Positions 1-28,006 of a stretch of 28,006 nt of DNA are shown piece after piece. Every line of letters starts with the position of its first letter. Positions within the stretch are counted from its first letter, which is position 1. Source of the stretch: a virus. Position numbers and translations under genes: made by a program. Location: IMG/VR virus record IMGVR_UViG_3300030450_002179, positions 1-28,006 of that record. The stretch is one strand, 5' to 3'. Below the pieces are notes generated by a model that worked only from the letters and a program-made list of their open reading frames with translations, was not told where the DNA came from and made no database searches.

Positions 1-143
1 ACATTTTCTTCATCTATAACTATTGGACGAAGCTCTAACATTTCTGGAAAGTCTATAATAGACTGAACTAATTTTGCAAACTTATTATCCCTTATTACTC
101 TTGGATTGTTTTTGTTTGGCTTTAGTATCTTGATTTTTAATTT
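1..143. repeat. Terminal direct repeat, left copy
   Basis: The first 143 bases match 27864-28006 with one difference: A at 66 versus G at 27929, a synonymous Val codon change in the ParB-like gene. The match ends exactly at the last base of the window, so the sequence overlaps itself and represents a circular or circularly permuted molecule of about 27,863 bp. Whether the repeat is a true packaged terminal repeat or only an assembly overlap cannot be decided here. The mismatch suggests strain variation or a read error. Confidence 0.95.
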
Positions 144-149
144 TTTCAT
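1..149 (-). CDS. ParB/Srx-like protein, N-terminal part (continues at 28006)
   Basis: This is the 5' end of the gene whose remainder lies at 27500-28006. The ATG at 149 opens MKKLKIKILKPNKNNPRVI, the typical beta-strand start of phage ParB-like domains (x-L-K-P-N-x-x-N-P-R), followed by a helix. It stays open to position 1 and continues in frame through the duplicated ends. The complete protein would be 170 aa. The start lies 65 bases inside the preceding gene (294-85) in another frame. An A-rich GAG stretch precedes the ATG, with no clear Shine-Dalgarno site. Family and role are described under the other part. Confidence 0.85.
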   Translation of the reverse strand, partial: MKKLKIKILKPNKNNPRVIRDNKFAKLVQSIIDFPEMLELRPIVIDEEN

Positions 150-294
150 CTCTTTTTTTTAATTGTAAAGAACACATAGCTACTCTTTGGGTTTTATTTC
201 TATAAGTATCAATCATGTAAGCATCAGATAGACATCTGTACATAAATTGCTGGTAGTTCTCATTTTTTTTGGCTTTCGGTATAGACATAATCAC
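85..294 (-). CDS. Small Cys-pair phage protein of unknown function
   Basis: A 69-aa protein. Its first 45 residues follow a pattern known from many phage proteins: Pro/Lys/Asn-rich start, then F-x-x-R-C (C21), a central Tyr, then Q-R-V-A-M-C (C41). In other phages the motif occurs alone or at an end of portal or protease proteins; its function is unknown to me. The tail is a Lys/Gln/Ser-rich, probably disordered stretch that overlaps the ParB-like gene by 65 bases in a different frame. It starts six bases after the VRR-NUC stop, so it probably shares that transcript. A similar Cys-x18-Cys motif ends the prohead protease (12384-13151). Real gene likely; function open. Confidence 0.6.
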   Translation of the reverse strand: MIMSIPKAKKNENYQQFMYRCLSDAYMIDTYRNKTQRVAMCSLQLKKRDEKIKNQDTKAKQKQSKSNKG

Positions 295-299
295 TTTGT

Positions 300-701
300 T
301 TAAGATAAGTATTCATCAATAGTTCTTTGCACATGGTCGAATCCAGTACAAATTTCGGCTTTATAGCCTTTGTCTTGTAAGATGTTAATGATTTTTTTTT
401 GTTTTGGACTCGCATAATTACCTTTTACTTTAAGTTCAATAGCCAATCCATGATAACCATGTCTGGCTTCATATATAAACAAATCTGGAAACCCAGCTTG
501 GTATCCAGTTGCTTTCATTCGTCTGGCTACAGATAAGAAAGTTCTCATTCCACCAGCACTACCATTATAAAATATTTTGGGGTGTTTGATTCCTAAGTAT
601 TTGCAAACTGCTTTCTGCAGCTCATACTCTGGTTGCTTGTTCTTTGATTTTTTCGGAGTGTATTTTTTTGAGCCACTCCAAATACTTTTTCTTATCGCCA
701 T
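300..701 (-). CDS. VRR-NUC domain nuclease
   Basis: A 133-aa protein of the PD-(D/E)XK superfamily, VRR-NUC type. Visible signature: Y-Q-A-G-F-P-D at 67-73 with the catalytic Asp at D73, then A-I-E-L-K at 87-91 (E89, K91), then S-P-K-Q at 98-101 and a conserved Gly-Tyr-x-Ala segment near 112-115. In phages these stand-alone nucleases are thought to act on branched or flapped DNA during replication, recombination or packaging. The basic N-terminus (residues 1-25) probably binds DNA. The gene begins 80 bases inside the HNH gene in another frame, so the two nucleases are tightly coupled. Family call is strong; substrate is unknown. Confidence 0.88.
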   Translation of the reverse strand: MAIRKSIWSGSKKYTPKKSKNKQPEYELQKAVCKYLGIKHPKIFYNGSAGGMRTFLSVARRMKATGYQAGFPDLFIYEARHGYHGLAIELKVKGNYASPKQKKIINILQDKGYKAEICTGFDHVQRTIDEYLS

Positions 702-885
702 AGTCTAAATGACATTTTCGGCATACTGCCATAAGATTTTCAATCCTATCTTTATTACTGCCCCCCATACCTCTTGCTTCTATATGGTGTATATCTACAG
801 CTTTGGCTTGGCAGACTTCACAAGGAATAAAATCATCTGCAATATAATCAAAAAAATTAAAATAGATTTTAGTGTGTTTCTTCAT
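622..885 (-). CDS. HNH endonuclease
   Basis: An 87-aa HNH (beta-beta-alpha-metal) nuclease. The motif is complete: C22-x2-C25 for structural zinc, D31-I-H33-H34 with the general-base His, N50 in the middle helix, and C55-x2-C58-H59 at the end. Small phage HNH proteins often sit next to terminase or replication genes, where some assist packaging or DNA processing; others are free-standing homing enzymes. Here it lies in the early or middle region, overlapping the zinc-knuckle gene before it (17 bases) and the VRR-NUC gene after it (80 bases). No intron or inserted gene is visible, so a homing role is not supported. Confidence 0.88.
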   Translation of the reverse strand: MKKHTKIYFNFFDYIADDFIPCEVCQAKAVDIHHIEARGMGGSNKDRIENLMAVCRKCHLDYGDKKKYLEWLKKIHSEKIKEQATRV

Positions 886-997
886 CTATAATAACTACAC
901 ACATTTCTCCACACTCTAAGCATCTTTCTGTGTTTTCTAATACAGAAGCACCACAACAATTAGAAGTGCCATCATTCGTAATATAATCGTTACTCAT
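869..997 (-). CDS. Small four-Cys zinc-knuckle protein
   Basis: A 42-aa reading frame starting ATG at 997 and ending TAA at 869, fitted between two genes with 8-base and 17-base overlaps. It contains N-C-C-G-A near residues 13-17 and C-L-E-C-G-E-M-C near 26-33, resembling a short zinc ribbon of the C-C-G-x-n-C-x2-C type common in Bacteroidota phage small proteins. It would probably bind one zinc ion and may contact nucleic acid or a partner. Its overlap with the HNH gene implies translational coupling. No function can be named. Confidence 0.6.
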   Translation of the reverse strand: MSNDYITNDGTSNCCGASVLENTERCLECGEMCVVIIDEETH

Positions 998-1166
998 ATT
1001 CTTCTACTATTAAAGTTCTTATTTGCATTTCCATACCTCTATCTTTAGCTTCTTGTTCTAATTGTTTTTTACAATTAGTTAAAGCTGATTGAAAATAAAA
1101 TTCTGCTACCATGTAGTTTTCTGTTTGTAGTTCATTACTAAACCATACTCTATATCTTGTAGCCAT
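990..1166 (-). CDS. Small hypothetical early protein
   Basis: A 58-aa protein with no recognised family. I place the start at the ATG at 1166 (M-A-T-R-Y-R-V), whose A is shared with the stop codon of the preceding gene (TAATG), the arrangement used repeatedly in this genome. An in-frame upstream start at 1178 would only add M-R-R-L. The product is mixed alpha/beta with a Gln/Glu/Lys-rich helix in its centre and an acidic end (V-E-E-Y-E). It sits in a run of small early genes upstream of the nucleases. Confidence 0.6.
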   Translation of the reverse strand: MATRYRVWFSNELQTENYMVAEFYFQSALTNCKKQLEQEAKDRGMEMQIRTLIVEEYE

Positions 1167-1396
1167 TAGTCTTCGCAATTATAATAAGTTACATGCCAAT
1201 CATCTCCATAATGTAATCTCCAAACACTAACTAATCTTTTGGCTTCTTCCAAAGACCAAGCTTTAGTTAATACTTGGTAAGCTATACCTTTTCCAAATCT
1301 TCTTTCTCCACCTACTATTTTATATTTTGCTCCAGTAGGATATAAGTTATTTAATTGTTCGTCCATGTTTCCAAATATGTGGTCTAAATTTGCCAT
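1166..1396 (-). CDS. Small hypothetical early protein
   Basis: A 76-aa protein without a recognised family. The centre is Gly/Arg-rich (G-G-E-R-R-F-G-K-G near 29-37) and the C-terminal half has a clear amphipathic helix (W-S-L-E-E-A-K-R-L-V) followed by an aromatic W-H-V-T-Y-Y strand. Start and stop both form TAATG couplings with the neighbouring genes, so it is almost surely translated as part of the early operon. The fold looks compact and soluble; no membrane segment is visible. Confidence 0.62.
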   Translation of the reverse strand: MANLDHIFGNMDEQLNNLYPTGAKYKIVGGERRFGKGIAYQVLTKAWSLEEAKRLVSVWRLHYGDDWHVTYYNCED

Positions 1397-1590
1397 TATA
1401 ATTGCTGTTTTTTGTTAATGTATTCCGATTTATTCATAGTAGCATATAATCTTTTATGATATGGTGGTAAATCGGTTGCAGTAAATTGTTTAAGATAAGT
1501 TGCTTTAGCATCTAAATAAGCAAACATTTCGTCTTCTGGTAATTCAGAAAGTTGGTCTGCTGTAAGTTCTTTGTCTGGATAGTAAATCAT
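1396..1590 (-). CDS. Small acidic hypothetical early protein
   Basis: A 64-aa protein, strongly acidic in its first half (D-K-E-L-T-A-D-Q-L and E-L-P-E-D-E-M) and basic in its second. No family recognised. It begins 25 bases after the stop of the gene at 1864-1616 and its stop overlaps the next ATG as TAATG, so it belongs to the same transcript. Acidic phage early proteins of this size sometimes inhibit host enzymes or mimic DNA, but nothing in the sequence proves that here. Confidence 0.58.
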   Translation of the reverse strand: MIYYPDKELTADQLSELPEDEMFAYLDAKATYLKQFTATDLPPYHKRLYATMNKSEYINKKQQL

Positions 1591-1615
1591 AATACTAAAA
1601 TTAGAAAGTAGGAGC

Positions 1616-1864
1616 TTAAGATAAGCCCCATACTTTATTAATTAATTCGTCCATTTTATAAGATTGTTGATAGTAATAAGATGATAAATCAACATATTTT
1701 CTAACACCTTGCTTAGATAATCCAGCGTGTAAATACAATTTAATACATCTTTGGGACATTTTTCTGTAAGACTTTTTGATGTTTTCCAATCGGTCAGTCT
1801 TTTCTAATTTTAGCATTAATTTTTCTTTTGAAGTCATTTTATATCTGTTTTTTTTGTTTGACAT
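1616..1864 (-). CDS. Basic hypothetical early protein, possible DNA-binding
   Basis: An 82-aa, very Lys/Tyr/Ser-rich, mostly helical protein. The ATG at 1864 is used; a TTG at 1870 would add two residues. If the candidate promoter at 1897-1868 is real, the RNA would begin almost at this ATG, so translation would be leaderless or would start at the in-frame ATG at 1837 (M-T-S-K-E-K). The segment near residues 40-70 (H-A-G-L-S-K-Q-G-V-R-K) has a helix-turn-helix feel but is too short to call. It heads the sub-cluster leading to the nuclease genes. Function unknown. Confidence 0.55.
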   Translation of the reverse strand: MSNKKNRYKMTSKEKLMLKLEKTDRLENIKKSYRKMSQRCIKLYLHAGLSKQGVRKYVDLSSYYYQQSYKMDELINKVWGLS

Positions 1865-1867
1865 AGT

Positions 1868-1897
1868 CAAATATATAAAATATTATTTACATATCAA
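1868..1897 (-). promoter_or_regulatory. Candidate Bacteroidota-type promoter
   Basis: Minus-strand TATATTTG at 1875-1868 matches the Bacteroidota -7 element TAnnTTTG exactly. A TTG at 1897-1895 stands 19 bases upstream, the expected -33 position. It would start RNA near 1863, at or inside the first codon of the following gene. It lies in the only gap (1871-1897) between the replication genes and the small-gene run. AT-rich DNA makes chance matches likely. Confidence 0.35.
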
Positions 1898-2440
1898 CTA
1901 TTTAGACAAAAAAGTTTTAATTGTCATTTCCGAGCTTCTTTCAGATAAATTAGACCATTCTGCTTTGTGTTGAGCAGTTTGTTTTTCTCGTTCTTGGATT
2001 ATTAATTCAGTTCTTGCTACATCAAATTGAGATAACCAGCCGAGTATCATTCCACCATCTATCCTATCATAAATTTTTTCTGTGGCTTTAGCTGTTTTTA
2101 AAGTCATACCTATATCATAAAAATTAAAGTGTCTATATTCTTGACATATAATATAAGCTGTTTCAGTTAATTGATTATCATTCATTTTTGATTTAACATT
2201 ATAAAAGTCTTGAAATTGTATAAGCATAAGCTTAAGAACATCAATAGTCATTTCTTCATTCTCTAAATATCGCTTATATAATGTTTTTGGTTTTGTGTTT
2301 AAAGCTATATCTACAATGTCATTCATTTTAAGCTTTAAAATTTGCCTTGAAAAACCTTTTTGTACTGGTGTAAGTACATTTCTATTGGTATTTAGCGATA
2401 ATGTCTTGGGCAATTGATTTGCTTTGAGTTTGTTTTCCAT
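1898..2440 (-). CDS. Replication-associated protein of a Bacteroidota phage family
   Basis: A 180-aa protein that resembles a conserved family I recall from Bacteroidota phages and elements. It has a helical core with M-N-D-N-Q near 86-90, Y-I-I-C-Q-E-Y-R near 96-103, and a hallmark Y-D-R-I-D-G-G-x-I near 124-132 followed by W-L. Such genes regularly follow a replication-initiator-like gene. The start lies 59 bases inside the initiator (3149-2382) in another frame, so the two are probably made in a fixed ratio. A helicase-loader or primosome role is inference from position only. The C-terminal 40 residues are charged and likely flexible. Confidence 0.6.
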   Translation of the reverse strand: MENKLKANQLPKTLSLNTNRNVLTPVQKGFSRQILKLKMNDIVDIALNTKPKTLYKRYLENEEMTIDVLKLMLIQFQDFYNVKSKMNDNQLTETAYIICQEYRHFNFYDIGMTLKTAKATEKIYDRIDGGMILGWLSQFDVARTELIIQEREKQTAQHKAEWSNLSERSSEMTIKTFLSK

Positions 2441-3149
2441 TTTTTATCTGATTAATTATGTTTGGCAAATTAGAATTTATTTGCGAGAGCTTGACTTGTT
2501 TTCTGGTAAAATCATCAAGCATCCCCCAATGATTAAAAATATAGCTAAAACTATCTAAACAAGTGCTTTCTTCAACACCTTTTTTCTTTGCAATATTTAT
2601 AAGGTATTTTATTATTTCTTTTAATGCCTTTCCCTCTACTCCGTTAATTCTAGCTGGTACATCTAAAAATTCTAAACAAAAGCTATCATAGATAGCAACC
2701 ATATCTTTATAATATATGTTTTTACTATTTGTATTAGTATCAGTAGTTTTATTATTTGGTATAGCTTGTTCAACTTCAGCCATTCCATTAGACGATTTTG
2801 TCTTCTCCATTTGCTGTTTTGCTCTAATGGTTTGGTTATTGCTTAAAAAAGCTTTTTCATCTACAAAAGCATACCATTTGGTTCTATCATATTTTATTTT
2901 ATTATAATTACCAACCATAATAATATCTTGGTCAATTAGTGACTTTAATATTCTTTTAATTTGGCTGACAGACCAAAAGTCAAATAATTCTTGAAATGCT
3001 GAAATAGTATTATAAGTCCAAGTTCTTCCATCATGACATGAATAATTATTAGCCATGTTTTTACTAATCCAAAATTGTAAATTTTTAATCACAATAGCTT
3101 CACTCACACCATATTTCTTGGCATGTTCTTTATTAAATGAATATTCCAT
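2382..3149 (-). CDS. Replication initiator / replisome-organiser-like protein
   Basis: A 255-aa protein with a winged-helix N-terminus. Residues 11-32 (V-S-E-A-I-V-I-K-N-L-Q-F-W) are typical of phage DnaD/replisome-organiser proteins. Residues 44-80 (W-T-Y-N-T, F-D-F-W-S-V-S-Q-I-K-R-I-L-K-S-L) form a helix-turn-helix and wing. A Ser/Thr/Asn linker at about 105-145 joins a helical C-terminal half that may recruit the host helicase. With the SSB-like gene upstream and no polymerase in the genome, it probably opens the origin and loads host replication proteins. The ATG at 3149 follows the previous stop by one base. Confidence 0.68.
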   Translation of the reverse strand: MEYSFNKEHAKKYGVSEAIVIKNLQFWISKNMANNYSCHDGRTWTYNTISAFQELFDFWSVSQIKRILKSLIDQDIIMVGNYNKIKYDRTKWYAFVDEKAFLSNNQTIRAKQQMEKTKSSNGMAEVEQAIPNNKTTDTNTNSKNIYYKDMVAIYDSFCLEFLDVPARINGVEGKALKEIIKYLINIAKKKGVEESTCLDSFSYIFNHWGMLDDFTRKQVKLSQINSNLPNIINQIKNGKQTQSKSIAQDIIAKYQ

Positions 3150-3150
3150 A

Positions 3151-3363
3151 TTATATCTTTTTATGAGACAATAATACTTCTTCTATGGGAACCTTGCAAG
3201 ATTTAGCAATTTTAGGAACATATTTGTAAAAAGCTTCCTCGCACCTACATATCTTGTCAATAGTAGGGCGAGTAATATTTAGCTTTTTCATGGCTTCTGA
3301 TTTAGTTTCAAAATATAATTGAATAACTTTACCAGTTTTAGTATTTGGTTTAAATGGTATCAT
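3151..3363 (-). CDS. Small HTH DNA-binding protein
   Basis: A 70-aa protein with a single helix-turn-helix of the Cro/XRE-like kind. S-E-A-M-K-K-L-N-I-T-R-P-T-I-D-K-I at roughly 22-38 reads as first helix, turn and recognition helix. The C-terminal K-V-P-I-E-E-V-L-L resembles the closing helix of XRE proteins. It lies between the SSB-like and initiator genes with one- or two-base gaps, so it is made with the replication genes and could set their level or bind the origin. No operator is evident. It could also be a replication accessory protein. Confidence 0.6.
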   Translation of the reverse strand: MIPFKPNTKTGKVIQLYFETKSEAMKKLNITRPTIDKICRCEEAFYKYVPKIAKSCKVPIEEVLLSHKKI

Positions 3364-3364
3364 A

Positions 3365-3859
3365 TTAAAAAGGTAAGTCAGAAGTTTCAGTTTCTCTATT
3401 AGTTGGAATAGCTAATCCAGTTTTAGTAAATTCTTGGCTAAATTGTGTATCAGAATTACCATTTACAAATTGTACAAACCTTTCAGCTGTTTTTAAAACA
3501 TCAGCTTCAGTTGGTTTATGTTCTGGATTAATAGCATGAAAATCTACAGAAGCTTTTAGCATTGATTGTCGCACTATTTTAACTTGTACATCATCTGACT
3601 TACCAAACGAATTAGAAGTGCCATTAGAAGCGTTAAAAGGCTTACTATAATGTGGTTTTACTTTTGGATACTTTCCATTAATATATTCGTATTCTGTTTC
3701 TGTACCAATTTCAAACTTATTTTGGTCTTGTGATTTAGAAGAATATTCTCCTACATCTCCATTTTGGAATACAATCTCAAATTTATACATAGTACCAAAA
3801 TTTCCTTCCCATGTTCCATTAGATTGTACGCTTACAACTTTTGATTTTTTAATTTCCAT
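3365..3859 (-). CDS. Single-stranded DNA-binding-like protein (OB fold)
   Basis: A 164-aa protein. The N-terminal 80 residues alternate beta strands and Gly turns (S-N-G-T-W-E-G-N-F-G-T-M-Y-K-F-E), as in OB-fold proteins. A low-complexity Ser/Asn linker and a helical segment follow. The last residues, E-T-S-D-L-P-F, match the acidic D-x-P-F tip by which bacterial SSB proteins recruit replication partners, a strong functional clue. It differs from classical SSB in sequence and is probably the phage-type SSB seen in Bacteroidota phages. It lies directly upstream of the HTH and initiator genes, and a good -7 box precedes it at 3909-3902. Confidence 0.7.
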   Translation of the reverse strand: MEIKKSKVVSVQSNGTWEGNFGTMYKFEIVFQNGDVGEYSSKSQDQNKFEIGTETEYEYINGKYPKVKPHYSKPFNASNGTSNSFGKSDDVQVKIVRQSMLKASVDFHAINPEHKPTEADVLKTAERFVQFVNGNSDTQFSQEFTKTGLAIPTNRETETSDLPF

Positions 3860-3901
3860 TTTAATCTGTTTTAAGTTAAATTTAATTGTTTTTTGTTAGT
3901 G

Positions 3902-3909
3902 CAAATATA
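3902..3909 (-). promoter_or_regulatory. Possible -7 promoter element before the SSB-like gene
   Basis: Minus-strand TATATTTG matches the Bacteroidota -7 consensus and lies in the 56-base gap before the SSB-like gene, 43 bases upstream of its ATG. No clean TTTG is present 19-21 bases upstream (the region reads TTCAATGG), so the promoter is unproven. An activator or weak -33 element could compensate. Confidence 0.3.
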
Positions 3910-3915
3910 ATAAAA

Positions 3916-4236
3916 TTATTTTACATTCCATTGAATAATCTCAGTAGCTACTTCATTAGTTTGGTTTCTTTTTCTATCAATATACCTTTTACCTCTTAAT
4001 TCTTTATGAACTTCTTGAAGCTTTGCTCTACATCTTCTTATACTTGATGGATTAGATAGTTTATTGTCTGCTACAAGTTTTAAAGTATCATGAGCATTAG
4101 TGCTGTGCATATCATAGCCCATTTCTTTCATTTCTTGCCACCATACCGAAGCTAATAACTTTGTGTCGCTATCTCTTAAATGTGGTAGCTTAATAAGAAA
4201 ATTTTTAACTATTTTTTCTTTGTGTTTTACTTTCAT
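3916..4236 (-). CDS. Conserved phage protein, probable winged-helix type
   Basis: A 106-aa basic protein. The pattern L-P-H-L-R-D-S-D-x-x-L-x-A-x-V-W near residues 18-33, followed by L-S-N-P-S-S-I-R-R-C-R-A-K-L-Q-E and E-L-R-G-K-R-Y, is one I know from small hypothetical proteins in many unrelated phages, next to replication or nuclease genes. The R-R-C-R-A-K-L-Q helix resembles a DNA-recognition helix. Its ATG shares bases with the stop of the previous gene (TAATG). DNA binding is inference; no experimental role is known to me. Confidence 0.58.
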   Translation of the reverse strand: MKVKHKEKIVKNFLIKLPHLRDSDTKLLASVWWQEMKEMGYDMHSTNAHDTLKLVADNKLSNPSSIRRCRAKLQEVHKELRGKRYIDRKRNQTNEVATEIIQWNVK

Positions 4237-4580
4237 TATCCAAATGGTCTTAAAAGATTATCTGTTTCTTTATTGCTATACCATTTTTTTGGTTTAGTCT
4301 GTGCATCATGCTCATAAATTCTTTGAGAAGCATCTTTATCGAATAAAGAAATATCTTGTTTGTTTTCATCTGACATTTTCTCATATAACCAATCTGGTAT
4401 CTCAAACCAATAATATATAGTAGTAGAATCATCTTCGCATGGTTCTGCTTCAAGCTTAACATATTTTTTAGATAAAAACATAATATTTCCATTTCCATAT
4501 TTGCTATACTGAACTGCATAAGCTTTGTCTGTGTTGCACCTTTTAAGGTATTGTGTTCTATCGCATCTAATTAGCTTCAT
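4236..4580 (-). CDS. Hypothetical early protein
   Basis: A 114-aa protein with three Cys residues spread through the first half (R-C-D, R-C-N, P-C-E-D-D) and an acidic, Lys-rich second half. No family recognised. The middle shows two or three beta strands (N-I-M-F-L, T-I-Y-Y-W-F-E-I), so it is a compact soluble protein. The start lies 14 bases inside the preceding gene. Another open frame inside it (4519-4250) is a shadow. Confidence 0.55.
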   Translation of the reverse strand: MKLIRCDRTQYLKRCNTDKAYAVQYSKYGNGNIMFLSKKYVKLEAEPCEDDSTTIYYWFEIPDWLYEKMSDENKQDISLFDKDASQRIYEHDAQTKPKKWYSNKETDNLLRPFG

Positions 4581-4782
4581 ATCTTTTAACTTCTTTATTA
4601 TACAATTTACTTACATAGTTTAAATGTCTCATAGTAGTCTGGCTTGGTTTATCATATTCAGTATGCTCCCACCAATACAATTCTTCTATATAATTATTAT
4701 GTATTATAGCTACTTTTGTAGTATAGCTCCACACCTCATTTTCAAATAAGATATGTAGATTGGGTTTAAGTTTTTCCATCAT
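4567..4782 (-). CDS. Hypothetical early protein
   Basis: A 71-aa aromatic-rich protein (many Trp and Tyr, for example E-E-L-Y-W-W-E-H). No family recognised. The pattern suggests a small beta sheet followed by a helix (R-H-L-N-Y-V-S-K-L-Y-N-K-E-V). Two adjacent Met codons open it, so either could be the true start. It follows a 60-base AT-rich gap and overlaps the next gene by 14 bases. Confidence 0.52.
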   Translation of the reverse strand: MMEKLKPNLHILFENEVWSYTTKVAIIHNNYIEELYWWEHTEYDKPSQTTMRHLNYVSKLYNKEVKRYEAN

Positions 4783-4842
4783 TTTGTTTGTTTTAAGTTT
4801 CTTAAATATAATAAATTTATTTTATATAGTGGTATAAAAAAA

Positions 4843-5052
4843 TTAAATATTAGGATTTTTTGGTCTACCTAATTCTACCCATTCTTCTACGCTACCACCA
4901 TTAAACAAAGTAATCTTACCACTTTGCCATTGTTCCAATTTGTCTTTTTTACTTTGATTGTCATGGAGCAATAAAGTGCCAAGAGTTTCAAGTTGCTTTA
5001 CTCTTTTTTCTAATGCTTCTATTCTTAATTTTTGAAATTCTACTACTTTCAT
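4843..5052 (-). CDS. Hypothetical coiled-coil early protein
   Basis: A 69-aa protein whose first 40 residues form a strong coiled coil (L-R-I-E-A-L-E-K-R-V-K-Q-L-E-T-L), followed by a small hydrophilic C-terminal part. It probably forms an oligomer. No family recognised. Gaps of 26 and 60 bases lie on either side; the latter holds TATATTTA near 4810, a poor match to a -7 element. Confidence 0.52.
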   Translation of the reverse strand: MKVVEFQKLRIEALEKRVKQLETLGTLLLHDNQSKKDKLEQWQSGKITLFNGGSVEEWVELGRPKNPNI

Positions 5053-5078
5053 AATTTTTATCTTTTAAATATAATTTA

Positions 5079-5330
5079 TTAAAAATTTAACTTTGCAATC
5101 TGTCTACAAATTTTGTTAATAGTTTTAACTTGCTCAAGTTGTTCATCTGTATAGACTTTTGATTGACCCTCAAGAGTGTAATAATCATTTCTAATAACAT
5201 TTAATCTATTTTTAAAATCTATTAATATGTTATCAGATAAAATATTATTAGTAATGTCAAAGAACTTAAATACTAATTCTTCCATTTTAGATTCTGATGT
5301 TTGCTTGTTTCTCCAATTGTAATGTTTCAT
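5079..5330 (-). CDS. Hypothetical early protein
   Basis: An 83-aa mainly helical protein (F-K-F-F-D-I-T-N-N-I-L, D-F-K-N-R-L-N-V-I-R, D-E-Q-L-E-Q-V-K-T-I). No family recognised. It begins just past the terminator-like hairpin at 5380-5350, so its expression depends on read-through from the promoter at 5680-5649. No own promoter is visible. Confidence 0.52.
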   Translation of the reverse strand: MKHYNWRNKQTSESKMEELVFKFFDITNNILSDNILIDFKNRLNVIRNDYYTLEGQSKVYTDEQLEQVKTINKICRQIAKLNF

Positions 5331-5349
5331 AATTTCTATCTTTTTAAAT

Positions 5350-5380
5350 TAAAATTAAAATTAAGGGGCATTAAGCCCCT
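5350..5380 (-). terminator. Terminator-like hairpin after the first early gene
   Basis: On the minus strand AGGGGC at 5380-5375 and GCCCCT at 5369-5364 form a six-base-pair, five-G:C stem with a five-base loop that holds the TAA stop of the gene at 5607-5371. A T-rich but interrupted tract follows (TTAATTTTAATTTTAATTT). The broken T run suggests partial termination, so it may lower expression of the downstream early genes relative to the first one. Confidence 0.6.
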
Positions 5381-5607
5381 ATTATTTCTTCTTTTAATGT
5401 TTTAGCAGTTGATAATTTATTTAATAAAGTTTGGGCGTTATCTAAGGTTTCTTTAGAGTGTAACCTACCACATAATAAAGCTTCTTCTTCTCTTTTTATG
5501 TGTGCTAAATTTTCCCAGAGAATTAGTAATTGTTTTTTAGTTTTTTCGTCTGTTGTCGTACTTGCTATTTCATGTAAATCGCAAATAATTGTTTGTGTGT
5601 TAGTCAT
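5371..5607 (-). CDS. First early gene, hypothetical helical protein
   Basis: A 78-aa helical protein, rich in Leu, Glu and Lys with two Cys (I-C-D-L near 9-12, L-L-C-G near 44-47). No family recognised. It is the first gene after the best promoter in the genome and is followed at once by a terminator-like hairpin. It is therefore probably the most strongly made early product, a position often used for host-takeover proteins. The leader before its ATG is about 40 bases and AT-rich, without a Shine-Dalgarno site. Confidence 0.58.
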   Translation of the reverse strand: MTNTQTIICDLHEIASTTTDEKTKKQLLILWENLAHIKREEEALLCGRLHSKETLDNAQTLLNKLSTAKTLKEEIIGA

Positions 5608-5648
5608 AATAATTAATTTAAGTGTCTATTATTTGTTTGTTTGTTCAA

Positions 5649-5680
5649 CAAATATATAAATTATATTTTACATATACAAA
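5649..5680 (-). promoter_or_regulatory. Bacteroidota-type promoter for the early operon
   Basis: TTTG at 5680-5677 and TATATTTG at 5656-5649 on the minus strand are separated by exactly 20 bases. This matches the Bacteroidota consensus (-33 TTTG, 19-21 bases, -7 TAnnTTTG) in every fixed position. It lies in the 88-base gap between the lysis genes and the first early gene, just past the terminator at 5710-5682. Transcription would start near 5643, about 36 bases before the ATG at 5607. This is the strongest promoter candidate in the window. Confidence 0.75.
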
Positions 5681-5681
5681 T

Positions 5682-5710
5682 AAAAAAAAGGAAAGTTAAT
5701 CTTCCCTTTT
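5682..5710 (-). terminator. Strong intrinsic terminator ending the late transcript
   Basis: On the minus strand AAAAGGGAAG and CTTTCCTTTT form a ten-base-pair stem (one G-U pair) with a five-base loop, followed by an eight-T tract at 5689-5682. The TAA stop of the holin-like gene lies within it. It ends the lysis/late transcription unit directly before the early promoter, with only a base or two between them. Confidence 0.82.
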
Positions 5711-5911
5711 AAATACACTAAAACATAATGGTAATACTGCGATAAAACACAATAGCACATTTAGTTCAGTTAAGCCATTTGCTGATATATCAGCTAAAGC
5801 TCCAGCTATAAGTAGTCCAGATACGCTTCGTTTAGCACTCCATTTCTTTTGTTTTGCGCCCTCTTTTAATACTTCTGGTATTTGGACTAAGCTTTTTAAT
5901 AATTGTTTCAT
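5696..5911 (-). CDS. Holin candidate, small membrane protein
   Basis: A 71-aa protein with a basic amphipathic N-terminus (about 1-30) and two hydrophobic segments: S-G-L-L-I-A-G-A-L-A near 31-40 and L-N-V-L-L-C-F-I-A-V-L-P-L-C near 50-63, then a charged end K-R-E-D. Two membrane passes, small size and position directly after the M15 endolysin gene fit a class II holin or holin-like protein. Sequence alone does not prove lysis timing. Its stop codon lies inside the terminator stem. Confidence 0.6.
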   Translation of the reverse strand: MKQLLKSLVQIPEVLKEGAKQKKWSAKRSVSGLLIAGALADISANGLTELNVLLCFIAVLPLCFSVFKRED

Positions 5912-5926
5912 AAATCGTTTATTTGG

Positions 5927-6280
5927 TTAATATGTCCACATTACATTTTCTGGTAGGCTTTTATCGTTATCTACATGGATAAAAGTATTACCAACTCCTA
6001 TTCTAGTGAACCCAACATGAATAAGAGATTTTATTAAGTTTAATCTATCAGCTGAATTATTACAAGCAATATCTACAGCATTTCCTCTTAAATGAGCAGA
6101 ATTAGATTTTCCCCCAGCTTCTTTGTTCTTTTTTTCGCATCTCCAAGAAGAAGTTATATTAAAAGGTATTTTAGCATAATCTCTTGCAAAGTCTAATTTA
6201 AAGAGTAATTCTTGGTTCATTACATCAAAGCAATTACCACAGCAACATTTAAATTCTGATGGTTTAAAATATTTAGTCAA
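5927..6280 (-). CDS. M15-family peptidase, endolysin
   Basis: A 117-aa D-Ala-D-Ala-type peptidase of family M15 (Pfam Peptidase_M15_3-like), which cuts peptidoglycan cross-links and would be the lysis enzyme. Visible motifs: F-K-C-C-C-G-N-C at 10-17, S-S-W-R at 44-47, S-A-H63-L-R-G-N-A-V-D70 carrying the first zinc ligands, and F-I-H102-V-D with the final zinc His. No signal peptide is present, so release depends on a holin; membrane proteins on both sides fit this. Length is normal for a domain-only endolysin of this group. Confidence 0.88.
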   Translation of the reverse strand: MTKYFKPSEFKCCCGNCFDVMNQELLFKLDFARDYAKIPFNITSSWRCEKKNKEAGGKSNSAHLRGNAVDIACNNSADRLNLIKSLIHVGFTRIGVGNTFIHVDNDKSLPENVMWTY

Positions 6281-6497
6281 TTTCTTTCTTAATTAATTCT
6301 ATTTGTTTTTGTAGAGTTTCTATGTCTTTCTTGATGTAATCTACTTCAACTTTAGAAACCTTTTCGATAGGTAATCTTTTAGCTTCCTCTATTTCTTGAT
6401 GCAACACAATATACTCTCCAATCAATAAAAATAATATAGCACTAAAAGACAATACACTTTTTAAAGATATATTTAACTTTTCTACTTCATTTGTCAT
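6273..6497 (-). CDS. Lysis-cassette membrane protein with coiled coil
   Basis: A 74-aa protein with one membrane segment (V-L-S-F-S-A-I-L-F-L-L-I-G-E-Y near 15-29) and a C-terminal coiled coil (V-D-Y-I-K-K-D-I-E-T-L-Q-K-Q-I near 52-66). It lies immediately before the endolysin (8-base overlap) and overlaps the 49-aa membrane protein before it by 11 bases. The form fits a spanin-like or holin-accessory protein. No lipobox is seen, so an i-spanin-like role is only a possibility. Confidence 0.58.
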   Translation of the reverse strand: MTNEVEKLNISLKSVLSFSAILFLLIGEYIVLHQEIEEAKRLPIEKVSKVEVDYIKKDIETLQKQIELIKKEID

Positions 6498-6636
6498 TTC
6501 TTATCTTCTTAACATTATATATTAATGCTGTTATTAAAACTAATATTGTAAGCATTGATTCTATATCTAATAATGATACACTTAATGCTCCAGCATTGAT
6601 GGTATTAAAAACTACAAAGTCTACTTTTTCTTGCAT
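6487..6636 (-). CDS. Very small membrane protein of the lysis region
   Basis: A 49-aa reading frame starting at the ATG at 6636 and ending at the TGA at 6489-6487. Residues about 13-41 are hydrophobic, with L-T-I-L-V-L-I-T-A-L-I-Y as the clearest membrane segment, followed by a basic end (K-K-I-R-N-D-K). Short proteins of this pattern commonly precede the coiled-coil membrane gene and endolysin in Bacteroidota phages. It could be a holin or antiholin. A weak inverted repeat lies just upstream. Confidence 0.6.
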   Translation of the reverse strand: MQEKVDFVVFNTINAGALSVSLLDIESMLTILVLITALIYNVKKIRNDK

Positions 6637-6653
6637 TTCTTTAAGTATATTTC

Positions 6654-6677
6654 AAGGAGTTTTTTATTTTTCTCCTT
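6654..6677. repeat. Inverted repeat between connector and lysis genes
   Basis: AAGGAG at 6654-6659 and CTCCTT at 6672-6677 form a perfect six-base inverted repeat with a 12-base A/T-only loop, in the 60-base gap before the 49-aa membrane gene. On the minus strand no T tract follows, so it is not a canonical terminator for the genes here. It could mask or stabilise the mRNA leader of the lysis genes. Confidence 0.4.
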
Positions 6678-6696
6678 TTGTTTTATATTAGATAAA

Positions 6697-7287
6697 CTAC
6701 CTTTTACCTTGCCAGCCACAACAATTCCAATTTGCTAATCTATTATTACCATAATTTTGACCAGATATAGTTAATCCACCCTCAGAATAAGCTTGGGTTT
6801 CTGGTGTCATATTATTATGGTCATTGCTATTATATTCAGCAAATGTTACTCCACCTAATAATAGATAATTAATTAATCTTTCTGTATAAAATTGAGCATT
6901 AGACCTCTCTGTATCTATTAAAGCAGATACTTCGTCTTGGCTTAATGAAGTCATGTTATCTACATTACGAGTTCCAATAATGCCATTAGCTAAATTACCA
7001 TGTAAATATGGATAAAAATATACCAAAGTCCATTTTAGAGTTGTCATCATAACATACTCTTGGAGTAATGTTTTATAATGTTCATTTCCAGCATCATCTA
7101 CTTGACCATCTTTAATTAAGGTTTTTAACTTATTATATAAATTAGTACCCAAGATTGGTTGTATTTGGCTATCTTGTGCTTGTATTATAGATGGAAGTAA
7201 ATCATTATCGTCTATATTTCCGTCTATATGTGAATAGGCTTTAATATAATTTCCATCTATATATAATATTTGTTGAGGTAGTGCCAT
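6697..7287 (-). CDS. Head-tail connector (gp6-like) protein
   Basis: A 196-aa mainly helical protein. The N-terminal half (L-P-S-I-I-Q-A-Q-D-S-Q-I-Q-P-I-L-G-T-x-L-Y) and W-T-L-V-Y-F-Y-P-Y pattern resemble the connector proteins that follow the portal and capsid in Bacteroidota siphoviruses, an HK97 gp6-like family. The C-terminus ends W-N-C-C-G-W-Q, an unusual Cys/Trp cluster. It would form a ring between portal and tail. It is the last structural gene before the lysis cassette, and its start follows the preceding stop by three bases. Confidence 0.65.
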   Translation of the reverse strand: MALPQQILYIDGNYIKAYSHIDGNIDDNDLLPSIIQAQDSQIQPILGTNLYNKLKTLIKDGQVDDAGNEHYKTLLQEYVMMTTLKWTLVYFYPYLHGNLANGIIGTRNVDNMTSLSQDEVSALIDTERSNAQFYTERLINYLLLGGVTFAEYNSNDHNNMTPETQAYSEGGLTISGQNYGNNRLANWNCCGWQGKR

Positions 7288-7290
7288 ATT

Positions 7291-7557
7291 TTAATATATT
7301 GCTACAATTCCTTTTGCTGTAGAACCAGTTTTATATACTTTTTTTACTTTAATCCAATCAATAAAAGTACCATTTTGTATTCCAGATAGTGTTATTGTGT
7401 TTCCAGCTACTGTATCTACTTTTAAATTACCTCCACTTCCAACATATAAGTTAAAAGGTAATTCATAAGTAGTAGAATCGCTTAATGATAATTCTTGTGC
7501 TATAGCCTTTGATGAGCCATATCTAATATCTTTTTCTTCTTTCGGTGTTAGTGCCAT
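7291..7557 (-). CDS. Small structural protein next to portal
   Basis: An 88-aa beta-rich protein. The central F-N-L-Y-V-G-S-G-G-N-L-K-V-D-T and I-D-W-I-K-V-K-K-V-Y-K-T-G-S segments match a small conserved family I know from phage structural regions, where it may be a base or spike component or a head decoration protein. It has no membrane or signal segment. Position between portal and connector supports a virion role. Function is not established. Confidence 0.55.
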   Translation of the reverse strand: MALTPKEEKDIRYGSSKAIAQELSLSDSTTYELPFNLYVGSGGNLKVDTVAGNTITLSGIQNGTFIDWIKVKKVYKTGSTAKGIVAIY

Positions 7558-7564
7558 TTCTTAA

Positions 7565-9394
7565 TTATTTAGGTGGGTTTACATATCCATGATTTGGTGT
7601 GTCTATAGGTGCTATTGATTCGCTTCCTTTTTGACTTATATATGGGTTATTTCCCACTCTTTTATCATTTGTTAGACCTTTGTTTGGCATGTATTTACCA
7701 GAGGCATCTCTTTTCCTCATATATATTCTTCTTATCCAGCCATGATAACAATTAGCTCCACCTTTATACAAAAATAAATTATAAGTAGATTGTCCTTTTT
7801 CAGATAAAGCTCCATTTACCCCAGCTTTAGACATAGACATAATATCTTCATATCTCCATTCTACTCCTTGTTCAGTAAATTGCATCATTTTAACACAGAA
7901 TGGTCGACTACTATCTTTAGCTCTTTTTCCAGCTGTATGTTCGTAAACATACCTTACTTTATATAGACCTACATCTCTTTTTCCAGACTTAGCATCAGCA
8001 TCAGCCATTGATTTGGTAGGCATTTTATTAAATTGATGGAAACCATCTTTAGTAGTATCTACCCATTCTTCGCTAATTAGCTCCCATGTTTCCTCATCAT
8101 TATATTGAGCATATTTTTCTATCTCTTGCAGTAATAATTCTGCTTTTTCGTCTGATAAATATTCTATACTCTCATCTTTTTTCTCATCTATTACCTTTGT
8201 TTTCGGTATTACATCTATAGCTTCTTCTTCGTTTATAGTTTCAGCTTCTGTATCGGCAAATTCTGTTTTAAATAAATCAAATGGCTCAAAGAACAGATTT
8301 AAGTTCATTTGGTCTTCCATTTGTATTATGTTTAAAGCATCACATATAACATCTCTAAATGGTTCTACAACTGTCTGCTCAAATAAAGCACTTGCTGTTT
8401 GTAATTCTTCGGCATTATTACCAAGACCACTAGAATCAATTACACCAAATAATCTTGGCGAAACTACTCTGTGGCTAATCATAACTTTTTTAGTGATTTC
8501 TTCACTTAAAAATTGGTACTGTTTATCAGCATCAGATAAAGGAACTGGAGTAATCTCTGGAGTTGTATCTCTACCATCTGAAAATGTACACAAAAATTTA
8601 CCAGCATTTTGTGAACCAGCCAATTCCATTTCAATCTGATTTTTAATCTGCTCTCGTTTTTCTCTTGCTGGTATTCCATTAGCAAAATTAATAATATAGC
8701 TTGGAGCTAATCCTTTTTCAATTTGAGATAAATGGTATTGAGAAACATTTTTATCAAGTTCTATATAATTCCATGCACCAATATAATCTGGCTTTGGGTA
8801 GTAATAAGAACCTACTGTGTTCATTTTAACACACAAAACTTGAGTTGGGTATTCATTTTTACATTCTGGATTAAAAGCTTTCTTTTTATGTACTTTAGCA
8901 GCTCTACCATCTTGCCAATTATTAGAATAATAATACCATTCTACTTTTCCATCTTCGTCTGCATGACCAGACCTCATTGTTTCAAAAGGAATTACATCAA
9001 GAGAAGCTATACTATTTCTATCCATTGAATAAGTAAGAGAAATATAAAAGCCACCATGAAGTTTTAAGTCCATGCACATTAGCTGAATATCATTCTTACC
9101 TATTTTTTTATTAATTAAACTATTAAATCTTGCCCATTGTTCTGGGTGCATCATTTTATTATCTGCATCTATACCACCACCATATATCCATGCTGATATG
9201 GAATTAACCAAAGCATTATGAGTAGCTGAATTTTGATAAAGATTTATAGTGTGCTGTGGGTACATATTATCTACTCCGTACCATATATAATCAAAGCCTT
9301 TTTTATCTATTTCTACAGCATCTGTAAGGTCGTATGACATACCCACAGAATTAAAATGGTATTCTCCAGAACTTTGTGTTTTTTTTCTAGCCAT
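7565..9394 (-). CDS. Portal protein with C-terminal extension
   Basis: A 609-aa protein. Residues 1 to about 390 show the portal fold of Bacteroidota siphoviruses: an N-terminal D-Y-I-W-Y-G-V-D-N-M-Y-P segment, N-S-A-T-H-N-A-L-V motif, S-A-W-I-Y-G-G-G loop, and R-V-V-S-P-R-L-F-G in the stem. An acidic linker (about 390-440) leads to a second domain with R-P-F-C-V-K-M, Y-K-G-G-A-N-C-Y-H-G-W and R-R-I-Y-M-R-K, a Cys/His-bearing module I know as a portal C-terminal extension. Its role is unknown. The portal makes the dodecameric DNA gate and contacts the terminase. Unusually, it is far from the terminase genes. It begins 8 bases inside the preceding gene. Confidence 0.85.
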   Translation of the reverse strand: MARKKTQSSGEYHFNSVGMSYDLTDAVEIDKKGFDYIWYGVDNMYPQHTINLYQNSATHNALVNSISAWIYGGGIDADNKMMHPEQWARFNSLINKKIGKNDIQLMCMDLKLHGGFYISLTYSMDRNSIASLDVIPFETMRSGHADEDGKVEWYYYSNNWQDGRAAKVHKKKAFNPECKNEYPTQVLCVKMNTVGSYYYPKPDYIGAWNYIELDKNVSQYHLSQIEKGLAPSYIINFANGIPAREKREQIKNQIEMELAGSQNAGKFLCTFSDGRDTTPEITPVPLSDADKQYQFLSEEITKKVMISHRVVSPRLFGVIDSSGLGNNAEELQTASALFEQTVVEPFRDVICDALNIIQMEDQMNLNLFFEPFDLFKTEFADTEAETINEEEAIDVIPKTKVIDEKKDESIEYLSDEKAELLLQEIEKYAQYNDEETWELISEEWVDTTKDGFHQFNKMPTKSMADADAKSGKRDVGLYKVRYVYEHTAGKRAKDSSRPFCVKMMQFTEQGVEWRYEDIMSMSKAGVNGALSEKGQSTYNLFLYKGGANCYHGWIRRIYMRKRDASGKYMPNKGLTNDKRVGNNPYISQKGSESIAPIDTPNHGYVNPPK

Positions 9395-9896
9395 TATAAG
9401 ATATAGTTGTTGGTATTATAGTTTCGGTCATTCCAGCTTTAGAATTTTGGTAACTATCGCTAGTCCAATTATCATTGTGAATAAGTGCCACTCCACTTGC
9501 CACCACTCCAATTACAGCAGAATCAGTTACAGAAGAAATTGCTGTACTCGTTACATATACCTTATAATTGTACATGCCTTGACCACTTGTTTCCATGTGT
9601 CCACTAGCAGTAAAATCATCTAAATTAAGCCAAAATGTTTTTGCTCTAGGGTAGTAATCTTTAAAGCTACCTATTCTGTCCATTAATAAACCTAAGTATG
9701 CCTTTCCAGTTAATTGGTCTATTAGCTCAATATAGTAAGAGTGTGTTTTATGTTCCGAATTAAATTTAGGTGTATATTGTCTAGTATCGTTATTTTCTAT
9801 TCCAAAATTAGAAATTGTATTAGCGTATCTTACCGAATATACATCTAATGAGATGATATTTTGGTAGCCATTACTATTTCTTAAGTGGAGCATCAT
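9387..9896 (-). CDS. Structural-region protein of unknown function
   Basis: A 169-aa beta-rich protein (F-W-L-N-L-D-D-F, Y-N-Y-K-V-Y-V-T-S-T, I-I-P-T-T-I-S-Y-N) lying between the small gene at 10063-9896 and the portal. The strand pattern resembles small tail or head-decoration proteins, with no recognised family. Start and previous stop form TAATG. The C-terminal Ser/Gly/Asn-rich strands might form a surface-exposed beta domain. Confidence 0.5.
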   Translation of the reverse strand: MMLHLRNSNGYQNIISLDVYSVRYANTISNFGIENNDTRQYTPKFNSEHKTHSYYIELIDQLTGKAYLGLLMDRIGSFKDYYPRAKTFWLNLDDFTASGHMETSGQGMYNYKVYVTSTAISSVTDSAVIGVVASGVALIHNDNWTSDSYQNSKAGMTETIIPTTISYNG

Positions 9897-10063
9897 TATT
9901 CAGATTCTTTTTTAGCCTTTTTTTTGGGCTTGTCTTCTTCCAAATATCTTGGATATTCATTTTTAAGCATTTCTATTAATGCTTCATCTACTATTTCTCC
10001 TAAGTAAATTTTTCTACCTCTAGAATAAATAGTAGTACCAATAAATTCTTTTTTAATTTTCAT
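9896..10063 (-). CDS. Small structural-region protein (55 aa)
   Basis: A 55-aa reading frame, ATG at 10063, stop TAA at 9898-9896. The sequence starts with short strands (M-K-I-K-K-E-F-I-G-T-T-I-Y), continues with a helix (I-V-D-E-A-L-I-E-M-L-K-N-E-Y) and ends in a Lys/Glu-rich tail. Similar short proteins sit near connector genes in other Bacteroidota phages. Its start is just past the strong terminator at 10106-10077, so it is probably made at a lower level than the capsid and tail-tube genes upstream. The stop is fused to the next ATG. Confidence 0.62.
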   Translation of the reverse strand: MKIKKEFIGTTIYSRGRKIYLGEIVDEALIEMLKNEYPRYLEEDKPKKKAKKESE

Positions 10064-10076
10064 AGTGTAAAGGTAT

Positions 10077-10106
10077 AAAAAAAGGTGATGGATAATTCCA
10101 CCACCT
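10077..10106 (-). terminator. Strong intrinsic terminator after the tail-tube gene
   Basis: On the minus strand AGGTGGTGGA at 10106-10097 pairs with TCCATCACCT at 10092-10083 (ten base pairs, one G-U), loop of four, followed by a run of six T at 10082-10077. It lies between the tail-tube-like gene and the portal cluster. Because the portal, connector and lysis genes lie beyond it without an obvious promoter, it most likely permits read-through and lowers their level, giving more capsid and tube than portal. Confidence 0.8.
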
Positions 10107-10133
10107 CTAATTTAACAAAAAACAGACAAAGTC

Positions 10134-10742
10134 TTAAATTTGTGCAGTATTATATTGAGTCGCACTTAAAGCCAAAGTACCTACAGCTGTACCACTAGCT
10201 GGCCATTGATGGAAAGGACTCGCAGTAGATAAATTGTAAGCTGGGAATCTTTCTGCTCCAGTCATTTGTATTACATAACCTACATAATCTGTATAAGCTA
10301 CATCTCCACCATGTGCATAAGTACCACCAGATACTTGCATTCCATTTTCTACTCCAGCAAGATAATAAACCCCATTATTATCTTCTACAATAACTTGGAA
10401 TACTCCCTCAGATACATTCTGAAAACGAGCCCAAGATTCTTGAGAATCATGCGACATGTGTAGGTCTAAGTCTTGTTGGTATGTAATTACGCCACCAGAA
10501 CCAGTAACTATAGTTTGATTAAATGAAGATAATTGTCTATCTAAATCAAATTCGTAAAAGCTCAAACTTCCAGCAGCTTTTGTAGATATATCAGTAACTA
10601 TACCAGTAGTTGATAAAGTTGCGCCAGATACATCAGTAATTTTTTCTGAATCATACCAATTAGCTAGATATATTTTTTTTATTCCACCTACTTGACCAGC
10701 ACAAAAGTAACCTCTACCAGATGCTATTTCACATAAAGCCAT
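10134..10742 (-). CDS. Major tail tube protein candidate
   Basis: A 202-aa protein with the strand-rich, Gly-containing composition of siphovirus tail-tube proteins. The opening C-A-G-Q-V-G-G-I-K-K-I-Y-L-A-N-W resembles Bacteroidota tail-tube starts of the G-G-(I/L)-K-x-(I/V)-Y-x-A-N type. A central acidic loop and long beta strands (F-Q-V-I-V-E-D-N-N-G-V-Y-Y-L-A-G-V) follow. It sits directly after the major capsid gene and before a strong terminator, as expected for the second most abundant virion protein. No sheath gene is present, so the tail should be non-contractile. A decoration protein is the alternative. Confidence 0.6.
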   Translation of the reverse strand: MALCEIASGRGYFCAGQVGGIKKIYLANWYDSEKITDVSGATLSTTGIVTDISTKAAGSLSFYEFDLDRQLSSFNQTIVTGSGGVITYQQDLDLHMSHDSQESWARFQNVSEGVFQVIVEDNNGVYYLAGVENGMQVSGGTYAHGGDVAYTDYVGYVIQMTGAERFPAYNLSTASPFHQWPASGTAVGTLALSATQYNTAQI

Positions 10743-10770
10743 ATTATTATTTTTTTAAAGGTTAAAGATT

Positions 10771-10798
10771 GGGGAGCTGTAATTCAATACCACTCCCT
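10771..10798 (-). other. Hairpin between capsid and tail-tube genes
   Basis: On the minus strand AGGGAG and CTCCC(C) at 10798-10771 form a five- to six-base stem with a 16-base loop in the 66-base gap between the capsid stop and the next ATG. No T tract follows directly. It is probably an mRNA-protecting or processing hairpin for the capsid message rather than a terminator. Confidence 0.4.
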
Positions 10799-10808
10799 TA
10801 ATCAAGTA

Positions 10809-11747
10809 TTATTTAGAACCCATTGCTACATTTGCAACAACTGGAACTTGTGTTCCAACAGCAAATCGCATAGTAATTCTGTAATTATCAGAACCATCTA
10901 ATGGTGTCATATCTATAGCTTGAGCTAATTCTACTGAATCAGCAGCTCCAATTCCTACAGCAAAGTCTTTTGCTCTACCTACTGCATAATATCCAGATGG
11001 AATCCCCGGTGTTGCTACCATTTCATAACCACCAAATTTCATTTGTCCACCTACAGAAGTAGACATGTTATATCCACCACCTAATTGACCAACAGCAATG
11101 TTGTATACATCAATAGTAATTGGATTAACATATATTTTTACTTCTTCATATTGACCAACTAAGTTAGCTGGAATGGAAGCTACAACTTCTGCTAATCCCT
11201 CTACCACATCTGCAGTAGTGTTAATAGCTTTAGTTAAAGTAGTATAAGCACCACCATTAACAGAAAATTGTTTAAATATTCCATTGAATAATGCTGGAGA
11301 ACCAGCAGCTCTATTTCCGTCCCAGATATTAGATTCCATATCAGCTTGAACTTCTCCAGCTACATAAAGCAATAAAGCATCAGCATAATCATCTGGCACA
11401 CCAGAATTAATTGTGTACATATCTCCTTGCCACCAAGTTCTAAAGTTCTTCTTACATAATTGTAAGTTTACCATCAAATCGGTTACTTCTAAAGTTGATT
11501 CAGTTAGTGAAGTAGTTGCATCACTATTGAAATCACATGCTCCAGCAATTACTAGACCAGTATTAGCCATAACTGGAATTTGTGCTTTGAAGCGTACATT
11601 TTCTAAAATTGTAACTGTTCTATTAGCTAATGTCGGAGCTGATAATACAGCTGCATGAACATAAGGTAACGCTAATTCTCCAGCGTAAGTCGAAGCTCCA
11701 GCTGCAATAGTTGGAGAGTGAGCAAAATTGTGTTTATTCTGTGCCAT
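10809..11747 (-). CDS. Major capsid protein, HK97-like fold
   Basis: A 312-aa protein, Ala/Gly/Val-rich with few charged runs, as in abundant shell proteins. N-terminal residues 1-40 could be an arm. P-V-M-A-N-T-G, W-W-Q-G-D-M-Y and V-A-G-E-V-Q-A-D-M-E-S-N-I-W-D-G-N near 130-145 (spine-helix-like) resemble the capsid proteins of Bacteroidota siphoviruses. K-I-Y-V-N-P-I-T and the terminal beta strand M-R-F-A-V-G-T-Q fit P- and A-domain strands. The gene follows the XkdF-like protease and scaffold-like genes with a two-base gap, the canonical protease-scaffold-capsid order. No cross-linking residues can be assigned. Confidence 0.82.
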   Translation of the reverse strand: MAQNKHNFAHSPTIAAGASTYAGELALPYVHAAVLSAPTLANRTVTILENVRFKAQIPVMANTGLVIAGACDFNSDATTSLTESTLEVTDLMVNLQLCKKNFRTWWQGDMYTINSGVPDDYADALLLYVAGEVQADMESNIWDGNRAAGSPALFNGIFKQFSVNGGAYTTLTKAINTTADVVEGLAEVVASIPANLVGQYEEVKIYVNPITIDVYNIAVGQLGGGYNMSTSVGGQMKFGGYEMVATPGIPSGYYAVGRAKDFAVGIGAADSVELAQAIDMTPLDGSDNYRITMRFAVGTQVPVVANVAMGSK

Positions 11748-11749
11748 TT

Positions 11750-12358
11750 TTATTTATTTTTCTTTTCGTTAAAAATTCGGTAAATTCTTTCTTGTGAAGT
11801 TAATTCAGCAATAGCTTTTCTTTCTGAAACTTGTTGAGAAGCTGACATATTGTGCTTGAATGGTTTATCTGCTGAAAGCTTTTTAAGATTAGCAAGTTCA
11901 GTAGAAATAGCATCAACACCAGTTAAGTGAGCTTCTAATTCTTCGATTTTAGCCATCATTAATTCTAATGACTCAGTTAATTCAGATTTTAAAGCATAAG
12001 CAGATAAATCTACTTCCGAAGACATTTCTTCTTCTTTAACTACTTTGTCTTCTGTTTCTTCTCGTTCCATAGTTTCATCAGCACCCTCTGGCTCTTTTCT
12101 AGAACGAAGTTCTCCGTCTACCACATTAATCATGGTTCCGTCTTGTAATTCATACTCTCCAGATGGTAATGGCATTTTTTCGCCATCGTCTCCAGTTATA
12201 TAAACAAGCACGCCATCTTCAAATTTTTCGGCATCTGTTCCTATAACCGTCCCATCTACTAATTTAGTTTCTGCGAAAGTTTCAGCTTTTTTAGATAAGC
12301 CGAGTACTTCTCGAATTTGGTCTAGTTTGTTTGACATAGTTTTATTATTAGTTTTCAT
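11750..12358 (-). CDS. Scaffold-like capsid assembly protein
   Basis: A 202-aa acidic protein. It has a beta-rich part at about 30-85 (A-E-T-K-L-V-D-G-T-V-I, E-Y-E-L-Q-D-G-T), an acidic linker (about 86-115), then a coiled coil (about 120-160, L-M-M-A-K-I-E-E-L-E-A-H-L) and a basic end that may bind the capsid protein. This domain order is common in scaffold proteins encoded between prohead protease and capsid in Bacteroidota phages. The ATG at 12337 (M-S-N-K-L-D-Q) may be the true start rather than 12358. Protease cleavage is expected but not provable here. Confidence 0.65.
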   Translation of the reverse strand: MKTNNKTMSNKLDQIREVLGLSKKAETFAETKLVDGTVIGTDAEKFEDGVLVYITGDDGEKMPLPSGEYELQDGTMINVVDGELRSRKEPEGADETMEREETEDKVVKEEEMSSEVDLSAYALKSELTESLELMMAKIEELEAHLTGVDAISTELANLKKLSADKPFKHNMSASQQVSERKAIAELTSQERIYRIFNEKKNK

Positions 12359-12383
12359 AGGTTAAAAGATTTAATTTTAGTTT

Positions 12384-13151
12384 TTAGCTTTCACTTTTTA
12401 ATATTTCTTCTATTTTACTAACTAATGATTGTCTAACTGTCCCTCGTTTTATTGCAGAACAAACTTTAGCTGCTGTTTCTTCATCTCCATATTCTTTTTT
12501 CATGTCTTTAATACAAGTGTCCCAATCATACTTTAACATTAGTTCGTCTTCTGTATTTAACACAGCTATTATTTTTTCAGCTAATTGAGTTTCTTTTAAT
12601 TGTTTGCTGAAATTTTTAATTTTATCTGTAAAATACCCCTCAATAGAAAAACCTTTAATTTCTCCCTCTTTCACTTTTTCCCATACTTTATCGTTTTCTA
12701 CTTTCATAGTTACAAACCAAGTTCCTTTTGGTAAATGTTCAAATCCATAATTAACTGATTTATCTACAGCTCCATCTTTAATCCATGATTCTACAACATG
12801 TATGTCTTCTAATTCTGAAGCATGTTCTAAAGTAGTATTAGATTGATTTTTATTTTTCAAAAATAACTCAGAAGCCTTTTTAATAGTATCTCTGGAAAAA
12901 TACACATAATAATCTTTCCCATCTTCATCTAATCTAAATATCTGTTTATTAGGTATTAAAGCTGGTGCTATTAATAATCTTTTGTCTTCATCATATTTAG
13001 CACATTTAATAAGCTGTTTTTCTGCTTTTTCTTTTTTAAGTGCTACCCAGTTTTCTTCTATTGCTGGTTCTTCAACTAATGAGATAGCAAATACGCCATC
13101 TTGATTGTCTACTTGGTCTTCTGAAATAATTAATTCTACTATTTTAGTCAT
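12384..13151 (-). CDS. XkdF-like prohead protease
   Basis: A 255-aa protein. T-T-L-E-H110 and E-S-W near 121-123, with the stretch L-P-K-G-T-W-F-V-T-M-K-V (140-151) and G-F-S169-I-E-G (167-172), are the XkdF/U35 prohead-protease signature with a His and Ser as likely catalytic residues. The first 30 residues (I-S-L-V-E-E-P-A-I) are also typical. Near the C-terminus C213-x17-C231 (D-T-C-I-K-D-M ... A-K-V-C-S-A-I-K) is a separate motif found at the end of many phage head proteins. It should cleave scaffold and capsid tails during maturation. It lies directly before the scaffold-like gene, but unusually after the tape measure. Confidence 0.78.
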   Translation of the reverse strand: MTKIVELIISEDQVDNQDGVFAISLVEEPAIEENWVALKKEKAEKQLIKCAKYDEDKRLLIAPALIPNKQIFRLDEDGKDYYVYFSRDTIKKASELFLKNKNQSNTTLEHASELEDIHVVESWIKDGAVDKSVNYGFEHLPKGTWFVTMKVENDKVWEKVKEGEIKGFSIEGYFTDKIKNFSKQLKETQLAEKIIAVLNTEDELMLKYDWDTCIKDMKKEYGDEETAAKVCSAIKRGTVRQSLVSKIEEILKSES

Positions 13152-13161
13152 TTTTTAAGGT

Positions 13162-15141
13162 TTAAAGTGTTGATTTTTGTTCTATCATTGTATTAATTTG
13201 CTGAGATTCAGTTACATCTTGTTCTACTACATAAGCTTGTACTGGTTCTTGATTTTGTCCACCACCAAATTGAGCATTAAATTGTTCTGTAACTGATGGT
13301 AAATTAGAAACATCAGCAATAGCTTCTGTTCCAGCACCAGCACCAGCACCTCCTCCAGCACCACCACCAGCCCCACCACCACCATCATCAGAGGGAGTAG
13401 GTGGTGTCATTGATGGCTTAGAGTTTTTAATCGTTTGAATATTTTTAAGCCCAGTAGCTAAAACCATAGCTGCATTTAGATAACCTAATGCAACTCCAAA
13501 GGGTCCCAAACCAGCCGAAGCAGTAATTGCTTTAACTACCCCCTCTGCTGTAGACATTGTAGTATTAGCTATACCTACTGCCATTTCTGCTTTCCAGTTT
13601 TTAATGGCTTGTTTATGTCGTTCTTTAGCTTGTTTCTTTTCTAGTTTTTTAAGTTGTTCATCTGTACCTTTAAAAGTTTTAAGCTCAAAATCTTGTTGCT
13701 TTTTAAGTTCGTCCATGTCTTGCTGACCTTGTTGTAGAATCATTGAGGTAAGCATTGCATAGGTTTCTCTAGCTAATTCAATTTTCTTTTGTCTTCTAGC
13801 TTCTTCTTCGGCATCTATTTGGTCTTGTTTTTCTTTTGCTATAGCATCTTGTTCAGCTTGTAGTTCATCATCTTCAAGTTTCCATTCTTCTTCTAACGCT
13901 TTCTTATCTTCCCTATGTTGAGCCTCTATCTCTAATGTATCAACACCAGCCTTTCTTGCAAGTTCTAACTTAGCTTCATAGTCTTGTTCTAAAGAAGCCA
14001 TTTCTTTTTCTCGTTCATTTAGAGAAGCTAAATTTAATTCTTTTATGGCTGCTTTTTGTTCGTCTATAAGAGCATTTTGGTTAGTTAATTGTTCAGAACG
14101 CTGTCCAGTAATTCTTTCCTCTAAGTCTAACTGCTCTAATAAAGCTTGCTGGTAAGCTGTTTGTAATTCTACCGAATCGGAATTAGTATCAAGCTCTAAT
14201 TTTGCAATTCTTAATTTTTCATCAGCTATTTTCTTTTCTGCAGCTAATTGCTCATCTAGTATTCTACCAAGTTCTTCATTAGCAGCTATTCTTTCTTCAA
14301 ATGTTTTAGAAACATCATCTCTAATTTGTCTTTGCAATTCAGCATCTAACTGGCTCTGCATTTGCTGTTTCTGTCTTACTACTTCCAGTAATTCTTCATT
14401 CTTTTTAGCATCAGCTAAAGCCTTTCCAGTAGCCATAGCACCAGCTATAGAAATCTTTTTAACTCCCTCAGTAGCTACATCAGTAGCTATAGATACTACA
14501 GAACCTACTTCTGTTAGTGCTTCTCCTAAATTATCTGCAATTTGTTTTCCAGCATCAACAATATTATCTCTGGTTTCTGCTAAAGCGTCTTTAGTTTCGT
14601 TTATGTCAGCCGTAAGCTGTTTAATTTTACCCTCATCTCCACCACCTAAAAATGAATCTTCCCAAGCTAACATAGCCGACTGAATACCCAATTTTATTGC
14701 ATAAAAAGATAATTTTAATGGTTCAATTACTAAACTTAATAATCCAAGACCTACTTGTTTTAAACCCTCAAAGCCCTCAGTAGATTTAGAAACAGCACTA
14801 AATATATCAGTTATTACAGATACTAATTGATTAAATATTACTCCAATAGTTTCAGTAGCTACAGCAACCCCATCCATAACAGCTTGGTTGCTCATCATTA
14901 TATCTTTAAGAGCATTAAAAGCTGTAATTATCAGTCCAACACCCATACCTTTCATAGCCAAGCCCATTCCACTAAAACCTTTTGAAAGTTTACCTAATGC
15001 ACTACCAGTAGTCTTTTCAGCATCTTTTATTTCGGCTAACTCCCCCTTAATTTCCTCTAATTCCTTTTTTAAACCATCTAATTCAGAAGTAGTTTTTTTG
15101 GCATTAGTATCAAATTCTACATCTACTACTACTTTTTCCAT
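13162..15141 (-). CDS. Tail tape measure protein
   Basis: A 659-aa protein with all marks of a tape measure. A charged coiled-coil start (E-L-D-G-L-K-K-E-L-E-E-I-K) is followed by hydrophobic segments with G-M-G-L-A-M-K-G-M-G-V-G (about 57-68) that may enter the host membrane. A long heptad-rich helix spans about 240-520 (Glu/Gln/Lys/Ala-rich), and hydrophobic segments lie near 530-570. A Gly/Ala run at 587-604 and a C-terminal V-E-Q-D-V-T-E-S-Q follow. At about 1.5 angstrom per residue it would set a tail near 100 nm. It is transcribed after the large tail proteins, not before them, and overlaps the small gene upstream by 13 bases. Confidence 0.85.
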   Translation of the reverse strand: MEKVVVDVEFDTNAKKTTSELDGLKKELEEIKGELAEIKDAEKTTGSALGKLSKGFSGMGLAMKGMGVGLIITAFNALKDIMMSNQAVMDGVAVATETIGVIFNQLVSVITDIFSAVSKSTEGFEGLKQVGLGLLSLVIEPLKLSFYAIKLGIQSAMLAWEDSFLGGGDEGKIKQLTADINETKDALAETRDNIVDAGKQIADNLGEALTEVGSVVSIATDVATEGVKKISIAGAMATGKALADAKKNEELLEVVRQKQQMQSQLDAELQRQIRDDVSKTFEERIAANEELGRILDEQLAAEKKIADEKLRIAKLELDTNSDSVELQTAYQQALLEQLDLEERITGQRSEQLTNQNALIDEQKAAIKELNLASLNEREKEMASLEQDYEAKLELARKAGVDTLEIEAQHREDKKALEEEWKLEDDELQAEQDAIAKEKQDQIDAEEEARRQKKIELARETYAMLTSMILQQGQQDMDELKKQQDFELKTFKGTDEQLKKLEKKQAKERHKQAIKNWKAEMAVGIANTTMSTAEGVVKAITASAGLGPFGVALGYLNAAMVLATGLKNIQTIKNSKPSMTPPTPSDDGGGGAGGGAGGGAGAGAGTEAIADVSNLPSVTEQFNAQFGGGQNQEPVQAYVVEQDVTESQQINTMIEQKSTL

Positions 15142-15374
15142 TTGAAAATTTTATTAAATTCGTTCATTTGTTTATCATGGTATCTAAGTATTTTTTCGTA
15201 CCAATCCAAACAGCGTTTATTTGTATAAACTATATCTGGTAAAGTCTTAATAACTACTGGAATAAGTAAATAAACACCTTTCCAATAATTTCCAATCTCA
15301 TGCAAAGGCGAAGATTTAATCTTAGCATCTTTTTTCCTTGCTTCTTTTGATAATTTTATTTCTATGCGCTCCAT
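15129..15374 (-). CDS. Small protein between tail tip and tape measure genes
   Basis: An 81-aa basic protein with one short hydrophobic stretch (V-Y-L-L-I-P-V-V-I near 34-42) and a Lys/Arg-rich N-terminus and C-terminus. No family recognised. It overlaps the 1332-aa tail gene and the tape measure gene by 13 bases each, so it is co-translated with both. A tail-assembly or membrane-contact role is possible. Confidence 0.5.
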   Translation of the reverse strand: MERIEIKLSKEARKKDAKIKSSPLHEIGNYWKGVYLLIPVVIKTLPDIVYTNKRCLDWYEKILRYHDKQMNEFNKIFKWKK

Positions 15375-18300
15375 TTTGATTCTAAATAATTTCTAACTTG
15401 TGATACTTCTGTAGATGTTAATTCTCTCTCGTAATGCTGAACTTCTAATATATCTCCATCAAATAGTTGGTAAAAAGTGCTACCATCTTTTGCTCCACCA
15501 ATCGAATATTCTTTAGCACCAGAATTAGCTGAATTTGTAGCTATATCAAAATTATTATTGCTGTCATGAATTTCTCTAGAAGTAGAAGCTCGTTTACCCA
15601 TTATAACTTGTTTTGTGGTTGGTGCTATATCATCTAAGTAGCAATCGTAATTAGTGGTAGAAGTAGTATTATTAAATACAGAATGTTTAGTTACTGAATC
15701 TAATACATTAACTAAAACACCACAGACTATTTTTCCTTTAAAAGTAGCACCAGCAATATTACTTCCACCACTTATAGCAGTATCATTAGCTGACTGAAAT
15801 ACTACAAATAAAGTATTATCCCCATCTCCAATAGAATCTAATGCTACATCTGTATTATATAAGCAATCATTAGAAGAAGAATTAAAAGTAATTTTTGGAT
15901 TACTTATATCTTGATTATAAGTTGGTTTACCACCACCAGTATATGCAATCATGTGGTGGTTATTTCCAGATAAATCTTGCCATTCTGATACCACTCCAGA
16001 AGTATGTATAATTGAGCCTATATTAGAAGCATCTAACCATAATCTCATATCTGGTATTTGTGTTTTTGGGTAAAATGGTAATTCTCCTTTTGGGAGTGGA
16101 ACATTTTGTATAGCTTGAAAAGTGTATTTAAAATCTATAGTCCAATCTACATTTTGAGCCCCAAAATATTGACCATTTGTATCTATTTCAAAATAGAACA
16201 TTCCATCGTTAATATACACATCATCTGAACCTACTTTTTCTGTATATGGCATTGGGAATTTTGGATTAACTTCTAAAGTATTAAAATCTCTACTTTCTTC
16301 TTGTTTATCTAATTTATATGATTCTATTTGAGGTCTTAAAGAATTATTTTGGTTATTAATTACACCACTATATTCTCTATAAGAATAGTTTTGCGACCTT
16401 ACAGAAGTAGTACCTCTTTCGGCACCAGATACAATCATTGTAAACATCATAAGAGATGGGTATGGCATTTTAAAAGCGTTTCTACCATCTTGTTGCATAC
16501 ACGCCTTTCCAGTAGTTCTTGTATATTGTCCATTTTGACCAATAAATATTATTTCATCAGAAGTACCAAAAGCGTGTCTGACAAAATGCCCAGATTGACT
16601 TCTACCTTGTTCATTATAAAGAGGGTCTGCTCCAGCAGATAATAATGTTTCTCCACTAGCTATAGAATAACCATAATCCCCTTGTATAGAGTTATTTTTC
16701 CAAGATTGCCCAGTATCTAATTTAAGACTAGGAGTTACAATTTTTTGTACTGGTATAATACTATGACTAAAATCTCCAACAATTTTTGTGTTTTCAGAAT
16801 CAGTAGACACTCTATTTACATTACCATTAATCATGCTACCATAACCAAATGATTTATTATTAAAACCAGTAATATTACTATTAGATTCTATAGTATTATT
16901 TTTACCAATTACAGAACTATAAGTGCCAAGTAAATTATTTTTACCTTTTACTATATTATTAATTTTATAAGTGTTGTTTATTGGCTGTAAAGGGCTTTTA
17001 GATTTTAACAATGTAGCCTCGCAATAACTACTAGCACTATTCCAAGTATATCCATAAGCTTCACAACATTCTTGGTTTGGACTAGCAGCAATTCCAGTTG
17101 TAGAGTTAATAAAGAATACTGTTCCCCAGAAGACAACATTTGGTTCTATATCACATTCTACACCTAAATTCGTTTCTACATTTACTCTTTGTGATTTGAT
17201 TAACTCAACAGAACAAGAACCCTCTCCTACTAATGGATAGCTTGTTATTTTATTTATTCTAAAATATTCATTTTGCACCCTAATAACATCATTAAATTGC
17301 ATAGTTTGAATATCTAAAGCACTAAGCCAAAACTTAGCTTTTAGTAATCTTGAATCAATGCTATAAGTTTCTTCTAAATATCTTAACCAGTAATTTCTAT
17401 AAGCACTATTTAAGGGTTGTGGTGCATTTAATTGCCCAGTAGTTTCCCCCATAAAACTTAAAGAAGTAGTGGCATCAGTAATTACATTGTCTGAATAATT
17501 AGAGAATACAGCCCATTGAGTTACTTGTATTGGACTAAAGGTAGCTCCACCCCCCCATATATAAAAATATTCTCCAGATGTATCTGAGCCATGATACCCA
17601 TTATAATGTGATATTCTAACACCAGCCACATTAACACCCTCAGCATCATAACAGACACAGCTTTTAATACCAGTATTTGGAATGTAAGTAGTAATAGTAG
17701 GAAAAAATGTAGTCTTAACTTGTTCTTTTTTCTTACCAAAATCATTACTTGAATTATCTACTATTTGTGTACCATATATCCTACCTACTTCTTGAGCAAA
17801 CATTGAGTTCATAAAGTCTGCTGAAACACCATCACTAAAAGATAATTCTTTAGCTTGTAAATCAGCAGTAGGTTTATACTCTATATCTTTAGAGGTGTCT
17901 AATTTATCAGTCCAATCTATTGAATCCCCTTGGTCTACCCAATTAGAAAATGGTTCAATATATAAATGGGTTGGTACTTGTTCATCTGGTATTATAACTA
18001 AATTAAATTTTCTAGTTAGTGATGTAATAAAATCTAAGGCTTTTACTGGTGCCATATTTTGCGACATATCCACAGCACATATAAAATCTACTTCTTCTGG
18101 ATTACCAAAATCATCTACTCCAGTAAACTGATTACCATTAGGATTGTAGTTTAATTGAGCATTGTTTATTGTTATAGTACCCCCATAAGATGAGTCTACA
18201 TTTGTTAATCTTATAACAGAAACAAATTGTGAGTTAGTAAAACAAACTACTTCTGGATTAGATATATTAAAAATGTTTTGGTTACCAGCTACTAAAAGTT

Positions 18301-19360
18301 GGTCGGCACCAGTTGTCGCAACAACACCAGTCCAACCATCAAAATTATTAAGGTCTTGGTTTTCTACTAAGCTTAAATCTACTATTAAAAACTTAGCAAA
18401 TACATTATCACTAATTACTGATACTGGACAAGTTAATTGAACCCATGCAGTAACTTGAACTGATTGCCAAAAGTTTAATGGACTATAAACACCAGTAGTA
18501 GAATTGTATTGGTTGTAAGTATCTACATTAAAAGCAGACTGCATTAATACATTATAAGCACCATCTTGTATAGGCATAGTTACAGTAGATGGAATACCAG
18601 CACCAAGCGATAAATCTACTATATATGCAGTATCATAACCATTTGATGATATAGATAGTCCAATACCATTATTAGCATCCATATACAAATCAGTCATTTC
18701 AGTCTGAAAAAACTCCGATTCGTATGAATATCCTACATGCTTTAATATTAATTCTATTGCTTTAGATATTCTTACTTGTGGTCGCATTTCAAAAATAGAC
18801 ATATACGAGTCTGGTAAAGCTATAGAGTCTGTTTGATTTCCACCAAACCAACCAGCACCATAATCATATAAAGAATAAACTACATCGCCATTTAAGAAAT
18901 TTTGTTGCCAAGAATCCATTACATTAGCAGTAGTAAGATTATGGTCTAAATCACTAAAATCTATATCTGGAAGTTGTAAACCAGTTAGTGCTTGACCAAG
19001 AGAAGATACAGAACTAAAGATTACACATTGATATTCATAAGTAGCCCCATTAGAACAATACACATTAGTAAGCTGTAAATACCCTTGAAACACCTCTATA
19101 GAATCTTTAATAATAGTAGCTTCTACTCTAGCCTTTGGATTGTAATTACCAAATTGGTTTACATCAAAATATTGAGAAAAGAAATTATCATTGTTTGCAG
19201 AAGATGGTATTCTAAAATTAAATGTGTGATTACCCTTATTAGACTTTACATCTTGTATATCCTTAAACTGAAAATTAGCAGTCATAGGTTGGTCTTTACT
19301 TATATCTAGAAAGACTAACAGACTATCGTCTTGTGTTTTTACTCTTATTTGTGTAGCCAT
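15362..19360 (-). CDS. Large tail tip / fibre protein with C-terminal lectin-like domain
   Basis: A 1332-aa virion protein. Residues 1 to about 700 are beta-rich tail-hub-like sequence as known from Bacteroidota phage tail proteins (S-K-D-Q-P-M-T-A-N-F-Q-F near the start). A Cys segment Q-E-C-C-E-A-Y-G-Y-T-W lies near 760-775. Residues 795-865 contain Asn/Ile/Gly repeats (K-N-N-L-L-G, S-S-V-I-G-K-N-N-T-I, G-F-N-N-K-S) that suggest a left-handed beta roll as in trimeric adhesins. The last 227 residues (W-L-D-A-S-N, S-G-V-V-S-E-W-Q-D-L-S-G-N ... Y-L-E-S-K-W) form a LamG/ConA-like domain that likely binds host glycans. Its stop overlaps the next ATG by 13 bases. Confidence 0.72.
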   Translation of the reverse strand: MATQIRVKTQDDSLLVFLDISKDQPMTANFQFKDIQDVKSNKGNHTFNFRIPSSANNDNFFSQYFDVNQFGNYNPKARVEATIIKDSIEVFQGYLQLTNVYCSNGATYEYQCVIFSSVSSLGQALTGLQLPDIDFSDLDHNLTTANVMDSWQQNFLNGDVVYSLYDYGAGWFGGNQTDSIALPDSYMSIFEMRPQVRISKAIELILKHVGYSYESEFFQTEMTDLYMDANNGIGLSISSNGYDTAYIVDLSLGAGIPSTVTMPIQDGAYNVLMQSAFNVDTYNQYNSTTGVYSPLNFWQSVQVTAWVQLTCPVSVISDNVFAKFLIVDLSLVENQDLNNFDGWTGVVATTGADQLLVAGNQNIFNISNPEVVCFTNSQFVSVIRLTNVDSSYGGTITINNAQLNYNPNGNQFTGVDDFGNPEEVDFICAVDMSQNMAPVKALDFITSLTRKFNLVIIPDEQVPTHLYIEPFSNWVDQGDSIDWTDKLDTSKDIEYKPTADLQAKELSFSDGVSADFMNSMFAQEVGRIYGTQIVDNSSNDFGKKKEQVKTTFFPTITTYIPNTGIKSCVCYDAEGVNVAGVRISHYNGYHGSDTSGEYFYIWGGGATFSPIQVTQWAVFSNYSDNVITDATTSLSFMGETTGQLNAPQPLNSAYRNYWLRYLEETYSIDSRLLKAKFWLSALDIQTMQFNDVIRVQNEYFRINKITSYPLVGEGSCSVELIKSQRVNVETNLGVECDIEPNVVFWGTVFFINSTTGIAASPNQECCEAYGYTWNSASSYCEATLLKSKSPLQPINNTYKINNIVKGKNNLLGTYSSVIGKNNTIESNSNITGFNNKSFGYGSMINGNVNRVSTDSENTKIVGDFSHSIIPVQKIVTPSLKLDTGQSWKNNSIQGDYGYSIASGETLLSAGADPLYNEQGRSQSGHFVRHAFGTSDEIIFIGQNGQYTRTTGKACMQQDGRNAFKMPYPSLMMFTMIVSGAERGTTSVRSQNYSYREYSGVINNQNNSLRPQIESYKLDKQEESRDFNTLEVNPKFPMPYTEKVGSDDVYINDGMFYFEIDTNGQYFGAQNVDWTIDFKYTFQAIQNVPLPKGELPFYPKTQIPDMRLWLDASNIGSIIHTSGVVSEWQDLSGNNHHMIAYTGGGKPTYNQDISNPKITFNSSSNDCLYNTDVALDSIGDGDNTLFVVFQSANDTAISGGSNIAGATFKGKIVCGVLVNVLDSVTKHSVFNNTTSTTNYDCYLDDIAPTTKQVIMGKRASTSREIHDSNNNFDIATNSANSGAKEYSIGGAKDGSTFYQLFDGDILEVQHYERELTSTEVSQVRNYLESKWSA

Positions 19361-20874
19361 TATGTAGTGCTATAATATGGATTAGCGTATTCAAAAGTAA
19401 GTTCCATACTCTCGACTCCTCTATTAAGTTCACTTTTCACTCTCATTTTAGAGTTTTTTAAAGTAACTGCTACAACCCTACTTCCATAAGGGTCTCCATT
19501 AAAGCTATCTTCATAAAGGATATGTATTTGTGGCGACATCATCATATCTTCTATTTGTTTTAGTTTAGGGCTATCTAAATTATCTGTAAATACTTTTAGT
19601 TCAATGGTTGCTTCAGTATTAACAGCCATCTTACCTTGATTTGGTACTTGAAGTGGATATGCTGTATTAATATCTTGTTTATTTACTGCCACATTACCAG
19701 CATAATTTATAACAGCTGGTTTGTGGATATAATCTTTTTTAACTTTTAATTCTCTATCTACTTCTTTTTGTAAAGTAATATATTCCCAAGCACCAAATTT
19801 ATTCATATACGAAAATCTTAAATTCTCATATTTATCACATCTTCTTACTACATTAAACCAATAATAAATAGAAGAAGAATTTCCAGATGCTGTACTATTA
19901 GCATAAAATTTATAGCTAGATATAACAGTACTACCTATTTTACCATCAAGTGTTGGTTTCACTCCAAGAACATTTACACCATCAATAATAAGTTTATAAA
20001 GATTTCTTAAACCTACACCCATAATTTGATAAAAAGATGAGTCTGCTGTAGTTACATCAAAAGAGCCATTATTAAGTGTATTATTAAGCCATTGTGTGTA
20101 ACCTAAATTAGTACCAGAAGCATCATAATACTCAACTATATACCACTCATTTTCTGCATTTATATTAACTGCACATCTATTAAGGCAACTTATAGTGTGG
20201 TATTCTTCATTAGCTATATCTATATATACATTTGGTATACCACCACTACTATATACAGTATTATAATTTGAGCTTAAAAATAATGACTTACCATCTTTTA
20301 AAACATAGTCACTAAAATCTATATTTACTCTATCTGTATGGGTTGCTCTACCCCACAGAACGAAGCAATCTACATCTAAATTTCCAGTACCACCAGTTGG
20401 TATTTTAACTGGCACTCCAGTTGGAGTGGATGAATACATTTGAAAAAACTTTAAGTTTATTACTTGGGCGCAACCTCTAAAGGCATCCATACCATTAGAT
20501 TGATTTAATAAACCTTTAGATAATGGAGTAGAAACTGGAGTACCAGTCGGTAAGTGGTGTATGCTTTGATATTGTTTAGTTACAGCACCCCCATCTCTTT
20601 TTGATGTAGTTATTTGGGGAGTAATAATAGATTTAAAAATAGCAGTTAAATCAAAAATAGCTTGATTTTCTGAATTAGGTTGCTGAGTTATAGTTATTGT
20701 TTTAGTTTGTGCTGGGTCGCCTTGTGTGTGATATGTAACTTCCATTAAATATCTATACTTATAAATACCAGCACTACCCACAGCAGTATCATTTGCATAT
20801 ATTAAATTTCTACCAGTAGCTAACATAAAGCCACCATTAGTATTAGTGTAAGCACCATGAATTGAATATGCCAT
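19360..20874 (-). CDS. Distal tail-region structural protein
   Basis: A 504-aa beta-rich protein (many Asn, Ser, Gly and Tyr), with strands such as S-I-Y-Y-W-F-N-V-V-R-R and M-E-L-T-F-E-Y-A-N-P-Y-Y at the end. It precedes the 1332-aa tail-tip gene with a one-base overlap and follows the gp10-like gene. By analogy with other Bacteroidota siphoviruses it could be the distal tail protein or a baseplate-like component. No catalytic motif or transmembrane segment is seen. Confidence 0.6.
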   Translation of the reverse strand: MAYSIHGAYTNTNGGFMLATGRNLIYANDTAVGSAGIYKYRYLMEVTYHTQGDPAQTKTITITQQPNSENQAIFDLTAIFKSIITPQITTSKRDGGAVTKQYQSIHHLPTGTPVSTPLSKGLLNQSNGMDAFRGCAQVINLKFFQMYSSTPTGVPVKIPTGGTGNLDVDCFVLWGRATHTDRVNIDFSDYVLKDGKSLFLSSNYNTVYSSGGIPNVYIDIANEEYHTISCLNRCAVNINAENEWYIVEYYDASGTNLGYTQWLNNTLNNGSFDVTTADSSFYQIMGVGLRNLYKLIIDGVNVLGVKPTLDGKIGSTVISSYKFYANSTASGNSSSIYYWFNVVRRCDKYENLRFSYMNKFGAWEYITLQKEVDRELKVKKDYIHKPAVINYAGNVAVNKQDINTAYPLQVPNQGKMAVNTEATIELKVFTDNLDSPKLKQIEDMMMSPQIHILYEDSFNGDPYGSRVVAVTLKNSKMRVKSELNRGVESMELTFEYANPYYSTT

Positions 20875-20876
20875 AT

Positions 20877-21479
20877 CTATTTACTTTTTAATTCTTTCTT
20901 TATATAATCTATGTATATTTCTCTAGCTACTTTTCCAGCACTATTTCTTAATGCTTGTTCAGTAGCATCTTTAACATAATTTCTAGGACTAATTCCTTTT
21001 GTAGCTATAGCTTGACCTAATACAAATGCTAAATTTTTCATAGTAGATTTAGTTTTTTCAGCATAGCCACCACCTTTTTTTTGTGGTTTAATGCCTTTAT
21101 CTTTAATCCACCTAGCCATTACCCCTTTGGGTAGGTTTTTACTTTTAAATTTAAAAGGAGAATTTTTAGCAGATTCTCTTACTTTAATAGATGAATTAGC
21201 TTTTTTTTGAGCCTCTGAAAACTTACCAGAACCTTGCACTCCTTGTTCTATAAATGAAGCATAATCTTCTGAACTGGTAATTTGTATATCAAAACCACTC
21301 ACATATTGTCCTTTCTCATTTCTTTTTTGGACTATTTTATAATCCAAAGACTTAGATAAATCTCCAGTAGCATTAGTTACCCTTTTTTTTCCATCAATAG
21401 TTTGAGAAGCACCTAAATTAATTTGAGCTAATTTTACTATATAAGCACCTAATTTTTCTATTTCTTGTTTAGCACTCAT
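20877..21479 (-). CDS. HK97 gp10-like tail completion protein
   Basis: A 200-aa protein. It opens with a helix then R-V-T-N-A-T-G-D-L-S-K-S-L, D-Y-A-S-F-I-E-Q-G-V-Q-G-S-G and near the end T-K-G-I-S-P-R-N-Y, the set of motifs of the HK97 gp10-like minor tail or head-tail joining family. It probably closes the tail at its upper end or lies in the neck. Its start overlaps the stop of the preceding gene (ATG within the 21479 junction). Basic N- and C-termini are consistent with contact to DNA or tail tube. Confidence 0.7.
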   Translation of the reverse strand: MSAKQEIEKLGAYIVKLAQINLGASQTIDGKKRVTNATGDLSKSLDYKIVQKRNEKGQYVSGFDIQITSSEDYASFIEQGVQGSGKFSEAQKKANSSIKVRESAKNSPFKFKSKNLPKGVMARWIKDKGIKPQKKGGGYAEKTKSTMKNLAFVLGQAIATKGISPRNYVKDATEQALRNSAGKVAREIYIDYIKKELKSK

Positions 21480-22651
21480 TATCTATAGTTAATCCATTCC
21501 ATAAGTGGAAAGATATTAGTTCCAAAATCAGTTGGAGAATATATAAATTCTTGCATATAAAAATTTGAAAAAGCACCACCAATTTCTCCACCAATTTGTA
21601 AGTCCTTACCATCTAATGTAAATGTGTAAGCTACATAATTTAACGAATTAGCATCTAATCCATAATACATAGTACATAGACTATTATTAAATATCAATCC
21701 TATAGTAAGTGGTTCTTTTCTTTTTAATTCGCTATTATTGGGACATACTGGAAAATTAGAGTTTTTAGATATTGCTGGACTAGCGTTTTGATTAGTTAAT
21801 TTTAATGTGCTTTTGACATTGTCTATATTTAAATATAAATGAGTAGTCCCACCTACGCTTAATAATCTATTATCTCCACCACCACTTATGTAAGATGCCC
21901 CAAAATCTTTTATTCTCATAATTATAGAATGAGTTTCGCCCGACAAAGTCATATCTAATCCAATAGCATTACCATAACTAAAGTGTATAGCGTTTTTAAC
22001 TGCGTCCCAACTGGGTCCAGTAGTCATTTTACTAAGTTGATATAAAGGAACTTTTGGCTTACTATATATTGGCAAATAAGCTGTTATCTCGTTGCTTGAC
22101 AATATAATAGAACTATGTATGCTCTCTCTACTCCACCAAGATAAATCTATATCTACTGGTAAAGTAAAGTCTAAGGCATTTTGCTGTTCTGCTAAATAGT
22201 ATGGTATATTACATTGAGTTACTTCGTTTGGAGTTTCTATGCTAAATTGAGTACTCCAACCAGAACATATATCTGGCTTAGTATCTATAAATGGATTAGC
22301 AGAAATAGGTACTTGTAAATTTATTAGAGTATCTTCATTAATAAAATATTTTCCTTTAGTTAATTCTTTACAGAAATCTTGCAGTAGTAATAATGAATCA
22401 GATAAGCATACAGCTTCATTTTCCATTTTATTGTTTTCTCCATCGTACCTATCAAACACAACCACTTCAAAACCATAAGTAACTATTTGGTCATCTATTG
22501 TAGTGCTGGTTGGTGTTAGATGGACAGCTGGATATTCAGTAAATTTATCTTCATCCATTAAACTTATTTCTCCATAAGAAAAAGAATTAATTTGGCTGTG
22601 CTGGTCGCATATAGCATCAAAATATTTTATAATAGCATTGTATGTAATCAT
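21479..22651 (-). CDS. Tail terminator-like protein fused to a LamG/ConA-like domain
   Basis: A 390-aa protein of two parts. Residues 1 to about 145 (M-I-T-Y-N-A-I-I-K-Y-F at the start, then E-Y-P-A-V-H-L-T-P, Y-G-F-E-V-V-V-F-D) match the Bacteroidota siphovirus tail terminator family. Residues about 165-390 are a beta-sandwich-like domain with A-I-H-F-S-Y-G, I-I-M-R-I-K and M-Q-E-F-I-Y motifs and the ending M-E-W-I-N-Y-R, resembling LamG/ConA lectins. The usual protein ends after the first part, so this is a domain fusion. A lectin at the neck could form surface fibres or whiskers. The ATG overlaps the preceding stop as ATGA. Confidence 0.62.
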   Translation of the reverse strand: MITYNAIIKYFDAICDQHSQINSFSYGEISLMDEDKFTEYPAVHLTPTSTTIDDQIVTYGFEVVVFDRYDGENNKMENEAVCLSDSLLLLQDFCKELTKGKYFINEDTLINLQVPISANPFIDTKPDICSGWSTQFSIETPNEVTQCNIPYYLAEQQNALDFTLPVDIDLSWWSRESIHSSIILSSNEITAYLPIYSKPKVPLYQLSKMTTGPSWDAVKNAIHFSYGNAIGLDMTLSGETHSIIMRIKDFGASYISGGGDNRLLSVGGTTHLYLNIDNVKSTLKLTNQNASPAISKNSNFPVCPNNSELKRKEPLTIGLIFNNSLCTMYYGLDANSLNYVAYTFTLDGKDLQIGGEIGGAFSNFYMQEFIYSPTDFGTNIFPLMEWINYR

Positions 22652-22905
22652 CTCATTCTAGCTTTACTTTCTAATTGTCTTTTTCTATTTTCTTTTTGCT
22701 TTTCTATAGCTCTGTCTGCATCAAGAGAAAGCTTCATTAAACACAAATTAAGTTCTAATTGTATAACTTTATCTATATCCAGAACATTTCCATTGGCTAA
22801 TACATCTAAGATATTGAACCAGCCATATTCTGATGAACTTGTTTTTTTTCCTTTTTGGTTAAATAAGCTTGGGAACCTATCAGTAATTTCCCCCCTAAAT
22901 TCCAA
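22648..22905 (-). CDS. Frameshifted second part of the tail assembly chaperone
   Basis: An 85-aa frame in the -1 register of the gene at 23408-22806, overlapping it by about 100 bases. The open frame begins at 22923 after a TAA and has no ATG near its beginning; only a TTG at 22905 is available, so independent initiation is unlikely. Its content (S-E-Y-G-W-F-N-I-L-D-V-L-A-N-G, then a Leu/Lys-rich helix) is typical of the second half of the G/GT tail chaperone in Bacteroidota phages. The likely product is a 253-aa fusion made by -1 frameshifting. It would guide tape measure and tube assembly. Confidence 0.7.
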   Translation of the reverse strand: MEFRGEITDRFPSLFNQKGKKTSSSEYGWFNILDVLANGNVLDIDKVIQLELNLCLMKLSLDADRAIEKQKENRKRQLESKARMR

Positions 22906-23408
22906 AAAAAAACACTTACAGCATTAGCTATATTAATAGATAATTTTTCAAACTTTTTATAATTTTCTCCATGTGTAGCAAAAGAATATGGCTCTATAGA
23001 ATATCTATTGCCTTGTTCTTTTACTATTGGTCTATATAATACTCCCAGCATTTTAGCCATGTTTCCATTTTTAGCATGGGTATCTATATCAACAAATTCT
23101 CCCATAGTCATTTCATCTATAGAGGGATGGAAACCATATTTAACACCATCTATATCTATTTTTTCTATTAATTTAGTATTTAGAGGGCAAGTCATTAATT
23201 TGCTTAAAGATTCTTGTATTTTTTCTAAATCTTTAATTTTAATGTGTTTTATAATATTACCCTTAATTCCACAGAAATGTAATAATAATTTAGCCATGTT
23301 CTGTTCTGGAGTGTCTGTATCTGAAACAGATTCAGTATAACCAAGATATTGACTAATAGATACTTCTCTCCAATCGGTTGGAACTGATATAGTTATTTGA
23401 GTGTTCAT
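22806..23408 (-). CDS. Tail assembly chaperone, first part
   Basis: A 200-aa helical protein. The motif M-T-M-G-E-F-V-D-I-D near 120-129 and M-A-K-M-L-G-V-L-Y-R-P-I near 137-148 are ones I know from tail-assembly-chaperone genes in Bacteroidota phages. It ends in a region rich in homopolymers where the -1 register stays open into the downstream frame. Like lambda G, it would be made alone (200 aa) and as a longer fusion. Unusually it lies between a Cys-rich gene and the tail terminator, not next to the tape measure gene, which is 8 kb downstream. Confidence 0.65.
   Translation of the reverse strand: MNTQITISVPTDWREVSISQYLGYTESVSDTDTPEQNMAKLLLHFCGIKGNIIKHIKIKDLEKIQESLSKLMTCPLNTKLIEKIDIDGVKYGFHPSIDEMTMGEFVDIDTHAKNGNMAKMLGVLYRPIVKEQGNRYSIEPYSFATHGENYKKFEKLSINIANAVSVFFWNLGGKLLIGSQAYLTKKEKKQVHQNMAGSIS
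22842..22848 (-). promoter_or_regulatory. Slippery heptamer A AAA AAA, candidate -1 frameshift site
   Basis: In the frame of the gene at 23408-22806, the minus strand reads GAA AAA AAA CAA with the heptamer A AAA AAA exactly in X XXY YYZ register. The -1 frame continues into the second chaperone part. A shift here joins 189 residues of the first frame to 64 of the second. Confidence 0.55.
22905..22911 (-). promoter_or_regulatory. Second slippery heptamer T TTT TTT
   Basis: In the same frame the minus strand reads GTT TTT TTT TGG, and T TTT TTT is in the X XXY YYZ register inside the shared open region. It is a competing candidate for the -1 shift; a shift here would also yield a 253-aa product (168 + 85 residues). 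Either or both sites could act. A G6 run at 22895-22890 is in a poorer register. Confidence 0.42.
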
Positions 23409-23448
23409 TATATAAATTTAAAGTTTAATTTTAAAAAGTTCGCTTTCG

Positions 23449-23853
23449 CTATTTTTCGTATTCTTCTACTATACGCTTTATTTCATCTAAACTTCCTTTA
23501 AGGCAAGGTACACAATTTGTAGCTTTTTTAGTGCCACCAGCATATTTTTCTAACATTGAGTACATTATGTTTTTCTGTTCTGGGTTAATTGAACCACTTA
23601 CATCATCTAATAGTTGTTTCATTTCTTTATAATCTGATTCAGACACTTGATATTCTTCCCACAAACCTAATGGACAAGAACTAAAAGCTAATTTAGTTTT
23701 AGCGTCCATAAAACAACCACAAGTCCTTTTATTTCCAACTTTATATCCAACTATAGGAGTACCACATGTCCTAGCTCTATGATTAAAATGCTCACATTTT
23801 AAGCAGATATTAATTCTTTTTTCTGCTAAATCTTTAGTACTCAGTAGGTTCAT
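23449..23853 (-). CDS. Cys-rich zinc-binding phage protein
   Basis: A 134-aa protein. The pattern R-I-N-I-C17-x2-C20-x-H22-x2-H25-x4-C30, then C45-G-C47 and C60-P-L-G-x-W, is a family I know in Bacteroidota phages, where it often lies after terminase or near tail genes. It looks like a zinc-binding module. A second C114-x2-C117 pair is close to the C-terminus. It overlaps the sigma-like gene by 20 bases. Whether it is a virion or a regulatory protein is unknown. Confidence 0.65.
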   Translation of the reverse strand: MNLLSTKDLAEKRINICLKCEHFNHRARTCGTPIVGYKVGNKRTCGCFMDAKTKLAFSSCPLGLWEEYQVSESDYKEMKQLLDDVSGSINPEQKNIMYSMLEKYAGGTKKATNCVPCLKGSLDEIKRIVEEYEK

Positions 23854-24391
23854 GAATCATTTTTTTAATTTTTTCTCTAACACTTGTAATAGTATTTCTT
23901 AATGACCTTTGGCTTATACCAGTTTCTTCTTCTAATTTTCTAAATGAAAGTCCAGTCTCATAATATATTTTAAATACATCTCGGTCATATTCATCAAATT
24001 CTTCCAAACATTTATCTATCTTACTTTCCATTAATTGTATTCCATCTTCATATTCTAATTGCTCGTTAATTTTTTTTTCTATGAAGCTATTGTTATTGGT
24101 TGGTCTAACTTTATTGTTATTATACCTAACATATTTTTTATGAAATTGAGATTTTTTAGAGAAATATTTAACCATCATTATTTTGCAAATGTAGGTCTTA
24201 ATTCTACCACCATCTAATATAATTAATAGCTTGTGGTGGTTCATGGTTAGTAATTGCAAGAAAACTTCTTGTACTAAGTCTTCAGATAAAAATTTATCTT
24301 TAGTCTTTTTAATAGCAAAGCCTAAATAATAATCATAGTCTTTATAGACATATTCTATTGGGTGGTATTTTTTAAAAGGCGTATTCCCCAT
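23834..24391 (-). CDS. Sigma-70-like (ECF-type) transcription factor
   Basis: A 185-aa protein with the two-domain layout of group 4 sigma factors. Residues 13-90 form region 2, with D-K-F-L-S-E-D-L-V-Q-E-V-F-L at 32-45 matching the classic D-L-x-Q-E-x-F helix. Residues about 122-177 form region 4, with Y-D-R-D-V-F-K-I-Y-Y-E-T-G-L-S-F and E-E-T-G-I-S-Q-R-S-L as the HTH. The linker is basic and Asn-rich. It probably directs host RNA polymerase to late promoters or, alternatively, works as an HTH regulator. The gene overlaps the terminase gene before it and the Cys-rich gene after it by 20 bases each. Confidence 0.78.
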   Translation of the reverse strand: MGNTPFKKYHPIEYVYKDYDYYLGFAIKKTKDKFLSEDLVQEVFLQLLTMNHHKLLIILDGGRIKTYICKIMMVKYFSKKSQFHKKYVRYNNNKVRPTNNNSFIEKKINEQLEYEDGIQLMESKIDKCLEEFDEYDRDVFKIYYETGLSFRKLEEETGISQRSLRNTITSVREKIKKMIHEPTEY

Positions 24392-25688
24392 AATTACTTT
24401 TAATTTCGTACCACATGCGCATCATAATAGCATCAGCAAAGTCTGGCGAATGACCAAGCTTTACTTTTTGTATATCTTTACCCTCTATAGCTAATTTTTG
24501 GCTATCTTTATCTACTTTATCTCTCTTTATTATTTCCAATTCGCTTATTATGTTTTCTCTATATTTAGAATCAGCTATATATAATTTACCAGTATTTACT
24601 ATTTCAGCTAATTTATAATAGCATTGAGTCTTTAAATTTTGGTAATTTTCATTTTTTAAAGCCTTGCTTCCATTAGCAAAACCTACAGAACCACTTATAT
24701 AATCTTTTGCTCCACCACCTACTCCATCTTGGTCTATTACTACTTTTGAATTTGGTATGCTGTGTTTAAGACATAATTCTTCAATTTCTTCTACTACTTG
24801 TTTTACGCTACTTTTATCAAATTTTATAATTCTTTCTAATCTCAATCCATTCCATAGACAAATAATAGTTTTATCATTACCAAATCTGGCTACATCACAA
24901 GTAATAATTTTATTTCCTTGTTCTACATAATTATTAGAAAACATATCTTGTAGAGAAGTATAATCAAATAACAAAGCAGAATCTTCGTTATATTCCCAAT
25001 TACCAAATAAGAGCCTTTCTTTACTTAACTTATCTAATTTGCCTAACTGGTCTATATAATGCTTTGAAATAGCCTTATTATCGGTTACAAGTGATTTTAT
25101 AAACTTTCTATGAGGTGGTAAGCTATTGGATAGAGCTGGTTTGTAGAATTGAGAATATAACCAACCTTTTGATGGATTGCAAGTTAATAAAGTTTTTGGA
25201 ATTAAACCAAATTCATCTAATTTATATCTTATACGAGAATTAAGAATATTAACTGCTTTTTCAGAAACTTCAGCACTTTCATCTATAAAGCAATCTGTAA
25301 TTTCTAAACCACCCAAGCTGGTAAATTCTGAGTCTGATGGGTAAAGAAAAAGGTCTTTTAAGTATATTTCTGAACCATTATAAAATTTTATGGTACTATC
25401 AGAAGCATTGAACACATAATCTCTATTTGGAGATAGACCACAATAATTATTAGCTACTTCCCAAAATGTGTTTAATGTGGTGGCTTTTAGGTTTTTAAGT
25501 TTGCTTCTTCCTATTACGCTTCTAGTACCAGCGTATTTAAGTCTGCGAGATATTTGCCACAAACAACCAGTAAATGTTTTAGCACCCCCAGCTCCCCCAC
25601 CAAACAAAACCTCGCTAGTAGAATTATCTTCAAGGTATTTAAAGCACTCAATCTGCTTGGGGAATAATGATACTTTCTGCTTCTTCAA
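24372..25688 (-). CDS. terL: Terminase large subunit
   Basis: A 438-aa packaging motor. ATPase: Walker A G-G-G-A-G-G-A-K-T at 30-38, Walker B C-F-I-D-E at 133-137, and the coupling motif L-L-T-C-N-P-S at 167-173. Nuclease: C-D265-V-A-R-F-G at 264-270, V-V-I-D319-Q-D at 316-321 and S-P-D416-F-A-D419-A at 414-420, the three acidic motifs of the RNase H-like fold. Length is normal. It overlaps the small subunit by 41 bases, so synthesis is coupled. It cuts and pumps DNA into proheads; the packaging strategy (cos, pac or terminal repeat) cannot be told from this sequence alone. Confidence 0.95.
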   Translation of the reverse strand: MKKQKVSLFPKQIECFKYLEDNSTSEVLFGGGAGGAKTFTGCLWQISRRLKYAGTRSVIGRSKLKNLKATTLNTFWEVANNYCGLSPNRDYVFNASDSTIKFYNGSEIYLKDLFLYPSDSEFTSLGGLEITDCFIDESAEVSEKAVNILNSRIRYKLDEFGLIPKTLLTCNPSKGWLYSQFYKPALSNSLPPHRKFIKSLVTDNKAISKHYIDQLGKLDKLSKERLLFGNWEYNEDSALLFDYTSLQDMFSNNYVEQGNKIITCDVARFGNDKTIICLWNGLRLERIIKFDKSSVKQVVEEIEELCLKHSIPNSKVVIDQDGVGGGAKDYISGSVGFANGSKALKNENYQNLKTQCYYKLAEIVNTGKLYIADSKYRENIISELEIIKRDKVDKDSQKLAIEGKDIQKVKLGHSPDFADAIMMRMWYEIKSNYGEYAF

Positions 25689-26028
25689 AAGGTGCTATTT
25701 CTATTTTAATTCTATCGTCTCCAGAAACATCAAGCTCACTTCTTTCAATATAACCTCTTTTTTTACCTTTTGTTTTAAGATAAAATATAGTAGCCGATGT
25801 ATTGCCACTTCCAATTTGTTCATGGAGTTTACTTTCAGCAAAGTCTAATGCTATGTTCTGTATATCATCAACAGCCAGAGAAAATTTAGCATCATCTTTT
25901 AACCATTGATAATATTGAGTTCTTCCAATGCCTACTTTTTTACAAGCTGTGGTTACTATTCCTAAAGACTTCTCCAAAGCATCTAACATTGCTTTTTTAT
26001 GCTGTTCGGTTTTGTTCATTTTTGCCAT
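25648..26028 (-). CDS. terS: Terminase small subunit
   Basis: A 126-aa protein with an N-terminal homeodomain-like HTH (G-I-V-T-T-A-C-K-K-V-G-I-G-R-T-Q-Y-Y-Q-W-L near 23-43), a helical middle (L-D-F-A-E-S-K-L-H-E-Q-I) and a short beta end, as in phage small terminases that recognise the packaging site and form a ring. It overlaps the large subunit gene by 41 bases and starts two bases after the GNAT gene. The C-terminal acidic patch (E-I-A-P-F-E-E-A-E) may contact the large subunit. Confidence 0.88.
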   Translation of the reverse strand: MAKMNKTEQHKKAMLDALEKSLGIVTTACKKVGIGRTQYYQWLKDDAKFSLAVDDIQNIALDFAESKLHEQIGSGNTSATIFYLKTKGKKRGYIERSELDVSGDDRIKIEIAPFEEAESIIIPQAD

Positions 26029-26029
26029 A

Positions 26030-26410
26030 TTAATATATTAATTTAGCTGAAGTTCCATTTTTAGTATTTATTACTTTTGCTCCAAGATTTTTATGTAATC
26101 CTACAGACAAAATATCCCAATTAGCTTCTATTTTTTTATATCCCATTCCTTTTAATATCATTAAACGAGTAAGAGTTAATTCTGTGCCTAAACCTTTTTT
26201 TCTATGTTGTGGTTCAATATATAATCCATTCATTTTGGCTTTGTTTTTATATAGCTTAAAATTAGCAAAACCTATTACTTTATTATCGTCCAGCATACAA
26301 ATTAGCTTTGTAGTAGATTTATATATCTTAACTCCCTCTTTTGATGCTGATTCTTTTAAATGGTCTACAGCATATACTGGCAAAGTTTTTATATTATACA
26401 TTAAATTCAA
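26030..26410 (-). CDS. Stand-alone GNAT acetyltransferase
   Basis: A 126-aa GNAT-fold protein. Motif A is complete: L-Y-I-E-P-Q-H-R-K-K-G-L-G-T-E-L at 63-78, with R70-x2-G-x-G binding the acyl-CoA phosphates. Motif B follows at about 98-112 (W-D-I-L-S-V-G-L-H-K-N-L-G-A). It is compact but a full GNAT core. It overlaps the ABC/Mom-like fusion by 17 bases and precedes terS by two, so it belongs to the same cassette. It may acylate the modified base precursor or a protein partner; its substrate is unknown. Confidence 0.85.
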   Translation of the reverse strand: MNLMYNIKTLPVYAVDHLKESASKEGVKIYKSTTKLICMLDDNKVIGFANFKLYKNKAKMNGLYIEPQHRKKGLGTELTLTRLMILKGMGYKKIEANWDILSVGLHKNLGAKVINTKNGTSAKLIY

Positions 26411-27503
26411 AATTATAAGTCTTTACTCCTTTCTCTCTAAAACCTTTTGTTCTAATGCGACCAGCTATCATAATGCCCATTTTTCTTTTAAAACCAAGAT
26501 ATTTCCATTGTTCTTGCTTAATCATAGCTTTATAAACTGGTACGCTACTAAATTTAGCCATAATTCTACATTTAATTTTTTTTGATAGTAAAGTGCTTGT
26601 TTCATTTATTAGCTTAATTCCTAATCCTAATCCATTGTAATCTGGGTGGACTACAGTTCTATTAGAATGATAAATAATTGTAGTATTTTTTCTGTGTGGC
26701 ACATAATTAGCAAAACATTGAAAGCCTATCTGGTTATTATTGTGAAACAATCCATATAAATATATTTTTCCAGCTGGTAAGTTTTCATTTAGATAATGAT
26801 ATTTGCTAAAATATTTCCAGCTTGTTCTGTCGATTTCTCGGACATCAAATTTGAGCTTTGCTCGTTCTTTAAAAAAAAAAGTTTCCGATAGAGGAAGTAT
26901 AAATTGCTGTTTATTACAATCAATAAGCCAATCTGGAATAAGCCACTCTATTATATCAAAATGACAAGAACAGACCACCACTTTTTTATTAGTTCTTTTT
27001 GCATATTTTTTTAAACATAAGCTCATGGCTTTGGCTACAGTCCTATCTACTACAGATGTCCATTCATCTATAAATACTATTTTGTCTGATTTAGTCATAA
27101 GGTAAACAGCTTCTGCTCTCGCCTTTTGACCATTTGACAAAGTTTTAAGAGGTCTTATCCAACATGGAACACTATTTAAACCAATACCATTAAGCAATTT
27201 AGCACATTCTTCATAGCTTAAATCTTTTGGTAATTGGTTTATTATTGGTTCTTCTTCATTCAATTCTACATCAAAAATATTTTCTCCAAATAAGTGTTTT
27301 ATCATTGTGGTCTTTCCACTACCACTATTACCATAGACTAAACCAACATTCCATTTTTCTGGAATATCAATATTATCTATTTTTAAATTATGAATAGATT
27401 TTTTTTCTACATCAATATCTAAAGAATTAGCAGCTACTTGACACCTAAATTCTTTATTAACTTCAGATTTAAGCGTTACATTTATGCTATTTGGAATTAT
27501 CAT
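26394..27503 (-). CDS. ABC ATPase fused to Mom-like GNAT acyltransferase
   Basis: A 369-aa two-domain protein. Residues about 40-205 are a complete ABC-type ATPase: Walker A G-N-S-G-S-G-K-T-T at 58-66, signature L-S-N-G-Q at 122-126, Walker B with D146-E147, D-loop S-V-V-D at 150-153 and H-loop H181. It has no membrane partner. Residues about 220-350 are GNAT-like with Y-H-Y-L-N-E-N-L-P-A-G-K at 235-246, a motif that from memory resembles the phage Mu Mom DNA-modification family (H-Y-S-x-x-L-P-x-G-K), and T-V-V-H-P-D-Y-N-G-L-G-L-G at 283-295. It overlaps the ParB-like gene by 4 bases and the small GNAT by 17. A DNA-base modification role is inference. Confidence 0.82.
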   Translation of the reverse strand: MIIPNSINVTLKSEVNKEFRCQVAANSLDIDVEKKSIHNLKIDNIDIPEKWNVGLVYGNSGSGKTTMIKHLFGENIFDVELNEEEPIINQLPKDLSYEECAKLLNGIGLNSVPCWIRPLKTLSNGQKARAEAVYLMTKSDKIVFIDEWTSVVDRTVAKAMSLCLKKYAKRTNKKVVVCSCHFDIIEWLIPDWLIDCNKQQFILPLSETFFFKERAKLKFDVREIDRTSWKYFSKYHYLNENLPAGKIYLYGLFHNNNQIGFQCFANYVPHRKNTTIIYHSNRTVVHPDYNGLGLGIKLINETSTLLSKKIKCRIMAKFSSVPVYKAMIKQEQWKYLGFKRKMGIMIAGRIRTKGFREKGVKTYNFEFNV

Positions 27504-28006
27504 TGTACTATCTTTATATTAAGATTCTCAATTAATAATTTTTCATACCACTTTTGAGCATCTGTTTCTTCATTAAATTCAATATGTAAAAACCAAAGCT
27601 CATCTTCTAAAGAATAATTTTTTTCTGATTCTTTTTGAGCTTCTTCATCTAATGTTTGCCACACATCTAATCCCCATTCTTCTATTTGTTTATTATCCCA
27701 ATCATTAGCAAGAATATCCCAGTCCCACTCTCCAAAACCAACATTATCTTTAACTATAAATTCTTTTTTTTGAGCTTCAGACAATCCCTCTGCCACTTTA
27801 ACTGGCACTTCTTTTAATCCAGCTTCAATACAAGCTTTATATCTCATATTACCACCCAAAATAACATTTTCTTCATCTATAACTATTGGACGAAGCTCTA
27901 ACATTTCTGGAAAGTCTATAATAGACTGGACTAATTTTGCAAACTTATTATCCCTTATTACTCTTGGATTGTTTTTGTTTGGCTTTAGTATCTTGATTTT
28001 TAATTT
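27500..28006 (-). CDS. ParB/Srx-like protein (continues from 149)
   Basis: The frame is open to 28006 and joins the start at 149 across the circle to give a 170-aa protein. It carries the ParB box G-G-N-M-R-Y-K-A-C near 53-61, then E-V-P-V, and the D-N-V-G-F-G-E-W-D-W-D-I-L-A segment near 93-106 typical of phage ParB-like proteins next to DNA-modifying enzymes. An acidic C-terminal part (about 125-170) follows. It is not a partition protein: no ParA, no HTH and no parS cluster are seen. It overlaps the ABC/Mom-like gene by 4 bases and probably acts with it as a DNA-binding or nucleotide-handling subunit. The internal ATG at 27904 is not the start. Confidence 0.85.
   Translation of the reverse strand, partial: KLKIKILKPNKNNPRVIRDNKFAKLVQSIIDFPEMLELRPIVIDEENVILGGNMRYKACIEAGLKEVPVKVAEGLSEAQKKEFIVKDNVGFGEWDWDILANDWDNKQIEEWGLDVWQTLDEEAQKESEKNYSLEDELWFLHIEFNEETDAQKWYEKLLIENLNIKIVQ
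27864..28006. repeat. Terminal direct repeat, right copy
   Basis: Second copy of the 143-base repeat at 1-143, with one mismatch (27929 versus 66). Joining 28006 to 144 restores the ParB-like frame without a break, which supports circular closure. Confidence 0.95.

Follow-up and report, generated by a model that had tools for sequence, protein, structure and literature searches.

A ParB-like protein and an ABC ATPase-GNAT fusion as a predicted DNA-base modification module of phages

A ParB-like protein and a protein that joins an ABC ATPase with a GNAT domain (hereafter ABC-GNAT), encoded by two overlapping genes of a virus, probably form a single two-gene module that modifies bases in phage DNA. 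The DNA-modifying role of such fusions is a published prediction, to which the window (i.e., the whole stretch of 28,006 bases analysed here, an IMG/VR virus record) supplies one further family member. The exchange of partners behind a shared ParB adds what we consider new evidence for this predicted role. Judging from trees and profiles, ABC-GNAT and the phage enzyme Mom have been swapped repeatedly behind ParB, while the C-terminal tails of ParB sort almost perfectly according to the partner.

All the genes of the cassette, as well as those of the terminase, are located on the minus strand. In gene order, they are the following: (i) a ParB/Srx-like gene (27500-28006) coding for at least 168 amino acids, whose 5' end is open at the contig end, the N-terminus of the protein being missing; (ii) the ABC-GNAT gene (26394-27503; 369 amino acids); (iii) a stand-alone small GNAT (26030-26410; 126 amino acids; PF00583, E=4e-10); (iv) TerS, the terminase small subunit (25648-26028; phrog_309, E=2e-8); and (v) TerL, the terminase large subunit (24372-25688; PF04466, E=1.5e-8; phrog_979, E=1.5e-28). 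The ABC-GNAT gene overlaps the ParB gene by 4 nt and is itself overlapped by the stand-alone GNAT, by 17 nt from a TTG start or by 8 nt from an in-frame ATG; TerS and then TerL follow directly. The three overlapping genes ahead of the terminase, as described in the initial annotation, were all recovered as open reading frames, and Pfam and PHROGs match each of them. Just after TerL there is a gene for a sigma-70-like factor (23834-24391, minus strand; phrog_1740, E=2e-12), possibly a late-gene regulator. A megablast search with positions 22000-28006 found no close DNA relatives among GenBank phages.

The ABC ATPase domain of the fusion (residues 1-205; 26889-27503, minus strand) has all its motifs intact: Walker A GNSGSGKT58, signature LSNGQ122, Walker B VFIDE143, D-loop SVVDR150 and H-loop SCH179, the corresponding columns being invariant across 103 divergent family sequences. 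The fusion scores above the Pfam cut-off for ABC_tran, its residues 1-213 align with ABC ATPases at a Z of about 14.5 (VIA-align), and its best 60 PDB sequence matches listed are ABC ATPases, mostly transporters. In the GNAT domain (residues 206-369; 26394-26888, minus strand), which is matched by Acetyltransf_7 (Pfam, E=3e-4), HYL (residues 236-238) stands on the acceptor side and motif A (residues 282-295; RTVVHPDYNGLGLG from residue 282) on the CoA side, the CoA-side motif being RTVVHPDYNGLGLG. The CoA-binding motif (Q/R-x-x-G-x-G/A) is present, with a family consensus of QGxGxG and, in the window, NGLGLG with Asn in first place; Tyr237, Arg282, Pro287 and Gly291 are invariant in the 103 divergent sequences. 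The H-Y-L-x3-L-P-A-G-K motif previously noticed was found in this domain; HYL is conserved family-wide and LPAGK is confined to near relatives. The AlphaFold2 model of the whole fusion reaches a mean pLDDT of 90.8 and a pTM of 0.85 (mean pLDDT of 87.7 for the GNAT domain modelled alone), and the GNAT fold is confirmed by a Z of 15.0 to 1y9k over 138 residues and of 14.3 to RimI 5isv. That a complete ABC ATPase is fused to a GNAT domain, as first reported, also agrees with the match to PHROG 11143 (E=1.3e-76 over residues 9-342) and with full-length relatives at 24-82% identity. A known defence system was considered and rejected, since the ATPase matches from PADLOC are no more than partial (mad3, E=3e-8); the same program matches the ParB of the window to Type II methylase models.

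The fusion had been regarded as the novel part of the cassette. Actually, it is widespread and was described previously: tblastn finds the PHROG 11143 fusion in 81 GenBank phage records from very different hosts, none of them at 60% identity or above, and profile-based scans find the family in at least 596 viral-contig and at least 450 bacterial or archaeal genome stretches. Moreover, Iyer et al. (2013), according to the authors' later summary (PMC7824862), predicted that a "GNAT coupled with an ABC ATPase" adds an acyl group to a base of DNA. The Tenacibaculum phage pT24 is among the relatives found here; in its record, an in-frame TGA (at about 4616-4618 of our locus L008) splits the ABC-GNAT, which is hence annotated as two genes. 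No biochemical data on ABC-GNAT were found in the literature searched, nor is COG2401, in which an ABC ATPase is joined to an acetyltransferase, mentioned in it. Neither "modification" nor "methyl" appears in the text of the paper on phages LE3 and LE4. When the same three genes were searched for in other phages, the ParB/ABC-GNAT pair proved to be common, but no counterpart of the stand-alone GNAT was present beside the cassette in 286 loci. This small gene, initially counted as a cassette member, is probably an unrelated passenger, incidental to the cassette.

Despite its missing N-terminus, the ParB of the window exceeds the PF02195 (ParB_N) cut-off of 26.3 bits, with a score of 29.0. In raw counts that include related loci, the collection scans covering the best 80 loci each, the gene directly upstream of ABC-GNAT is a ParB in 66 of the 85 testable viral loci, in 54 of the 77 genome loci and in all 6 Firmicute viral loci. 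As a control, 358 other large ORFs of the viral loci were checked, and only one has a ParB in that position. The overlap between both genes is mostly 4 to 22 nt, and roughly one viral locus in five has no ParB adjoining ABC-GNAT. The same ParB N-domain precedes Mom in 70 of 79 loci, a fraction biased by the seeding of this set from one ParB-linked Mom. In Psychrobacter phage Y8A the order is ParB-Mom-TerS-TerL, and in Pasteurella phage Pmp13 it is ParB-ABC-GNAT, a small opposite-strand gene and TerS-TerL; Mom and ABC-GNAT occupy the equivalent slot before the terminase. A second pair, the Arthrobacter phages BarretLemon and EastWest, likewise has one enzyme replacing the other in a similar gene order.

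When the partner (Mom or ABC-GNAT) is mapped onto a tree of 165 ParB N-domains, built by a quick method from few columns and with some long branches, 30 changes of label are required, and at least nine of them are imposed by branches with strong support. By contrast, the C-terminal tails follow the partner. With profiles trained on half of the data, the ABC-GNAT type recognises 54 of 54 held-out ABC-GNAT-linked tails versus 0 of 58 Mom-linked ones, and the Mom type recognises 27 of 29 Mom-linked tails versus 0 of 107 ABC-GNAT-linked ones. The tail of the window ParB (its C-terminal 45 or so amino acids, LEDELWFLHIEFNEETDAQKWYEKLLIENLNIKIVQ) belongs to the ABC-GNAT type. Since the labels swap along the N-domain tree and the tails match the partner, the simplest reading is that ParB would be an adaptor with a tail fitted to its enzyme. 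A third type of tail, with a zinc-finger-like Cys-x-x-Cys C-terminus (CPSCHYQW and CPNCGHTF), is observed in Mom-linked ParBs of actinophages (loci L036 and L041); the Mom of L041 reads HYSRCLPAGK, close to HYLNENLPAGK in the window.

The 80 closest relatives of the window ParB in viral contigs have 78 readable next or fused genes. These correspond to TET-associated glycosyltransferases (TAGT; 23), N6/N4 DNA methylase fusions (17), ABC-GNAT (7), TET/JBP oxygenases (6), C5-cytosine methylases (5) and Mom (2); further glycosyltransferases, methyltransferases and TGT-like genes also adjoin ParB relatives. That the relatives of this ParB mostly adjoin DNA-modifying enzymes is the strongest argument for DNA as the substrate. 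DpdB, a ParB-like protein, reportedly acts together with DpdA, a TGT, to place a deazaguanine in DNA (PMC12839542). At ten loci (L288, L303, L304, L306, L319, L322, L331, L340, L342 and L361), the genes directly after ParB include those for TET/JBP oxygenases, for glycosyltransferases (TAGT and others), for C5 and FkbM-type methylating enzymes and for TGT-like proteins. In broader terms, the chances are evenly balanced that phage ParB-like proteins are general base-modification adaptors, with swappable tails specific to the class of enzyme, and that ABC-GNAT is an ATP-dependent DNA acyltransferase making an undescribed base.

The GNAT domain was initially called Mom-like, and it could be thought that ABC-GNAT is a true Mom-type enzyme, which makes carbamoylmethyl-adenine as phage Mu Mom does and has the ABC domain as an accessory. 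We consider this improbable. It is true that both enzymes use the same ParB slot and that, in about 10,000 ORFs at E up to 10, the Mom profile matches 69-74 ABC-GNATs versus 9-11 other ORFs. The profile covers the first 60 or so residues of the GNAT domain, the His-Tyr segment included, and its best matches fall on the acceptor-side segment, some alignments pairing His-Tyr with His-Tyr and others being one residue off. Nevertheless, the fusion scores 13.1 bits with Pfam Mom (PF25680), below the cut-off of 27.1, and the hhalign probability between its GNAT domain and Mom is only 29%. Nine aligned Moms share His58-Tyr59, Glu108, Ser124, Ala-Asp148-149, Gly156 and Tyr159; the ABC-GNATs have only the His-Tyr pair (H236/Y237 in the window), and instead of the other residues there is an ordinary GNAT CoA motif. 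The Ser124 mutant of Mom, S124A, is "inactive" according to the title of PDB entry 8bv8. With the profile below the cut-off and the catalytic half absent, membership of the Mom family was rejected. Regarding structure, the comparison of the modelled domain with Mom and other GNATs upheld the GNAT fold and went no further: Mu Mom (8bv8) aligns at a Z of 13.8 over 148 residues and ranks 14th, many GNATs lie within about 1 Z, and the neighbours at Z 13-15 include the protein N-acetyltransferases RimI and NatA. Mom is effectively tied with 1y9k and the RimI-like GNATs, and so the fold decides nothing between them. The domain is best read as a Mom-like acceptor side joined to a canonical CoA side, the resemblance being confined to the acceptor-side half with its His-Tyr pair.

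The main rival, also unlikely, is an acetyltransferase of RNA or of host proteins, for instance a TmcA-like enzyme for tRNA cytidine or an enzyme that, like Rac, modifies the machinery of the host. The ATPase plus GNAT layout of TmcA (2zpa, Foldseek rank 13) is the nearest two-domain structural parallel, GNATs of the RimI and NatA types are among the closest folds, the CoA-binding half is ordinary, and phage GNATs that target RNA polymerase are known (PMC7824862). However, the partner ParB goes with DNA-acting enzymes, and Mom and ABC-GNAT interchange behind it. As for the idea that ParB and the ABC part serve to segregate or package DNA, the GNAT being catalytically silent, the terminase is often close (TerL lies downstream of ABC-GNAT in 37 of 73 testable viral loci), but the invariance of the four GNAT residues in 103 divergent sequences and the predominance of modifying enzymes among the closest ParB neighbours make this explanation very improbable. 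The DNA-base modification originally proposed for the cassette has good support from gene context and agrees with the published prediction (PMC7824862), while Mom identity, the novelty of the fusion and the membership of the stand-alone GNAT have been dropped.

For a ParB/ABC-GNAT module that modifies DNA bases, the following mechanism can be proposed from the domains, the ATPase motifs, the GNAT fold and CoA motif, the gene overlap, the enzyme exchange and the enzyme-specific tails, as they are read from sequence. The N-domain of ParB would bind phage DNA, and its partner-specific C-terminal tail would recruit ABC-GNAT through a putative contact. The ABC part would then use ATP, probably closing as a dimer on DNA, in order to clamp or present the base. 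The GNAT part, whose acceptor side bears the His-Tyr pair, would transfer an acyl group from a presumed acyl-CoA donor to an amino group of the base. Modification might take place late, near packaging, and the modified DNA would presumably be protected from host nucleases.

In the phage relatives from Firmicutes, a -1 change of frame, placed at a T-run, separates the ABC part from the GNAT part at 12 of 12 junctions (L003, L005, L015, L200-L204 and L366-L369; e.g., 6573-6597 in L003), this run being TTTTTTT or GTTTTTC at most of them. In most of the 12, homology in the GNAT frame, HYL included, begins upstream of a usable start codon. These features suggest programmed -1 frameshifting, which would yield both ABC alone and ABC-GNAT. 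A downstream stem, CCCCAC/GTGGGG, has arms that are mostly invariant and coding, so its covariation is uninformative. Unlike the 12 split loci, L205 has an in-frame ABC-GNAT fusion.

The ABC-GNAT family spans phages of many bacterial groups, cultured laboratory phages included; Lactococcus phage P335, Nonlabens phage P12024S, the Leptospira biflexa phages LE3 and LE4 and Pasteurella phage Pmp13 are cultured carriers of the pair or of the enzyme. Should the family prove to acylate DNA, ordinary isolates would contain an entire class of modified phage DNA that has been overlooked. The reuse of the ParB N-domain with enzyme-matched tails may offer a simple search rule for further phage DNA-modification enzymes, and the tails themselves a direct hypothesis for how modifying enzymes may reach DNA.

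Among known systems, the tRNA(Met) cytidine acetyltransferase TmcA (2zpa) resembles ABC-GNAT in the order of its domains, an ATPase and then a GNAT whose target is a nucleic-acid base (a predicted one for ABC-GNAT), but its substrate is RNA, it has no ParB partner and its ATPase is a helicase-type domain, not ABC. The ParB-N6/N4 methylase fusions (phrog_498), TAGTs, TET/JBP oxygenases and DpdA-like TGT have, like ABC-GNAT, a similar ParB-like partner upstream or fused, whereas their chemistry is different and their catalytic folds are unrelated. Mu Mom (8bv8) and the ParB-linked Moms have in common with ABC-GNAT the GNAT fold and the His-Tyr acceptor-side motif, and the ParB-linked Moms, in addition, the neighbouring ParB N-domain and the pre-terminase slot. 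But while Mom has no ABC domain, ABC-GNAT lacks the Ser124 of Mom and its Ser-x-Ala-Asp/Gly-x-x-Tyr half, and the ParB tails beside each enzyme differ in type. Finally, Tenacibaculum phage pT24, Nonlabens phage P12024S (gp24) and the Leptospira phages LE3 and LE4 encode two-domain proteins homologous to that of the window, in LE4 also beside a ParB. Apart from the split genes of Firmicute phages and pT24, sequence divergence is the only difference between the window and the ABC-GNATs predicted to carry out DNA acyl-modification.
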